Part shown: positions 1 through 64,000 of the stretch, one piece after another
Position numbering within the stretch: position 1 is the first letter of the stretch
How the letters are laid out: the number at the start of each line of letters is the position of its first letter
DNA from: Donghicola mangrovi
Lineage (GTDB): Bacteria > Pseudomonadota > Alphaproteobacteria > Rhodobacterales > Rhodobacteraceae
DNA length: 64,000 nt
Assembly (NCBI RefSeq): GCF_013377535.1
Contig: NZ_JABCJE010000004.1
Coordinates: 62,001-126,000, forward strand
Direction: 5' to 3'
Translations under genes and position numbers: made by a program
Notes under the pieces: generated by a model
What the model saw: the letters and a program-made list of their open reading frames with translations, nothing else
What the model was told of the DNA's origin: nothing
Databases searched by the model: none

Positions 1-1
1 G

Positions 2-946
2 TCACATGCGCCGGTTCTACTGGGGGCCGAGACCAACCTGCGGGACATCCTGACCACACTGGAGACCGAAAAGCCCGATCTGGCGATCATCGACTCGATC
101 CAGACCATGTGGGCCGACCATGTCGAAAGCGCCCCCGGCAGCGTCAGTCAGGTGCGCGCTGCCGCCCATGAATTGACCACCTTTGCCAAGCAGCGCAGCA
201 TGGCGGTCGTCCTGGTCGGTCACGTCACCAAAGAAGGCCAGATCGCTGGCCCCCGCGTGGTCGAGCACATGGTTGATACGGTCCTCTATTTCGAGGGCGA
301 GCGTGGCCACCAGTTCCGCATCCTGCGCAGCGTTAAGAACCGCTTTGGCCCCGCGGACGAGATCGGCGTGTTCGAGATGACCGGCGGCGGGCTGTCCGAG
401 GTATCGAATCCCTCGGCGCTATTTTTGTCGGAACGCGGCAAGCCCACGCCGGGCTCTGTGGTGTTCTCGGGGATCGAGGGGACGCGCCCTGTTCTGGTGG
501 AATTACAAGCCCTTGTGGCCCCTAGCCCCCACTCCCAGCCCCGCCGCGCGGTGGTCGGTTGGGATTCGGCGCGCCTTGCGATGATCCTTGCGGTGCTCGA
601 GGCGCGGTGCGGGATCGCCTTTACGGGCCTTGATGTGTACCTGAACGTCGCCGGCGGCATGAAGATTTCCGAACCCGCCGCCGATCTGGCGGTCGCGGCA
701 GCCCTGCTTTCTGCCCGCGAAGATGCCGCCCTACCCGCCGACACTGTGGTTTTTGGCGAAATTAGCCTGTCTGGGGCGATACGTCCTGTCGGTCAGACCG
801 AAAACAGGTTGAAAGAAGCCCAAAAACTTGGTTTTTCAACGGCGATCGTTCCTGAAGCAAAAAAGGACGGGGACACGGCCGGAATGCAAACCCGCAGCTT
901 TGCGGACCTGACCGGTTTTGTTGGTGACATGTTCGGCGCGGGATAG
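2..946 (+). CDS. radA: DNA repair protein RadA, 3' part
   Basis: RadA is a RecA-like, Lon-related ATPase that promotes branch migration of recombination intermediates. The reading frame is open from base 2, so the zinc finger and Walker A region lie before the window. Visible are the Walker B segment (LAIIDSIQT, near base 82), the SAPGSVSQVR stretch that follows it in RadA, the family-specific KNRFG motif (near base 336) and the C-terminal Lon-protease-like domain with a GEISLSGAIRPV segment. An internal ATG at 107 lies within the conserved ATPase core and is not the start. The gene ends 21 bp before cvpA, as commonly seen in Rhodobacterales. Confidence 0.95.
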   Translation, partial: SHAPVLLGAETNLRDILTTLETEKPDLAIIDSIQTMWADHVESAPGSVSQVRAAAHELTTFAKQRSMAVVLVGHVTKEGQIAGPRVVEHMVDTVLYFEGERGHQFRILRSVKNRFGPADEIGVFEMTGGGLSEVSNPSALFLSERGKPTPGSVVFSGIEGTRPVLVELQALVAPSPHSQPRRAVVGWDSARLAMILAVLEARCGIAFTGLDVYLNVAGGMKISEPAADLAVAAALLSAREDAALPADTVVFGEISLSGAIRPVGQTENRLKEAQKLGFSTAIVPEAKKDGDTAGMQTRSFADLTGFVGDMFGAG

Positions 947-967
947 CGCCCAAGGCGGGGAATACGC

Positions 968-1534
968 ATGGAAGGTTTCACGATTATTGACGCAGTGGTC
1001 GCGGGCGTTGTTGTCCTATCGGCACTGCTGGCGTTCTCTCGTGGGATCGTCCGCGAGGCGCTGGCCATCGCCGGCTGGATCGCTGCAGCGGTGCTGGCGT
1101 TCATCTTCGCCCCGGCGGTAGAGCCACTGGTCACCGAAATTCCTGTGGTTGGCGGCTTCCTGTCGGACAGCTGCGAGCTGTCGATCATCACCGCCTTTGC
1201 GATCGTGTTCGCGCTGGCACTGGTGATTGTTTCCCTGTTCACGCCGGTTTTCTCGAGCCTGGTGCAGGAATCGGCCCTTGGCGGGATTGATCAGGCGGCA
1301 GGGTTCCTGTTCGGCGTGATCCGCGGCATCCTGCTGGTTGGGATCGCGTTCTTCCTCTACAACACCATCATGACCACGCAAACCATCGAGGTTGTGAACA
1401 ATTCGCGCTCTGCGGTGGTTTTCAGCAAGATGGCCCAGCAGATCGAAGACAAAAACCCCGAGCAGGCTCTTGGCTGGGTGACCCAGCAGTACGAAGGTCT
1501 GGTTGGCCGTTGCGGTCAGCCTTCGGGTAACTGA
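968..1534 (+). CDS. cvpA: CvpA family inner-membrane protein
   Basis: The protein has 188 residues with four hydrophobic segments (about residues 7-25, 30-48, 65-90 and 105-125) and the typical N-terminal pattern of a short leader followed by FSRGIVREALAIAGW, which is the CvpA family signature. CvpA is a membrane protein needed for colicin V production in E. coli and for envelope robustness in other bacteria; its molecular role is unclear. It sits between radA and purF, a widespread order in alphaproteobacteria. The polar C-terminal third (DKNPEQALGWVTQQYEGL) is lineage-typical. Confidence 0.9.
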   Translation: MEGFTIIDAVVAGVVVLSALLAFSRGIVREALAIAGWIAAAVLAFIFAPAVEPLVTEIPVVGGFLSDSCELSIITAFAIVFALALVIVSLFTPVFSSLVQESALGGIDQAAGFLFGVIRGILLVGIAFFLYNTIMTTQTIEVVNNSRSAVVFSKMAQQIEDKNPEQALGWVTQQYEGLVGRCGQPSGN

Positions 1535-1556
1535 ACACGAAACAATAAACTTCCAT

Positions 1557-1604
1557 TCACGAATGTAATCCTTTCGTGACACTTTTGAGCGCGGCCACTA
1601 TATG
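1557..1604 (+). promoter_or_regulatory. Candidate purF promoter with inverted repeat
   Basis: A -35-like GTGACA (1576-1581) and a -10-like TATATG (1599-1604) are separated by 17 bp. A 7-bp perfect inverted repeat, TCACGAA (1557-1563) and TTCGTGA (1573-1579) with a 9-bp spacer, overlaps the -35 element, as an operator would. Promoter assignment is by consensus match only. Confidence 0.45.
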
Positions 1605-1642
1605 GGGCCGTGCTAGGCCATTCTTGGATTCGGAGACCCCTC

Positions 1643-3112
1643 TTGACCGCCCAGATGCCCCCCGCCCATCCGTTCGATGATGACAAACTGCGCGAAGAGT
1701 GCGGTGTCTTCGGTGTCGTCGGAGTTCAGGACGCTGCAAACTTTGTCGCTCTTGGCCTTCACGCGCTGCAACACCGTGGTCAGGAAGCAGGCGGTATTGT
1801 CAGCCACGATCCGGAGCAAGGGTTCAACTCTGCCCGCCGTTTCGGCTATGTCCGCGACAACTTCACCAAACAGAGCCTGATGGAAACGCTGCCCGGTCCG
1901 CTTGCGATCGGCCACGTGCGGTATTCCACCGCCGGCTCCAAAGGGAACACCGCGATCCGCGACGTGCAGCCCTTCTTTGGCGAGTTTTCGATGGGCGGCG
2001 CCGCCATTGCCCACAACGGCAACATCACCAACGCCAACGCCCTGCGCCGTGAACTGATCGAGCGTGGATCGATCTTCCAGTCCAGCTCGGATTCGGAATG
2101 CATCATCCACCTGATGGCCCGTTCGCTGCAGCAGAACGTACCCGAGCGTATGAAAGATGCCCTGCGCCGCGTCGAGGGCGCGTTCAGCGTGGTTGCGATG
2201 ACCCGCACCAAGCTGATCGGCGTTCGTGACCCGCTGGGTGTGCGCCCGCTGGTCATCGGCCGTATCGGCGATGACGGCTTCTGCCTTAGCTCGGAAACCT
2301 GTGCGCTGGACATCATCGGCGCGGAATTCATCCGCGAAGTCGAGCCCGGCGAGATGGTTGTGATCGAACACGGCCACCTGAAATCGCACCGTCCCTTCGA
2401 AGCTGCAAAGCCCCGCTTCTGCATCTTTGAACAGGTGTATTTCTCGCGTCCGGACTCGATCCTGTCGGGCCGCTCGGTCTATGAGACCCGCCGTCAGATC
2501 GGGATCGAACTGGCCCGCGAAGCGCCCGTCGATGCGGATCTGGTCTGCCCCGTTCCGGACAGCGGCACCCCTGCTGCGATCGGCTTCAGCCACGAATCCG
2601 GCATTCCCTACGGCATGGGCATCATCCGCAACCAGTACATGGGCCGGACCTTTATCGAGCCGACCGAGCAGATCCGGAACATGGGTGTGCGTCTGAAGCT
2701 GAACGTGAACCGCGCCCTGATCAAGGGCAAGCGCGTCATTCTGGTCGACGACTCGGTTGTGCGCGGCACCACCAGCCGCAAGATCAAGGACATGCTGCTG
2801 GACGCTGGCGCCGCCGAGGTGCACTTCCGCATCGCGTCGCCGCCGACTGCGTGGCCCTGCTTCTACGGTGTGGACACCCCCGACCGCGAAAAGCTGCTGG
2901 CCGCCCGCATGAGCGAAGAGGAAATGCGCGAATACCTTGGCGTAGACAGCCTCAAGTTCATCTCGCTGGATGGTCTGTACCGCGCCGCCGGTCAGGAAGA
3001 CGGCCGCAACAACAGCTGCCCGCAGTTCTGCGATGCGTGCTTCTCGGGGGAATATCCCGTGCGCCCGCGCGACATGATCGAAAAGGGCTTCCAGCTCAAG
3101 GCAGCGGAATGA
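1643..3112 (+). CDS. purF: Amidophosphoribosyltransferase
   Basis: PurF catalyses the first committed step of purine synthesis, PRPP plus glutamine to phosphoribosylamine. The class II glutamine amidotransferase domain is N-terminal with the nucleophile in EECGVFG; the short leader before that Cys must be processed off. LQHRGQEAGG and the phosphoribosyltransferase PRPP loop VILVDDSVVRGTTS (near base 2740) are present. The length (489 aa) is normal. A TTG start at 1643 has GGAG at 1632-1635 at good spacing; the ATG at 1655 (485 aa) is the alternative and has no clear ribosome site. The next gene overlaps the stop codon by ATGA. Confidence 0.95.
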   Translation: MTAQMPPAHPFDDDKLREECGVFGVVGVQDAANFVALGLHALQHRGQEAGGIVSHDPEQGFNSARRFGYVRDNFTKQSLMETLPGPLAIGHVRYSTAGSKGNTAIRDVQPFFGEFSMGGAAIAHNGNITNANALRRELIERGSIFQSSSDSECIIHLMARSLQQNVPERMKDALRRVEGAFSVVAMTRTKLIGVRDPLGVRPLVIGRIGDDGFCLSSETCALDIIGAEFIREVEPGEMVVIEHGHLKSHRPFEAAKPRFCIFEQVYFSRPDSILSGRSVYETRRQIGIELAREAPVDADLVCPVPDSGTPAAIGFSHESGIPYGMGIIRNQYMGRTFIEPTEQIRNMGVRLKLNVNRALIKGKRVILVDDSVVRGTTSRKIKDMLLDAGAAEVHFRIASPPTAWPCFYGVDTPDREKLLAARMSEEEMREYLGVDSLKFISLDGLYRAAGQEDGRNNSCPQFCDACFSGEYPVRPRDMIEKGFQLKAAE

Positions 3113-3528
3113 CACGGGGCCTGACTTTCAGGCCCCACCATTTCCTGTGCGCCCTCGGCTATCGTGGCAAAGGGTATTCGGACAGTTTCACCGCCAACAT
3201 GACAGCGATCGTCACCAACGGGCTTATGGCCAATGGTGGCGACCACACCCTGATCCGCGTGCGCAAGGCTGCGGATTCGCTCTGCGCCCCCTGCCCCAAG
3301 CGGCGCGACGAGGGCTGCACCAACCAAGCCGAAATCGATGCCCTGGATGCCCGCCACGCGGCGGCGCTGGACCTGCATAACGGGCAGGTTCTGACATGGG
3401 GTCAGGCCAAAATGCGCATCCGGCAGCGGGTCCAACCCGATGATCTGGATACCCTGTGTTCAGGCTGCAAATGGCTGGAGCTGGGGCTGTGCAAGACAGC
3501 CCTAGCCGATTTGCATCGCGGCGCTTAG
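3109..3528 (+). CDS. DUF1284 family cysteine-rich protein
   Basis: A 139-residue protein starting with RGLTFRPHHFLCALGYRGKG, which is the DUF1284 pattern. Two copies of the same C-x2-C-x7-C spacing are visible (C59, C62, C70 and C117, C120, C128), plus C14, strongly suggesting binding of a metal or iron-sulfur cluster; the function of the family is not known to me. Translation is coupled to purF by an ATGA overlap, and the stop codon overlaps that of the convergent GST gene by two bases. No signal peptide or membrane segment is seen. Confidence 0.8.
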   Translation: MTRGLTFRPHHFLCALGYRGKGYSDSFTANMTAIVTNGLMANGGDHTLIRVRKAADSLCAPCPKRRDEGCTNQAEIDALDARHAAALDLHNGQVLTWGQAKMRIRQRVQPDDLDTLCSGCKWLELGLCKTALADLHRGA

Positions 3529-4139
3529 TTCGGAAAGAACTCGGCCGGGGTTTTCATACCGGGCAATGCGCGCATCCGGTCGATCCAGCCCTGCATCACC
3601 TCGGTCGGCTCAACGCCCGCCTCGCGGACCCACTGGACATAGCCCCAGACCTGACAATCGCCGAAACCGGGCTGATCGCCGTGCAGGAACGGCTTGTCCC
3701 CCAGAAGCTTGGTAAAGTTCGCCGAATCCACGCCGTACCGCATCTTGAGCCACGCGATAACGGCGGGATCCCAGCCCTCCATGTTGTCGACCTTGGCCTG
3801 CTTTAGCTGGGGCAGGCACATGCCGATCCGGTTAGCCTCCCACATCAGGATGCTGCGGCCACGGGCGGTGCCCTCGGCGGTGTCGCCCCCCAGAACGCCG
3901 AAACGCTCGGCGATTTGCATCAGGATCGCGCCCGACTGGAAATAGGGGGTGCCGTCAATCACCAGCACCGGCACCTCGGCCAAGGGGCTAACGGCCAGAA
4001 ACTCGGCCGGACGGGTGGAAGGATCGGCCCAGATATCGACCCACACCGTGCGGTGCGGCAGGCCCGCCAGCGACAGGGCCAAAGCGACCTTGCAGGCGTG
4101 GCCGGAATCAGGGTGGCCGTATAGTACAATCTCGGTCAT
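3525..4139 (-). CDS. Glutathione S-transferase family protein
   Basis: A 204-residue soluble protein with the thioredoxin-like N-terminal GST domain: VLYGHPDSGHACKVALALSLAG at the start, the cis-proline region EVPVLVIDG (near residue 55) and FQSGAILMQIAERFG contacting glutathione. The C-terminal half is all-helical with LHGDQPGFGDCQVWGYV, the GST C-terminal core. The ATG at 4139 gives the canonical N-terminus; a longer frame to 4328 would add unrelated residues. The substrate cannot be told. It is convergent with the DUF1284 gene and divergent from the SDR gene that follows. Confidence 0.85.
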   Translation of the reverse strand: MTEIVLYGHPDSGHACKVALALSLAGLPHRTVWVDIWADPSTRPAEFLAVSPLAEVPVLVIDGTPYFQSGAILMQIAERFGVLGGDTAEGTARGRSILMWEANRIGMCLPQLKQAKVDNMEGWDPAVIAWLKMRYGVDSANFTKLLGDKPFLHGDQPGFGDCQVWGYVQWVREAGVEPTEVMQGWIDRMRALPGMKTPAEFFPN

Positions 4140-4305
4140 CGGAAATTTCCCAAAGTAACGTGCCCAACGTTCATCGCGATGTTCCAATCCTGTCAACGGG
4201 ATAGATGTTTCGCGTTTGCCAGAGCCGCTCTTTTTCGACGCAGGCCGCCCGAATTGCAGCGATGCCATCTTGATCCCGCCGCCAAAGCCTGAAATCTGAT
4301 CGCCC

Positions 4306-4962
4306 ATGGAACAGACCAACGCACCCAAGATCGCCCTTGTGACCGGCGCCTCGCGCGGCCTCGGGGCCGCCCTGTCCGAGCTTTTGTCCTCGGACTATCA
4401 TATCGTCGCGGTGGCCCGCACCACCGGCGCTCTGGAAGAGCTGGACGACCGCATTCAGGCCCGTGGCGGCAGCGCCACGCTGGCGCCGATGGACATCACC
4501 AACCGCGATGCGATGGCCCAACTGTGCCGCAGCATCTATGAGCGTTGGGGCAAGATCGACCTGTGGGTCCACACCGCCGTGCACGCCACCGCGCTGACCC
4601 CCGCCGATCACATCATGCCCAAGGACTGGGACAAATCGCTGGCCACCAATGCGATTGCGACCGGCATCCTGATCCCTTACATCTCCCCCCTTTTAGGTCA
4701 GAGCGGCACCGCCGTTTTCTTTGACGATCCCAAGGCTGGCGAGAAGCTGTACGGCGTTTACGGCGCGACCAAGGCGACCCAGATCGCACTGGCCCGCAGC
4801 TGGCAGAAAGAGACCGAGCGTATGGGCCCCCGCGTTGTCATCGCCGAACCCGCGCCGATGCCCACCGCCACCCGCGCCCGTTTCCACCCCGGCGAGGACC
4901 GCGCAGCGCTAACACCCACCATGGATGTGGCCAAAACGCTGATCGAGCAGCTTTTCGGCTGA
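4306..4962 (+). CDS. SDR family oxidoreductase
   Basis: A 218-residue short-chain dehydrogenase. The NAD(P)-binding TGASRGLG lies at residues 14-21, an MDITNRD acidic motif follows, and the catalytic YxxxK is visible as YGATK (about residue 151). The NAG motif that usually stabilises the central sheet is replaced by HTAVHA, and the catalytic serine position reads FFDDPKAG, so the active site is not fully canonical. The substrate is unknown. Divergent from the GST gene and 64 bp upstream of surE. Confidence 0.8.
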
Positions 4963-5026
4963 CCACGCTGGACCTGCCCCCTTGCCTGAACTATTCACAA
5001 ACAGAGGAAAAGTTCGGGGGCAGGCA

Positions 5027-5818
5027 ATGCGCATTCTCATAACCAACGATGACGGCATCAATGCGCCCGGTTTGGCCGCTCTGGAACAGATCGCGACCGA
5101 ACTGGCTGGCCCCGATGGCGAAGTCTGGGTGGTCGCGCCCGCGTTCGAACAGTCGGGCGTCGCCCACTGCATCAGCTACACCCATCCCACGATGATCGCC
5201 CAGATGGGCCCCCGCCGTTTCGCGGCCGAGGGCAGCCCCGCCGATTGCGTGCTGGCCGGTGTGCACCACGTCCTGAAAGACACGCCCCCCGATCTGATCC
5301 TGTCGGGCGTCAACCGTGGTAACAACTCGGCAGAAAATGCGCTCTATTCGGGCACCCTTGGCGGCGCTCTTGAGGGGGCGCTGCAGGGCATCCCCTCGTT
5401 CGCGCTGTCCCAGTATCTGGGGCCGGAAAACTATGACATCGAAGACCCGTTCGAGGCATCGCGCGTTTTCGGCGCCGAAGTGATCCGCAAAGTGCTGGCC
5501 GCCCAAATCCCCGAGGGGCCGACCTACCGGATGTTCTACAACGTCAACTTCCCGCCCGTCCCCGCATCTGGGGTCAAGGGCACTCGCGCTGCTGTTCAGG
5601 GCCTGCGCCTTGGCACCTGCTTCGCGGTCGAGCCTCACAAGGCCCCCTCGGGGCGGATGTTCCTGTGGGCCCGTGGCGGCGACCAGCGCGCCGTGACCCA
5701 AGAAGGGTGCGATGCGGATATGAACCTGCGCGGCTATATCTCGGTCACGCCCATGCGCGCCGATCTGACGGCCCATGATGTGATGGCCCCTCTGGCACAG
5801 GCGTTCGAACAAGGATGA
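5027..5818 (+). CDS. surE: 5'/3'-nucleotidase SurE
   Basis: SurE is a stationary-phase survival nucleotidase acting on nucleoside monophosphates. The metal-binding N-terminus [15 protein letters not shown] is intact, with the second metal ligand in the SGVNRGNN segment (near residue 95). The length (263 aa) is normal. The ATG at 5027 was chosen because it begins directly at this conserved strand; upstream in-frame starts add non-conserved residues. It overlaps pcm by ATGA, so the two are translationally coupled, as in most proteobacteria. Confidence 0.97.
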
Positions 5819-6462
5819 CGATGGACCACATTGCCCAGCAGAAGATGCAGTTCATGTACGCCCTGCGCTCGCACGGGGTGACGGACATGCGCGTTCTGTC
5901 CGCGATGGAGGCGATCGACCGCTCCTACTTCGTCAAGGGCATCTTCTCGGCCCGCGCCTACGAGGATACGCCCCTGCCCATCGCCTGCGGGCAAACGATT
6001 TCCCAGCCTTCGGTGGTCGGTCTGATGACCCAGGCCCTGAAGCTGTCCCCACGGGACAAGGTGCTGGAGGTCGGCACCGGCTCTGGCTATCAGGCCGCGA
6101 TCCTGTCGCAGCTGGCCCGCCGCGTCTACACCATCGACCGCCACGCCAAGCTGGTCAAAGAGGCCACTGCCCTGTTTCGGCGGCTGGACCTGAACAACAT
6201 CACCGCCCTGACCGCCGATGGCAGCTTTGGCCTGCCCGAACAGGCCCCCTTTGACCGCATCATCCTGACCGCCGCCGCCGAGGACCCGCCCGGCCCGCTC
6301 TTGGCGCAGCTCAAGGTCGGCGGTATCATGGTGCTGCCCGTGGGTCAGTCGGACGCTGTCCAGAGCCTGATCCGCGTCACCAAAGACGAAGACGGCCTGC
6401 ACTATGACGAATTGCGCCCTGTGCGCTTTGTGCCTCTCGTCGAGGGGCTCGGAAAAGACTAG
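5815..6462 (+). CDS. pcm: Protein-L-isoaspartate O-methyltransferase
   Basis: Pcm methylates isoaspartyl residues in damaged proteins using S-adenosylmethionine, starting their repair. The 215-residue protein has the SAM-binding motif [13 protein letters not shown] (near residue 83), the upstream [14 protein letters not shown] segment and the C-terminal RFVPLVEG typical of the family. The start codon overlaps the surE stop. The surE-pcm-nlpD order is the classic stationary-phase stress cluster. A second, more divergent PCMT homologue lies at 53578-54228. Confidence 0.97.
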
Positions 6463-6541
6463 GTTTAACTGATTTTTTAGTACACAAGGGCCCTGCTTTT
6501 TGGCCGCAGACCACAAGAGCCCGCACGAGAGGATGATCGAG

Positions 6542-7762
6542 ATGACCCGTTCCCCGTATAAGCGCTTGCCCAAGGCGATGACCGCCGTGTTCGGTATCGG
6601 ATTGCTGGCCGCGTGTGACCCCAACAGCATGGATCTGGACATGCGCAGCTATGGCAAGGGGTTCGACACCTCTGACGCGGTTGCGACATCTATGTCCCGC
6701 CCGACGCCCGATGCGCGCGGTGTGATTTCCTATCCCAGCTATCAGGTGGCGCTGGCCCGTCAGGGCGAGACCGTACAGCAGGTCGCCGACCGTCTGGGCA
6801 TCAGCGGTCAGGAACTGGCCGCCTATAACGGCCTGAACGCGGGCGATCACCTGCAGCGCGAAGAGCTGCTGGCCCTGCCCCGCAAGATCGACGAAACGCT
6901 GGCCGCGCCCTCGGGCATCCAGACCACCACGCTGGGTGGCGGCTCTGGCGCGCCGACCAGCCAGGTGGACATCACCACGCTGGCGGGCAATGCGATCGAC
7001 AACTCGCCGACCACCATCTCGCCGCCCGTATCGCAGTCCACTCCGGCGCCCGCGCCTGCGGTGGCTGCGGGCGATACCCCCGTCCGCCACAAGGTTGTTC
7101 GCGGCGAAACCGCGTTCATCATCGCCCGTCAGTACAACGTGTCGGTGCGCAGCCTTGGCGAATGGAACGGGTTGGACAGCAACTTTACCGTCCGCGAAGG
7201 TCAGGTCCTGCTGATCCCCGTCAGCGAACAGGCCGCCGCATCGCGCCCCGCCGTGACCGCGCCCGCTGCCAAGCCGCAGTCGCCCGGTAACGGCTCGCCG
7301 ACCCCGACCCCGCCGTCCTCGACCAAGCCGCTTCCCAAGGAAGAGACCAAGGCCGCTTCGGCCCCCGTCGCCGCTCCTGCCGCACCCAAGGTCGAGCAGA
7401 CCGCAAAATCCGGTGGCCGTCTGGGCTGGCCCGTCAACGGCAACATCGTCCGCGACTATGCCAAGGGCAAGAACGAGGGCATCGACATCGCCTCGACCGC
7501 TGGCGCGCCGGTACAGGCCGCTGCAGACGGCACCGTGGCTGCGATCACCGCAGACGCCAATCAGGTGCCGATCCTTGTGATCAAGCACGCTGGCAACCTG
7601 CTGACCGTCTATGCCTATATCGACGCGCTCAGCGTCAAGAAGGGCGACACCGTCAAGCGCGGCCAGACCATCGCCAAAGTGCGTTCGGGCAGCCCCGCGA
7701 TCCTGCACTTCGAAGTGCGCGACGGTTTCGAGAGCGTGGATCCCACGGGCTATCTGAACTGA
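6542..7762 (+). CDS. nlpD: LysM/M23 peptidase-domain lipoprotein, NlpD-like
   Basis: A 406-residue envelope protein. The N-terminus has a lipoprotein signal ending GIGLLAAC, followed by two LysM peptidoglycan-binding repeats (about residues 60-110 and 180-225), a long Pro/Ala/Thr linker and a C-terminal M23 (LytM) domain. The M23 metal-site motifs HxxxD and HxH are not intact (NEGIDIAS and ILHFEVRDG are seen), as in NlpD/EnvC-type activators of amidases rather than active endopeptidases. Start ATG 6542 follows GAGAGG at usable spacing; ATG 6533 is possible. It lies 79 bp after pcm. Confidence 0.9.
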   Translation: MTRSPYKRLPKAMTAVFGIGLLAACDPNSMDLDMRSYGKGFDTSDAVATSMSRPTPDARGVISYPSYQVALARQGETVQQVADRLGISGQELAAYNGLNAGDHLQREELLALPRKIDETLAAPSGIQTTTLGGGSGAPTSQVDITTLAGNAIDNSPTTISPPVSQSTPAPAPAVAAGDTPVRHKVVRGETAFIIARQYNVSVRSLGEWNGLDSNFTVREGQVLLIPVSEQAAASRPAVTAPAAKPQSPGNGSPTPTPPSSTKPLPKEETKAASAPVAAPAAPKVEQTAKSGGRLGWPVNGNIVRDYAKGKNEGIDIASTAGAPVQAAADGTVAAITADANQVPILVIKHAGNLLTVYAYIDALSVKKGDTVKRGQTIAKVRSGSPAILHFEVRDGFESVDPTGYLN

Positions 7763-7796
7763 TAGCCCCCCGGCCCCGCAAAAGGCCCGCGATAGA

Positions 7797-7830
7797 AAAG
7801 GCCCCTTCGGATCGAAGGGGCCTTTGTCGT
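7797..7830 (+). terminator. Terminator after nlpD (bidirectional)
   Basis: A perfect 13-bp stem, AAAGGCCCCTTCG paired with CGAAGGGGCCTTT (7797-7825), with a 3-nt loop. It lies between the convergent nlpD and DUF815 genes and, with A- and T-rich ends, can serve both strands. Confidence 0.85.
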
Positions 7831-7849
7831 TTCAAGCCTTGGTCGCGCG

Positions 7850-8689
7850 TTACAGGAAGGCCCCGTGCCGCCCTGCCAGATCGGTAAAGAACTGCCAAGC
7901 CACACGGCCCGAGCGGGCCCCACGGGTAGCCTGCCATTCGATCGCCTCGGCGCGGACCACTTCGTCGTCCACATGCAGCCCGTAAGCGTGGATATAGCCG
8001 TAGATCATCTCGAGGAACTCGTCCTGCGAACAGGGATGGAAGCCCAGCCACAGACCGAAACGATCCGACAGGGACACCTTTTCCTCGACCGCTTCGGCGG
8101 GGTTGATGGCGCTGGAGCGTTCGTTCTCGATCATGTCGCGCGGCATCAGGTGCCGGCGGTTCGAGGTGGCGTAGAAGATCACGTTGTCGGGCCGCCCCGC
8201 AATGCCGCCATCTAGAACCGCCTTGAGCGATTTGTAGTGCTGATCATCGTGGGAAAAACTCAGGTCATCGCAATAGAGGATAAACCGGAATTTCGGCGCA
8301 TCGCGCAACAGGTCCAGCAGGCGCGCGACCGTGGGCAGGTCCTCTCGGGACAGTTCCACGATCTTCAGCGGCATCCCCTGAGAGACGAGCCGCTGGTGGA
8401 TCGCCTTGACCACACTGGATTTCCCCATGCCCCGCGCGCCCCAGAGCAGCGCGTTGTTCGCCGGATAGCCCTGTGCGAACTGCTTGGTGTTGGCCAGAAG
8501 GGTATCGCGGCTACGGTTGATCCCGACGAGCAGGTCCAGATTCACCGCAGAAACGCGGTGTACCGGTGTCAGCCGTTCCGGATTGGTCTGCCACAGGAAC
8601 GCATGCGCTGCGGTAAAGTTCGGTGCGGCAAGCGGCGCCGGAGCTATCCGCTCCAGCGCCGCTGCAATTCTTTCCAAAGGATCGGTCAC
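7850..8689 (-). CDS. DUF815 family AAA-type ATPase
   Basis: A 279-residue P-loop ATPase with Walker [10 protein letters not shown] (near residue 83), Walker [11 protein letters not shown] (near residue 136) and the sensor-like [15 protein letters not shown] segment, matching the DUF815 family found beside tat genes in Rhodobacterales. Its cellular role is undetermined. The start codon overlaps the tatC stop by four bases, so it is the last gene of a tatABC-DUF815 operon. Possible roles in protein export or quality control are inferred only from this position. Confidence 0.88.
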
Positions 8690-9600
8690 TTGCGGTCCTC
8701 TTCGTCCTCGTCGAACTCTTTCATCAGAGGATCGTTCTTGAGCAGTGGATCTTCTGCTACGTCCGCTTCCTCTTCTTCGTCGTCATAGTAGCCTTCGGCC
8801 CGCAGACGTTCCTCGCGCTTTTTCTCGACGCGGCGGACGGTAAAGATCGAGACCTCGTAGAGGGCGTAAACCACCGAGAACAGGATCACCTGAGTGATAA
8901 CGTCCGGCGGGGTCACCACAGCAGCTAGGATCAGGATCGCGACGACCGCATATTTGCGCACCGCGGCCAGACCCTCGGACGAGACGATGCCTGCTTTGCC
9001 CAGAAGGGTCAGCAGAACCGGCAGCTGGAAACACAGACCAAACGCGACGATGAACTTGATCGTCAGGTTCAGGTATTCCTGCGCCGAGCCCATAAAGGCG
9101 ATCGCGCTGTGCTGGGTTGCGCCATCTTCGGTGATCAGGCTTCCGGGTTGCTGGAACCCAAGGAAGAAGTCGAACGCCATCGGCGTCACAACGAAATAGG
9201 CGAACGACGCCCCCAGAATAAACATAAAGGGCGAAGCGATCAGAAAAGGCAGGAACGCCCCCTTCTCGGATTTATAGAGGCCGGGGGCCACAAAGCGCCA
9301 CAGCTGGAAGCTGATATAGGGGAAGGACAGCACAAGCCCCCCCACCAGCGAGATCGACACCGCAACAAAGAAGCCTTCTTGCAGCTTGATCAGCACCAGT
9401 CCGCAATCCTCCTGCCCGCGCGCGGCAAGCGCCGAACACAGAGGTTCGGTCAGGAAGTTGAAGATCGGGTTCCAGAACGTGAAACAAATCACCATGCCAA
9501 CCACAAAGGCCAGCATGGCGTGTATCAATCGTGTGCGAAGCTCGGCCAGATGCTCGATCAGCGGGGCCGAGGTATCGTCGATCTCGTCGGTTTTGGTCAT
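8686..9600 (-). CDS. tatC: Sec-independent protein translocase TatC
   Basis: TatC is the polytopic receptor for twin-arginine signal peptides. The N-terminus [18 protein letters not shown] includes the conserved cytoplasmic HL-ELR motif, and the [22 protein letters not shown] stretch with about six membrane helices is diagnostic. At 304 residues it is longer than E. coli TatC because of a strongly acidic, charged C-terminal tail ([14 protein letters not shown] and on). It lies 12 bp after tatB. The Tat signal on the OpgG precursor (55320) is a likely client in this same window. Confidence 0.97.
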
Positions 9601-9612
9601 GTAAGGGGTCCG

Positions 9613-10074
9613 TTATTCCCTGTCGCCAGCGGCAGCCGGTGCAGCGGGGGCGCTGTCGGTTGCGGCCGCGGGCGCGGCGGCATCGGCAGCAGCCTTGGCT
9701 TCGGCTTCCTGACGGGTTTTGGCGGAACGGGCGGTGGCCTCGTGGATTTTGCGGGCGGTTGCCGCGCGATCCTCGTCCATGCCGTTCGCCTTGGCGTCAG
9801 GGTTCCAGTCGGCAAAGCTCTTGGCCGCGTCTTTCACGCTGTCCAGACCGAGGTCCTTGTAATTGGCCGCGTTCTTGAAGCTGTTGGCCGCGTCCTTGAC
9901 CCCTGCCTCATCGGCAGCCTGTTCCATCGCACGGGAAAACTCGCGGGCCATACCTTTGGCCTTGCCCACGAATTGACCGACATTGCGGAACAGGATCGGC
10001 AAATCCTTGGGACCAACGACGATCAACGCCACGATCCCGATCAGCAGCAGCTCGCTCCAGCCAAGGTCAAGCAT
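9613..10074 (-). CDS. tatB: Sec-independent protein translocase TatB
   Basis: A 153-residue protein with a single N-terminal membrane helix beginning MLDLGWSELLLIGIVALIVVGP, whose Glu in the helix and GP hinge are TatB features. An amphipathic helix follows (KDLPILFRNVGQFVGKAKG) and then an Ala/Lys/Glu-rich tail. TatB forms the substrate-binding complex with TatC. It sits 6 bp after tatA. Confidence 0.93.
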   Translation of the reverse strand: MLDLGWSELLLIGIVALIVVGPKDLPILFRNVGQFVGKAKGMAREFSRAMEQAADEAGVKDAANSFKNAANYKDLGLDSVKDAAKSFADWNPDAKANGMDEDRAATARKIHEATARSAKTRQEAEAKAAADAAAPAAATDSAPAAPAAAGDRE

Positions 10075-10080
10075 TTGGGC

Positions 10081-10290
10081 TTAGGCCTTGTCTTTTTCTT
10101 CGGCGGGGGTGACGTCGCGGACCTGACGATCGTTCTCGATCTCGTCGGAACCGTCTTTCACGCCCTTCTTGAAGGCGGTGATGCCCTTGCCGACTTCGCC
10201 CATGAGCGAGCTGATCTTGCCACGGCCGAAAAGCACCAGAACAACGACCGCAATCAGCAGAAGACCAGGAAGCCCGATGTTATTAAGCAT
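10081..10290 (-). CDS. tatA: Sec-independent protein translocase TatA
   Basis: A 69-residue pore-forming Tat component: one membrane helix (about residues 6-20), the conserved [17 protein letters not shown] amphipathic helix and a short charged tail. ATG 10290 was chosen because it puts [11 protein letters not shown] at the N-terminus as in alphaproteobacterial TatA; a longer frame to 10347 adds non-family residues. First gene of tatABC-DUF815. Confidence 0.95.
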
Positions 10291-10471
10291 GTATTCTCTC
10301 CCTTGCAGGGGCCCGATCTGTTGATGTGCCGGGCCTCGCACAAACATCGAGAATATATGTATGGGGTCACGCCAAGGGTTAAAAGCGTGAAACAGACCAA
10401 AACCGCCGATTTTTTTCAGAAGTTTCGTCGCACCCCGAAAATCGGCAACAATTTACTGTGATGTTACAGTC

Positions 10472-11578
10472 CTATTGGCGGCTTGCGGGGTACACAAAAC
10501 AACGGTCGCGGCGCAGCATCAGCCACAGGGGTTTGCCCGGTTTGGGTAGGAAAACACCGGGAACCGTGGCGCGCAGGATCGAGCCGTCATAATCCATGCG
10601 AAACTCGACCAGGCTTTCTTTGCCCATAAAACGGGCACGTTCCACGACGCCGCGGGCGGGGGTGCCGTCCTCGACCGTGGGGTTGGGGCCGCGGCCGCCG
10701 CGATCCAGATCGATGCGGATGTGCTGGGGACGGATCACGATATCCACTTCGGCCCCGTCCGGCACACCCGGCGCCAGAAACTGGCCAAAGGGCGTTTCGG
10801 TCAGGGCGCCCTTAACAGTGCCACGGATCACGTTGATATCGCTAAAGAAAGCGACCGCCTTCTTGTCCACGGGATTGTTGTATATGTTATAGGGCGCGCC
10901 CTGCTGCACGATCCGCCCGTCCCGCATCAAGGCGATCTCGTCGGCCATGCGCATGGCTTCTTCGGGCTCGTGGGTCACCAGGAGAACGGCGGTATCCTCG
11001 TCTTTCAGAACAGCCAGCGTTTCGTCGCGGATGTCATCGCGCAGACGGTTATCAAGACCCGAAAACGGCTCGTCCATCAGCATGATGCGCGGACGGGGGG
11101 CCAAGGCGCGGGCCAGCGCCACACGCTGCTGTTCGCCGCCTGACAGCTCGTGCGGATAGGCGTCGATGTAGCGGGCCATCGCGACCTTTTCGAGCAGTTC
11201 CTCGACGCGGGCGCGCTTGGCGTCTTTGTCGCCCTTCAGGCCAAAGGCCACGTTTTCGGCCACGCTCAGGTGCGGAAACAGGGCAAAGTCCTGAAACATC
11301 AGGCCAATGGAGCGGCGCTCTGGCGGCACGCGAAACACCGTGTCGCAGATCAGGTTGCCATCCACATAGATTTCGCCGCTGTCCTGCATCTCTACCCCTG
11401 CGATCATGCGCAGGGTCGTGGATTTCCCGCAGCCCGAAGGCCCAAGCAGACAGGTCACCTGCCCCGGCATCACCCGAAGCGACACGCCTTTGACCACCTG
11501 ACGCCCTTCGAAACTGCGGATCAGGTTGCGGATTTCCAGGCGCGGGATCGGGGCAGTACTGGTCAATGCGGGCCTCAT
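10472..11578 (-). CDS. ABC transporter ATP-binding protein (FbpC/PotA type)
   Basis: A 368-residue ATPase with Walker A GPSGCGKST (about residue 46), Q-loop MFQDFALFPH, signature LSGGEQQR, Walker B RIMLMDEP and a C-terminal TOBE-like domain, the architecture of importers for ferric iron, polyamines or similar solutes. No permease or binding-protein gene is adjacent, so it either serves a transporter encoded elsewhere or is an orphan. The VFRVPPERRSIGLMFQD segment resembles FbpC-type ATPases, which makes iron the first guess, but the substrate is inference. Confidence 0.85.
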   Translation of the reverse strand: MRPALTSTAPIPRLEIRNLIRSFEGRQVVKGVSLRVMPGQVTCLLGPSGCGKSTTLRMIAGVEMQDSGEIYVDGNLICDTVFRVPPERRSIGLMFQDFALFPHLSVAENVAFGLKGDKDAKRARVEELLEKVAMARYIDAYPHELSGGEQQRVALARALAPRPRIMLMDEPFSGLDNRLRDDIRDETLAVLKDEDTAVLLVTHEPEEAMRMADEIALMRDGRIVQQGAPYNIYNNPVDKKAVAFFSDINVIRGTVKGALTETPFGQFLAPGVPDGAEVDIVIRPQHIRIDLDRGGRGPNPTVEDGTPARGVVERARFMGKESLVEFRMDYDGSILRATVPGVFLPKPGKPLWLMLRRDRCFVYPASRQ

Positions 11579-11649
11579 CGGTTTCCGACAATTTCTGTCG
11601 GGTCATGGGCTGATAGCAAGCCCTTCCCCGCCCTGCAAGTAAAGCGACG

Positions 11650-11677
11650 AAAACGGCCGCACCGAAGGGGTGCGGCC
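11650..11677 (-). terminator. Terminator after the SDR gene
   Basis: On the minus strand a 9-bp stem, GGCCGCACC with GGTGCGGCC (11655-11677), is followed by GTTTTCG. It lies 22 bp after the stop codon of the SDR gene. Confidence 0.7.
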
Positions 11678-11698
11678 AATCAGGGCAGGTTTGCCGGA

Positions 11699-12478
11699 TT
11701 ACATCGTGGTGTTGGTCGCGCCGCCATCCAGCAGGATGTTCTGGCCCACCATGAACTTGGCGTACTGCGAACACATGAACGCGCAAGTCGCGCCGAAATC
11801 ACGGGCGTCGCCATAGGTGCCGGTCGGAATGCCCGCCAGACGGCGCGAGCGCGCCTCTTCGACGGTGATGCCTTCGGTCTTGGCGGTGTTTCCATCCAGC
11901 GAGATCATGCGATCGGTTGCGTGAATGCCCGGCAGCAGGTTGTTCATGATCACACCCTTGGGCGCCACCTGACGCGAGGTGCCGCCCACATAGCCGGTCA
12001 GACCTGCACGGGCCGAGTTCGACAGACCCAAAGCCGCAATCGGCGATTTGACCGACACGCTGGTGATGTTGACCACACGGCCCCAGCCGCGCTCTTCCAT
12101 GCCGGGGACCAAGGCTTTGATCAGGGCGATGGGGGCCAGCATGTTGGCATCGAGCGCCTTGATGAAATCCTCGCGGTCCCAGTCTTTCCAGCTGCCGGGG
12201 GGCGGGCCGCCTGCGTTGTTGACCAGAATGTCCACCTGACCGGCCACTTCCAGAACCTGAGCGCGGCCCTCTTCGGTGGTGATGTCACAGGCGACGGTTT
12301 CCACGGTCACGCCATAGGTTTCACGGATTTCGGCGGCGGTGGCTTCCAGCGCCTCGGACCCGCGAGCGTTCAGCACCAAATTTACGCCTGCCTCTGCCAG
12401 CGCCTCGGCGCAGCCACGGCCCAAGCCCTTAGACGAGGCGCACACCAGCGCCCGCTTTCCTGCGATACCCAGATCCAT
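11699..12478 (-). CDS. SDR family protein lacking the catalytic Tyr-Lys pair
   Basis: A 259-residue Rossmann protein with the nucleotide motif CASSKGLGRG (near residue 14), an intact NNAGGPPPG segment and NITSVSVKSP, which carries the catalytic serine region. Where SDRs have YxxxK this protein reads LGLSNSARAGLTG, so both the Tyr and the Lys are missing. This substitution is characteristic of a known FabG-like subfamily of uncertain chemistry. The C-terminus (GQNILLDGGATNTTM) is normal. ATG 12478 gives the canonical start. The substrate is unknown. Confidence 0.82.
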   Translation of the reverse strand: MDLGIAGKRALVCASSKGLGRGCAEALAEAGVNLVLNARGSEALEATAAEIRETYGVTVETVACDITTEEGRAQVLEVAGQVDILVNNAGGPPPGSWKDWDREDFIKALDANMLAPIALIKALVPGMEERGWGRVVNITSVSVKSPIAALGLSNSARAGLTGYVGGTSRQVAPKGVIMNNLLPGIHATDRMISLDGNTAKTEGITVEEARSRRLAGIPTGTYGDARDFGATCAFMCSQYAKFMVGQNILLDGGATNTTM

Positions 12479-12503
12479 AAATTCTCTCCCCTTGAGCTTA
12501 TTT

Positions 12504-12519
12504 GACCGGACTTTCGGTC
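12504..12519. promoter_or_regulatory. Candidate operator upstream of the SDR gene
   Basis: An inverted repeat, GACCG and CGGTC separated by 6 bp (GACCGGACTTTCGGTC), lies 26 bp upstream of the SDR start in the region divergent from the Hint gene. Size and symmetry are like TetR-family operators. No regulator gene is adjacent. Confidence 0.35.
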
Positions 12520-12627
12520 GTTTATTAACGAACGGGGCTGAAACTGTCCGCTTCCATCCTAAAGCTGACCTAGATTCGCCCTCATTCCTTGAATAAGTAA
12601 TCACAAGAACGACAAAGGAAACCACCC

Positions 12628-13644
12628 ATGGGCAATACGCCCCGCGCCACGTCCCTGCCCCCGCAGAGTTTGCCCGTCTTCCGGAGCGAACAGTTCCTCG
12701 TGGTGTCCGGTGCGAACATGGGCGACACGCTGTCCTTTGCCGATGATCTGACGCTGGACGATGTATATTGCCTTGAAAAAGGGGCGCCGCAGCGTCTGTC
12801 GATCCTGCCGCAGGAACGCGCCCGCGCCACCATCGCCCCGGATACCGAGGTCGGGACCGCCGGAAATCTGACGGTTCTGGACAGCTGCATCACCCTGATG
12901 TCCCCCCGTGGCGACACGACCGAGGCGTTGATTCTGGTGGAACTGGACCCCGACTCGGACGTGCAAGAGGTGTACCTGTTGCCGCTGGCGCGACTGGTTC
13001 CGGGGGATGATTACACGCTGGTTGGTATCTCCAAGGACGATGCTGCCCAAAAACTGGCCCAAGTGGCCTGTGTGGCGTTTTCGCGCGGCACCCATATCAC
13101 CTTGGCATCGGGCAAGCAGGCCCCGATCGAAACCCTGAAGGTCGGCGACCGCGTTCTGACACGCGACAGCGGCATCCAGCAGATCCGCTGGATCGGCCAG
13201 ACCACTGTGCGCGCAGCGGGGGCCTTTGCGCCCATCGTGATCACCGCGGGCACCCTGAACAACGAACACGACCTGATCGTCAGCCCTGAACACCGGCTCT
13301 TTATCTATCAGCGGCAAGACCGTCTTGGGACCGGCCGCTCCGAAGTGCTGATCAAGGCGCGGCATCTGGTGAACGGCGACACCATCCATTGGCGCGAGGG
13401 CGGCTTTGTGGATTATTTCCAGCTGCTCTTTGACGAACACCAGATCATCTATGCCGAAGGCATCGCCGCCGAGACCCTGCTTTTGGATCTGCGGACCGAG
13501 GCCGCCCTGCCCGAGGACATCATCCAGAGCGTGGGCGACGCCGCGACCAATGCGGCCAGCGCCACCCAGTCGATGGAAGTCCCCGAAAGCGTCCTGCGCA
13601 ACCCCGACATCCTGAAACTGATCCGCAGCGCTTCATCGGGCTAG
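12628..13644 (+). CDS. Hint domain-containing protein
   Basis: A 338-residue protein. Residues about 150-285 form a Hint (hedgehog/intein) domain: the first splice block CVAFSRGTHITLASGKQAPI begins with the nucleophile-type Cys, then IETLKVGDRVLTRDSGIQQIRWIG, and the later SPEHRLFI block. Such Hint_2 proteins are abundant in Rhodobacterales and usually stand alone or at the end of secreted proteins; autocleavage is plausible because the Cys and the block-B-like His-Arg are present. The N-terminal 145 residues and the Ala/Ser-rich C-terminus match no family I recognise. A clear ribosome site AAAGGAAA precedes the ATG. Confidence 0.85.
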   Translation: MGNTPRATSLPPQSLPVFRSEQFLVVSGANMGDTLSFADDLTLDDVYCLEKGAPQRLSILPQERARATIAPDTEVGTAGNLTVLDSCITLMSPRGDTTEALILVELDPDSDVQEVYLLPLARLVPGDDYTLVGISKDDAAQKLAQVACVAFSRGTHITLASGKQAPIETLKVGDRVLTRDSGIQQIRWIGQTTVRAAGAFAPIVITAGTLNNEHDLIVSPEHRLFIYQRQDRLGTGRSEVLIKARHLVNGDTIHWREGGFVDYFQLLFDEHQIIYAEGIAAETLLLDLRTEAALPEDIIQSVGDAATNAASATQSMEVPESVLRNPDILKLIRSASSG

Positions 13645-13695
13645 GATATCCAAGGCAGGCTTGCCGAAACCACGGCGGCGCTGTATGCGCAGGCC

Positions 13696-15303
13696 ATGCT
13701 GGATACATCATCGAACCGCCCCGCCCTGCCCCCTGAAATTGCCCGCCGCCGGACCTTTGCGATCATCTCGCACCCCGACGCCGGCAAGACGACTCTGACG
13801 GAAAAATTCCTGCTGTACGGCGGTGCGATCCAGATGGCCGGTCAGGTCCGCGCCAAGGGCGAAGCGCGCCGCACCCGTTCCGACTTTATGAAGATGGAAC
13901 AGGATCGCGGGATCTCGGTCAGCGCATCGGCGATGTCGTTCGATTTCAAGACCTTCCGCTTCAATCTGGTGGATACTCCCGGTCACTCGGACTTCTCCGA
14001 GGACACCTATCGCACCCTGACAGCCGTGGACGCGGCCGTGATGGTGATCGACGGAGCCAAGGGTGTGGAAAGCCAGACCCAGAAGCTGTTCGAAGTGTGC
14101 CGCCTGCGCGACCTGCCCATCCTGACCTTCTGTAACAAGATGGACCGGGAAAGCCGCGACACCTTTGAAATCATTGACGAGATTCAGGAAAACCTTGCCA
14201 TCGACGTGACGCCTGCCAGCTGGCCGATCGGGATGGGTCGGGATTTTCTGGGCTGCTATGACATGCTGAACGACCGTCTGGAACTGATGGACCGCGCCGA
14301 CCGGAACAAGGTCGCCGAGTCGATCAACATTCAGGGGCTGGACGATCCGCTGCTGGACCAGCACATCCCCGCCGCGCTGCTAGAGAAGCTGCGCGAAGAG
14401 GTCGAGATGGCCCGTGAACTGCTGCCTGCCTTGGACCCCCAAGCGGTGCTCGAGGGGCACATGACCCCGATCTGGTTCGGCTCGGCGATCAACAGCTTTG
14501 GCGTCAAGGAACTGATGGACGGGATCGGCACCTACGGCCCCGAGCCCCAGCCCCAGTCCGCCGAACCCCGCCAGATCGGCCCCGACGAGGACAAAGTCGC
14601 CGGTTTCGTGTTCAAGGTGCAGGCCAACATGGACCCCAAGCACCGCGACCGCGTGGCGTTCATCCGCTTGGCCTCCGGGCACTTCAAGCGCGGGATGAAA
14701 CTGACCCACGTGCGTTCGAAAAAGCCGATGGCGATCTCGAACCCTGTGCTGTTTCTGGCCGCTGACCGCGAACTGGCCGAAGAGGCTTGGGCCGGCGATA
14801 TCATCGGTATTCCGAACCACGGCCAGCTGCGCATCGGCGACACCCTGACCGAGGGCGAAGCCCTGCGCGTGACCGGCATCCCCAGCTTTGCGCCGGAACT
14901 TCTGCAAGGTGTCCGCGCGGGCGACCCGATGAAGGCCAAGCACCTGGAAAAGGCGCTGATGCAGTTCGCCGAAGAAGGCGCGGCCAAGGTGTTCAAGCCG
15001 AACATCGGCTCGGGCTTTATCGTCGGCGTTGTGGGCGCCCTGCAGTTCGAGGTTCTGGCCAGCCGGATCGAGCTGGAATACGGCCTGCCCGTGCGTTTCG
15101 AGGCCAGCCAGTTCACCAGCGCCCGCTGGGTTGCCGGTGAGAAGGCCGATGTCGAAAAGTTTGTGAACGTGAACAAGCAGCACATCGCGTACGACCACGA
15201 TGGGGACGTTGTGTACCTGACCCGTATGCAGTGGGACATCGACCGCGTGGTCCGCGACCACCCCGAGCTGAAGCTGACCGCCACCAAGGAAATGATGGTC
15301 TGA
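13696..15303 (+). CDS. prfC: Peptide chain release factor 3
   Basis: RF3 is a GTPase that recycles RF1 and RF2 after termination. The 535-residue protein has the G1 loop ISHPDAGKTTLTEK (near residue 25), MEQDRGISVSASAMSF (switch region), the G3 motif VDTPGHSDF and the G4 motif NKMD, followed by domain II and the RF3-specific C-terminal domain (YGLPVRFEASQFTSARWV). Length is normal for the family. It is separated from the Hint gene by 51 bp and followed by a terminator. Confidence 0.97.
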   Translation: MLDTSSNRPALPPEIARRRTFAIISHPDAGKTTLTEKFLLYGGAIQMAGQVRAKGEARRTRSDFMKMEQDRGISVSASAMSFDFKTFRFNLVDTPGHSDFSEDTYRTLTAVDAAVMVIDGAKGVESQTQKLFEVCRLRDLPILTFCNKMDRESRDTFEIIDEIQENLAIDVTPASWPIGMGRDFLGCYDMLNDRLELMDRADRNKVAESINIQGLDDPLLDQHIPAALLEKLREEVEMARELLPALDPQAVLEGHMTPIWFGSAINSFGVKELMDGIGTYGPEPQPQSAEPRQIGPDEDKVAGFVFKVQANMDPKHRDRVAFIRLASGHFKRGMKLTHVRSKKPMAISNPVLFLAADRELAEEAWAGDIIGIPNHGQLRIGDTLTEGEALRVTGIPSFAPELLQGVRAGDPMKAKHLEKALMQFAEEGAAKVFKPNIGSGFIVGVVGALQFEVLASRIELEYGLPVRFEASQFTSARWVAGEKADVEKFVNVNKQHIAYDHDGDVVYLTRMQWDIDRVVRDHPELKLTATKEMMV

Positions 15304-15330
15304 TGTCGCGGCGCCTTGCGGCGCCACGAT

Positions 15331-15362
15331 GCCTTCGGCGAGGGTATTTGGACCAAGATGAA
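15331..15362. repeat. Rhodobacterales-type intergenic element
   Basis: The stretch GCCTTCGGCGAGGGTATTTGGACCAAGATGAAGC (about 15331-15364) resembles short dispersed elements, with a core like GAGTATTT-GGACCAAGA-GAAG, that I recall in intergenic regions of many Rhodobacteraceae. Only one copy lies in this window, so repetitiveness cannot be shown here. Confidence 0.4.
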
Positions 15363-15395
15363 GCCCGCATCCGAGTTCTTCGGGGCGGGCTTTTT
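15361..15395 (+). terminator. Terminator after prfC
   Basis: Stem AAGCCCGC (15361-15368) and GCGGGCTT (15385-15392) ending in five T residues, 58 bp after the prfC stop codon. Confidence 0.8.
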
Positions 15396-15482
15396 GCTGG
15401 CTTTCCGGCACTTGCGCGGTGCGCGGGGCGGCTTTAGGGTTTCGGGATTGTTTTGTTACTTTGAATACGGGTTCGTCGCTTC

Positions 15483-16664
15483 ATGCAAACCATCACCATC
15501 CAGCGTAGGGCGTCCGTGCCGGACGAGCTGCGGGTCGCGCGCTGTCTGAGTGCGCCGCACCGTGGGCCAAGGCTGCTGTTTTTCAGCGGCGGCAGTGCGC
15601 TGAACGGGATTTCGCGGCAGCTGAAGCGCTATACCCACAACTCGGCGCATCTGATCACGCCATTTGACAGCGGCGGCAGTTCCGAGGTGTTGCGCAAGGC
15701 CTTTGGCATGCCTGCGGTGGGGGATTTGCGGAGCAGGCTCATGGCCTTGGCCGAGGAGACCGATCTGGGGCAGCCCGATATCGTGCGCCTGTTCTCGCAC
15801 CGCTTCGGGCTGGAGGGGTGCCCTGACGCGCTGGAATGCGAGGTCGAGCAAGTGCTTTCGGGCGAGCATCCCTTGGTGCGGGCGGTGCCCCAGCCCATGC
15901 GGATGTTGGTGGTGTCCCATTTGCAGACCTTTGCGCAGAATGCGCCGGTGGATTTCGACTATGCCAAGGGCAGTGTCGGCAATCTGGTGCTGGCGGGGGG
16001 CTATCTGGGGAACGAGCGTCTGCTGGAGCCCGTGCTGTTCATGATGTCCAAGATGATGGACGTGTTGGGCACCGTACGATCTGTGGTCGATGTGAACCTG
16101 CATATCGGCGCGGAATACGAGGACGGCAGTGTCGTGATCGGCCAAAAGGAGATCACCGGCAAAGAGGTTCCTGCCCCCAAGGCCCGCATTCGCCGTCTGT
16201 TTCTGGCGGACGACACGGGCGAGGTTCCCCCCGAAGAGGTGGTTTTGCCCCTGCGCAACCAGCGCCTGATCCGCAAGGCCGATCTGATCTGCTATCCGCC
16301 CGGTAGCCTCTATTCCAGTGTGGCGGCGAACCTGCTGCCCGCGCGGGTGGGCCAAGAGATTGCCGAAACCAACGTGCCCAAGATTTATGTCCCGAGTCTG
16401 GGGAATGACCCCGAATGCCACGGCATGACCCTGAGCGATCAGGTCGGCGCGCTGATCAAGGTGTTGCGTGCAGATGCGGGCCATGAGGTGCCCGCCAAGG
16501 CGCTGATGACCCATGTGATCTGCGATGTTTCGGTGCCTGTCAGCGATTGTGCGGCGGTTACCTTGGACTACGGGATTCCTTGTGTGCGGTTGCCCTTGGC
16601 CGAGGGCAGCGGGCAGCTTTATGACGAGAAGGCATTCTGCGAAATGCTGGTGTCTCTGGTCTGA
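15483..16664 (+). CDS. CofD/YvcK-like protein (2-phospho-L-lactate transferase fold)
   Basis: A 393-residue protein of the CofD/YvcK superfamily. The glycine-rich LLFFSGGSALNGISRQL near residue 33 is the nucleotide-binding loop, followed by ITPFDSGGSSEVLRKAFGMPAVGDLRSRL, the strongest family signature, and YDYAKGSVGNLVLAGGYL-like residues (DFDYAKGSVGNLVLAGG). CofD transfers phospholactate in F420 synthesis; YvcK proteins bind UDP-sugars and control wall metabolism. No other F420 gene is present here, so a YvcK-like or unknown role is more likely. It heads a cluster with an unknown gene and a glycosyltransferase. Confidence 0.82.
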   Translation: MQTITIQRRASVPDELRVARCLSAPHRGPRLLFFSGGSALNGISRQLKRYTHNSAHLITPFDSGGSSEVLRKAFGMPAVGDLRSRLMALAEETDLGQPDIVRLFSHRFGLEGCPDALECEVEQVLSGEHPLVRAVPQPMRMLVVSHLQTFAQNAPVDFDYAKGSVGNLVLAGGYLGNERLLEPVLFMMSKMMDVLGTVRSVVDVNLHIGAEYEDGSVVIGQKEITGKEVPAPKARIRRLFLADDTGEVPPEEVVLPLRNQRLIRKADLICYPPGSLYSSVAANLLPARVGQEIAETNVPKIYVPSLGNDPECHGMTLSDQVGALIKVLRADAGHEVPAKALMTHVICDVSVPVSDCAAVTLDYGIPCVRLPLAEGSGQLYDEKAFCEMLVSLV

Positions 16665-16734
16665 GGGCGGGAAAATCGGCCCCCACTGCAAACGAGGGCT
16701 TGCGCCGCCTTGCGGCCCGCAGCACGATGCGGAC

Positions 16735-17487
16735 ATGGTCAAACAGCTTACATATCCTGATGGTTTCGAAGGGGTTAACGCCCGCTGGGAAGAGCGCCGC
16801 GATCCCCTGACCGCGCGCGAGGGCGAAGGCCTGCCGCCGCTGGACTGCGATCTGGCGGACTTGGCCGCGCGGCGGATGCCCGATCCGGCCGCGCCCTTGG
16901 TCAAGCCTGCCTCCAGCTTCGGGTTCAAGGCCCATGCGCTGGCGGTCGAACTGGCGGGGGCCTCGAAACTGGCGCATCTGAACGCCCTGCTTATCGCCCA
17001 TTTGCGGCGGCGCAGTTGGCCGGACCATGCGCCGGCCCTCTTCTGCCGGATTTGGGCAGAGCACGCGGATCACCTGATCGCCGAGTTGAATGCCCGCTGG
17101 CTGGTATCCTCGCTCCAGACCTTTGCCGATCATGGCCAGACCGAGGCGCAGCGGCGCACGGGCGCGACCCTTGGCCTGCTGTTTTCGATGATGAAGCTAT
17201 ATGAATTCGAGCGCACCTTTGGCGGCACAGACCCCGCCGAGCCCTACCGCATGGGCAAACGGGCCAAGGTGCCCCTGCCGATGGAAATGGACGATTTCTC
17301 GCTCAAATCCGGGGGGCTGGATTTCAACATGCTGGCGCCGCTCTGGCGCGATGCGGGGGCCGATCCGGTGACCGCGCCGTTGGCCTGCCATCTGCTGGAG
17401 ATGCTGAACGGAGACAATGGCACCGTCTTCCGCCGCATCCAGACGATGCGCGAACGCATTGCCCGCCGAGAGGAGCGCGGAACATGA
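16735..17487 (+). CDS. Hypothetical protein, clustered with a glycosyltransferase
   Basis: I do not recognise this 250-residue soluble protein. It appears mostly helical, with no signal peptide, no membrane helix and no recognisable nucleotide motif. Striking conserved-looking segments are ALFCRIWAEHADHLIAEL (near residue 100), WLVSSLQTFADHGQTEAQ and LYEFERTFGG, with several Trp and His residues. ATG 16735 is the first start in frame after the CofD-like gene (70 bp gap). The stop overlaps the glycosyltransferase start by ATGA, which implies co-translation and a linked role. Confidence 0.7.
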   Translation: MVKQLTYPDGFEGVNARWEERRDPLTAREGEGLPPLDCDLADLAARRMPDPAAPLVKPASSFGFKAHALAVELAGASKLAHLNALLIAHLRRRSWPDHAPALFCRIWAEHADHLIAELNARWLVSSLQTFADHGQTEAQRRTGATLGLLFSMMKLYEFERTFGGTDPAEPYRMGKRAKVPLPMEMDDFSLKSGGLDFNMLAPLWRDAGADPVTAPLACHLLEMLNGDNGTVFRRIQTMRERIARREERGT

Positions 17488-18464
17488 CCCGCTGGGGCAT
17501 CGTCGCCACGATCAAGGCCAACGCCAAAGAGATCATCAGCTTTGCCGCCCATCATCTGGAACTGGGGGTGGACGAACTGCACATTTACCTGGACACCCCC
17601 TGCCCCCGCGCCGAAGAGGCCTTGGCCGGCAATCCCCGCGTCAAGATCATCCAGTGCGACGAGAAATACTGGCGGATGCGCCGCCCCCGAGAGGAACACC
17701 AGCGCCCGCCCATGCATCAGGCCCGCCAGTTCGCCAACGCGAAATGGGCCTATATGCACAACAACGTCGACTGGCTGATCCATATCGACGTGGACGAATT
17801 CCTGTGGGCAGAGCGGGACGTGCGTGATCAACTGGCCGCCCTGCCCGACGCGGCGCTCTGTGCCCGCATTCGCCCGCTAGAGGCCCTGTCCACCGAAGGG
17901 CAGGATTTGCCCAAGGGCGTGACCCCCTTTAAATCTGCCGCGCTGGAATGGGATCAGCGCCGCCGCGAGACTCGGGATATTTACCCCACCTACGGGGATT
18001 TTCTGAACGGCGGCTTCCTGTCCCATCTGGCGGGGAAAATGGCTGTGCGCACGGGCCAGCCCGACATGATGGTCAAAATCCACAACGTCGAACAGAACGG
18101 CACCCTCAACCCCGGAGAGGCCGAGCTGCCCGACCTGACCCTGTGCCACATGCATGCCCACACGTGGGACCAGTGGCGCAAAAGCCTGACCTATCGCCGC
18201 CGCAAGGGATCGTACCGCGCGGAACTGGCGCCGCCCGTTGCGCCCCCCGGCACCAAGCCCGATCCAGACGCGCTGAACCTGAACCAGCTTTTCGACATGA
18301 TCGAGGAACACGGCGGCGACGAGGCCCTGCGCGGCTTCTTCGAAGAGGTCTGTCTGGCCACCCCCGCCCTGCGGGAACGGCTGGAGCGATACGGCCGCCT
18401 ACAGATGCGTAAACTGGACCTGAGGGGCGCCCGAAAGCGCCAATTCGGGCCAGATTGGGCGTAA
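17484..18464 (+). CDS. Glycosyltransferase family 2 protein (Glyco_tranf_2_4 type)
   Basis: A 326-residue protein. The N-terminus RWGIVATIKANAKEIISFAAHHLELGVDELHIYLD is the typical opening of the GT2-like family that lacks membrane helices, and the metal-binding DxD appears in LIHIDVDEFLW (about residue 100). LNGGFLSHLAGKMAVRTG and LCHMHAHTW follow, the latter a likely catalytic His region. It probably modifies a cell-surface polysaccharide or lipid, but neither donor nor acceptor can be named. Coupled by ATGA to the preceding unknown gene. Confidence 0.85.
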   Translation: MTRWGIVATIKANAKEIISFAAHHLELGVDELHIYLDTPCPRAEEALAGNPRVKIIQCDEKYWRMRRPREEHQRPPMHQARQFANAKWAYMHNNVDWLIHIDVDEFLWAERDVRDQLAALPDAALCARIRPLEALSTEGQDLPKGVTPFKSAALEWDQRRRETRDIYPTYGDFLNGGFLSHLAGKMAVRTGQPDMMVKIHNVEQNGTLNPGEAELPDLTLCHMHAHTWDQWRKSLTYRRRKGSYRAELAPPVAPPGTKPDPDALNLNQLFDMIEEHGGDEALRGFFEEVCLATPALRERLERYGRLQMRKLDLRGARKRQFGPDWA

Positions 18465-18602
18465 AACGCCGCTCTCATTGACCGCAAAGGCTTTTTCGGC
18501 TATCCCGCCCTCGGAAACTGCCCCTACCGGGGGGCGTCGGTGCGACGTTGCACCCCCTTTAACCGCTACGGGCCAGATCGCGTCCGTAAACCACGGATAC
18601 AC

Positions 18603-20054
18603 ATGACGAAATTTTCTGACCTGTCGCTCGACCCCAAAGTCCTGAAAGCCATCGAAGAGGCCGGATACGAAACGCCGACCCCCATTCAGGCCGGAGCGAT
18701 TCCCCCCGCCCTCGAAGGGCGCGACGTTTTGGGTATCGCCCAAACGGGCACAGGCAAAACCGCCAGCTTCACGCTGCCGATGATCACCATGCTGGCCAAA
18801 GGCCGTGCACGGGCGCGGATGCCGCGCTCTCTGGTTCTGGCACCGACCCGCGAACTGGCGGCTCAGGTGGCCGAGAACTTTGACACCTATACTAAGCACC
18901 TGAAACTGACCAAGGCCCTGCTGATCGGCGGCGTCTCGTTCAAGGAACAGGAAGCCCTGATCGACAAGGGTGTAGACGTTCTGATCGCCACCCCCGGCCG
19001 CCTTCTGGACCATTTCGAGCGCGGTAAACTGCTGCTGACCGGCGTGCAGATCATGGTGGTGGACGAAGCCGACCGTATGCTGGACATGGGCTTTATCCCC
19101 GATATCGAGCGTATCTTCAGCCTGACGCCCTTTACCCGTCAGACCCTGTTCTTCTCGGCGACCATGGCCCCCGAGATCGAGCGCATCACCAACACCTTCC
19201 TGTCGGCCCCCGCCAAGATCGAGGTTGCCCGTCAGGCCACCGCGTCCGAGCGTATTGCCCAGAGCGTCTGCATCTTCGAAGGCGCCAAGCGCGACAAGAC
19301 CGGTACCCGCAAGCGTCTGCTGCTGCGCCGTCTGATCGACGCCGAAGGCGAGACCGTGCAGAACGCCGTGATCTTCTGTAACCGCAAGACCGACGTGGAT
19401 ATCGTGTCGAAGTCGCTGAAAAAGTACGGCTATGACGCGGCTCCGATCCACGGCGATCTGGACCAGTCCCAGCGTAACCGCACTCTGGACGATTTCCGCG
19501 AGGGCAAGCTGAAATTCCTGGTGGCGTCCGATGTGGCCGCCCGTGGTCTGGACGTTCCCAGCGTAACCCACGTGTTCAACTTCGACGTGCCCACCCACGC
19601 CGAGGACTATGTTCACCGCATTGGCCGGACCGGCCGCGCGGGCCGTGACGGCAAGGCCGTGATGATCTGCGAACCCCGCGATGAAAAGAACCTGGCCGCA
19701 ATCGAAGCACTGATCCAGAAACAGATCGACCGCCTCGAGAACCCGATCGCCAACGAACCCGAGCCCGAGCCCCGCGAAAGCAGCAGCCGTCGCTCCAGCC
19801 GTTCGTCGTCGAGCCGCAGCAAGGCCTCGGCCGAGCCCCGCGAGGCCCCCGAAGAGCGCGCCGCCAAGCCCGAAGAGAAGCGCAGCAGCTCCAGCAGCCG
19901 CTCGTCCTCGAGCCGTGGCCGCAAGCGTGGCGACAGCCCCGCTGACCACGTGGGCGAAAGCAACAAGGGCCGCGGCGTGATCGTCGGCATGGGCGACCAC
20001 CTGCCCAGCTTTATCGCCCTCAGCTTTGACGAGCGCCGCGCAGCCGGCCTCTGA
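18603..20054 (+). CDS. DEAD-box RNA helicase, RhlE-like
   Basis: A 483-residue ATP-dependent RNA helicase. The Q motif (FSDLSLDPKVLKAIEEAGYETPTPIQ), motif I AQTGTGKT, motif Ia APTRELA, motif II VVDEADRMLDMGF, motif III FSATM, motif V DVAARGLDV and motif VI HRIGRTGRAG are all intact. The C-terminal 100 residues are a low-complexity Arg/Ser/Glu tail (for example RRSSRSSSSRSK) expected to bind RNA, typical of RhlE-type proteins. ATG 18603 gives the canonical short N-terminus; the longer frame from 18540 is not conserved. Roles in ribosome assembly or mRNA decay are usual for the family. Confidence 0.93.
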   Translation: MTKFSDLSLDPKVLKAIEEAGYETPTPIQAGAIPPALEGRDVLGIAQTGTGKTASFTLPMITMLAKGRARARMPRSLVLAPTRELAAQVAENFDTYTKHLKLTKALLIGGVSFKEQEALIDKGVDVLIATPGRLLDHFERGKLLLTGVQIMVVDEADRMLDMGFIPDIERIFSLTPFTRQTLFFSATMAPEIERITNTFLSAPAKIEVARQATASERIAQSVCIFEGAKRDKTGTRKRLLLRRLIDAEGETVQNAVIFCNRKTDVDIVSKSLKKYGYDAAPIHGDLDQSQRNRTLDDFREGKLKFLVASDVAARGLDVPSVTHVFNFDVPTHAEDYVHRIGRTGRAGRDGKAVMICEPRDEKNLAAIEALIQKQIDRLENPIANEPEPEPRESSSRRSSRSSSSRSKASAEPREAPEERAAKPEEKRSSSSSRSSSSRGRKRGDSPADHVGESNKGRGVIVGMGDHLPSFIALSFDERRAAGL

Positions 20055-20078
20055 TCCAGAGCTACCGCTGAAAATGAC

Positions 20079-20109
20079 AAAGCGCCCCCGAAAGGAGGCG
20101 CTTTTTTCA
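20079..20109 (+). terminator. Terminator after the DEAD-box helicase
   Basis: Stem AGCGCC with GGCGCT around the loop CCCGAAAGGA-type sequence (20081-20102), followed by six T residues. Confidence 0.85.
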
Positions 20110-20125
20110 TGGCCGGATCACCGGA

Positions 20126-20156
20126 AATGAAAAGGGCCGCCCGAAGGCGACCCGAA
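20126..20156 (-). terminator. Terminator after rnj (end of the nuo-rnj unit)
   Basis: On the minus strand, GGGTCGCC and GGCGGCCC (20131-20150 region) form an 8-bp stem with a TTCG tetraloop, followed by TTTTC. It lies just after the rnj stop codon and closes the long leftward unit. Confidence 0.8.
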
Positions 20157-20159
20157 ATC

Positions 20160-21827
20160 TTAGGCCAGACGGCTGATCACCACGGTGACCTCGGGCTTTT
20201 TGCCGATCTCGTCCAGCGCTGTCTTGCGAGCCACGCGGCGCAGCCCCTCTTCGAGGGCGTCGTCGTCGGTCAGGGTTTTGGCCCCTGCCCGCCCGATGAA
20301 CTGGGACAGATCCTCTTCCAGAACATCGGCCAAGGGCGCGCCGCTGCGGCCCATCTCGGGTAGGCCCTTCAGCTCGCACCAGGGTTCCCCCAGCGGATCA
20401 TCCTCTTCGTCCAGAATGACGGTGACGGTCACGTGGCCGTTCAGCGCCATGCGGATACGGTCGCGGACGATGCCGTCCATCGCGCCGATCTGAACCGAGC
20501 CATCCAGATAGGTGCGGCCGGTTTCGATGTACTCGACCACCTTGGGCTGATCGCCGGTCAGGTCGATCATCATGCCGTTCACGGCGACGATGCCCTGATA
20601 ACCACGCTCGGTCGCCAGTTTGGCGTGCTCGCGCAGGTGACGGTGTTCGCCGTGCATAGGGACCAGCATCTGCGGCTTGATCAGATCGTGCATGGTCATC
20701 AGGTCGGGACGGTTGGCGTGACCGGACACGTGATACAGACCACCCGCGTCATCGACAACATCCACACCCATTTCCGAGAACTGGTTCATGATGCGGATCA
20801 CGCCACGCTCGTTCCCCGGAATGGTTTTCGAGGAGAACAGGAACGTGTCGCCCTCTTTCATGGTCAGACCCAGATACTTGCCCTGCGCCAACTGAGCGGT
20901 CGCGGCACGGCGTTCGCCCTGCGAACCGGTCACGATCAGCATCAGGTTATCGCGCGGAATACTGACGGCATCCTCGGCGGGAATGGTCGTGGGGAAGTTG
21001 GTCAGAATGCCCGTGGTAACCGCGGTTTCTACCATACGGCGCATGGCACGGCCGAGCAGACAGATCGAGCGACCAGCGGCTTGACCAGCCTCGGCCAGCG
21101 ACTGCAGGCGCGCGATGTTCGAGGCAAAGGTCGTGGCAACCACCATCCCCTTCTGGGAACGGATCAGCTCTTCGAGGTTGGGCTTCAGGGTTGCTTCGGA
21201 GCGCCCCTGAGCGGTGCTGAACACGTTGGTCGAGTCGCACATCAGAGCGCGCACGCCCGAAGCGCCGATTTCGGCCAGCATCTCGGCGTCGAAGGGTTCG
21301 CCGACCACGGGGGTCGCGTCGATCTTGAAATCGCCCGAGTGGAAAATCCGGCCCGCAGGCGTGTCGATCACCAAAGCAGAGCTTTCGGGGATCGAGTGCG
21401 ACAGCGGCACGAAGCCAACCTTGAACGGCCCAAGTTCGATCTGCTCGGGCCACGCGGAAACGGTGCGCACCGCACCTTCGTGGATGCCATATTCAGCGAC
21501 CTTGTGGCGGGCAATCGCGGCGGTAAAGGCGCGCGCATAGATCGGCGCGCCAAGGCGGTTATAGAGGTGACCGACCGCGCCCACGTGGTCCTCGTGGGCG
21601 TGGGTGACAATGATCGCCTCGAGCTGGTTCTTGCGCTCTTCGAGCCACGCGATGTCCGGCATGATCAGATCCACGCCGGGGGTCGTGTCCATGTCGGGGA
21701 ACGTCACGCCAAGGTCCACGAGGATAAAGCGCTCGTTATCCTTGGGGCCGTAGCCGTACACATAGGCGTTCATCCCGATCTCCCCCGCGCCACCGAGGGG
21801 AAGGTAGATCAGTCTCTCACTGCTCAA
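20160..21827 (-). CDS. rnj: Ribonuclease J
   Basis: RNase J is a metallo-beta-lactamase/beta-CASP nuclease with 5'-3' exo- and endonuclease activity on RNA. The 555-residue protein has the metal motif THAHEDHVGAV (near residue 75), further ligands in SHSIPES and HSGDFK, and the beta-CASP signatures NVFSTAQGRSE, TGSQGERRA and VSGHANRPDLM, plus the HGEHRH segment. The start overlaps the coaX stop region by 11 bp, so the genes are coupled. Position after birA-coaX at the end of the nuo operon is common in Rhodobacterales. Confidence 0.96.
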   Translation of the reverse strand: MSSERLIYLPLGGAGEIGMNAYVYGYGPKDNERFILVDLGVTFPDMDTTPGVDLIMPDIAWLEERKNQLEAIIVTHAHEDHVGAVGHLYNRLGAPIYARAFTAAIARHKVAEYGIHEGAVRTVSAWPEQIELGPFKVGFVPLSHSIPESSALVIDTPAGRIFHSGDFKIDATPVVGEPFDAEMLAEIGASGVRALMCDSTNVFSTAQGRSEATLKPNLEELIRSQKGMVVATTFASNIARLQSLAEAGQAAGRSICLLGRAMRRMVETAVTTGILTNFPTTIPAEDAVSIPRDNLMLIVTGSQGERRAATAQLAQGKYLGLTMKEGDTFLFSSKTIPGNERGVIRIMNQFSEMGVDVVDDAGGLYHVSGHANRPDLMTMHDLIKPQMLVPMHGEHRHLREHAKLATERGYQGIVAVNGMMIDLTGDQPKVVEYIETGRTYLDGSVQIGAMDGIVRDRIRMALNGHVTVTVILDEEDDPLGEPWCELKGLPEMGRSGAPLADVLEEDLSQFIGRAGAKTLTDDDALEEGLRRVARKTALDEIGKKPEVTVVISRLA

Positions 21828-22599
21828 GCGTCTTATCCTTGTTGTACTCGTGGATGACGGTCAGGCCGTGCATCGTCAGAAATTCGTCGAAAGCGTCAAA
21901 TAGCGTATCGCCTTGCTGGAACAAGGGCGCAAGCCCGCCAGTGGCAATAACCTTCATCGGACGGTCTCTTTCTGCCTTGATCCGTTGGGTGATGCCCGCA
22001 ACCAGACCAACATAGCCCCAGAACACGCCCGACTGCATACACGCCACTGTGTTGGTCCCGATTACACGATCGGGCTTGGACACGTCCACGTGGGGCAATG
22101 CCGCAGCCGCCTGGTGCAGCGCCTCGAGGCTCAGGTTCACGCCGGGGGCGATGACGCCGCCGATATAGGCGCCGTCCGTATCCACCACGTCAAAGGTGGT
22201 CGCGGTGCCGAAATCCACCACAATCAGATCGCCGCCGAATTTGTCGAAACCGGCCACGGTGTTCACCAGACGGTCGGGGCCGACCTGCGTGCCCGGATCG
22301 ACGCGCACGTCAACGGGCAGATCGCAGCCGGGTTTGCCGACAACCAGCGGACGGGTGTTGAAATACCGATCCGCAAAGACGCGCAGGTTGAACACCACGC
22401 GCGGCACCGTGGTCGAGATGATGACATCGGTGATGTCAGCCTCGATCCCGCGATGCTTCATCAGGGTGGTCAGCCAGACGTAATACTGGTCAGCGGTGCG
22501 CTGGTGTTCGGTGGCGGTGCGCCAGGTGGCAATGAATTCAGTGCCATCCCAGATCGAGAACACGGTGTTCGTGTTCCCGCAGTCGATCGCAAGGAGCAT
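21817..22599 (-). CDS. coaX: Type III pantothenate kinase
   Basis: CoaX phosphorylates pantothenate in the first step of coenzyme A synthesis. The 260-residue protein begins with the ASKHA phosphate-1 motif LLAIDCGNTNTVFS, has DRLVNTVAGFDKFGGDLIVVDFGTATTFDVVD in the middle and GGVIAPGVNLSLEAL, all hallmarks of type III kinases. It lies 12 bp after birA and overlaps rnj. Confidence 0.96.
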   Translation of the reverse strand: MLLAIDCGNTNTVFSIWDGTEFIATWRTATEHQRTADQYYVWLTTLMKHRGIEADITDVIISTTVPRVVFNLRVFADRYFNTRPLVVGKPGCDLPVDVRVDPGTQVGPDRLVNTVAGFDKFGGDLIVVDFGTATTFDVVDTDGAYIGGVIAPGVNLSLEALHQAAAALPHVDVSKPDRVIGTNTVACMQSGVFWGYVGLVAGITQRIKAERDRPMKVIATGGLAPLFQQGDTLFDAFDEFLTMHGLTVIHEYNKDKTLEQ

Positions 22600-22611
22600 A
22601 TCCTGTTCCTC

Positions 22612-23361
22612 TTAGAAAAAGACGTCGGCGGCAGGGATCGCTTCGCGGCCCCGCGCGGTGCGCAGCACCAGATTGCCGTGTTCGTCCAAAGTCTCGAATG
22701 TGCCGACCCGCTCGGTGTTGCCGGTGCGAGCGGTGATGACTTCGCCAAGCTTGGCCGCGCGGGCCAGCCACGCCTGCCGGATGGGCTCGAAGCCATAGGT
22801 TGTGAATTGGGTTTCAAAGGCCGCGTAGGCACCCGCCAGAACGTCCAGAAATTCCTCGGGGGTGACGTGGGCGCCGGTCTCGGACAGCAGCGATACGGGG
22901 CGCACAGCGCGCTCTTCCAGCACCGCGGGATCAGGTGCGCCGATCAGGTTCACGCCAATGCCCACCGCCAGATAGCTGACCCCGTGAAAGACACCAACGG
23001 ACTCCAAGAGGATGCCCGCCACCTTGCCGCCGTTCAGCAGCACGTCATTGGGCCACTTCAGCGCAAAGGCCTCGGGGCGGCCGGAAACGGTGACAAAGGC
23101 CTCGTGCAGGGCAAGGGCCGCCACAAACGAACGCAGTGCCATTAGATGCGGCGCCTCGTTCGGCCTGAGCAGCAGAGTCGCTGCGAAATTACCTTTGGGA
23201 TTTTCCCACACCCTGCCCCGCCGTCCGCGACCTGCGGTCTGCTCTAGGGCCAATATCCATGTGGGTTGGATCAGTTCGGGCGCGATCCGCGCCGCTTCGG
23301 CGTTGGTGCTGTCCACTCGGGACAGCACCCGCCTTGCGTATTCAACGGGCCAGCCGCTCAT
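22612..23361 (-). CDS. birA: Biotin--[acetyl-CoA-carboxylase] ligase, class I
   Basis: BirA activates biotin as biotinyl-AMP and attaches it to biotin carboxyl carrier protein. The 249-residue enzyme has the biotin loop TAGRGRRGRVWENPKGNF (near residue 45) and KWPNDVLLNGGKVAGIL; it lacks the N-terminal DNA-binding domain of E. coli BirA, so it is not expected to repress biotin genes. ATG 23361 begins 19 bp after the nuoN stop. In Paracoccus denitrificans the unidentified reading frame URF6 at the end of the complex I cluster is a birA homologue, which fits. Confidence 0.95.
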   Translation of the reverse strand: MSGWPVEYARRVLSRVDSTNAEAARIAPELIQPTWILALEQTAGRGRRGRVWENPKGNFAATLLLRPNEAPHLMALRSFVAALALHEAFVTVSGRPEAFALKWPNDVLLNGGKVAGILLESVGVFHGVSYLAVGIGVNLIGAPDPAVLEERAVRPVSLLSETGAHVTPEEFLDVLAGAYAAFETQFTTYGFEPIRQAWLARAAKLGEVITARTGNTERVGTFETLDEHGNLVLRTARGREAIPAADVFF

Positions 23362-23380
23362 GCACTCTGGCCCGCGATCA

Positions 23381-24820
23381 TCAGTTGACCAGCGACGCGG
23401 CAGCAGACGCTGCGGCACCGTCGATGCCAAAGAGGTTCAGAACAACTGCCGCGATCATGATCACAGCCGACGCCACCAGCAAACCCGACAGAACGGGGTT
23501 GCGGGGGGTGTCCAGTTCCTCGGTCTCTTCGCCGAAGTACATGTAGTAAACGATGCGGATGTAGTAGAACGCACCGATCACCGAGGCGACCACACCGGCA
23601 ACTGCCAGCCACGCCAGACCACCTTCGTAAGCGGCACGCAGAACGTACAGTTTACCGAAGAAGCCTAGCATCGGGGGCACGCCAGCAAGGCTGAACATCA
23701 GCACCAGCAGGGCAAAGGCACGACCGGGCGCGTATTTCGACAGGCTGCTCAGCGACAGGATGTCGGTGACAGGCTGGCCGTTACGCTCCATCGACAGGAT
23801 GAAGGCAAAGGTGCCGACGTTCATGGTGACGTAGATCGCCATGTAAACCAGCATCGATTCCACACCCAGCGCGGTACCCGACGCCAGACCCATCAGAGCG
23901 TAACCCATGTGGGCGATCGACGAGTATGCCATCAGACGCTTGATGTTCGACTGACCGATCGCAGCGATCGAACCAAGGAACATCGACAGAACCGCGAGGA
24001 ACGCGATGACCTGCTGCCAGTCGCCAACGGCACCGCCAAAGGCATCGTGCATGACGCGGGCGAACAGACCCATCGCAGCCATCTTGGGCGCGGTGGCGAA
24101 GAACGCGGTGACGGGGGTCGGAGAGCCTTCGTAAACGTCAGGGGTCCACATGTGGAACGGAACCGCAGACACTTTGAACGCCAGACCGGACACGATGAAC
24201 ACCAGACCGAACAGAACGCCGAGCGACAGATGCTCGCCCTGAACCGCTTGGATGATGCCCGAGAACGAAGTGGTGCCCGAGAAGCCGTAGGTCAGCGATG
24301 CACCATAGAGCAGCAGACCCGAGCTGAGCGCGCCAAGCACGAAGTACTTCATACCGGCTTCGGTCGACTTCACGCTGTCACGACGCAGCGACGCGACGAC
24401 ATAGAGCGACAGCGATTGCAGTTCGAGACCCATGTAGAGCGAGATCAGGTCGCCAGCGGAAACCATGACCATCATCCCTACCGACGCCAGACAGACGAGG
24501 ATCGGGTATTCAAAGCGCAGGATGCCGCGACGCTGCATGTATTCCTGGCTCATGATCAGGACGACTGCGGCCGCAACCATAATGACGACTTTGGCAAAGC
24601 GGGCAAAGCCGTCGTTCACGAAGGTACCGTCGAAAGCGACCTGGGTGGTTGCATCACCCAGACCGATCATCGCGGCCAGTACCAGCATCACGATGCTGGT
24701 CACCCAAACCAGCGCCGAGGCCAGTTTGTCCTTGCCGGTGTAGACGGCGCCAAGCAGCGCCACCAGTGCGAAAGCCGACAAGAGGATTTCGGGCAGAAGG
24801 ATTGCTAGGTCAGCCTGCAT
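23381..24820 (-). CDS. nuoN: NADH-quinone oxidoreductase subunit N
   Basis: One of the three antiporter-like membrane subunits of complex I (479 aa, about 14 membrane helices). The conserved [43 protein letters not shown] segment with the key glutamate and lysine is visible, as are [22 protein letters not shown] and the [16 protein letters not shown]-like segment. It follows nuoM by 13 bp. Confidence 0.97.
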
Positions 24821-24833
24821 CGGGCCACCCTCC

Positions 24834-26381
24834 TCAGTGTTGGGCCACTTGGCTGACGGTCTCTACCGAGACCGACGCCAGTGCCGCATCGTAGTTGTGG
24901 ATCAGAGCCGAAACGCTCGGCCCGATGATGTCGGTGATCAGCGAGGGATATACCCCCAGCAGAAGGGTCATGATGATCAGCGGCGCGAAAATGGCACGCT
25001 CGCGGGTGGTCATGTCGGTGATCGCCTTCAGGCTTTCCTTGATCAGGGCACCCATAACGACGCGGCGATAGAGCCACAGCGCATAAGCTGCCGAGAAGAT
25101 CACGCCCGATGCGGCCACAGCAGCGACCCAGGTGTTCTCTTGGAAGATGCCCATCAGGACCAGGAATTCACCGATGAAGCCCGAAGTGCCCGGCAGACCA
25201 ACGTTGGCCATGGTGAACAGCATGAACACCAGCGCGTATTTGGGCATACGGTTTACCAGACCGCCGTAAGCGTCGATCTCGCGGGTGTGCATACGGTCGT
25301 AGATCACACCAACGCAGAGGAAGAGCGCGCCCGAGATGAAGCCGTGCGACAGCATCTGGAAGATCGCGCCGTCAACGCCCTGCTGGTTCATGGTGAAGAT
25401 ACCCATGGTCACGTAGCCCATGTGGGCGACCGACGAGTACGCGATCAGCTTCTTCATGTCTTCCTGCACCAGCGCAACCAGCGAGGTGTAGACAATCGCG
25501 ATGGCCGACATCCAGAAGACCACGGGGGTCAGGATTTCCGAGCCGATGGGGAACATCGGCAGGCTGAAGCGCAGGAAGCCGTAGCCACCCATCTTCAGCA
25601 GGATTGCCGCCAGAACAACCGAGCCAGCGGTCGGCGCCTGAACGTGCGCGTCGGGCAGCCAGGTGTGGACGGGCCACATCGGCATTTTCACCGCGAACGA
25701 GGCAAAGAACGCCAGGAACATCAGGGTCTGCATACCGCCAATGATCTGGAAGCCGAAGAGGTTCAGCGTTTCAGAGGCAAAGGTGTGGTTCAGCAGGGTC
25801 GGAATGTCGGTGGTGCCCGCGTCGGTGTACATCGCAACCATCGCCACCAGCATCAGCACCGAGCCGAAGAAGGTGTAGAGGAAGAACTTGAACGATGCGT
25901 AGATGCGGTTCGCGCCACCCCAGATCCCGATGATCAGGAACATGGGGATCAGCGAGGCTTCGAAGAACAGGTAGAACAGAACCAGGTCCAGCGAAACGAA
26001 CACGCCGATCATCAGGGTTTCCAGCACAAGGAATGCAATCATGTATTCCTTGACGCGCTTCGAAATTTCCCAGCTGCAGGCAATAACCAGCGGCATGATA
26101 AAGGTGGTCAGCAGGACAAACAGAACCGAGATCCCGTCCACGCCCACTTTGTATTTCAGGTTCAGGATCCAGTCGCGCTCTTCGACATACTGGAACCCGG
26201 TGTTCGCAGAGTCGAATTCCGCCAGAATAAAGAGCGAGATCAGGAAGGTGACAGCAGTGGCAACCAGCGCCAGCCATTTGGCATTGCGCTGAGCCGCCTC
26301 GTCATTGCCCCGCAGGAAGACGGCCAGAACAATTGCCGCCACCAAAGGCAAGAAGGTTACGATTGAGATCAGGTTTCCCAT
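24834..26381 (-). CDS. nuoM: NADH-quinone oxidoreductase subunit M
   Basis: Antiporter-like proton-pumping subunit of complex I (515 aa). [20 protein letters not shown] carries the conserved helix-5 glutamate; [34 protein letters not shown] and [18 protein letters not shown] are strongly conserved channel segments. Its first codon overlaps the last base of the nuoL stop codon region, so translation is tightly coupled. Confidence 0.97.
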
Positions 26382-28501
26382 TAGTTCGCTCCCCCGGTGA
26401 GCGTCATCCAGGTGATTAGTACGGCGATACCCAGCACCATCGCGAAGGCATAGCCAAAGATGTAGCCAGACTGAGCGCGGCCAGCGAGGCGGGTGAAGAA
26501 GGGTACAACACCCATTGCCAGACCGTTGATGGCTCCGTCGATGACAGCTCCGTCACCCTTCTTCCAGAAGAAGCGGCCGATGGCTTTGGCGGGCTGGACG
26601 AAGACGAAGTCGTAGATTTCGTCGAAGTACCATTTGTTCAGCAGGAACAGGTACAGAGGACGCTGGTTTGCAGCCAGACGACCCGGCAGCGACGGATTGA
26701 TCAGGTAGAACCAGATCGACATGATCAGACCACCCAGCATCGCGATGAAGGGGCTGACCTTGACCCAACCCGGAACCGCGTGCGCGTCTTCCAGAACATG
26801 GTTGTCGGCACCGATGTAGATCGCGCCCTCGCCCGGCTTGCCAGCGAACGCAACGTGGTGCTCGCCTTCGGCTGCGGGCATTTCGGTGTGCGCAGCCTCT
26901 TCACCGTGGGCAGCGGCTTCGCCGTGACCTTCGGTGGCTGCGGCAGCGTGCTCTTCACCGTGGGCAGCAGCTTCTGCGACAGGGATGCCGAAGAATTTGC
27001 CAACCTGATCGGCGTGGCCAAAGAAGCTGTTCAGCCAGATCATACCTGCGAAGATGGCACCAAGGCTCAGGACACCCAGCGGGATCAGCATGACCATCGG
27101 GCTTTCGTGCGCATGATCATGGGCGTGCTTGTCGCCGCGCGGTTTGCCAAAGAAGGTCAGGAAGATCAGACGCCAGCTGTAGAACGAGGTGAACGCAGCA
27201 GCGATAACCAGCATCCAGAAGGCATAGGTGTTGCCACCAGCATAGGCGCTCTCGATGATCGCGTCTTTCGACAGGAAGCCAGCGAAACCGATGTGAGTGA
27301 ACGGGATGCCAACGCCGGTGATGGCCAGAGTACCGATCATCATCGCAGCAAAGGTCAGCGGGATCTTCTTACGGAGACCACCGTAGTTCATCATGTCCTG
27401 CTCGTGGTGCATCGCGTGGATGACCGAGCCGGCACCAAGGAACAGCATCGCTTTGAAGAAGGCGTGCGTGAACAGGTGGAACATCGCGGGACCGTAGGCA
27501 CCCAGACCCGCAGCCACGAACATGTAGCCAAGCTGCGAACAGGTCGAATAAGCGATCACACGTTTGATGTCGGTTTGCACCAGACCGATGGTCGCCGCAA
27601 AGAACGCGGTGGTGCCACCCAGAACGGTGATGAAGGCCGTCGCGTGCGGTGCGAATTCCATGATCGGCGACATACGGCAGACCAGGAAAACACCCGCGGT
27701 CACCATGGTTGCCGCGTGGATCAGAGCCGACACAGGGGTCGGGCCTTCCATCGCGTCGGGCAGCCAGGTGTGCAGCAGCAGCTGAGCCGATTTACCCATC
27801 GCACCGATGAACAGCAGGAAGGCAATGATTTCAGCCGCGTTCCAATCCTTCCACAGGAAGTGGATGGTGGTCTGCGAGATGGTTTCAGCGTTTGCGAAGA
27901 TATCGTTGAAGTTGATGCTGTCGGTCAGCATGAACAGACCAAAGATCCCCAGCGCGAAGCCAAAGTCACCAACGCGGTTCACAACGAACGCTTTCATCGC
28001 TGCCGCGTTTGCCGAAGGCTTGCGGAAGTAGAAACCGATCAGCAGGTACGAAGCCAGACCCACGCCTTCCCAGCCAAAGAACATCTGAACGAGGTTCGAG
28101 GCGGTTACGAGCATCAGCATCGCAAAGGTGAACAGCGACAGGTACGCAAAGAAGCGCGCCTTGTAGTGCTCGTGGTGGAAGTTCTCGTCATGCGCCATGT
28201 AGCCAAGGCTATATAGGTGCACGAGCGACGAGACGCTGGTGATGACGATCAGCATGATCGCGGTCAGACGGTCCAGACGGATCGCCCAAGAGGTGTCCAG
28301 CGCGCCGGACTGGATCCAGCGCATCACGTTGATCGTTTCAGTGGTGCCATCAAAGCTGAGGAATACAATCCACGACAGAAGCGCAGTGAAGAACAGCACG
28401 CCCGTGGCCAGATAGCAGGCGATTTGCTCGCCGATAAAGCGCCAGCCGAAGCCGGCGACAAGCGCCCCCACAAGCGGGGCAAAAAGAATGATGGTTTCCA
28501 T
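26381..28501 (-). CDS. nuoL: NADH-quinone oxidoreductase subunit L
   Basis: The largest antiporter-like subunit (706 aa), including the C-terminal amphipathic arm that runs along the membrane domain. Diagnostic segments are [54 protein letters not shown] and [20 protein letters not shown]. Between about residues 500 and 560 is a low-complexity insertion rich in His, Ala and Glu with at least ten His, encoded partly by an 18-bp direct repeat (26897-26914 and 26951-26968). It lies 6 bp after nuoK. Confidence 0.97.
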
Positions 28502-28507
28502 GGCCCC

Positions 28508-28813
28508 TTAGCCTTTCATCACGTTGACGTCTTCCACGGCGATGGTGCCGCGGTTCCGGAAGAAGCAGACCAGAATGGCCAGACCGATGGCGGCCTCTGC
28601 TGCAGCAACCGTGAGAATGAAGAGAGTGAAGACCTGACCGACGAGATCGCCCAAGTGGCTGGAGAAAGCCACCATGTTGATGTTCACGGCCAGCAGCATC
28701 AGTTCGATCGACATCAGCAGGATGATGACGTTCTTCCGGTTCAGGAAGAGGCCGAAGATGCCGATGACGAACAGCGTCGCCGCGACCACCAGGTAATGTT
28801 CCAAACCAATCAT
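28508..28813 (-). CDS. nuoK: NADH-quinone oxidoreductase subunit K
   Basis: A 101-residue protein with three membrane helices. [31 protein letters not shown] carries the conserved membrane glutamates of NuoK, which lie in the proton-transfer path, and [21 protein letters not shown] is the family's C-terminal helix. The 5' side holds a hairpin (28844-28864) and a small ORF before nuoJ. Confidence 0.97.
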
Positions 28814-28843
28814 GTCGTCCCTCGGGTCTTTGTCCTTGGTGAA

Positions 28844-28864
28844 CCCGCCGTGCGTTGCGGCGGG
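28844..28864. other. Hairpin between nuoK and the upstream small ORF
   Basis: A 7-bp perfect inverted repeat, CCCGCCG (28844-28850) and CGGCGGG (28858-28864), lies 30 bp upstream of nuoK within the operon. It has no T-run on the transcribed strand, so it is more likely an RNA stability or processing element than a terminator. Confidence 0.5.
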
Positions 28865-28890
28865 CGTTTACGTTTTGGTGGCGGCCGGCC

Positions 28891-29028
28891 TCAGCCGACG
28901 CGCCGTCTGTTTCTAAACCAGCGCACGCAAATCCAGGTCGCGCCCGCCTTCAGAGCCCACAGTGCTGTCACCCCAACCAGTCCGAACGTGGTCCAGAAGC
29001 GCTCGAGCAACAGCAAAAGCTCGTGCAT
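28891..29028 (-). CDS. Putative 45-residue single-pass membrane protein between nuoJ and nuoK
   Basis: A small reading frame starts with ATG (29026-29028) three bases after the nuoJ stop and ends at TGA 28891-28893. The predicted peptide starts MHELLLLLERFWTTFGLVGV, continues TALWALKAGATWICVRW and ends in an Arg-rich tail (FRNRRRVG). That is one membrane helix (about residues 14-37) with positive charge after it, a plausible inner-membrane topology. It fills an otherwise unexplained 218-bp gap in a tightly packed operon. The ribosome site is weak (GGGG ten bases upstream). It may be real or a spacer; I know of no named family. Confidence 0.5.
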   Translation of the reverse strand: MHELLLLLERFWTTFGLVGVTALWALKAGATWICVRWFRNRRRVG

Positions 29029-29031
29029 TTA

Positions 29032-29640
29032 TCAGAGCCCCTGACCGGGCTTCACATCCTTGAGTTCCATTGCCTTTGCCGGGTCGCGGTACATCTGTGC
29101 CAGAACGTTCTGGCGTTTGACATCCGGACGGTGACGCAGGGTCAGAACAATCGCACCGATCATCGCAACCAGCAGGATCAGACCGGCCAGCTGGAACAAC
29201 AGGAAGAAGCGGTCGTAGATCAGAGCGCCAAGCTGCGCAGTGTTCTGGACATCCGCAGCAACCGGTGCCTGACGCAGGCCTTCGGCCATTTCGCTGCTGT
29301 CCCACGCGCCGAACGCCAGAGCGAACTGCATCAGCAGGATGACAGCGATCAGAAGCGCCATCGGCAGATACTTGGCCATACCGGCCTTCAGCTCTGCGAA
29401 ATCGACGTCCAGCATCATCACAACGAAAAGGAAGAGCACGGCAACCGCGCCCACATAGACGATGACCAGCAGCATCGCCACGAATTCCGCGCCCATCAGC
29501 ACGAACAGGCCAGCCGACGAAATGAACGCCAGAATGAGCCAGAGCACCGAGTGGACAGGGTTGCGGCCAAGCACGGTCATCAGACCACCGATCACGGTGC
29601 TCAGCGCAAAGAGGTAGAAGGATAGTGCAGCTACGCTCAT
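29032..29640 (-). CDS. nuoJ: NADH-quinone oxidoreductase subunit J
   Basis: A 202-residue complex I membrane subunit with five helices. [52 protein letters not shown] is the diagnostic NuoJ core including the pi-bulge helix. The start codon overlaps the end of the preceding carboxymuconolactone-decarboxylase-like gene by four bases. Confidence 0.97.
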
Positions 29641-30044
29641 TTCGGTTCGTCCTTTGTCTCAGCCATGACCTCTTGGGCAATTGCAGCCGCTTTGGACATG
29701 GCGGGAATACCCGCGAACATCGCCATCTGGCCAATAGCCTCGGCGATCTCCTGTTTGGTGGCGCCTGCCTCGAGCGCGTGGCGCACGGTCAGGCGGATTT
29801 GCGGTTCGGCCACCGCGCCCTGACAGGTCAAACCCGCCAGTGTCAGCAGAAGCCGCGTTTTGCTGTCCAGACCTTCGGGGTTCATGGTCTTGCCGAAGGC
29901 AAACTCCATCATCTCCCGCGGGACCGTCGGCCACATCGCCTCGAAGCCCTTCGGCGTGAAGTTTTCCAGCGCCGGATTGATGGCCTTGGCCATCTCCAGC
30001 GACTGAGCCATCATCTGCTCGAAGATATTCTTGGCGTCGGTCAT
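29637..30044 (-). CDS. Carboxymuconolactone decarboxylase-fold protein in the nuo operon
   Basis: A 135-residue protein with the CMD/AhpD-fold core: [59 protein letters not shown]. The fold is helical and usually hexameric. The CxxC thiol pair of AhpD is absent (one Cys only), so peroxidase activity is unlikely; the pattern is closer to the decarboxylase branch, though no aromatic-degradation gene is near. It overlaps nuoI at one end and nuoJ at the other by four bases, which argues for a role tied to complex I. A CMD gene at this spot is recurrent in Rhodobacterales nuo operons, as I recall. Confidence 0.85.
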
Positions 30045-30535
30045 CGGTACGGTGCGTCCAGCTCAAGGTTACGGGCGATTTCGGCCTCCCAACGGGCGCC
30101 GTTCTCAAGGAGTTTTTCCTTGGTGTAGAACAGTTCCTCGCGGGTTTCGGTCGCGAATTCGAAGTTCGGGCCTTCGACGATGGCGTCCACCGGGCAGGCT
30201 TCCTGGCAGAAACCGCAGTAGATGCACTTGGTCATGTCGATGTCATAGCGCGTGGTGCGGCGGCTACCGTCATCGCGGGGCTCTGCGTCGATGGTGATCG
30301 CCTGCGCGGGGCAGATCGCTTCGCACAGTTTACATGCGATGCAGCGTTCCTCGCCGTTGGGGTAACGGCGCAGGGCGTGTTCACCACGGAAACGGGGCGA
30401 CAGCGGGCCCTTTTCGTGCGGATAGTTCACGGTCGGCTTGGGCGCGAAGAAATACTTCATGCCCAGTTTGAACCCTTTGAAAAAGTCCGCGAGCAGGAAG
30501 TACTTGGCCGCGCGGGTATAGTCGATGTCAGCCAT
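30041..30535 (-). CDS. nuoI: NADH-quinone oxidoreductase subunit I
   Basis: The ferredoxin-like subunit carrying clusters N6a and N6b. Both 4Fe-4S motifs are intact: [12 protein letters not shown] and [12 protein letters not shown]. The chosen ATG gives [19 protein letters not shown], the usual alphaproteobacterial N-terminus, for 164 residues; the frame extends 30 codons upstream without conservation, into the palindromic nuoH-nuoI spacer. Confidence 0.96.
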
Positions 30536-30608
30536 GGTTCTCTCCGTGAGGTCCGGCCATTCCACAGTCGGAATGGCGCAGGCCGGCAAGTTTCGTTCGG
30601 TTTGGGTT

Positions 30609-30662
30609 GTCCCCGTGGGGACCACCCGAAGTTTGTCTCATAACGCCCTGATATCAGGGCGT
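30609..30662. other. Two palindromes in the nuoH-nuoI spacer
   Basis: GTCCCCGTGGGGAC (30609-30622) and ACGCCCTGATATCAGGGCGT (30643-30662) are both perfect palindromes and can each form a hairpin in the nuo transcript. They lie in a 139-bp spacer, the longest non-coding gap between core nuo genes. Neither has a T-run, so an RNA processing or stability role is likelier than termination. Confidence 0.6.
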
Positions 30663-30674
30663 AAATCGGTCCGC

Positions 30675-31712
30675 TTAGCCGCCGACAGTCCAGCGGGCAT
30701 AGGCGCCCCAGAACAGTTCGAACTTGGCAAAGAACGACACCAGAACCACCCAACCCAGTGACATCGGCAGGAACACTTTCCAGCCCAGACGCATCAGCTG
30801 GTCGTAGCGGTAACGGGGGGTGATCGCTTTGACCATCGCAAAGAGGAAGAAGAAGAACGCCATCTTCGCAACCATCCACAGAACGCCATCGGGCAGACCG
30901 GGGATCGGCGACAGCCAGCCACCGAAGAACAGCAGCGAGGTCAGCGCGCACATCAGGAAGATCGCGATGTATTCACCGGCCATGAACAGCAGGAACGGGG
31001 TCGAGCTGTATTCCACCTGATAACCGGCAACCAGTTCCGATTCCGCTTCGGGAAGGTCGAACGGAGGACGGTTGGTTTCCGCCAGCGCCGAGATGAAGAA
31101 CAGGAAGACCATCGGCAGGTGCGGCAGCCAGTACCAGTTGAAGAAACCGAAGTTCCCGTCCTGAGCGCGAACGATGTCACCAAAGTTCATCGAGCCGGTC
31201 GAGATGATCACGCCGATGATGATCAAACCGATCGAGACTTCGTACGAAATCATTTGAGCCGCCGAGCGCAGCGAGCCAAGGAAGGGGTATTTCGAGTTCG
31301 ACGCCCAACCACCCATGATCACGCCGTAAACCTCGAGCGAGGAAACCGCGAAGACATAAAGGATCGCAACGTTGATGTCCGAGATCACCCAGCCGTCCGC
31401 AAAGGGGATCACGGCCCAGGCGACAACCGCCAGAACAAAGCTGGTCATGGGCGCCATCATGAAGACGACCTTGTCCGAGCCTGCGGGGATAACTATCTCT
31501 TTGGTGACGTATTTCAGCGCGTCAGCCACCGACTGCAGCAGGCCGAATACGCCAACCACGTTGGGGCCGCGGCGCATCTGGACGGCTGCCCAGATTTTAC
31601 GGTCGCCGTAAACCAGAAAGAGCAGCGAGATCATCACGAAACCCAGCACCGCAAGGCACTGAGCAAGGATAATGACGAAGACGCCCAAAGGGGTGGTGAA
31701 AAAGTCTGCCAT
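30675..31712 (-). CDS. nuoH: NADH-quinone oxidoreductase subunit H
   Basis: The 345-residue membrane subunit that forms the quinone chamber at the junction with the peripheral arm. [56 protein letters not shown] and [26 protein letters not shown] are the most conserved NuoH segments, all intact. It lies 6 bp after the small lipoprotein gene that separates it from nuoG. Confidence 0.97.
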
Positions 31713-31718
31713 GGGTCC

Positions 31719-32117
31719 TCACACCGTCGGTATTCCGTTTTCTGCGCAGTTCTGCACGATGACTTCGGCGTCAATCGTAGCAAGGCCGCGCGGCAGCGCC
31801 GGCGAGATGGTGTAAACCGCATCTGCTCGCCAAAGGCTACCCTGATTATCCACATTCGTCCGCACGTGGCGGGCAAAACCGTATCCGCGGATCAGCGCAT
31901 ATTGCGCCGCCGCACATTCTGCATAGTCTTCCACATCCTGCGCATCCCGCGCGCCCTTCATCTCGACCAAGAAATTAACCAGATCGCCCTCGAGCAGCGC
32001 GGTGCGAACACCAGCATACTCGGGGGTAAAAGGGGCAGACTCGGCCTGTTCGGTCGAGGCACAGGCCGCGACCGACAGGGCCATCAGGCCGCAGGATATG
32101 GCGACCGAACCGCGCAT
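31719..32117 (-). CDS. Putative lipoprotein between nuoG and nuoH
   Basis: A 132-residue predicted lipoprotein: [19 protein letters not shown] has a signal peptide ending in a lipobox (SVAAC, Cys at 19). The mature part has two further Cys (near residues 68 and 124), with EDYAECAAAQYALIRGYGFARHVRTNVDNQGSLWRADAVYTISPALPRG; the two Cys could form a periplasmic disulfide. No family is recognised. The start codon overlaps the nuoG stop by one base, so expression is coupled to complex I. It is comparable to the unidentified reading frames of Paracoccus and Rhodobacter nuo clusters. Confidence 0.75.
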   Translation of the reverse strand: MRGSVAISCGLMALSVAACASTEQAESAPFTPEYAGVRTALLEGDLVNFLVEMKGARDAQDVEDYAECAAAQYALIRGYGFARHVRTNVDNQGSLWRADAVYTISPALPRGLATIDAEVIVQNCAENGIPTV

Positions 32118-34147
32118 TATTCTGCGGCGATCTTCTGTTCGCGGCGCGCTTTGGCGTTGGCCGACAGTTCGGCCATCAGTGCGCTCGAGCGGGCGATCGG
32201 GTTGGTCAGGTAGAAGTCCTTGACCGCGCTCAGGAAGCCAGCTTCAGCTTTACCCAGCGGCTTGTCTTCCAGTGCAACCAGTTCATTCGCAACAAGTTCG
32301 TCGATCTGGGCCAGGTGCGGAACCTCGGCGACCAGAGCCTGACGCAGCTGCGCGATGGTGTCCCAAGGCTGGGTTGCCCCCAGTTCCGCAGACAGAGCAC
32401 GCAGGATGGCCCAGTTTTCCTTGGCCTCGCCGGGGGCGAAGGCGGCGCGCAGCGCCAGCTGCGGACGACCTTCGGTGTTCACGAACAGACCGGTTTCCTC
32501 AACATAGGCGGCACCCGGCAGGATCACGTCCGCGCGGTGAGCACCGCGGTCGCCGTGGCTGCCCTGATAGATCACGAACGCACCTGCGTCGATTTCCACT
32601 TCGTCCGCGCCGAGGTTGTAGATCACTTCGGCACCTTCCAGAGCGGCCTTCATGCCGCCCTCGGTGACTGCGCCGATGTCCATCGCGCCCACGCGGCTGG
32701 CTGCGGTGTGCAGAACCAGAACGCCCGAGTTCGACGCGGCAGCGAACTGCTGGATCTTGGCCAGAACGGCTTCGCCGTCCGCCTCGACCAGAGCGCCCTG
32801 CCCCACGATGATCAGGGTTTTTTTGTTGTCGCGGGTCTCGTCCGAGACGCCCTTGGCAACCAGATCGGCCAGGGTGGCGCGGTCGGTGCCCATGTGTGCG
32901 TAGTCGTAGGTCAGGTCAGCGGCTTCGCCGATCAGGCCGATGTTTGCACCGCGGGCCCACGCTTTGCGAATACGCGCGTTCAAAACGGGCGCTTCGTTAC
33001 GGGGGTTGGTGCCGATCAGCAGGATCATGTCCGCGCTGTCGATGTCTTCGATCGCGGCGGTGCCGACATAGGCGCTGCGGTTGCCGATGGGCAGACGCGC
33101 GTTGTCGGTACGGCATTCCACCGAACCACCCAGACCAGTGACTAGTTGCTTCAAAGCAAAGGCGGCTTCGGTCGAGACCAGATCACCGATCAGACCGGCG
33201 ACTTTCTTGCCCTTCATCGCGTTTGCGACGGTGGACAGAGCCTCGCCCCAGGTTGCCGGACGCAGCTTGCCGTTTTCACGGACATAAGGGCGGTCCAGAC
33301 GCTGGCGGCGCAGACCGTCCCACACAAAGCGGGTCTTGTCCGAAATCCACTCTTCGTTCACGCCGTCGTTGTTGCGCGGCAGAATGCGCATCACTTCGCG
33401 GCCTTTGGTGTCCACGCGGATGTTCGACCCCAGAGCGTCCATCACGTCGATGGTTTCGGTCTTGGTCAGTTCCCACGGGCGGGCCGAGAACGCATAGGGC
33501 TTCGAGGTCAGTGCGCCAACCGGGCACAAGTCGATGATGTTACCCTGCAGGTTCGAGTCCAGCGTCTCGTTCAGGTAGCTGGTGATCTCGCTGTCCTCAC
33601 CGCGGCCGGTCTGACCCATCTGGGTGATGCCGGCAACTTCGGTGGTAAAGCGCACGCAGCGGGTGCAGCTGATGCAGCGGGTCATCGCGGTGCTGACCAG
33701 CGGGCCCAGGTTCAGGTTGTCGCTGGCGCGCTTGGGCTCGCGGTAACGCGAGAAGTCGACGCCATACGCCATCGCCTGGTCCTGCAGGTCGCATTCACCG
33801 CCCTGGTCGCAGATCGGGCAATCCAGCGGGTGGTTGATCAGCAGGAATTCCATCACGCCTTCACGGGCCTTTTTGACCATGGGCGAGTTGGTTTTCACGA
33901 CGGGCGGCTGGCCTTCGGGGCCAGGGCGCAGGTCGCGGACCTGCATCGCACAGCTGGCTGCGGGCTTCGGCGGGCCGCCAACAACCTCGACCAGACACAT
34001 GCGGCAGTTACCAGCGATCGACAGGCGCTCGTGGTAGCAGAAACGCGGAATTTCGACCCCGGCCTCTTCACAGGCCTGGATCAGGGTCATGGCGGGATCG
34101 ACCTCGATCTCTTTGTCGTCAATGATGATCTTGCGAAGTTCCGTCAT
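32117..34147 (-). CDS. nuoG: NADH-quinone oxidoreductase subunit G
   Basis: The large iron-sulfur subunit (676 aa). N-terminal 2Fe-2S ligands are in [21 protein letters not shown] plus the later ASC; the His-ligated cluster is in [17 protein letters not shown]; the 4Fe-4S cluster is in [10 protein letters not shown] with a later Cys in [12 protein letters not shown]. No Cys motif for the extra N7 cluster of E. coli is visible, so this is the mitochondrial-like form. The C-terminal molybdopterin-oxidoreductase-like domain is shortened, as in Paracoccus. ATG 34147 gives [17 protein letters not shown]. Confidence 0.96.
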
Positions 34148-34151
34148 CTTC

Positions 34152-34544
34152 TCACCTGCTTTCCAGAACAGCGCCGACAGCACTGCCCTTCGTCATCTCT
34201 TCGGCCCCGAACGCGCAGAGATCCTTGGATTTCTGCGGGTCGAACCCACGTTCTTTGATCAGGGCCACAGCGGCCTCTTCGATCTGGCTGTTGAAGGCAG
34301 CGTCCTGCAGGGCAGCTGCTTCTTCGACCGTGTAATTTTCCGCTTCGATATGCTTGGTCACATCAACCTGCAAGGTCAGAAGCCCCTCGGTCGAAACAGA
34401 AATTTTCTTGCATCCCTGCGCGACCTTTGCGGCCACCACAGAAGTTGTCATGAAACCGCGGACCGTTTCGTCTGCGGTGATGTCGCGGGCCTGCGCCGCC
34501 ATGGGCACAGTCAGCGCGAGAGCAATCACGAAAGCCTTGCGCAT
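34152..34544 (-). CDS. Secreted DUF5333-like protein, copy 1
   Basis: A 130-residue exported protein with signal peptide [19 protein letters not shown]. The mature part has two Cys (QGCKKIS and SKDLCAFG), likely a disulfide, and the ending [21 protein letters not shown] parallels the neighbouring gene (TLCALGRAEIAAGSSIGQLL). I believe this is the DUF5333 family of Rhodobacterales; the name is from memory. ATG 34544 has GGGAG nine bases upstream; a TTG at 34550 overlaps the upstream stop. It lies immediately before nuoG. Confidence 0.78.
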
Positions 34545-34546
34545 AC

Positions 34547-34942
34547 TCAATTCTCCCTCAACAGCTGGCCGATCGAAGAGCCAGCGGCGATCTCGGCGCG
34601 GCCAAGCGCGCAGAGCGTTGCGGGATCCTTGGGATCGGCGTTGTGGGCACGGATGTAATCGGCAGCCAGAGCGGCCACCCGTTTCTTTTCTTTCTTGTCG
34701 GTGACGAAATGCTCGATCTCGTCATCGGTATAGCCCATCGCCTTGGCCTGATCCTCGAGCTGGCCGATATAGCGCCACGCCACCACGAGGCGGGCCGAGA
34801 TATCGTCGCACTTGATGCGGATATGGTCTGCGATGGCCACAGCAGTCAGCCCGTCATTGATGGGCTTCACCTCTGCCAGCGGAACGCGCGCCTGAGCCGC
34901 CCCCGCCGCAAAAAGCGCTGCTATGAAGAAACCTGCCTTCAC
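34547..34942 (-). CDS. Secreted DUF5333-like protein, copy 2
   Basis: A 131-residue exported paralogue of the adjacent downstream gene: signal peptide KAGFFIAALFAAGAAQA, then PLAEVKPINDGLTAVAIADHIRIKCDDISARLVVAWRYI, with Cys in IKCDDIS and TLCALG. The GTG at 34942 is preferred because it overlaps the upstream stop as GTGA and has AAGGGGAG at good spacing, while the GTG at 34951 sits on the ribosome site itself. Tandem duplication inside an operon that encodes complex I suggests a periplasm-facing accessory role. Function unknown. Confidence 0.78.
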   Translation of the reverse strand: MKAGFFIAALFAAGAAQARVPLAEVKPINDGLTAVAIADHIRIKCDDISARLVVAWRYIGQLEDQAKAMGYTDDEIEHFVTDKKEKKRVAALAADYIRAHNADPKDPATLCALGRAEIAAGSSIGQLLREN

Positions 34943-35262
34943 GCCGCGCACTCCCCTTTAAAGGTCACAACCTCGCCGTCGATGGGCAACTGGTCGTCAG
35001 GGGTGTCCGGGCCGATGGTCCAGATGATGTCGGAGGTGCCAAAGTAATACACGCAGTGACGGGTGGCCTCGAACAGAGCGGCGGCGCGGGCACCGTCCAG
35101 ACCATCCGACACCTTCTTGGTGGGGATGACCATCACAGCGCGGTTGCTGCGCTCGGTCTTGACCTTGGCTTTGTGGTTCGAGCCCGCATATTCATAGGGC
35201 GACTTGCCACAGGCCGACAGGGCCAGTGCCGCGATCAGGAAAGTTGCTGTCAGACCACGCAT
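34939..35262 (-). CDS. Small putative lipoprotein in the nuo operon
   Basis: A 107-residue predicted lipoprotein; MRGLTATFLIAALALSAC is a signal peptide with lipobox ALSAC. The short mature domain has a basic stretch (SNHKAKVKTERSNRAVMVIP), a Cys in TRHCVYYFG and one at the C-terminus (FKGECAA), possibly a disulfide. No family is recognised. ATG 35262 has GGAG at eight bases; a GTG at 35271 overlapping the DUF3291 stop is the alternative. It is coupled at the 3' end to the DUF5333-like pair by GTGA. Confidence 0.72.
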   Translation of the reverse strand: MRGLTATFLIAALALSACGKSPYEYAGSNHKAKVKTERSNRAVMVIPTKKVSDGLDGARAAALFEATRHCVYYFGTSDIIWTIGPDTPDDQLPIDGEVVTFKGECAA

Positions 35263-35267
35263 TCCGG

Positions 35268-35771
35268 TCACTCCGCCGCAATGGCGCCGCAGCGCCCTGC
35301 CTTGTATAGTTTCGCCTGCTCAAGCCAAGCCCAATCAAACGCAAAATCGCTGGGGCCGTGCTTGCGCAGGTGGGCCAGCTTTTCCAGCCCCTCTTCGAGC
35401 GTGGGCTGGTGTCCCTGAGGCACCCACCACATCACGAAATGCATCTCGCCTAGAACTTCGAACCATTCGGTCCGACGCTCGTAGAACTGGCGATGCACGG
35501 TGTTCCAGACAAAGTTCTCCAGCGTCTCGACATCTTCCCAGACCGTCAGGTTACTGACGTACTGGGGGTCGCCGCCAATCTTGGCTTCGGTATTGCCGGT
35601 GCCGGGTGCGCCCGACCCTTCCATCATCCAGACAAAGCCGGGCATCCGCTTGCCAAGGCCATTGATGCGGTCAATCGCACCCATGAACTCGGCCACGCGC
35701 GGATCGTCAGTCGGCGCCAAGAGGCGCCCGACGTTCAGCTCTGCCAGATGGTGGTTGAGGGGCTGCTGCAC
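35268..35771 (-). CDS. DUF3291 domain-containing protein
   Basis: A 167-residue soluble protein with the DUF3291 pattern: HHLAELNVGRLLAPTDDPRVAEFMGAIDRINGLGKRMPGFVWMMEG, SNLTVWEDVETLENFVW and VMWWVPQGHQPTLEEGLEKLAHLRKHGPS. The fold resembles antibiotic-biosynthesis monooxygenase-type dimeric ferredoxin folds; enzymatic activity has not been assigned as far as I know. A GTG start at 35771 has GGAG nine bases upstream. It lies 6 bp after nuoF. Confidence 0.85.
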   Translation of the reverse strand: MQQPLNHHLAELNVGRLLAPTDDPRVAEFMGAIDRINGLGKRMPGFVWMMEGSGAPGTGNTEAKIGGDPQYVSNLTVWEDVETLENFVWNTVHRQFYERRTEWFEVLGEMHFVMWWVPQGHQPTLEEGLEKLAHLRKHGPSDFAFDWAWLEQAKLYKAGRCGAIAAE

Positions 35772-35777
35772 TGGCTC

Positions 35778-37079
35778 TTACTCCGCCGCAACCGCTGCGC
35801 TGATACGGCCCGCTTTCTGGGCCTTGATGCGATCCTCGATCTCCTCGCGGAAGTTGCGGATCAGACCCTGGATCGGCCATGCAGCCGCGTCACCCAGAGC
35901 ACAGATGGTGTGGCCTTCGACCTGCTTGGTCACTTGGAACAGCATGTCGATTTCTTCCAGCTCGGCCTCGCCGCGAACCAGACGGTCCATGACGCGCATC
36001 ATCCAGCCGGTGCCTTCGCGGCAAGGGGTACACTGACCGCAGCTCTCGTGTTTGTAGAACTTGGACAGACGCCAGATCGCTTTGACGATGTCGGTCTGCT
36101 TGTCCATGACAATGACCGCCGCGGTGCCTAGGCCCGAGCCCAGTTCGCCACGCAGGTAGTCGAAGTCCATGATCGCGTCGCGCATCTTTTCGCCGCGCAC
36201 ACAAGGCACCGACGAACCACCGGGGATAACTGCCAGCAGGTTGTCCCAACCGCCACGGATGCCGCCGCAATGCTTTTCGATCAGCTCTTCAAAAGTGATC
36301 GACATCGCTTCTTCGACGACGCAGGGATTGTTCACGTGACCCGAGATTGCGAACAGCTTGGTGCCCACGTTGTTCGGGCGTCCAAAGCTGGCGAACCACT
36401 CGGGACCGCGGCGCAGAATGGTGGGAACCACTGCGATCGATTCCACGTTGTTCACGGTGGTCGGGCAACCATAGAGACCAGCCATCGCGGGGAACGGCGG
36501 CTTCATACGGGGCATGCCCTTTTTGCCTTCAAGGCTTTCGATCAGAGCAGTCTCTTCGCCGCAGATATACGCGCCCGCGCCGTGGTGCAGATAGAGGTCA
36601 AAGTCAAAACCCGACTTCGCCGCGTTCTTGCCCAGAAGGCCCGCGTCATAGGCTTCGTCGATGGCCGCCTGCAGGGCTTCACGCTCGCGGATATATTCGC
36701 CACGGATGTAGATGTAGCAGGTGTTTGCGTTCATCGCGAACGACGCAATCAGCGCACCCTCAATCAGGGTGTGCGGGTCGTGACGCATGATTTCGCGGTC
36801 TTTACAGGTGCCGGGCTCGGATTCGTCCGCGTTGATCACCAGATAGGACGGACGGCCATCGCTCTGCTTGGGCATAAAGGACCACTTCAGACCGGTGGGG
36901 AAGCCTGCGCCACCACGGCCACGAAGACCCGAGGCCTTCATCCGCTCGATGATCGTGTCGCGACCCAGCGCGATGATTTCGGCGGTGTTGTCCCAATGGC
37001 CGCGTTTCATGGCGCCCTTCAGGCTACGGTCTTGCATCCCGTAGATGTTGGTAAAGATGCGGTCCTGATCCTTCAGCAT
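35778..37079 (-). CDS. nuoF: NADH-quinone oxidoreductase subunit F
   Basis: The NADH-oxidising subunit (433 aa) carrying FMN and cluster N3. The FMN/NADH loop [19 protein letters not shown] (near residue 55), the [14 protein letters not shown]-type segment ([18 protein letters not shown]) and the 4Fe-4S motif [13 protein letters not shown] with the distal Cys in HTICALGD are all present. ATG 37079. It lies 6 bp after a small membrane-protein gene. Confidence 0.98.
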
Positions 37080-37085
37080 GAGAGA

Positions 37086-37313
37086 TCACCTTTCATTGTC
37101 GTGACGCGTGGTACGCCAGATCCGGAATGCCACGACGATGGCCCAGAAAAAGGCCGCCAACGCAGCGAAATCAAACAAGAAGACGTATCGCACCGGCAAT
37201 CCCATACGGGGACCAACCCACTGCGCCGCCATCCAAACCAGCATGGTGCCGGCAACAATCAAGGCCAGGTTCCGGCCCTGACGGGCGGTATGTTGGTCTT
37301 GGTTGCTGCTCAT
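37086..37313 (-). CDS. Small membrane protein, DUF5337-like
   Basis: A 75-residue protein with a charged N-terminus (SSNQDQHTARQGRN) and two membrane helices (LALIVAGTMLVWMAAQWVG and YVFLFDFAALAAFFWAIVVAF) followed by a basic tail (RIWRTTRHDNER). I associate this size, topology and nuoE-nuoF position with DUF5337 of Rhodobacterales, from memory. ATG 37313 is chosen because upstream codons in this frame are non-conserved. Likely an accessory or assembly membrane subunit; this is inference. Confidence 0.75.
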   Translation of the reverse strand: MSSNQDQHTARQGRNLALIVAGTMLVWMAAQWVGPRMGLPVRYVFLFDFAALAAFFWAIVVAFRIWRTTRHDNER

Positions 37314-37384
37314 GCGCCAACCTTCTCCTTGCTCGGGGGGTGTCCCCCAACGTTCTCGCCGCAGTTGCCCCTGCGGCACGGGTC

Positions 37385-37699
37385 TTAGCCCTTGGCCCCC
37401 TGCCCCGCGTCCATGCGGAACGAGGTACCAACGGGCGACACAGGCGACATCTCACTGGTTAGAACAGTCGACTGGGGCAGCTTGGACAGCTCTTCAGCGC
37501 CAAAGCCCAGTTCCTCGGGGCACAGCATCCACATCAGGTAGATGCCAGAGCTGAGAAACATGATCCCGGTCCATGCCAGCGAGACGATCACCGAAAACTC
37601 GGCCATCCACAGCGACATGCCGAAGACAACAACAGCCAGCACGCCCGCAATGCCCCAGCATGCGGCGGTGTGGTCCAGTTTGTTGGTCTCTTCGGTCAT
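37385..37699 (-). CDS. Hypothetical membrane protein downstream of nuoE
   Basis: A 104-residue protein with two membrane helices (CWGIAGVLAVVVFGMSLWMAEF and IVSLAWTGIMFLSSGIYLMWML) and a soluble tail (CPEELGFGAEELSKLPQSTV and on). No family is recognised. It lies 27 bp after nuoE in the operon direction and 71 bp before the DUF5337-like gene. Its two-helix form is similar to that neighbour, so the two may be functionally paired. Confidence 0.7.
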   Translation of the reverse strand: MTEETNKLDHTAACWGIAGVLAVVVFGMSLWMAEFSVIVSLAWTGIMFLSSGIYLMWMLCPEELGFGAEELSKLPQSTVLTSEMSPVSPVGTSFRMDAGQGAKG

Positions 37700-37726
37700 G
37701 GCGGTGGCTGTGTCCCGGTCTGTGTC

Positions 37727-38881
37727 TTAGTTGTCGTAGATGCCGTCTTTCTTGGCGCGGGCGGCGAACTCGGTCTCTTCGCCTGCGGCAAGCTTCTGGG
37801 CCTGCGAAACCCACTCGTCCCGGCTGGCGCGGCCTTTGAACCCTTCGAGGTTCTGATCGACCCATGCCAGTTCCTTGTCGGTCCAGGCGGCAACCTGATC
37901 AAAGTGGAAGAAGCCCATGCCGTTCAGCATCTGCTCCAGCTTGGGGCCAACGCCTTTGATCAGCTTCAGATCGTCTGCCTGACCGTCGCGGGCCGCTGCC
38001 AGAGTGGCGGGCTTGTCCGCGTCAGACACAACCACGTCGCCTTTGTTCTCTTCGGCGACAGGCTTGCTGATGTCGGTCTCGGGCTTGGCAACGCTGTCGT
38101 CAGCCACGGGCTTTACTGCGGGCGCTTCGGCAGCCGCTTCGGCCTGAGAGGACAGACGCGAACCGTGGTCAGCCGCTTTGTCCAGCCAAGGCGCGCAGAA
38201 CGGAACTTCGGTGCCGTCGATGCGCTTGAGGGTGTCGCCGATGTCGTGGGCGCGCTGGACCGAGCCGTTGTACTGGTGCTCGCGCTCGCCTTCGGTCAGG
38301 GCGGTCAGGCCGCTCTTGGGTTCCGAGGTGTAGCGGCCATTGGCAGGACCGGGCAGCGGGACTTCGCCCTTGGCCATGTCGTCGATCATCTTTTCCAGAC
38401 CCGCGGGGGTAAGGTCTTCGTAGTAGTCTTTGCCGATCTGGGCCATGGGCGCATTGGTGCAGGCACCAAGGCACTCGACCTCTTCCCAGCTGAATTTGCC
38501 GTCTTCGGACAGCTGATGCGCCTTCGAAGCGATCTTTTTCTTACAGACCGCAACCAGATCCTCGGCGCCCATGATCATGCAGCTGGTGGTGCCGCAGATC
38601 TGGAAGTGCGCAACGGAACCAACGGGTTGCAGCTGGAACATGAAGTAGAAGGTCGCCACTTCGAGGGCGCGGATGTACGCCATCCCCAGCATGTCAGCGA
38701 CGTGTTCGATCGCCGGACGGGTCAGCCAGCCGTGCTGTTCCTGGGCACGCCACAGCAGCGGGATGATCGCGCTGGCGGCACGGCCTTCGGGATACTTCTG
38801 GATCTGCGCCTCGGCCCACTTCTGGTTGTCAGGAGTGAACGCAAAGCTCGCGGGTTGTTCAGGATGCAGACGGCGAAGCAT
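37727..38881 (-). CDS. nuoE: NADH-quinone oxidoreductase subunit E with long C-terminal extension
   Basis: The first about 230 residues are the thioredoxin-fold subunit with cluster N1a: Cys ligands in [14 protein letters not shown] and [12 protein letters not shown]. coli NuoE is about 165 residues, whereas this protein has 384. The extra part is an Ala/Glu/Val-rich linker (about 245-310) followed by a helix-hairpin-helix-type module [32 protein letters not shown], a domain seen at the ends of other alphaproteobacterial proteins. The extension is typical of this lineage but its role is unknown. Confidence 0.95.
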
Positions 38882-38947
38882 ATCTTTACGGTCCTTACGG
38901 GTCTCTTGCGACTGGCTGGCAAGCGCGGCCGCTATGAAGCAGTTTGT

Positions 38948-38974
38948 CGCCCGCTCGATCCGTTCGAGCGGGCG
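38948..38974. other. Hairpin between nuoD and nuoE
   Basis: A perfect 11-bp inverted repeat, CGCCCGCTCGA (38948-38958) and TCGAGCGGGCG (38964-38974), with a 5-nt loop, occurs in the 102-bp spacer between nuoD and nuoE. On the transcribed (minus) strand it is followed by ACAAACTGC, not a T-run. Confidence 0.6.
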
Positions 38975-38983
38975 TGAAGAAGA

Positions 38984-40207
38984 TCAGCGGTCGATTTCGC
39001 CGAACACGATGTCCATGGTCCCGATGATCGCGGCCACGTCGGCCAGCTGGTGACCACGGGTCAGCTTGTCCATCGCCTGCAGGTGCAGGAAGCCCGGTGC
39101 GCGCAGTTTCGCGCGGTAGGGTTTGTTCGAACCGTCCGACTTGATGTAAACGCCGAATTCGCCCTTGGGCGCTTCGACCGCCGCGTAAACCTCACCAGCG
39201 GGGACGTGGAAGCCCTCGGTGTAAAGTTTGAAGTGGTGGATCAGAGCCTCCATCGAGGTCTTCATCTCGCCACGCTTCGGCGGGGTCATCTTGCCACGGG
39301 CCAGCACGTCACCCTGGTTCTCGGGCAGACGCAGCTTCTCGATCGCCTGAAGGATGATGCTGGTCGACTGACGCATCTCTTCCATACGGACGAGGTAGCG
39401 GTCGTAGCAGTCGCCGTTCTTGCCAACGGGGATCTGGAATTCGAATTCGTCGTAGCACTCGTAGGGCTGCGCACGACGCAGGTCCCATGCCAGACCCGAA
39501 CCACGCACCATAACGCCCGAGAAGCCCCACTCGAGGATGTCTTCCTCGGTGACGACACCGATGTCGGCGTTACGCTGTTTGAAAATACGGTTCTCGGTCA
39601 GCAGGCCGTCGATGTCCTCCATGAACTGGGGGAATTCGTTCTTGGCCCAATCCTCGATATCATCGAGCAGCTTGTTCGGCAGGTCCTGGTGTACACCACC
39701 GGGACGGAAGTAGTTCGCGTGAAGACGAGCACCGCAAGCGCGCTCGTAGAAGATCATCAGCTTCTCGCGCTCTTCAAAGCCCCACAGCGGCGGGGTCAGC
39801 GCGCCAACGTCCATCGCCTGAGTGGTGACGTTCAAGAGGTGGTTCAGAATACGGCCGATTTCCGAGAACAGAACGCGGATCAGGCTCGCACGGCGGGGAA
39901 CCACGGTGCCGGTCAGCTTTTCGATCGCCAGACACCATGCGTGTTCCTGGTTCATGGGCGCCACGTAGTCGAGGCGGTCCAGATACGGCAGGTTCTGCAG
40001 GTAGGTGCGGCTTTCCATCAGCTTTTCGGTGCCACGGTGCAGCAGGCCGATATGGGGGTCCACACGCTCAACAATCTCGCCGTCCAGTTCCAGAACCAGA
40101 CGCAGAACGCCGTGCGCCGCAGGGTGCTGCGGGCCGAAGTTCAGATTGAAGTTGCGGATTTTCTGTTCGCCGGTCAGGGCGTCGTCGAATTTTGCGCCAT
40201 CCATCAT
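38984..40207 (-). CDS. nuoD: NADH-quinone oxidoreductase subunit D
   Basis: The 49-kDa-type subunit (407 aa) lining the quinone site. [45 protein letters not shown] is the invariant N-terminal block; the C-terminus ends VFGEIDR as in all NuoD proteins. NuoC and NuoD are separate, unlike the fused E. coli protein. GGGAAGG stands eight bases before the ATG at 40207; a second ATG follows immediately. Confidence 0.98.
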
Positions 40208-40222
40208 GTCACAAGCCTTCCC

Positions 40223-40831
40223 TTAACCGTTCGCCTTGGACTTCTCGTCACCGGGCAGGATGTACTCGGCACCTTCCCACGGAGACATGAAGTCGAACTG
40301 GCGGTATTCCTGAACCAGTTTCACGGGTTCGTAGACGACGCGCTTCTGCTCTTCGTCGTAACGCACTTCGGTGTAACCGGTGGTCGGGAAGTCCTTGCGC
40401 AGCGGGTGGCCACGGAAACCGTAGTCGGTCAGCAGGCGGCGCAGGTCGGGGTGACCCGAGAACAGGATCCCGAACATATCGAAGATTTCGCGCTCGAACC
40501 AGTTCGCGCTGGGGTGCACCGGCGTGATCGAGGGAACGATGTCCTCTTCACGGGTGGCCACACGCACGCGGATACGGTGGTTCTGGTACATCGACAGGAA
40601 GTGGTAAACCACGTCAAAGCGCTTGGCACGCTCGGGGTAGTCCACTGCGGTGATGTCCACCAGAGTGCTGAATTTGCAGGTCGCATCGGTCTTCAAGAAG
40701 TCCACGAAGGCCACGATGTTCGCCAGCGCCACATCAACGTTCAGCTCGCCATAGGCGACATCCCAACCGATGACACAGTCGGGACGCTGCATTTCGATGT
40801 GCGCACCAAGTTCTTTCAAAGCGTCGGACAT
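40223..40831 (-). CDS. nuoC: NADH-quinone oxidoreductase subunit C
   Basis: The 30-kDa-type peripheral subunit (202 aa). [39 protein letters not shown] is the diagnostic motif and is intact; the C-terminal segment [19 protein letters not shown] is normal. It lies 6 bp after nuoB and 15 bp before nuoD. Confidence 0.98.
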
Positions 40832-40837
40832 GGGGCC

Positions 40838-41727
<890 letters not shown>

Positions 41728-41781
41728 GCGTGGCTCCTTTCCTGCGATAGACGCATTCACTGGCTGCTATGCTTGGCCTGC

Positions 41782-41810
41782 TTCTTACGCCTGCCCCCTC
41801 AAAGGGTCAA
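41782..41810 (-). promoter_or_regulatory. Putative promoter of the nuo operon
   Basis: On the minus strand, TTGACC (41805-41810) and TAAGAA (41782-41787) are separated by exactly 17 bp, a good sigma70-type match. The predicted transcription start, near 41775, leaves a leader of about 48 nt before the nuoA GTG. Confidence 0.65.
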
Positions 41811-41857
41811 CACAGACAGGCACTTATTCATAAAGCCGAATGTTGAAAAAAGCCTTT

Positions 41858-41873
41858 GTGTACCTATGTACAC
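41858..41873. promoter_or_regulatory. Palindrome upstream of the nuo promoter
   Basis: GTGTAC and GTACAC, perfect 6-bp arms with a 4-bp spacer, lie about 50 bp upstream of the -35 element, where an activator would bind. As an alternative it may be part of a weak terminator of the upstream enoyl-CoA hydratase gene, because AAAGGCTTTTTT follows it on the minus strand. Confidence 0.4.
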
Positions 41874-41903
41874 TGGAAAATCCTGCACACGTTGTGGATG
41901 TGG

Positions 41904-42686
41904 TCACTTTGTCCACGCCGCCGGACGGCGATCAAAGAACGCCGCGATTCCCTCGGGCGACTCATCTGCCTCCCAAACCTCGGCCAAAGCTGTAACGGAA
42001 ACATCGATTTGCGCCTGATCCGCGCCGCCCCCAAGCTGCCGCACCAAGAGCTTGGCACGGGCCACTGCGCCGGGGGCTGCCAGCAGGTACGGGGCGACCT
42101 CTGCTTCGACCGCCGCATCAAGGTTTTCAGGGGAAACCACTCTGGCAAGCAGGCCCAGACGCTCTGCCTCGGCTGCGCCAAAGACCCTGCCCTGAAAGAA
42201 AACCTGCCGCGCGCGGGCCGCGCCCATGCGGGCAATCACATACGGACCGATGGTCGCGGGGATCAAACCCAGCTTGACTTCGGTAAGCCCCATTTGGATG
42301 TGATCCGCCCCGATCGCACAGTCACAGACCGAAGCCAAGCCCACGCCGCCGCCAAAAGCGTTCCCCTGAAGCCGCCCGATCAGCGGTCTCGGCAAACGGT
42401 CCAGCGCCATCAGCATATCGGCCAACCTGCGCGCTTCGCTCATTCTAGTGGCAGAGTCCGCGGCCATCTGTTCCCGCATCCAGCCCAAATCCCCGCCCGC
42501 GCAAAAGGATTTCCCCTCGGCAGCCAGAATCACAACGCGGACGGAATCATCGGCCCCCAGCGTTTCGGCCGCATGGCGCAATTCATCCATCATGAGGGCC
42601 GACATGGCATTATGCTTGTCAGTGCGGGTCAACCAGATGGTGGCCACACCGCGGTCGTCACGGTCGATGCGAAGGGTCTCAGGCAT
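41904..42686 (-). CDS. Enoyl-CoA hydratase, probably methylglutaconyl-CoA hydratase
   Basis: A 260-residue crotonase-family enzyme. The oxyanion-hole segments FCAGGDLGWMREQM (near residue 63) and GNAFGGGVGLASVCDCAIG (near residue 108) are intact, and LTEVKLGLIPATIGPYVIARMG carries the catalytic glutamate region. The 'GDLGWM' variant is common in methylglutaconyl-CoA hydratases of leucine breakdown (LiuC). The overlap with HMG-CoA lyase, the next step of that pathway, supports this, though the rest of the liu cluster is not here. Confidence 0.85.
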   Translation of the reverse strand: MPETLRIDRDDRGVATIWLTRTDKHNAMSALMMDELRHAAETLGADDSVRVVILAAEGKSFCAGGDLGWMREQMAADSATRMSEARRLADMLMALDRLPRPLIGRLQGNAFGGGVGLASVCDCAIGADHIQMGLTEVKLGLIPATIGPYVIARMGAARARQVFFQGRVFGAAEAERLGLLARVVSPENLDAAVEAEVAPYLLAAPGAVARAKLLVRQLGGGADQAQIDVSVTALAEVWEADESPEGIAAFFDRRPAAWTK

Positions 42687-43539
42687 TCGGGGCTCCTCTG
42701 ATCTGGCGGGCATAGGTGGCGGCTTTGGTCAGGATGTCAGGGTTCAGGCCGGTGGCGAAACCCAGTTCGGTCAGACGGGCATGGACGGCCTCGGTCGCCA
42801 CATTCCCCGCCGCACCGGGCGCATAGGGGCAGCCGCCCAAACCGCCCACCGCCGCGTCGAACACCCTCAGCCCCTTATCCAAGGACACCTCGATATTCGC
42901 CAGCGCGCGCCCCGCCGTGTCATGGTAATGGCCCGCCAGTTTGTCCGCCGGCAAAACGGTCAGTACTGTGTCCAGCATCTGCCCCAGCCGCACCGGCTCT
43001 GCCTGCCCGATCGTGTCCCCCAAGGACACCTCGTAGCACCCCAGTTCGGCCAGCCGCTCGGCCACCCGCGCCACATCGGCTGGGTCAATTTGTCCATCAT
43101 AGGGACAGTCCGTCACGCAACTGACATAGCCTCGCACCGGCAGGCCCGCCTCGCGCGCGGCAGCGGCCACGGGCGCGAAGCGATCAAAGCTTTCGTCGAT
43201 GGTGCAATTCAGGTTGGCCTTGGAAAACCCCTCGGAGGCCGAGGCGAAAATGGCGATCTCATCGGCGCGGGCGGCGATGGCGCCCTCGAGCCCCTTCATG
43301 TTGGGGGTCAGCGCGGCATAGGAAATACCCTGCCCCCGCGTGATCCCCGCTAGCACCTCGGCGCTGTCCGCCATCTGCGGCACCCACTTGGGGCTGACAA
43401 AGCTGGCAACTTCGATCCGCCGGAACCCTGCTTGCGACAGCAAATCCACCAGCGCGATCTTCTCTGCCGTCGGGATCAGCCGCTTTTCGTTCTGCAATCC
43501 GTCCCGAGGCGCGACCTCGAAGATTTCAACCTGTTCCAT
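42679..43539 (-). CDS. mvaB: Hydroxymethylglutaryl-CoA lyase
   Basis: Cleaves HMG-CoA to acetoacetate and acetyl-CoA, the last step of leucine degradation. The TIM-barrel enzyme (286 aa) starts EIFEVAPRDGLQNEKRLIPT with the metal-binding Asp, has HYHDTAGRALANI with the metal His pair, and GGLGGCPYAPGAAGNVATE, the lyase signature with the catalytic Cys. ATG 43539 is the canonical start. It overlaps the enoyl-CoA hydratase gene by 8 bp. Confidence 0.95.
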   Translation of the reverse strand: MEQVEIFEVAPRDGLQNEKRLIPTAEKIALVDLLSQAGFRRIEVASFVSPKWVPQMADSAEVLAGITRGQGISYAALTPNMKGLEGAIAARADEIAIFASASEGFSKANLNCTIDESFDRFAPVAAAAREAGLPVRGYVSCVTDCPYDGQIDPADVARVAERLAELGCYEVSLGDTIGQAEPVRLGQMLDTVLTVLPADKLAGHYHDTAGRALANIEVSLDKGLRVFDAAVGGLGGCPYAPGAAGNVATEAVHARLTELGFATGLNPDILTKAATYARQIRGAPNA

Positions 43540-43575
43540 TCCGCCCCTCCCCCGAGCCCCCTGGATGCGGGTAAT

Positions 43576-43589
43576 TGAACACATGTTCA
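43576..43589. promoter_or_regulatory. Palindrome TGAACA-CA-TGTTCA in the divergent region
   Basis: A perfect 6-bp inverted repeat with a 2-bp spacer lies 37 bp upstream of the HMG-CoA lyase start, where a repressor of the catabolic genes could bind. Confidence 0.45.
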
Positions 43590-43637
43590 CTTAATTCCGC
43601 AACCGTTTTCCCAAGTGACCCTGCGTTTCTCCGATTT

Positions 43638-43667
43638 ACGAATAAACATTCATATGTTTCTATTCGT
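43638..43667. promoter_or_regulatory. Long imperfect palindrome before the MBL-fold gene
   Basis: Inner arms AAACAT (43644-43649) and ATGTTT (43654-43659) surround TCAT, and outer arms ACGAAT (43638-43643) and ATTCGT (43662-43667) continue the dyad with a 2-nt asymmetry. It ends just before the ribosome site GGGAGG (43670-43675), where a bound repressor would block expression. Confidence 0.5.
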
Positions 43668-43682
43668 CTGGGAGGATTTCAC

Positions 43683-44633
43683 ATGACCAGATTTTTCATC
43701 GCAGCGGCCCTGACCGCCTGCGCCACCGCAGCCCTGTCCAGCGAGGACATCCCCGACCAGTACCCCCAGTCCGAGCTGTATTCGAAGCCGGTCGAGGTGA
43801 TCCCTCATGTCTTTTCGGCGATCGGGGCGACGGCGCCGCCGACCTATGAAAACTCGGGCCACAACAACAACCTGTCCTTCATCGTGACGGACGCAGGCGT
43901 TGTGGTGATCAATGGCGGCGCGTCCTATCGCCTTGCCAAGGCTTTGCATGACGAGATCAAGACAATCACCGATCAGCCCGTCGTGCTGGTGATCAACGAG
44001 AATGGCCAAGGCCACGCGATGCTAGGCAACTCCTATTGGGCCGAGCAAGGCGTGGACATTCTGGCCCATGTGGACGCCATTGAGGCCTTCAAGAAAGAGG
44101 CGGACTTTATCCTTCAGGGCATGGAGCGCTACAACAAGGACAAGGCCGAAGGGACCACCATCGCCCTGCCCACCCGCAGCTTTACCGACCGCGAGGTCGT
44201 GTCATTGGGGGGTGTGGACATAGAGGTTCTGCATTTGGGTCCCGCCCATGATCCGGGCGACACGCAGGTCTGGATTCCCCAGTGGGGCATCATGATCGCG
44301 GGGGACATCGCGTTCCACGAACGGATGCTGCCGATCTTCCAAGGGACCTGCACCAAATGCTGGATCGAGACATGGGAAACCAAGCTGGAGCCGCTGGCCC
44401 CCACCTATGTGATCCCCGGCCACGGGCACCCGACCAACTTGGCCCAAGTGCGCCGCTATACCCATGACTACCTCGTGGACCTTCGGGAAAAGATCGGCGC
44501 CCATATTGATGAGGGCGGCGATCTGGCCGGTGCCTATTACGTGGATCAGGAGCGGTGGAAGCACCTCGATACCTTCGAGGAGCTAGCCACCAAGAACGCA
44601 GGCCGCGTTTACGAGGAGATGGAGTGGGAATAA
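43683..44633 (+). CDS. Exported MBL-fold protein with degenerate metal site
   Basis: A 316-residue protein with a signal peptide (MTRFFIAAALTACATAALSS). The metallo-beta-lactamase fold is clear: VVVINGGASYRLAKAL, the post-strand motif region, HLGPAHDPGDTQVWIP (H189), MIAGDIAFHERMLPIF (D208) and YVIPGHGHPTN (H247). But where the family has THxHxDH, this protein reads NENGQGHA (residues 105-112), so three of the usual first-shell ligands and the catalytic Asp are replaced. It may have lost hydrolase activity, bind another metal, or be a binding protein. The stop codon lies in the loop of a terminator. Confidence 0.85.
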   Translation: MTRFFIAAALTACATAALSSEDIPDQYPQSELYSKPVEVIPHVFSAIGATAPPTYENSGHNNNLSFIVTDAGVVVINGGASYRLAKALHDEIKTITDQPVVLVINENGQGHAMLGNSYWAEQGVDILAHVDAIEAFKKEADFILQGMERYNKDKAEGTTIALPTRSFTDREVVSLGGVDIEVLHLGPAHDPGDTQVWIPQWGIMIAGDIAFHERMLPIFQGTCTKCWIETWETKLEPLAPTYVIPGHGHPTNLAQVRRYTHDYLVDLREKIGAHIDEGGDLAGAYYVDQERWKHLDTFEELATKNAGRVYEEMEWE

Positions 44634-44645
44634 CCCACTCCTTTA
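44621..44645 (+). terminator. Terminator overlapping the MBL gene end (bidirectional)
   Basis: Perfect 8-bp stem GGAGTGGG (44621-44628) and CCCACTCC (44634-44641). The loop AATAA contains the TAA stop codon of the MBL gene. TTT follows; the structure also lies at the end of the convergent aminotransferase gene. Confidence 0.65.
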
Positions 44646-45839
44646 GCCTTTGGCGATGACACCTGCGGCGGCGGCCACGGCCCCGCCGGTGTGGGGGATT
44701 TGCAGGGCCTGAAGGCCCGCTTCCATCACCCCGATCACGCCCATCATCCCGTGGGCGTTCAAGTGGCCCATGTGACCCACACGGAAGAACCCGTGCCACG
44801 CGGGATCGCCCATCTCGACCATCCCCAGACCGATGCCAAGGGTCACGCCCGCATTCGCTGCCGTCCAGTCGCGCAGGGCGGTCGCATTCGGGCTGCCAAG
44901 GCGCAGCGAGGTCACGGCGCGGCTCCGGCACGCGGGATCGGCGATGTTCAGCTCCATCGGGCCGTCCTGCCCCCAGACATCCGCAGCAGCCCAAAGGGCG
45001 CGAGCCAGCACGTCGTGGCGACGCCAGATCGCCTCTAGGCCTTCGTCCTTCATCATGTTCAGTGCTTCGCGCAGGGCGAACAGATGGTGGGTCGGCGCGG
45101 TGCCGCCAAAGAATTCATAGAACGCCTCGGGGAAGGCCCGCGCGCTCCAGTCCCAATAGGGCGATACAGATTTCATCGCCTCGTGGGCGGCCTGCGCCTT
45201 GGGCGAGAAGAAGACGAACGCCATGCCCGGCGGGGTCATCAGGCCCTTCTGGCTGGCGGTGATCGCCAGATCGACACCCCACGCGTCCATCTCGAACCGG
45301 TCGCAGCCCATAGATGCCACGCAATCGGCCCACAACATCGCGGGATGGCCCAGATCGTCCATCAGTTTGCGCAGGGCCGGAATATCATTCAGCACCGAGG
45401 ACGAGGTGTCCACGTGGGTCGCCAGCACGGCTTTGATCTTGTGATCCTTGTCGGCCTCCAGCGCGCGGCCCACGACCTCCAGGTCCATGGGGGCGCGTTT
45501 GCCGAAATCGATCAGCTCGACCTCGATCCCCATGCGGGTGGCGAAATCCGCCCAACCGTGGCCGAACCGCCCGCAAGACGGGACCAGCACCTTTTCCCCC
45601 GGTGCGATAGCATTCGCCAGCGCGGCCTCCCAAACGCCATGACCGTTACATATATACATGGCAACGTGGTGCTGGGTGCCGGCGACCCACTTCAGATCAG
45701 GGACCAGACCGGCGGTCAGTTCGACCAGCGCGCCCTCGTAAATATTCGGAGCGGGCTGGTGCATGGCCTGCAAAACGCGATCCGGCATGATCGAAGGACC
45801 AGGGATAGCAAGGTGGGAACGACCGTTCGCAAGACTCAT
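44643..45839 (-). CDS. Class V aminotransferase, serine/alanine--glyoxylate type
   Basis: A 398-residue PLP enzyme. The N-terminus HLAIPGPSIMPDRVLQAM is typical of serine-glyoxylate and alanine-glyoxylate aminotransferases. The PLP Lys is in ITASQKGLMTPPGMAF (near residue 195); the cofactor Asp is in MLWADCVASMG. The C-terminal RVGHMGHLNAHGMMGVIGVMEAGL is also characteristic. It probably interconverts glyoxylate and glycine using serine or alanine; which donor is used is not determinable. ATG 45839 chosen for the conserved start. Confidence 0.88.
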   Translation of the reverse strand: MSLANGRSHLAIPGPSIMPDRVLQAMHQPAPNIYEGALVELTAGLVPDLKWVAGTQHHVAMYICNGHGVWEAALANAIAPGEKVLVPSCGRFGHGWADFATRMGIEVELIDFGKRAPMDLEVVGRALEADKDHKIKAVLATHVDTSSSVLNDIPALRKLMDDLGHPAMLWADCVASMGCDRFEMDAWGVDLAITASQKGLMTPPGMAFVFFSPKAQAAHEAMKSVSPYWDWSARAFPEAFYEFFGGTAPTHHLFALREALNMMKDEGLEAIWRRHDVLARALWAAADVWGQDGPMELNIADPACRSRAVTSLRLGSPNATALRDWTAANAGVTLGIGLGMVEMGDPAWHGFFRVGHMGHLNAHGMMGVIGVMEAGLQALQIPHTGGAVAAAAGVIAKG

Positions 45840-45965
45840 GACAGGCTCCGTGTAATTGTCCCGCGACCTTAGTCGCAGCGGAGGCGAGGTCAATTCCCCC
45901 TGCCCTCTTGCCTCGACACGACTTAGGGGATAGGGCAACGTGGCTTAAATTTCGGGACGGGTAGA

Positions 45966-46658
45966 ATGTTGAAAAAGATCAAAGACTGGATCTTCGACCT
46001 CGAGGTGCAGTTCCGCAATTCCTTCGGGGATGACATTTCCACGCCGTCCAAACGGTTCATGGCGCATCTGCATTTCCAGTTCATCGACCACATGTTCCTG
46101 CGCTACCTGTGGACCAACGAAGAAGAGATCGCCCCCGGTGTGTGGCGTTCGAACCAGCCTGATCCGTACCGTCTGCGCAAATTCAAAAAGCGGGGCATCA
46201 ACACCGTGCTGAACCTGCGCGGCGTGGACACCTATGCCCATTACCTCTTTGAAAAAGAGGCGACCGACGCGCTGGGAATGACACTGATCGACCGCAAGCT
46301 CTATGCCCGCAAGGCGCCCCGCCCCGAGCGGATCATGGAAGTTCTGGAAACCTTCGACACGATCCAGAAGCCCTTCGTGATGCACTGCAAATCGGGCGCG
46401 GACCGCGCGGGGTTCGCCAGTGCGCTGTATCTGCTGGATCAGGAAAACGTGCCGGTCTCCGAGGCCAAGAAGCAGCTGTGCTGGAAACACTTCCACCAGC
46501 GCTACACCCAGACCGGCATTCTGGACCACGTGCTGGACGCCTATGAGGACCGCATCAACGCGAAAGGCCACATTCCCTTTCGCGAGTGGGTCCAGACCGA
46601 GTACGATTACAAGGGCTTGCAAAAGAAGTTCAAAGCAACCCCCATGTTCCAGCGCTAA
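45966..46658 (+). CDS. Tyrosine/dual-specificity phosphatase-like protein
   Basis: A 230-residue protein. The CX5R catalytic loop is intact in FVMHCKSGADRAGFAS (near residue 140). The preceding VWRSNQPDPYRLRKFKKRGINTVLNLRG is the usual upstream motif of bacterial protein-tyrosine phosphatase-like and lipid A/phosphoinositide-type phosphatases. No signal peptide; a basic, amphipathic N-terminus and C-terminus may contact membranes. The substrate (phosphotyrosine, lipid phosphate or polyphosphate) cannot be inferred. 51 bp before ygfZ. Confidence 0.82.
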   Translation: MLKKIKDWIFDLEVQFRNSFGDDISTPSKRFMAHLHFQFIDHMFLRYLWTNEEEIAPGVWRSNQPDPYRLRKFKKRGINTVLNLRGVDTYAHYLFEKEATDALGMTLIDRKLYARKAPRPERIMEVLETFDTIQKPFVMHCKSGADRAGFASALYLLDQENVPVSEAKKQLCWKHFHQRYTQTGILDHVLDAYEDRINAKGHIPFREWVQTEYDYKGLQKKFKATPMFQR

Positions 46659-46676
46659 GGTCTTTTCCTGAGGCAG

Positions 46677-46701
46677 CTTTGCGCCTACCTCTGGCGCAAA
46701 G
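46677..46701 (+). promoter_or_regulatory. Hairpin abutting the ygfZ ribosome site
   Basis: CTTTGCGCC (46677-46685) and GGCGCAAAG (46693-46701) form a perfect 9-bp stem whose last base is the first G of the GGAG ribosome site of ygfZ. Folding could limit ribosome access. Confidence 0.45.
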
Positions 46702-46709
46702 GAGTTCCC

Positions 46710-47462
46710 ATGCCCGAGCACGCCCGCAAGATTTACGAGATCACCGGCCCCGACGCCCGCGACTTTTTGCAGAACCTTGTCAGCAATGACATGAACCGGC
46801 TGAAGGACGGCGCGATGTACGCCGCCCTCTTGAACCCGCAGGGCAAGTATCTGGCCGATTTCCTGCTGGTCCCACACGGGGACACGATCCTGCTGGACGT
46901 GGCCGAACCCTTGGCCGCCGGTCTGGTGCAGCGCCTGTCGATGTACAAACTGCGGGCCAACGTCCAGATCAACGAAAGTGCCCTGCAACTGTCTCGCGGC
47001 ACGGGTGACGCCCCCGAGGGCGCGGTGATGGACCCGCGTCATGCGGCAATGGGCTGGCGACTGTACAGCGATGTAGCGGTCGATGACGGGAGCGATTGGG
47101 ATGCGATCCGCGTGGCCCATTGCATCCCCGAAACGGGCATCGAGCTGACCCCCGACACCTATATCCTCGAGGCCGGGTTCGAGCGCCTGAATGGCGTGGA
47201 TTTCCGCAAGGGCTGCTATGTCGGCCAAGAGGTCACCGCCCGCATGAAACACAAGACCGAACTGCGCAAAGGTCTGATGACCGTGGCCATCGACGGCACC
47301 GCGCCTGTGGGCACCGATATCCTGACCGCTGATGGCAAAACCGCTGGCACCCTGTTCACCCAGTCGGGCGGTCAGGCCATCGCCTATATGCGGTTTGACC
47401 GTGCAGAAGGGCCCCTGAGCGCCGAAAACGCCTCGATTTCCGCGCCCGCGACCCAAGGATAA
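46710..47462 (+). CDS. ygfZ: Folate-binding Fe-S maintenance protein YgfZ
   Basis: A 250-residue aminomethyltransferase-fold protein. The family signature KGCYVGQEVTARMKHK (near residue 168) with the redox-sensitive Cys is present, and IYEITGPDARDFLQNLVSNDMN opens the folate-binding domain. YgfZ/IBA57 proteins use tetrahydrofolate to support assembly or repair of some iron-sulfur enzymes and MiaB-type tRNA modification. Complex I and other Fe-S clients are plausible, but the position next to a phosphatase carries no functional hint. Confidence 0.93.
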   Translation: MPEHARKIYEITGPDARDFLQNLVSNDMNRLKDGAMYAALLNPQGKYLADFLLVPHGDTILLDVAEPLAAGLVQRLSMYKLRANVQINESALQLSRGTGDAPEGAVMDPRHAAMGWRLYSDVAVDDGSDWDAIRVAHCIPETGIELTPDTYILEAGFERLNGVDFRKGCYVGQEVTARMKHKTELRKGLMTVAIDGTAPVGTDILTADGKTAGTLFTQSGGQAIAYMRFDRAEGPLSAENASISAPATQG

Positions 47463-47474
47463 GCGGCGCGGCGG

Positions 47475-47502
47475 TTGTTCCCCTGTCTTAAGTGTCTATA
47501 AC
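47475..47502 (+). promoter_or_regulatory. Putative promoter of the sulP gene
   Basis: TTGTTC (47475-47480) and TATAAC (47497-47502) with 16-bp spacing, giving a leader of about 85 nt. A GTTGGC/GCCAAC hairpin (47517-47537) follows in the leader. Confidence 0.5.
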
Positions 47503-47594
47503 CCTGCGGCAAGTCCGTTGGCTTTGTTAGCGCCAACCCCTCCTGCCACCGCTCTGGCCCCGCAACGGGCCGGACCAGAACAATCGGACACGAG

Positions 47595-49082
47595 ATGAAC
47601 TTGACCGCCTACCGCCAGCAATGGTTCGGCAATGTGCGCGCCGACCTTTTGTCGGGCCTTGTCGTTGCCCTTGCGCTGATCCCCGAAGCGATCGCCTTTT
47701 CGATTATCGCCGGTGTGGACCCCAAAGTGGGTCTTTATGCCTCTTTCTCTATCGCCTGTATCACTGCCATCGTGGGCGGCCGCCCCGGTATGATCAGCGC
47801 CGCGACCGCCGCGACCGCTGTTCTGATGGTGACGTTGGTGCGTGACCACGGGCTGGAATACCTGCTGGCCGCGACCGTTCTGGCGGGCGTGCTGCAAGTG
47901 ATCGCGGGCTTGGCCCGCTTGGGCTATGTGATGCGCTTCGTGTCGCGCTCGGTCATGACCGGCTTTGTGAACGCGCTGGCGATCCTGATTTTCATGGCGC
48001 AGCTCCCAGAGCTTGACCCGTCCAAAGTCCCCTTCCTGACCTTCCCGCTGGTGGCGGCTGGTCTGGCGATCATTTACCTCTTCCCCTACGTGACCAAGGC
48101 GATCCCATCGCCGCTGGTGAACATCCTGATCCTGTCGGCAGCGACCATCTTCTTTGGGTGGGACGTGCACACCGTGGCGGATATGGGCGCCCTGCCCGAC
48201 ACCCTGCCGGTGTTCCTGCTGCCTGACGTGCCGCTGAACCTCGAGACCCTGCAGATCATTTTCCCCTACTCCGCCGCCGTGGCCGCTGTGGGTCTGCTGG
48301 AATCGCTGATGACCCAGAACCTCGTGGATGACCTGACCGACACCACCTCAAGCCGCAATCAAGAGTGCATCGGCCAAGGCGTAGCGAACTTCTGCACCGG
48401 CTTTATCGGCGGTATGGCGGGCTGTGCGATGATCGGCCAGTCGATGATCAACGTGAAATCGGGGGGCCGTGGCCGCCTGTCCACGTTCTTTGCCGGCGGG
48501 ATGCTGCTGATCTTTTGCGTGGTGCTGGGGGACTGGGTCGGCCTGATCCCGATGCCCGCGCTGGTGGCGATCATGATCATGGTCTCCGTGGGCACCTTTA
48601 GTTGGTCGTCCATCAAGGACCTGCGTGAACACCCCGCGTCGTCCTCGGTCGTGATGATCGCGACCGTGGTGGTCGTGGTCTGGACCCACAACCTTGCCAT
48701 CGGGGTGCTGACCGGCGTTCTGCTGTCGGGCATCTTCTTTGCGTGGAAGATTTCGCAGCTGTTTGCTGTGCGCTCGGAACTGTCCGCAGATGGCCGCGCC
48801 CGCACCTATCACATCGAGGGGCAGCTGTTCTTTGCCTCGGCCGAGGACTTTATGAAGTCCTTCGATTTCCGTGAGGCACTGGAAAAAGTCACCATCGACG
48901 TCACCCACGCCCATATCTGGGACATTTCGTCGGTTGCGGTTCTGGACATGGCCGTGCTCAAATTCCGCCGCGAAGGGGCCGAAGTCGAGATCGTCGGCAT
49001 GAACGAAGCCTCGCAAACCATCGTTGACCGTCTGGCCCTGCATGACAAGCCGGGCGGGATGGACAAACTGATGTCCCACTAA
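47595..49082 (+). CDS. SulP family anion transporter with STAS domain
   Basis: A 495-residue transporter with about 11-12 membrane helices, opening with [41 protein letters not shown], a typical SLC26/SulP N-terminus, and [17 protein letters not shown]-like residues ([21 protein letters not shown]) near residue 245. The C-terminal STAS domain (from about residue 400) contains [30 protein letters not shown]. Substrates of this group range from sulfate to bicarbonate and dicarboxylates; none is fixed by sequence. Linked by 12 bp to a universal stress protein gene. Confidence 0.88.
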
Positions 49083-49094
49083 GGAGCGACCCAG

Positions 49095-49952
49095 ATGACC
49101 AATCCCAACATCCTCGCCCTGATTGACGGCTCTGCCTATTCCGAGAGCCTGTGCCACTATACCGGCTGGATCGCTGCCCGAACCGGCGCCACCGTCGAGC
49201 TGACTCACGTTCTGGGTCGACGCGAGGGCGGTGCCTCGCAGGATCTGTCTGGCTCGATCCGCCTCGGGGCCCGCACCGCCCTGCTAGAGGAACTGGCTGC
49301 TCTGGACGCGCAGCGCAACAAGCTGGCGCAGGCCACCGGCCGCGCCATCCTCGAGGACGGCAAAGCAATTGTGGAACAGCACGGAGACATCGCTGTCACC
49401 ACCCGCCTGCGCAACGGCGACCTGATGGACACCGTGACCGAGCGCGAAGGGCTGGCCTCCATGCTGGCCATAGGCAAGCGTGGAGAGGCCGCAGACTTTG
49501 CCAAGCTGCATCTAGGGTCCAACCTCGAACGGATCGTCAGAGCCACCTCACAGCCCGTCTTCGTGGCCAACCGCGCCTATAAAGAGCCGCAGAAGGTCCT
49601 GATCGCCTATGACGGCGGCGCGTCCTCGATGAAGGCGGTAGATCTGGTGGCGCGCAATCCCCTGTTCGCAGGTCTGGACTGCACCATCGTGACCGTTGGC
49701 CATCAGACCGACGAGTTGGCCGAGGACCTGAACCGCGCCGCCATGACCCTGCAATCGGGTGGCCATCAGGCCGAGACCCACATCATCCAAGGCAGCCCCG
49801 ATCAGGTGCTTGGCGATCTGACCGACCGCGCGGGCTATGACCTGCTGGTCATGGGTGCCTACGGGCATTCGCGCATCCGCAGCCTGATCATCGGCTCGAC
49901 CACGACCGAGATGATCCGCAGCTGCAAGGTTCCGGTCGTTCTGGTAAAGTGA
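49095..49952 (+). CDS. Universal stress protein, tandem-domain
   Basis: A 285-residue protein with two UspA domains. The second has a complete ATP-binding G-x2-G-x9-G-(S/T) motif, DLLVMGAYGHSRIRSLIIGSTTTEMIRSCKVPVVLVK; the first reads GKRGEAADFAKLHLGSNLERIV. Co-transcription with a SulP transporter (12-bp gap) is a common pairing in which the stress protein may gate or tune the transporter; this is inference. A terminator follows. Confidence 0.9.
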   Translation: MTNPNILALIDGSAYSESLCHYTGWIAARTGATVELTHVLGRREGGASQDLSGSIRLGARTALLEELAALDAQRNKLAQATGRAILEDGKAIVEQHGDIAVTTRLRNGDLMDTVTEREGLASMLAIGKRGEAADFAKLHLGSNLERIVRATSQPVFVANRAYKEPQKVLIAYDGGASSMKAVDLVARNPLFAGLDCTIVTVGHQTDELAEDLNRAAMTLQSGGHQAETHIIQGSPDQVLGDLTDRAGYDLLVMGAYGHSRIRSLIIGSTTTEMIRSCKVPVVLVK

Positions 49953-49966
49953 CCACTAAAACAAAA

Positions 49967-49993
49967 ACGACCCGCCCCAATGTGGCGGGTCGT
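49967..49993. terminator. Bidirectional terminator between the Usp gene and efp
   Basis: Perfect 10-bp stem ACGACCCGCC (49967-49976) and GGCGGGTCGT (49984-49993). On the minus strand it is followed by TTTTTGTTTT, so it is a strong terminator for efp; on the plus strand the T-run is short. Confidence 0.75.
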
Positions 49994-50012
49994 TATGCAA
50001 GCGATGCATGTA

Positions 50013-50035
50013 GCGGCCCCGAGGGGCCGTTTTTT
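50013..50035 (+). terminator. Terminator for the Usp gene overlapping the efp stop
   Basis: GCGGCCCC (50013-50020) and GGGGCCGT (50023-50030) with six T residues. The T-run on the plus strand forms the TAA stop region of efp on the other strand. Confidence 0.75.
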
Positions 50036-50597
50036 ATGCGCGTTCGACGTATTCGAAGGTCTCGGTGTTGACGATGATCTCTTCTTCGTTGCCGACGAAG
50101 GGGGGCACCATCACCTTGACGCCGCAATCCAGGATCGCGGGCTTGAAGCTGTTCGCAGCGGTCTGACCTTTGACGACCGGCTCGGTCTCGACGATCTTGC
50201 ACTGCACCTTCTGGGGCAGGGTCGCGTTCAGCGCTTCGGAGTCGTGGAATTCCACAACGATGGTCATGCCGTCCTGCAGGAAGGGGCGACGCTCGCCCAA
50301 CAGGTCAGCGGGCAGTTCGATCTGGTCGTAGGTTTCCGCATCCATGAACACCAGCATGCCGTCGGTTTCATAGAGGAACTGCTGGTCCTTCTGCTCCAGA
50401 CGGACGCGCTCGACTTTGTCGGCGCTGCGGAAGCGTTCGTTCAGCTTGGAGCCGTTGCGCAGGTTCTTCATCTCGACCTGAGCGAACGCGCCACCTTTGC
50501 CGGGCTTCACGTGATCGACTTTGACGGCGCTCCAGAGGCCACCATTGTGTTCCAGCACGTAGCCGGGACGGATTTCGTTGCCGTTGATCTTGGGCAT
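50034..50597 (-). CDS. efp: Elongation factor P
   Basis: EF-P relieves ribosome stalling at polyproline. The 187-residue protein has the three-domain plan: N-terminal KOW-like domain with the modifiable Lys in [10 protein letters not shown] (Lys34 counting the initiator), OB domains and the C-terminal [27 protein letters not shown] signature. Lys at the tip suggests EpmA-type lysylation or none; no epmA or epmB gene is in the window. ATG 50597; a promoter lies upstream. Confidence 0.96.
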
Positions 50598-50636
50598 AAG
50601 ACACCTTGCACAGCGGTTGATATTAAGTTTCCGCCC

Positions 50637-50665
50637 CCTATATCTGGGGCTCAGGACCAAAGCAA
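50637..50665 (-). promoter_or_regulatory. Putative efp promoter
   Basis: On the minus strand TTGCTT (50660-50665) and TATAGG (50637-50642) with a 17-bp spacer, 40 bp before the efp ATG. Matches are four of six bases in each element. Confidence 0.5.
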
Positions 50666-50810
50666 GCGTGGTAACGGCGCTAAAGCGAATGTCAGAGCCA
50701 TGCAGAAATTGCATAGCAGCCATTCAGAAACAGGTTGCCAGAATCGACATATTTACGTCATAAAGCGCGCCACGCCCCAAGACGCAAGATCGAAACAACA
50801 AGGACGAATC

Positions 50811-51134
50811 ATGAAAGATTTCGTTGACGGCACGGCCTACAGTAATGAACAGGGCAACCGTGCACGCAAACTTTTTGCCGCGGTTGTGTTGGCGGCTCTG
50901 GATGATGCCATCGCCGATGACAAAAAATACGGCAATGGACCCGAGCAAATCGCACGTTGGGCACGTTCGCGTGATGGGCGCGAAGTGTTGACCTGCGCGG
51001 GCATCGACCCGAGCGAACGTGTGGTTTCGGGCCTGATGGACTTCGTAGCCAAAGGTGTTCGTACCTCTGTCGCCCTGTCGCGCGAGGAAAGCGAACGTCG
51101 CAACGCAGCTATGCTGGATCTGGACGCCGCCTAA
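50811..51134 (+). CDS. Small conserved Rhodobacterales protein of unknown function
   Basis: A 107-residue soluble, helical, charged protein: MKDFVDGTAYSNEQGNRARK and on, with ALDDAIADDKKYGNGPEQIARWARSRDGREVL and a C-terminal EESERRNAAMLDLDAA. I recall near-identical small proteins across Roseobacters and believe they are filed as DUF6280; the name is unverified. It sits alone between a divergent efp and a convergent PopZ-like gene, with its own terminator. ATG follows AAGGACG. High conservation in a tiny protein suggests a regulatory or ribosome-related role, but nothing in the sequence shows one. Confidence 0.85.
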   Translation: MKDFVDGTAYSNEQGNRARKLFAAVVLAALDDAIADDKKYGNGPEQIARWARSRDGREVLTCAGIDPSERVVSGLMDFVAKGVRTSVALSREESERRNAAMLDLDAA

Positions 51135-51157
51135 GCGGCACCGGAAAACCAAATTTC

Positions 51158-51190
51158 AAAAAAGGGTGCGCACCGGGCGCGCCCTTTTTT
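51158..51190. terminator. Terminator after the small conserved gene (bidirectional)
   Basis: An 8-bp stem GGGTGCGC and GCGCGCCC (51164-51171, 51177-51184) flanked by six A and six T residues. Confidence 0.85.
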
Positions 51191-51221
51191 GATGCCCGCG
51201 CGGCCCCTCACCGCAAGGCAC

Positions 51222-51250
51222 AAAAAAAGAGCGCCTAGGCGCTCTTTTTT
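51222..51250. terminator. Terminator after the PopZ-like gene (bidirectional)
   Basis: AGAGCGCC and GGCGCTCT (51228-51235, 51238-51245) flanked by an A-run and a T-run. It lies between convergent genes and serves mainly the minus strand. Confidence 0.85.
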
Positions 51251-51269
51251 ATTCCGGTGGATCAGGTGG

Positions 51270-52001
51270 TTATTCCAGATCCTGTATCGCCAGAGCGCGG
51301 TTGATTTCGCGCCGGATCAGCTTGCGAACGTTGCGGGTGATCCGCTCTCCTAGCTCGCCTTGAAGCTCCTCTCGGACGATCTGAGCGACCATCGCACGCA
51401 GAACCTCTTGGTCGAACATGGGGACCTCGTCGTCACTGTCCGATGCGTCATCCTCGTCAAAGGCGTCGTCATCGAGGGGGCCCTCGCCTGCTGCCTTGCC
51501 GGACAGCTGGTCGCTGGGATGGGTTTCGGCCCAAGGCAGCGGCGATGCGATGCCACCGAATACGTCACCCTCTTCGGGCTCGTACTCGGCCTTGGCGCGG
51601 TCGAACGCGGCGCTCAGCTCGGAAATCTTCTGGTCGATCGGCAGGTTGTCCGCAGGGCGGCGCAGGGGCGCCACCTCGACCTCTTCGACCTCGGCGAATT
51701 CGATCTCTTCGGGCTCGGCCGTGAAATCGAGATCGGTGATCTCGGTCTCGGGATCAACTTCTACGAAAGGCGCTTCGTCCACTTCGGGCGCGGCCTCGAC
51801 GGTAGTGATGACCACCTCTTCGGGTTCGGCGACCTGAACGGGGGGCTCTGCGATCCGCAAAGCGGGGGTCAGCACCAGCCTGTCGGCGGCGCCATGAGGC
51901 TTCACCTTCTCCAGCACGACATCGTGCGCCTCCTCGGAAACGAGTCGGCGAATGGAGGTGAGGACATCCTCGATATCTACATTGGTGTTTGGCTCTGACA
52001 T
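51270..52001 (-). CDS. PopZ-like (DUF2497-type) acidic protein
   Basis: A 243-residue protein whose plan matches PopZ, the cell-pole organising protein of alphaproteobacteria: a short N-terminal helix NVDIEDVLTSIRRLVSEEA (compare Caulobacter EEILASIRRIISED), a long disordered, very acidic linker rich in Glu/Asp/Pro/Val, and a C-terminal helical block QEVLRAMVAQIVREELQGEL followed by ERITRNVRKLIRREINRALA. Neighbours support it: a TolC-like gene directly upstream, as popZ has in Caulobacter. The usual downstream valS is absent. ATG 52001 gives the SEPNTN N-terminus. Identity to Caulobacter PopZ is low, so this is a strong inference rather than proof. Confidence 0.65.
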   Translation of the reverse strand: MSEPNTNVDIEDVLTSIRRLVSEEAHDVVLEKVKPHGAADRLVLTPALRIAEPPVQVAEPEEVVITTVEAAPEVDEAPFVEVDPETEITDLDFTAEPEEIEFAEVEEVEVAPLRRPADNLPIDQKISELSAAFDRAKAEYEPEEGDVFGGIASPLPWAETHPSDQLSGKAAGEGPLDDDAFDEDDASDSDDEVPMFDQEVLRAMVAQIVREELQGELGERITRNVRKLIRREINRALAIQDLE

Positions 52002-52035
52002 TCCACCCTCACGAGACAATGCGCTAAGGGTAACG

Positions 52036-52067
52036 GTTGGCAAGCGATCTCACAACCGCTTGCCAAC
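52036..52067. terminator. Hairpin after tolC
   Basis: GTTGGCAAGCG (52036-52046) and CGCTTGCCAAC (52057-52067) form a perfect 11-bp stem 8 bp after the tolC stop codon. No T-run follows on the minus strand, so it may attenuate or stabilise rather than terminate ahead of the PopZ-like gene. Confidence 0.55.
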
Positions 52068-52074
52068 GCGTATT

Positions 52075-53511
52075 TTATTTTTTGCCGATCGAGCGCAGCA
52101 CTTCGTCCAGCTTCTCGCCGCGGGTGTTGATCACGGCAGGCGCATTTTTGACAGTGTTATAATAGGCTTCGGGGTCGTAGGTCGGCACGTTGAGCTTCAG
52201 ATACTCGGTGTTCAGCAGACCCATCGCCGACAGAAGCGCATAAGCGGCAATGTATTCATTGGCCGCCGCAGTGATGCTCGATGCGCGGGCATCCAGCAGG
52301 TCCTGCTCTGCGTCCAGCACGTCCAGCGTGGTGCGGGCCCCCAAAGATGCCTCTTCGCTGACGCCGCGATAGGCCACGGTGTTCGCACGGATCGATTCTT
52401 CGGCAGCGCCCCGCGCCGCACGGGCTTGGGTCAGAGCCGAGTACGCAACGCGCACCGCTTCTTCGATCGACTGCTTAGTGGTGTGCAGCGAAGCGCGCGA
52501 CGCATCACGCGACGCCATCGCCTGACGCACGCCAGAGCTGATCGCGCCACCGTAGTAAATCGGGCCACTTACCTTCACGCCGACACTCGCGTCGTTGAGG
52601 TAGTTGTTCTCCGAGACGGTGGTGTCTTCTTGCAGGTAACGGGTGGTGCCAACCGACGCGCTGAGCGACACTTCGGGCTTGCGAGCGGCTTGGGCGATGG
52701 CCACGTTCAGCTCTGCCTGAGCAACAGCGTGCTGCGCGGCAATCAGGCTGGGGTGGCTGCGCATTGCGATCCGCAGGGCCTCTTCGACCGAGTTCACCGC
52801 AACGGGGAAGGATTTGGGCTGCGAAACGCTGCCGGCAGCCTCACCGATATCGGTGATGTAGGCGGCGCGCGCATCGGCCAGATCGCCCTGTGCGGCAACC
52901 AGATCGCTGTTCGAGGTCGCCAGGGCGGCTTCGGACAGAGCAACGTCGGTACGGGTGATTTCACCCACATCGAAACGCTCGCGCGAGGCGCGCAGCTGCT
53001 CGTCCAGAACGTTCACGTTGTTTTTCTGCAGGCTGACGATCTGGCTGGTGGCCAGAACGGTCATGTAGGTCGATACCGCGTTTAGCAGAACGGTCTGTTC
53101 GGCGGCGCGCAGGGTCTGGCGGGTGGCCAGAACTGCCTCTTTGGCGACGTCGATGCCCATGCGCGATGCGCCACCATCGTACAGCAGCAGGCTGGCCGAC
53201 AGGGTCAGGTTCGCGGTGGTGGTCTCGTTCAGCGCGTCATAGCGGGCCGAAAGCGGGCCAAGGCTTTGGTATTCGCGGTTCGCGGTGACCGAGGCCGAAT
53301 ATGCCAGAATAGGGCGGAGACCCGCTACTGCTTGTGCCACGTCCTCGTCTGCGGCACGCAGCAAGGCACGGTTCTGTTCCAGTAGGCCACTGTTCTTGTA
53401 GGCCTTGACCAGAGCATCCCCCAGTGTGTCGGCGTTGGCAGGAACCGCAGCCGCAACAGCAAGAGCGAGTGCGGCGACACCGCTCTTCAGGTACTTTTTA
53501 AAATCCGCCAT
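52075..53511 (-). CDS. tolC: TolC family outer-membrane efflux protein
   Basis: A 478-residue outer-membrane channel protein with a signal peptide (YLKSGVAALALAVAAAVPANA) followed by two repeated long-helix modules of the TolC fold; GEITRTDVALSEAALATSNSDLVAAQGDLADARAAY and ARTTLDVLDAEQDLLDARASSITAANEYIAAYALL-type stretches are the typical helix-hairpins. It exports type I secretion substrates or drugs with an inner-membrane partner encoded elsewhere. The order PCMT-like, tolC, popZ-like is conserved in alphaproteobacteria (rsaF next to popZ in Caulobacter). ATG 53511. Confidence 0.92.
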   Translation of the reverse strand: MADFKKYLKSGVAALALAVAAAVPANADTLGDALVKAYKNSGLLEQNRALLRAADEDVAQAVAGLRPILAYSASVTANREYQSLGPLSARYDALNETTTANLTLSASLLLYDGGASRMGIDVAKEAVLATRQTLRAAEQTVLLNAVSTYMTVLATSQIVSLQKNNVNVLDEQLRASRERFDVGEITRTDVALSEAALATSNSDLVAAQGDLADARAAYITDIGEAAGSVSQPKSFPVAVNSVEEALRIAMRSHPSLIAAQHAVAQAELNVAIAQAARKPEVSLSASVGTTRYLQEDTTVSENNYLNDASVGVKVSGPIYYGGAISSGVRQAMASRDASRASLHTTKQSIEEAVRVAYSALTQARAARGAAEESIRANTVAYRGVSEEASLGARTTLDVLDAEQDLLDARASSITAAANEYIAAYALLSAMGLLNTEYLKLNVPTYDPEAYYNTVKNAPAVINTRGEKLDEVLRSIGKK

Positions 53512-53577
53512 ATTCAAACTCCTTCGCCCCGAAAGCATGGGGGCTTTTCTTAAAAACAACACCCATGCCCATTGCGA

Positions 53578-54228
53578 TCAGAGCGCAAAGCTTGGCTGTT
53601 TTGCAAATCCTTTGAGCACCGGAGCACCCGCGTTAAAGGAATAACGCCAATTGATCAGGCCATCCAGCTTGTAACCGACCTTAACAGTGCCCAAGGCACC
53701 GCTTTGGAAAATCACACCGATTCGACCACCCTCTTTCAACTGGGCTTCGATGGCTGCGGGCAGCTCTTCGACGCCGCCTTCGACGATGATGACATCATAG
53801 GGGCCGTGCTTCGCGGCGCCTTCAGCCAGCTCGCCTTCGATGACAGCGACGTTGTCGACGCCGTTCTGCGACAGGGTGGCTTCGGCTTCTTTGGCGAATT
53901 CGGAGGTTTCGACGGCGATCACCGCTTCAGCCAGATGGGCAACGACAGCGGCCGAGTAACCATAGGCACAGCCCAGATCCAGAACCATCTCGTCGGGCTG
54001 GATATCCAGGGCATCAAGCAGCTTGCCGGTGGTGCGCGCCTCGAGGATCACGCGGCCGCCTGCCAGTTCGATGTTCTCACCCATATAAGCGGCTTCAATC
54101 AGCGCTTCGGGAACATAGACTTCGCGGGGTACGGCCAGCATCGCCTCGATCACGTTAAACTTGGTCACGTCCGAGGGGCGGACCTGCGTATCCACCATCA
54201 TTGTGCGGCGCTTGGCGAAATCAGTCAT
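53578..54228 (-). CDS. PCMT-like methyltransferase
   Basis: A 216-residue protein related to protein-L-isoaspartate methyltransferase: TDFAKRRTMMVDTQVRPSDVTKFNVIEAMLAVPREVYVPEALIEAAYMGENIELAGGRVILEARTTGKLLDAL-type N-terminus (first half) and SAM motif VLDLGCAYGYSAAVVAHL. The SAM-loop reads GCAYGYS rather than the G-(T/S)-GSGY of Pcm, and the isoaspartyl-site motif is not recognisable, so the substrate may differ. It lies 66 bp before tolC in the popZ block. The genome also has a canonical pcm at 5815. Confidence 0.85.
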   Translation of the reverse strand: MTDFAKRRTMMVDTQVRPSDVTKFNVIEAMLAVPREVYVPEALIEAAYMGENIELAGGRVILEARTTGKLLDALDIQPDEMVLDLGCAYGYSAAVVAHLAEAVIAVETSEFAKEAEATLSQNGVDNVAVIEGELAEGAAKHGPYDVIIVEGGVEELPAAIEAQLKEGGRIGVIFQSGALGTVKVGYKLDGLINWRYSFNAGAPVLKGFAKQPSFAL

Positions 54229-54325
54229 GGGACTAAACTCTTTCGTTCAGTGAGGTCTTTGGCGTCATGCCACATTAGCACAGGCACGGCAACGGTTGTA
54301 TCGACGTTTCCTTCAACATGAGGGC

Positions 54326-54354
54326 TTGCGCCTCTCGGACGGATGGTCTAATCA
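54326..54354 (+). promoter_or_regulatory. Promoter of tRNA-Cys
   Basis: TTGCGC (54326-54331) and TAATCA (54349-54354) with 17-bp spacing, ending 16 bp before the tRNA. Position and spacing fit a tRNA promoter. Confidence 0.6.
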
Positions 54355-54370
54355 GCCCGAACCACACGGC

Positions 54371-54444
54371 GGCGAGTTGGCGGAGTGGTGACGCAGCGGA
54401 TTGCAAATCCGTGTACAGGAGTTCGATTCTCCTACTCGCCTCCA
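54371..54444 (+). tRNA. tRNA-Cys (GCA)
   Basis: A 74-nt cloverleaf: acceptor GGCGAGT (54371-54377) pairs with ACTCGCC (54434-54440), anticodon stem CGGATT-GCA-AATCCG gives anticodon GCA, T-arm AGGAGTTCGATTCTCCT is standard, and CCA is encoded (54442-54444) after discriminator T. Confidence 0.97.
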
Positions 54445-55319
54445 CCTAAATTCCCTCTCAAATATGTAGCCAGAGCATCCGTTTAGGGCCGCTGAACATG
54501 CTGTTTGCCTGCGCCGCGAGCAAAGCGTGTTTCAAAGGACATATCTGCCCTCAAATATGTGTGAAAAATGGGCGCCGGACGGACACACAGCCTTCGTCGC
54601 GCTTTACTAAATGACACTTTGATGACACGAGAGCGCTGCTTGTCGGCCCCTTCCCCCGACGGCACCGGAACAACCCATAGTATCGTTACAAGATGACCGC
54701 GCTTTGCACTTCCTCTCGCACTGACATTACGTTGGCCGCGCGCTTTTCCGTCGCGGGAAACTGTCGTCCTTTGATCAACGATATCACCTGCCTGACGTCG
54801 CGGGATTTTCCCGCTGAACTTGCATCGCAGGTGCAGCATAAATCTGCCTCGAAATTCAGCGAATCTCCCCGTCAGGAGCACACCGCAAATATCGATCTTC
54901 GCAATACGAGTCGGTACATTTTGCGAGAAAACGCTGCTTTTCATGACCTTTGGGGTGCGCACAAAAAGTTGACCTAGTGCAATAGTGCGACACAGCCGCT
55001 CATCTGCAGTGCAGCATGAGCAACAGTTCGCGCAGCATCATAGGTAACCAGACCTTAAAAAACGCCCCCTCGAAACGCCCCCCGACCTGCCGACAACTGC
55101 CTAGACCCCAACAAACAATGGGAAAATAGAAACAGTCAGGTTCAAAGGGCACTTAAGAAACCCCAACACCCCGCCAACCGCCACCACTTTGAGCATATCC
55201 CGCCATGAGCAAAATTCTGCTATGCAGCGACAACTTTTGGACTTGCGCCATCGCTGCCGTGATTAAAATAAGTGGACTGGTACCAACCCGTTTTTTTGCT
55301 GGAGTCGCTATTGTTTAAG
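54445..55319. other. Long gene-free region between tRNA-Cys and opgG
   Basis: About 875 bp without a convincing gene. Short ORFs on both strands (54483-54962 minus, 54693-54977 plus) lack any family pattern, ribosome site or the strong third-position G+C of the neighbours. Contents seen: an 11-bp direct repeat CTCAAATATGT at 54457-54467 and 54550-54560, a short C-rich tandem-like tract near 55058-55085, and a weak promoter candidate before opgG. Base composition is less G+C rich than in the coding regions. Confidence 0.6.
55242..55269 (+). promoter_or_regulatory. Candidate opg operon promoter
   Basis: CTTGCG (55242-55247) and TAAAAT (55264-55269) with 16-bp spacing, about 50 bp before the likely opgG start. 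A modest match. Confidence 0.35.
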
Positions 55320-56909
55320 ATGCAGCAGCCTACTGCCCAACACCCCGAATACCCCGCATTCGGCCGCCGTTCGTTTCTGGCCGGCCTCGCATGCACCGCT
55401 GCTGCAACTGCACTGATTCCCGCAACCTTCGCGAAAGCTCAGGAGGCGCTGGGTCAGCCTTTCACGTTCGACATGCTGTCGGATCGCATGAAGGCCGCCG
55501 CTGCCGCGCCCCTGCCCGAGCCGGAAACAATCGACGGTTTCCTGGCCGGCCTGAACTATGACGCCTACCAGCGCATCCGCTTCTTGCCCGAGCGCGCCCG
55601 TTGGCAGGACGAAGGCCAGCATTTCCGCCTGCATGCGTTCCATCTGGGCTGGCTGTTCAAGCAGCCCGTACACATCAACGAAGTGGTGAACGGCGAAGCG
55701 CGCCCGATGGCGTTCTCGACCAAGGATTTCTACTACCCCGAGAACTCTGGCGTCCCCGCAGATGCCGAGATGCCCGGTGTGGCTGGCTTCCGCGTGCACG
55801 CGCCGATGAACCGCGCCGACATCTTTGACGAGTTGATCGTGTTCCTTGGCGCCAGCTACTTCCGCGCCTTGGGCAAGGGCAACGTCTATGGCCTCAGCGC
55901 CCGCGGTCTGGCGGTGAACACCGGCCTGTCGGGCTCCGAAGAGTTCCCCCGCTTCTCGGAATTCTGGCTGGAGCGTCCCGCGCCCTTCTCGGACACCGTG
56001 ACCATCTATGCCGCGCTGACCTCTGACTCGGTGACCGGTGCCTACCGCTTTGTGGTGAACCCCGGCGACAACACCGTGGTCGATGTGACCGCACGCCTGT
56101 TCATGCGCAACGACGTCGAGCAGCTGGGTATCGCGCCCCTGACCTCGATGTTCCTGTTCGCGGGCAACGACAAAGGCAACTTTGACGACTTCCGCGCCGC
56201 CGTCCATGACAGCGAGGCGCTGGTTCTGAACACCCGCGCAGGCGAGACTTTCTATCGCCCGCTGAAAAACCCGACCCGTCTGGCGTCCTCGTACCTTGGG
56301 GCCGAGAACCCCCAGTCCTTCGGTCTGGTCCAGCGCAGCCGCGGTTTCGACAACTACCTCGACGCGCAGGCGCATTACGAAAAGCGCCCCTCGCTGATGA
56401 TCGAGCCCGTGGGCGACTGGGGCAAAGGCTCTGTCCGTCTGGTCGAGATCCCCTCGGACATGGAGACCAACGACAACATCGTGGCCTTCTGGATCCCCGA
56501 GGCCGAAGCCAAGGCCGGTCAGGCGATCGAGCTGTCCTACCGCATGTACTGGGGCTACAAGCCCGAGGCTGACGGATCTGAGCACCGCGCCCGCGTCATT
56601 CGCACCCGCGTGGGCGAAGGCGGCGTCGCTGGCGTCGAGGAAAAAGCGGACACCCGCAAGTTCGTGGTTGATTTCCAGGGCGGCGCGCTCTCGGAACTTC
56701 CGGACGACGCGGACGTTAAAGCAAACGTAACAGTCAACCGAGGCGAAGTCGCCGAGACCGTTCTGAGCAAAATCAGCGGAACGAACATTTGGCGCCTTGT
56801 GATCGAAGTCCGCGCGACCTCGGACTCTGTTGTGGAACTAAAAGCATCAATCGAAGGCTACGAGCAGTCTTTGACCGAAACCTGGCTTTATCAGTGGATG
56901 AAAGAATGA
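55320..56909 (+). CDS. opgG: Periplasmic glucan biosynthesis protein OpgG/OpgD
   Basis: OpgG shapes or branches osmoregulated periplasmic glucans in the periplasm. The 529-residue precursor starts with a twin-arginine signal, GRRSFLAGLACTAAATALIPATFAKA, so the folded protein is exported by Tat, for which the window encodes tatABC. The mature domain begins FDMLSDRMKAAAAAPLPEPE and shows YDAYQRIRFLPE and FQLHAFHLGWLF-like residues (FRLHAFHLGWLFKQPV) of the MdoG family. ATG 55320 is preferred; in-frame starts at 55272 (GTG) and 55311 (TTG) are possible. The next gene overlaps its stop by ATGA. Confidence 0.95.
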   Translation: MQQPTAQHPEYPAFGRRSFLAGLACTAAATALIPATFAKAQEALGQPFTFDMLSDRMKAAAAAPLPEPETIDGFLAGLNYDAYQRIRFLPERARWQDEGQHFRLHAFHLGWLFKQPVHINEVVNGEARPMAFSTKDFYYPENSGVPADAEMPGVAGFRVHAPMNRADIFDELIVFLGASYFRALGKGNVYGLSARGLAVNTGLSGSEEFPRFSEFWLERPAPFSDTVTIYAALTSDSVTGAYRFVVNPGDNTVVDVTARLFMRNDVEQLGIAPLTSMFLFAGNDKGNFDDFRAAVHDSEALVLNTRAGETFYRPLKNPTRLASSYLGAENPQSFGLVQRSRGFDNYLDAQAHYEKRPSLMIEPVGDWGKGSVRLVEIPSDMETNDNIVAFWIPEAEAKAGQAIELSYRMYWGYKPEADGSEHRARVIRTRVGEGGVAGVEEKADTRKFVVDFQGGALSELPDDADVKANVTVNRGEVAETVLSKISGTNIWRLVIEVRATSDSVVELKASIEGYEQSLTETWLYQWMKE

Positions 56910-57085
56910 CCACGTTGATCCGTAACAATCCTTCTCACTCGGTGGATATTGTGGACATGGATGTTTTTGCTGCTCCTCCGGTTGCACCTCTGGACATGCC
57001 CCAGCAGGTGCTGGAAACCCCGCGCGCCGAAAGGCCGTTCATGACCAATCTGATCCGCCTTCTGGTTCCGCGCCAGTGGGCCTGA
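56906..57085 (+). CDS. opgI: OpgI-like small protein
   Basis: A 59-residue reading frame that overlaps the opgG stop by ATGA and ends 21 bp before opgH. The sequence starts MTTLIRNNPSHSVDIVDMDV, is Pro-rich in the middle and ends FMTNLIRLLVPRQWA. In Rhodobacter sphaeroides the operon is opgGIHC, with a small opgI in this position; the assignment rests on that synteny. No domain is recognised. OpgH here lacks the long N-terminal cytoplasmic region of the E. coli protein, so this small protein could in principle supply a partner for it; that is speculation. Confidence 0.7.
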   Translation: MTTLIRNNPSHSVDIVDMDVFAAPPVAPLDMPQQVLETPRAERPFMTNLIRLLVPRQWA

Positions 57086-57105
57086 TCGCATAAATACGAC
57101 CCAAG

Positions 57106-58893
57106 ATGAGACGCCTGCCTCCGTTAGACAGTCGCACTGTTTTTTATCGTATCGCGACACTGGCGTTTGCGGCTTTTGCCGCCACTACAGCCACAGTTCT
57201 GATGGTGGATGCCACAATTCAGGACGGCGTCGATGTCTGGGATGTGCTCAGGGCCTTTTTGATCCTGATCACCACAGCATGGCTGGCCTGGGGCGCTGCG
57301 CAAGCGTGCCTCGGGCTGGCAGCCCGCAAACGGCCGGTCCCCTCGCCCGATTTGCAGCTGCCTGCACCCTCGACCGTGGTGCTGGTCCCCATCTGTAACG
57401 AAGATCCGGTATCGACCTTTGCCCGCATCGCGGCAATGGACCGTTCGCTGCATGCGGCGAACATGCCTGCCGATATCGCGATCCTGTCCGACACCCGCGA
57501 TCCCGCCAACGCCGCGATCGAGGAACAGGTCTATTTGCGCCTGATCCGCGAAACGAATGGCCGTGGGCGCATCTTCTATCGTCGCCGCACCGATAACCGT
57601 GGTCGCAAGGCCGGCAACATCGAGGATTTCATCCGCAAATCCGGTGGTGCCTACGAGTTGGCCGTCATTCTGGACGCCGACAGCCTGATGGAAGGCGAAA
57701 CCATCCGCCGCATGGTCGCCCGTATGCAGGCGGACACCGATATCGGTCTGCTGCAAACCCTGCCCAAGATCGTGAACGGCAACTCTTTCTTTGGCCGTGC
57801 TATGCAGTTCGCCGCCAGCTTCCACAGCCCGATCTTCAGCCGTGGTCTGGCCCGTATGCAGGGCGCGACCGGCCCGTTCTGGGGTCACAACGCGATCATC
57901 CGCGTCAAAGCCTTTGCCGAAAGCTGCTGCCTGCCCGAACTGGCAGGCCCGCCCCCCTTTGGCGGTCACATCCTGAGCCACGACTATGTCGAGGCCGCGC
58001 TTCTGGCCCGCAACGGCTGGAAGGTTCTGGTGGATGAGACCATCGAAGGCTCCTATGAAGAAGGCCCCGAGAACATCCTGTCCTATGCCCGCCGCGACCG
58101 CCGCTGGTGTCAGGGCAACCTGCAACACAGCCGTCTTCTGCTGGCGCCGGGTCTGGCACCGTGGAGCCGCTTTGTGTTCGTTCAGGGCATCTTTGCCTAT
58201 ATCGTCTCGCTGATCTGGGCCTGTTTTCTGGTGGCCTCGGTGCTGGCGACCATCATGGCGCCCCTGCCCGACTACTTCCCCGAACCTTATCAGCTGTTCC
58301 CCGTCTTCCCCGATGACCGGACCAAGGAAATCACGGCCCTCTTTATCGGCATCGTCGGCCTGCTGATCGTTCCCAAGTTCCTGATCCTGTCTGCGGTCGT
58401 CCGCTCGGGCAAGATTGCGGGCTTTGGCGGCACCCTGCGCGCGGGCCTGTCGGTTGCGACCGAAATCCTGCTGTCCTCGTTCCTTGCGCCCCTGATGCTG
58501 ATGTACCAGAGCCGCGCGGTCCTGCAGGTTCTGTCCGGCAAGGATGGCGGCTGGCCCGCCAACCAGCGCGGCGAAGGTAAGCTGACCCTGTGGCAGGGCG
58601 TCGGCGCGGGCATGTGGATTACCGGTTCGGGCGCGATTGCCCTGACCACCGTGTACTACGTGGCCCCCGATCTGATCCTGTGGCTAATGCCGGTCTGCGT
58701 GCCGATGCTGCTGGCGCCGTTCCTGATCGCGATCACTTCGCGGCCCCTGACCCACTTTCTCTTCGTCACCCCGTCCGAGAGCACCTCTGCCCCCGTGGTG
58801 GCCGCCTATCACGATATTCACAACCGCTGGCAGGACGAAGACGCCCATGGCGCCGCCGCTGGCGAAGGAAAAGCCAACCATGCCCCAGCCTGA
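57106..58893 (+). CDS. opgH: Glucans biosynthesis glucosyltransferase OpgH
   Basis: The membrane GT2 enzyme that polymerises the glucan backbone from UDP-glucose. Seen are VVLVPICNEDPVSTFARIAAM, the D in AVILDADSLMEG, TLPKIVNGNSFFGR and the catalytic/QxxRW-like DRRWCQGNLQHS. Membrane helices flank the domain on both sides. At 595 residues it is about 250 shorter than E. coli OpgH, missing the N-terminal cytoplasmic extension reported to contact FtsZ. Overlaps opgC by 14 bp. Confidence 0.96.
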   Translation: MRRLPPLDSRTVFYRIATLAFAAFAATTATVLMVDATIQDGVDVWDVLRAFLILITTAWLAWGAAQACLGLAARKRPVPSPDLQLPAPSTVVLVPICNEDPVSTFARIAAMDRSLHAANMPADIAILSDTRDPANAAIEEQVYLRLIRETNGRGRIFYRRRTDNRGRKAGNIEDFIRKSGGAYELAVILDADSLMEGETIRRMVARMQADTDIGLLQTLPKIVNGNSFFGRAMQFAASFHSPIFSRGLARMQGATGPFWGHNAIIRVKAFAESCCLPELAGPPPFGGHILSHDYVEAALLARNGWKVLVDETIEGSYEEGPENILSYARRDRRWCQGNLQHSRLLLAPGLAPWSRFVFVQGIFAYIVSLIWACFLVASVLATIMAPLPDYFPEPYQLFPVFPDDRTKEITALFIGIVGLLIVPKFLILSAVVRSGKIAGFGGTLRAGLSVATEILLSSFLAPLMLMYQSRAVLQVLSGKDGGWPANQRGEGKLTLWQGVGAGMWITGSGAIALTTVYYVAPDLILWLMPVCVPMLLAPFLIAITSRPLTHFLFVTPSESTSAPVVAAYHDIHNRWQDEDAHGAAAGEGKANHAPA

Positions 58894-60142
58894 AGCCAAG
58901 CTGGTGCCCTTTCCCAAGGCACCTGCCAGCCAGCCGACTCGTAGCCCCCGTGACCCCCGCTTGGATGTGTTCCGCGGGCTGGCGCTGACGATGATTTTCA
59001 TCAACCACGTGCCGGGCAACCCCTACGAGAATTACACCAACCGGAATTTCGGGTTCTCCGACGCGGCCGAGGCATTCTTTATGCTGTCGGGCATGGCTGC
59101 GGGTCTGGCCTATTCGGGGCGGTTCATGCCTGCGCAGCGCGCGGCCAAGGGCCTGTGGGCCGCGATACAGCCGCTGTGGTCACGCTCGTGGACCCTCTAC
59201 ATGACCCAGATCTTCCTAACCGCTTGGGCTATCGCAATCTTTGCGGGCGGCGCGTTGTGGTTCGGCGTACCGGACATGGTGACCAAGATTAACATGGCCA
59301 AGGTGTTCGGCGAGACTGCCGAAACGCTGGTTGGCCTGCCCCTGCTGGGGCACCAGCTTGGCTATGTGAACATCCTGCCCGCCTATTCCGTGCTGCTGCT
59401 GACCGCGCCAATTGCAATCATGATTGGCCTGCGCAGCCCTGCGCTGATGATGGGGCTATCGGTGGCACTGTGGTTCTTTACCGGTCTCTACCGCTGGAAC
59501 CTGCCGAACTTTCCCAATCCCGGCGGCTGGTTCTTTAACCCTTTCGCGTGGCAAATCCTGTTCGTTGCGGGCCTGATGACCGGCCTGTGCAAACGTCAGG
59601 GCAAACAGTTCATCCCCTACAAACCCGTCCTCTTCTGGGGATGCACCGCATTTCTGGTGTTCGTGGTCGCGTGGATGAAGATCGCGCCCTTGGGCAGTTT
59701 CATGAACTCGCTGATGCTGTCGATGGGCCGCGCCGGTGCGCCCTTCCATCTGGTTGCCCATGACAAGACCTTTGTCACCCTGCCCCGGATGCTGCACATT
59801 CTGGCACTGACCTATGTGATGTCCCATGCGGGCGTTGTGGTGCGCCTGTGCAAACAGCGCTGGACCGAGCCCTTTGCTATGATGGGTCGTCAGGGTCTGC
59901 TGGTGTTCTCGGCCGGAACGCTGATGTCGTTGACCGCGCAGGTGGCGATGGCTGCCGCCGATCAGCCCGAGTGGATGGGCTGGACACTGCCTCTGGTCGG
60001 GATCGGTGCCATGCTCTTCATCGCGTGGACCGCCGAGAATATCTCTCGTCGACCGGCCAAGGCCGATGGCGTCATCGCCGCCGCCCCGACCCCCTCCTAT
60101 GACGATCTGCGCGCCCTGTCCCAAGGCAGCCCGCGCGCCTGA
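58880..60142 (+). CDS. opgC: OpgC, succinyltransferase of periplasmic glucans
   Basis: A 420-residue membrane protein with about ten helices in the acyltransferase-3-like OpgC family: DPRLDVFRGLALTMIFINHVPGN (with the conserved DVFRG and His) at the start, NRNFGFSDAAEAFFMLSGMAAG, then QPLWSRSWTLYMTQIF. In R. sphaeroides OpgC succinylates the glucans. ATG 58880 lies inside the end of opgH, so translation is coupled. A GACCCGACC/GGTCGGGTC hairpin follows the gene. Confidence 0.93.
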   Translation: MPQPEAKLVPFPKAPASQPTRSPRDPRLDVFRGLALTMIFINHVPGNPYENYTNRNFGFSDAAEAFFMLSGMAAGLAYSGRFMPAQRAAKGLWAAIQPLWSRSWTLYMTQIFLTAWAIAIFAGGALWFGVPDMVTKINMAKVFGETAETLVGLPLLGHQLGYVNILPAYSVLLLTAPIAIMIGLRSPALMMGLSVALWFFTGLYRWNLPNFPNPGGWFFNPFAWQILFVAGLMTGLCKRQGKQFIPYKPVLFWGCTAFLVFVVAWMKIAPLGSFMNSLMLSMGRAGAPFHLVAHDKTFVTLPRMLHILALTYVMSHAGVVVRLCKQRWTEPFAMMGRQGLLVFSAGTLMSLTAQVAMAAADQPEWMGWTLPLVGIGAMLFIAWTAENISRRPAKADGVIAAAPTPSYDDLRALSQGSPRA

Positions 60143-60150
60143 TCCCCTTT

Positions 60151-60172
60151 GACCCGACCAAAAGGTCGGGTC
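60151..60172 (+). terminator. Hairpin after opgC
   Basis: Perfect 9-bp stem GACCCGACC (60151-60159) and GGTCGGGTC (60164-60172) around AAAA, 9 bp past the stop codon. No T-run, so termination efficiency is uncertain. Confidence 0.55.
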
Positions 60173-60292
60173 GCGCCAATCTTACCCCCGAATTACTCAG
60201 GCGATTAGCCCATAGGGCACCTCCTTATTTGCGGCCATATCTGGCAGCACTGGACAGAAGGCTTCTTGCCCTAGTCCAGAGGAAGTTCCGGT

Positions 60293-62509
60293 TTGCATAC
60301 GCCTCAGTGTTTCGCCCTGACCGCCCCGCACATGCCCGCCTATGTGGCGATGGCAACCTTTGCCGGCGTGGCTGTCGCAGGGCTGACCGTGCTGCGCAAA
60401 CGCGAGTTCCACGGCCGCCCCTATTTCCTGATCGGCTTTCTGGCGACCCAAGGCTGGCTCTTGGGGGTTCTGCTGGAACTGCTCAGCAGCGCGCCGGAAT
60501 GCAAGATGTGGTGGGCAGAGATCAGCTACCTGTTCATCACGCTGCTTCCGACCGCATGGTGCTACTTCCTCTATGACTATTCCCATGCGCGGTCAGACGC
60601 GATGAGCCTACCGCGGCTGGCGTCCATGATCGTCTCGCCGTTTGCCATCGTGCTACTGGCCACCACGAACGGCATGCACCACCTGTTCTATCTGGATGGC
60701 ACAAAGATCATCGAAATAGAGCACGGGATCGCGCTGGAATACCTGCACGGCCCGCTGTTCTATCTGGCGGCGGCCTATCTCTATCTGTTTCTGGTGGCGT
60801 CGATCGTCATTGTCCTGCGCAGCCTGATCCGCGCGCAGCCAGCCTTCCGCACCTATTTTCTGACGCTGTTCCTGATGACGCTGATCCCTTCGGCGGGGAA
60901 CGTGGCCTATGTGGTGTTCGGGATCAGCTTCTATGGCTTTGATCCGACGCCGTTCCTGTTTTCGATGGTGATGATCCTGCTGGTGCGGATGATCCTGACA
61001 AACAAGGTTTTCGACATCGCCTCAATTGCCCAGAGCTACATGTTCCTTGATGCCGAGCAGCCCGTCGCCGTGATCGACGAGGATGGCAAGTTCATCGTGA
61101 CCAACCCGTCCTTCGACATTTTGCGTGCGGAAACCGGCAATGACAGCGCCGTCTATCTGGCCGATTGGGAAGAACTGAACACGCTGGCCTTTGACTATAC
61201 CCAGCCCAAGGGCAGCCTGCTGGTGGCCGAGGGCCGCAGTTACGAGCTGCGCGTCATCCCCATCGACAAGCCCCTGCGCGGATCGCAAAGCTGTATGGGC
61301 TGGATGCTGCTGCTCAAGGACGTGACCGAGGTTTTGCAAAGCAACGCTGAACTGGGCCGCGCCCTGCACCGCGCCGAAAGCGCCAACCGCATGAAATCCC
61401 AGTTCATCGCGAACATGAGCCACGAAATCCGCACCCCCTTGAACGGCATTCTGGGCATGGCCGAGGTTCTGTCCCACGAGATCACCTCGCCCCGTCACGC
61501 CGAGATGGTCGAAACGATCCGCCAATCCGGCGATGTGCTGCTGAATGTCCTGAACGACATTCTGGACCTGTCCAAGATCGAGGCCGGCAAGCTGGCGCTG
61601 ATGCCCGAACCCTTTGACCCGCAGGAACTGGTGCGGCGGGCCACGGGCCTGCACCGCCTTGCCGCGGAACGCAAGGACGTGCCCCTGATCGTCGAGATGC
61701 CCTCGGGCAACGGTCCGCGGCGCGAGGGCGATCCCATGCGCCTGATGCAGATCCTGAACAACCTGCTGAGCAACGCCACCAAGTTCACGGACAAGGGCTC
61801 GATCACCCTCAGGATGGACAACCCTGCGGACGGTAATCTGGTGTTCACCGTGATCGACACGGGCATCGGCATGACCCCCGAGGAAATCACCCGCATATTC
61901 GAGGATTTCGAGCAAGCCGACGGCGCGATCACCCGCCGCTATGGGGGCACGGGGTTGGGGATGTCGATCATCCGCCGTCTGGTCACCATGATGAACGGCC
62001 GCATCGACGTAACTAGCCGCAAGGGCGCAGGCACCAAGGTCGAGGTCAGCGTGCCTCTGCCGGTCTCAGACGCCTCGGCCGAGGTCCAACAGCCGGAACC
62101 GGCGCCCGCGCCCTCGACCATTCTGACGGGCCTGAACGTGCTGGCCGCCGACGACAACGGCACCAACCGCCTGATCCTTGGCAGCCTGCTGAAACGGGCG
62201 GGGATGCGCGCGGTTCTGGTCACCAATGGACGCGAGGCGGTCGAGAAATTCCCCGATGGCGAGTGGGACGTGATCCTGCTGGACATCTCGATGCCCGAGA
62301 TGGACGGCCTGACCGCGCTCGAGGCGATTGACACCATCACCCGCAAAACCGGCCGCAAACGCCCACCCTGCATCGCGATTTCCGCCAACGTCATGGCCGA
62401 CCAGATTCAGGAATACCTTGGGGCTGGGTTCGATGCCTGCGTGGGCAAACCCTTCCGCAGCACCGACGTTCTGAACACGATCGAAGCCGAACTCGCCCGC
62501 CGTCAGTAG
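60293..62509 (+). CDS. Hybrid sensor histidine kinase/response regulator
   Basis: A 738-residue membrane kinase. Residues about 15-235 form seven hydrophobic segments of the histidine-kinase N-terminal 7TM type; a PAS-like domain follows (about 255-345), then the phosphoacceptor H377 in FIANMSHEIRTPLNG, the ATPase with NLLSNATKFTDKG and GTGLGMSIIRRL, and a C-terminal receiver with phosphoacceptor D664 in ILLDISMPEMDG. A TTG start at 60293 has GAGGAAG at good spacing; ATG 60332 is the alternative. Ligand and output are unknown; no separate regulator gene is adjacent. Its stop overlaps that of the convergent kinase. Confidence 0.92.
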   Translation: MHTPQCFALTAPHMPAYVAMATFAGVAVAGLTVLRKREFHGRPYFLIGFLATQGWLLGVLLELLSSAPECKMWWAEISYLFITLLPTAWCYFLYDYSHARSDAMSLPRLASMIVSPFAIVLLATTNGMHHLFYLDGTKIIEIEHGIALEYLHGPLFYLAAAYLYLFLVASIVIVLRSLIRAQPAFRTYFLTLFLMTLIPSAGNVAYVVFGISFYGFDPTPFLFSMVMILLVRMILTNKVFDIASIAQSYMFLDAEQPVAVIDEDGKFIVTNPSFDILRAETGNDSAVYLADWEELNTLAFDYTQPKGSLLVAEGRSYELRVIPIDKPLRGSQSCMGWMLLLKDVTEVLQSNAELGRALHRAESANRMKSQFIANMSHEIRTPLNGILGMAEVLSHEITSPRHAEMVETIRQSGDVLLNVLNDILDLSKIEAGKLALMPEPFDPQELVRRATGLHRLAAERKDVPLIVEMPSGNGPRREGDPMRLMQILNNLLSNATKFTDKGSITLRMDNPADGNLVFTVIDTGIGMTPEEITRIFEDFEQADGAITRRYGGTGLGMSIIRRLVTMMNGRIDVTSRKGAGTKVEVSVPLPVSDASAEVQQPEPAPAPSTILTGLNVLAADDNGTNRLILGSLLKRAGMRAVLVTNGREAVEKFPDGEWDVILLDISMPEMDGLTALEAIDTITRKTGRKRPPCIAISANVMADQIQEYLGAGFDACVGKPFRSTDVLNTIEAELARRQ

Positions 62510-64000
62510 GGCAGCTGCTCTTTGATCGGCAGGCGCACGGTAAAGGTCGCCCCCTGCCCTGGCACACTGCTGACAGACACCGAGCCCCCCGCGCGCCGCA
62601 GGATGTCGCGGGTGATCGACAGGCCCAGACCGGTGCCCTTGGCCCCCTTGGTGGAATAGAACGGATCAAAGATGCGGGCGCTGACCTCGGGGGTCATGCC
62701 CGCGCCGGTGTCCCGCACCTCGAGCACGATCATGGGGCGGGCCCAGCCATCGTCCAGACGGGTGCGGATGTAGATATCTCCGCCCGCAGGCATCGCCTGC
62801 ACCGCATTGGTGATCAGGTTCACGATAACCTGCTGAAGCTCGGTCTCGTTCATGGACACGTCGCCCGCGCCGTCCAGTTCCAGATGCAGCGCGACGCCCG
62901 ATTTCGTCAGGATGTGCTGCACCAAGGGCAAGGTCGCCCGCACCACGTTGTCGGGATTGATCCCCTGTTCGGGCAGATCGAATTCCTCGGGGCGGGAAAA
63001 GCTGAGTAGCTTGGTCACCAGAATGCTGATGGCCTGAATTTGCTCTTGGATCAGCTTGAACTCGATCCGGTATTCCAGCGCGGCCTCGCCCATGTGGTCC
63101 TGAATGACATCGAGGTTGCCTTGGATCACCGCGAGGGGGTTGTTGATCTCGTGGGCGACACCTGCGGTGATCTCGCCCAAGGCGGCCAGCTTTTCCGACA
63201 GGATCAGTTGGCGGGTGGTGATTTCCAGCTGCTCGTTGGCCTCTTGCAGATCGGCGGTGCGTTCTGTGACGCGGGTTTCCAGCTCTTCGGCCCAGTTGCG
63301 CAGGCGGCGGTCGCGTTCCTGAATCTGGTCCAGCAGGGTGTCCAGATGGGCCGCAAGGCGGGCGATCTCGTCATCCCGACCGGATATTTCGGAACGCGCG
63401 CTCAGGTCCCCGCCTTCGACCCGCGCGATGGCGAGGTTCATCCGTTCCAGCGGGCGGAAAATGGATCGGGCAAAGAACAGCAGCACCGGCACCGTCACTG
63501 CGATCACCGCAAGGAAGCTGAACCAGATTACCATCTGGGTACGTTGTTCGGCTTGCCGGAACGGTGCCTCTAGGAACCCGACATAGAGCATCCCGATCCG
63601 CCGGCCAAAGCTGTCGCGGATGGGCTCGTAGGCCGAGATATACCAGTCGTTCACCACAAAGGCGCGGGCCGTCCACGTGGCGCCCTTTTGCAGGACGCGG
63701 TCGCGCACCTCGGCCGAGACGCGGGTACCAAGGGCGCGCTGCCCCTCGAACAGGCGGACGTTGGTGCTGACGCGCACATCGTCCAGAAACAGGGTCGCGG
63801 TGCCGTCATTGGCGCCGGTCAGGCTGCCCTCGGGGTAGACCAGATCGTTGATCTCGTCGATGAAACCAAGGTTGCGGTTCAAAAGAACGCCGCCGACCAA
63901 GGCGCCGCCGGGCGCAGGGGCCGCCGCGTGCACCACCATCCCCCGCGTTTCCAAGGCGCGGTCCGTGGGCACGGCCCCTTGGGTCGGCAGCAGTTCCAGC
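62503..64000 (-). CDS. Sensor histidine kinase, 5' end beyond the window
   Basis: The reading frame is open to the window end, so the N-terminus and first membrane helix are missing. Visible are a periplasmic Cache-type sensor (WTARAFVVNDWYISAYEPIRDSFGRRIGMLYVGFLEAPF), one membrane helix (VIWFSFLAVIAVTVPVLLFFA), a HAMP domain (RPLERMNLAIARVEGGDLSARS), a coiled coil, the HisKA motif GEITAGVAHEINNPLAVIQG and an ATPase with IVNLITNAVQAMPAGG and KGTGLGLSITRDIL. Such NtrY/DctB-like kinases phosphorylate an NtrC-type regulator. Its partner is probably encoded outside the window. Confidence 0.92.
   Translation of the reverse strand, partial: LELLPTQGAVPTDRALETRGMVVHAAAPAPGGALVGGVLLNRNLGFIDEINDLVYPEGSLTGANDGTATLFLDDVRVSTNVRLFEGQRALGTRVSAEVRDRVLQKGATWTARAFVVNDWYISAYEPIRDSFGRRIGMLYVGFLEAPFRQAEQRTQMVIWFSFLAVIAVTVPVLLFFARSIFRPLERMNLAIARVEGGDLSARSEISGRDDEIARLAAHLDTLLDQIQERDRRLRNWAEELETRVTERTADLQEANEQLEITTRQLILSEKLAALGEITAGVAHEINNPLAVIQGNLDVIQDHMGEAALEYRIEFKLIQEQIQAISILVTKLLSFSRPEEFDLPEQGINPDNVVRATLPLVQHILTKSGVALHLELDGAGDVSMNETELQQVIVNLITNAVQAMPAGGDIYIRTRLDDGWARPMIVLEVRDTGAGMTPEVSARIFDPFYSTKGAKGTGLGLSITRDILRRAGGSVSVSSVPGQGATFTVRLPIKEQLPY

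Follow-up and report, generated by a model that had tools for sequence, protein, structure and literature searches.

SoxH of Donghicola mangrovi, an MBL-fold protein with a conserved, altered motif in place of HxHxDH

Proteins of the metallo-beta-lactamase (MBL) fold carry HxHxDH as their hallmark motif, and in the canonical enzymes Asp120 orients the nucleophile. The mono-zinc lactamases of subclass B2 have the signature N116, H118, D120 and C221. SoxH purified from Paracoccus pantotrophus reportedly contains about 0.3 zinc and about 0.2 copper per molecule. In the literature SoxH, or its relatives, are called zinc metallohydrolases. According to PMC12997753, relatives with the canonical motif adjoin genes for a SoxYZ-like carrier and PQQ dehydrogenases; their roles are proposed rather than shown, and the mutant phenotypes are minimal. 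PMC10221251 states that SoxG and SoxH are induced by thiosulfate, and PMC11034169 describes separate soxH genes in Sulfitobacter. Our literature search, with most subscription journals outside its coverage, brought up no work on the site or the activity of SoxH.

The window analysed here is a stretch of 64,000 nucleotides from Donghicola mangrovi, and the gene under study lies at 43683..44633 on the + strand, encoding 316 amino acids plus a stop. The closest proteins in PLSDB are from Paracoccus, the best five being 75-77% identical. In Paracoccus ferrooxidans the homologue ends the gene run soxR-S-V-W-X-Y-Z-A-B-C-D-E-F-G-H, in which only soxX, Y, Z, A, B and C are named by the record; the remaining letters are ours and follow the usual gene order. 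Since the window protein is 77% identical over the matched part to this last gene of the sox cluster, we identify it as SoxH, an orthology that these comparisons establish. The two proteins share the motif NENGQGHA, the later ligands and the C-terminus. The copy of P. pantotrophus reads NENGQGHAMLGNGYW, and the nearest named relatives of the window's SoxH are those of Donghicola species, at 85-90%. The protein is thus an already described accessory protein of the Sox system, an identity that the first-pass annotation had missed. We put the probability that the gene is soxH and that its motif is a constrained altered site at about 85%, a figure that does not extend to metal or substrate.

No NCBIfam model reaches its cut-off. 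The best two, TIGR04559 (144 bits, cut-off 280) and TIGR04558 (124.2 bits, cut-off 300), describe the quinoprotein relay system zinc metallohydrolases 1 and 2, which resemble SoxH in whole-length homology, in H189, D208 and H247 and in the -EWE end, but keep HxHxDH in 13 of 13 sequences of their alignment (A3). Score and motif together rule out membership of TIGR04559, of which the genome has a true member elsewhere (G000:C12:540312, 342.9 bits), and the replacement of HxHxDH by NENGQGHA likewise speaks against TIGR04558. Subclass B2 was rejected as well (46.4 bits, cut-off 240), Asn116 being the only signature residue in common.

The N-terminus is hydrophobic, and residues 7-22 are modelled at low confidence. 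A probable signal peptide covers about residues 1-20 (43683..43742, + strand), and in the orthologue alignment a variable N-terminus is followed by a common ASEDI (the A-x-ASEDI region). Sequence and model fit an exported protein.

The altered motif lies in residues 103-116, VINENGQGHAMLGN, with NENGQGHA as residues 105-112 (codons at 43995..44018, + strand). By alignment and conservation it stands in the place of HxHxDH: N107, Q109, H111 and A112 occupy the H-x-H-x-D-H positions free of gaps in a phmmer alignment with CphA, in the MAFFT alignment of the family and in an hhalign comparison of A2 with the canonical relatives, which sets VINENGQGHAMLGN over VILTHMHPDHVLGA. Because these three alignments agree, we place H111 at the Asp120 position; a gapped alternative that would put it at His121 is disfavoured by all three. 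The later ligands are H189 in GPAHDPGD (44247..44249), D208 in AGDIAF (44304..44306) and H247 in PGHGH (44421..44423), all on the + strand and all invariant in alignments A1 and A2. They correspond to His196, Asp/Cys221 and His263, where 116, 118, 120, 196, 221 and 263 are positions in the standard lactamase numbering.

Conservation of the motif was followed at several depths. E106, N107, G108, Q109 and H111 are invariant in all 70 sequences of A2, which comprises the window's protein and 69 of the 80 named loci. In a broader comparison of 178 aligned rows, with some genes represented twice, residues 107/109/111/112 read NQHA in 130, NQHS in 2 and GQHR in 13; the remainder are 25 HHDH, 7 HHVR and 1 NHDY. 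The pattern QxH is found in 145/145 rows above 355 bits, all of which carry GQxH or its A-variant, and in 0/33 rows below 150 bits. Position 107 is N in the SoxH clade and G in a sister clade with TGGQDHR. Across 120 distinct SoxH sequences both codons are used for each of Glu106, Asn107, Gln109 and His111, which demonstrates codon freedom and not conservation, as the search pattern required E, N, Q and H; G108 is kept in 119 of the 120. In a tree of 67 identity-thinned rows, whose bootstrap had not fully settled and in which three other rows have long branches, NQHA (26 rows) and GQHR (10 rows) are each undivided at 100/99, and the QxH proteins together sit on a single branch, again at 100/99. 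A single motif change explains these data, its direction depending on the root.

The first-pass annotation had described HxHxDH as erased and had proposed a conserved subfamily motif rather than decay, taking the change to point to a new metal, a different reaction or a binding function. The proposal of a conserved motif is confirmed by the 70 rows of A2, and a close homologue with an intact HxHxDH, which would have pointed to decay, was sought among the 178 aligned rows and not found. HxHxDH has not just been lost, since a different fixed motif stands in its place. The postulated loss of only half a dinuclear site holds in part: His111 also takes the position of Asp120, which belongs to the ligands of the second half.

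An AlphaFold2 model computed with A2 (mean pLDDT 88.4, pTM 0.85) establishes the MBL fold, with Z scores of up to 30.2 to MBL-fold structures; the predicted fold and the retention of H189, D208 and H247 agree with what had first been read from the letters. The best whole-length structural matches are the chlorothalonil dehalogenase 6uxu (Z 30.2, rmsd 2.4, 280 residues) and 8d2z of Burkholderia (Z 30.1, rmsd 2.8, 272 residues), which nevertheless have only about 18-20% identity, 8d2z aligning HYHAVR at the motif. Sfh-I and CphA come next (Z 24.7, rmsd 2.5, 223 and 220 residues). As the dinuclear B1 enzymes lie within 1 Z of these B2 enzymes, the fold does not decide for a single metal. The sequence profile ranks 8d2z first (E 5e-25), followed by the B2 enzymes (about 1e-12). 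CphA and Sfh-I share with SoxH the fold, the Asn at 116 and a GN.YW after the motif; they differ in that SoxH has Gln for His118, His for Asp120 and Asp for Cys221, and their identity is about 19-20%. The alignment of 178 rows and the tree also contain another MBL clade whose motif is altered, to THYHAVR together with PGRG for PGHG (7/7 rows, one clade at 100/99; L023, L024, L025, L027, L028, L030 and L210), and the motif of the solved 8d2z reads alike.

The distribution of SoxH follows that of the Sox system. A match at E 1e-40 or better was obtained in 159 of the family's 394 genomes; divided by E-value, 149 of these have SoxH and 10 the sister type only. SoxB (E 1e-100 or better) is present in 147/149 SoxH genomes, including the window's own, where it lies on contig C12, compared with 100/245 other family genomes. 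This co-occurrence is established by a Fisher p of 1.3e-37, a value that is too small because the genomes are related. The 100 genomes with SoxB and without SoxH indicate that the Sox system itself does not require SoxH. Both SoxB-less SoxH genomes are peculiar: G290 is 77% complete, and in G368 the SoxB match covers only residues 1-214 of 564, soxC, soxD and soxE give no match, soxF matches weakly (30%) and the frame of soxH is interrupted by a stop at query residue 91. The locus of G368 (L179), with its decaying sox cluster and interrupted soxH, is a natural case of joint loss; in all other SoxH genomes of the family the frame is open. In a class-wide sample of 385 genomes, SoxH rows occur in 5 genomes of other families, and SoxB is present in 5/5. 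Of 398 genomes sampled from the phylum, 11 match at 1e-60, one of them outside the class and with NENAQGHS. Where a genome of the family has just the sister type, SoxB is present in 8/10 cases and absent in 2/10. In L078 the TGGQDHR gene stands after ArsR-like regulator, permease-like and small thioredoxin-like genes and before an OsmC-like gene; the permease-like and thioredoxin-like genes recur in L083. All these names come from reading the sequences.

The gene order at the window differs from that of Paracoccus, where soxH follows soxG in the cluster. Here soxH is the sole sox gene within the 64 kb and does not follow soxG; the sox cluster of this genome, which reaches soxF, lies on contig C12 and the window on C34. 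We do not treat placement in the cluster as defining, because unlinked soxH genes are common in relatives and described in Sulfitobacter. Among the 80 named loci, soxG lies at most 60 bases upstream of soxH in 19 and slightly further away in three more. No SoxG was found beside the window's soxH, and the genome's best SoxG match (37% identical, contig C63), perhaps an AidB-like lactonase, was set aside. The nuo, HMG-CoA lyase-like and enoyl-CoA hydratase-like genes of the window, named from reading their sequences, gave no informative link to a function. The neighbourhood is kept in 2/3 same-genus genomes and in 0/20 others surveyed. Downstream of soxH, the transhydrogenase gene pntA occurs within 3 kb in 50/80 named loci (L089-L168), and in several loci a methyltransferase-like gene of about 150 amino acids stands between unlinked soxH and pntA.

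Upstream of soxH we searched for ATTC-N8-GAAT, the site deduced in PMC9774250 for SqrR, a repressor that responds to sulfide. In Hyphomicrobium, SoxR shares 53% identity with SqrR and is responsive to sulfane sulfur (PMC10451225). The 200 bases 5' of soxH were sought in 145 loci, of which 114 distinct ones with a placed start were used and 31 dropped as repeats, too short or unplaced. The site is present in 72 of the 89 regions without a soxG match, a set that includes the window's, and in 0 of the 25 with one; in 100 dinucleotide shuffles of the 89 regions the average was 0.39 and the maximum 3. It starts 37-73 bases before the soxH start codon. The 80 named loci span 1.44 million bases and contain only 27 sites besides the 46 upstream of soxH. 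It also precedes soxX in 5/6 sox clusters examined (L171-L175, L178), that of the window's genome (L171) included, and soxB or soxC in some of the six. These counts show that a site of the SqrR type, as judged by its sequence, stands before most unlinked soxH genes of the relatives. It predicts that the scattered soxH genes stay under sulfane-sulfur control. Before the window's own soxH and the copies of three same-genus relatives an intact site is absent; the window retains the left half only, ATTCATATGTTTCTAT (43648..43663, + strand).

Two further elements were observed in the window. An ATTC-N8-GAAT at 41826-41841 lies upstream of a nuoA-like gene of complex I; it is present in 4/4 same-genus genomes with diverged N8 and absent in 26/26 other genomes examined, and a genus-specific control of complex I by sulfide or sulfane sulfur is possible. 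The palindrome TAATTGAACACATGTTCACTTA at 43572-43593 sits between soxH and the divergent HMG-CoA lyase-like gene; two same-genus genomes (L086, L087) retain it with an altered centre.

What does the altered motif mean for the metal site? Its fixed nature suggests that the site of SoxH, as far as residues can tell, differs from that of the fold's usual zinc hydrolases. We consider it probable that, with N107 and Q109 in place, the Zn1 half of the usual dinuclear site, rich in histidine, is empty, and that one metal ion would be held in a rebuilt Zn2-like site by H111, D208 and H247, perhaps with H189, similar to the B2 enzymes but with His for Asp120. This single-metal assignment derives from the residue pattern and the analogy to B2. 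A protein that is still dinuclear, the first metal being bound more weakly through Gln109 and Asn107, would accommodate the invariance of Q109 in both SoxH and the sister clade and the retained H189; since position 107 is N or G depending on the clade, only Q109 and H189 would remain to hold that metal, and we regard such a site as improbable. The idea that the window gene is a degenerate version of a canonical MBL hydrolase could draw on the non-canonical motif and on the canonical TIGR04559 relative in the same genome, but the altered residues are common to all SoxH rows while their codons vary, and of the 149 family genomes all but one have an open frame. The motif conservation refutes the view of an isolated decayed copy, and we give this explanation practically no weight.

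Regarding function, the SoxYZ-like carrier and PQQ dehydrogenase setting of the canonical relatives leads us to favour, with low confidence, an accessory reaction on sulfur adducts. SoxH would act in the periplasm and might, for example, clear or hydrolyse stalled carrier-cysteine conjugates of SoxYZ, a tentative proposal that is weaker than the metal-site assignment. Somewhat less likely still is the wider view in which SoxH and its TGGQDHR sisters form an MBL branch with a metal site foreign to the canonical families (His120, Asp221, His263, with His196 and Gln118 near), SoxH acting on protein-bound or free sulfane sulfur beyond the current Sox scheme. SoxH could instead be a non-catalytic binder of SoxYZ or sulfur species, its metal structural or absent: three usual motif positions are changed, and Asp120, which orients the nucleophile in canonical enzymes, is gone. 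The invariance of H189, D208 and H247 together with H111 and Q109 is, on the other hand, what one expects of metal holding, and we find the binder doubtful. A role in the delivery or storage of metal, such as zinc or copper for periplasmic Sox proteins, would suit the changed first ligands and the partial zinc and copper content said to have been found in purified SoxH. The surveyed soxH neighbours, however, include no recurrent gene for a metal transporter or chaperone, and the fold and the conserved surroundings are those of enzymes, so that this role appears very unlikely, slightly more so than the dinuclear site.

In summary, SoxH is ordinary in its identity, and its altered site is worth a direct test. 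The modest interest of the finding is that a protein labelled a zinc metallohydrolase does without the signature of that family: HxHxDH is absent from every SoxH sequence examined, and the label is for this reason unfit for guessing SoxH chemistry. The fixed SoxH residues provide exact targets for metal analysis and mutation.
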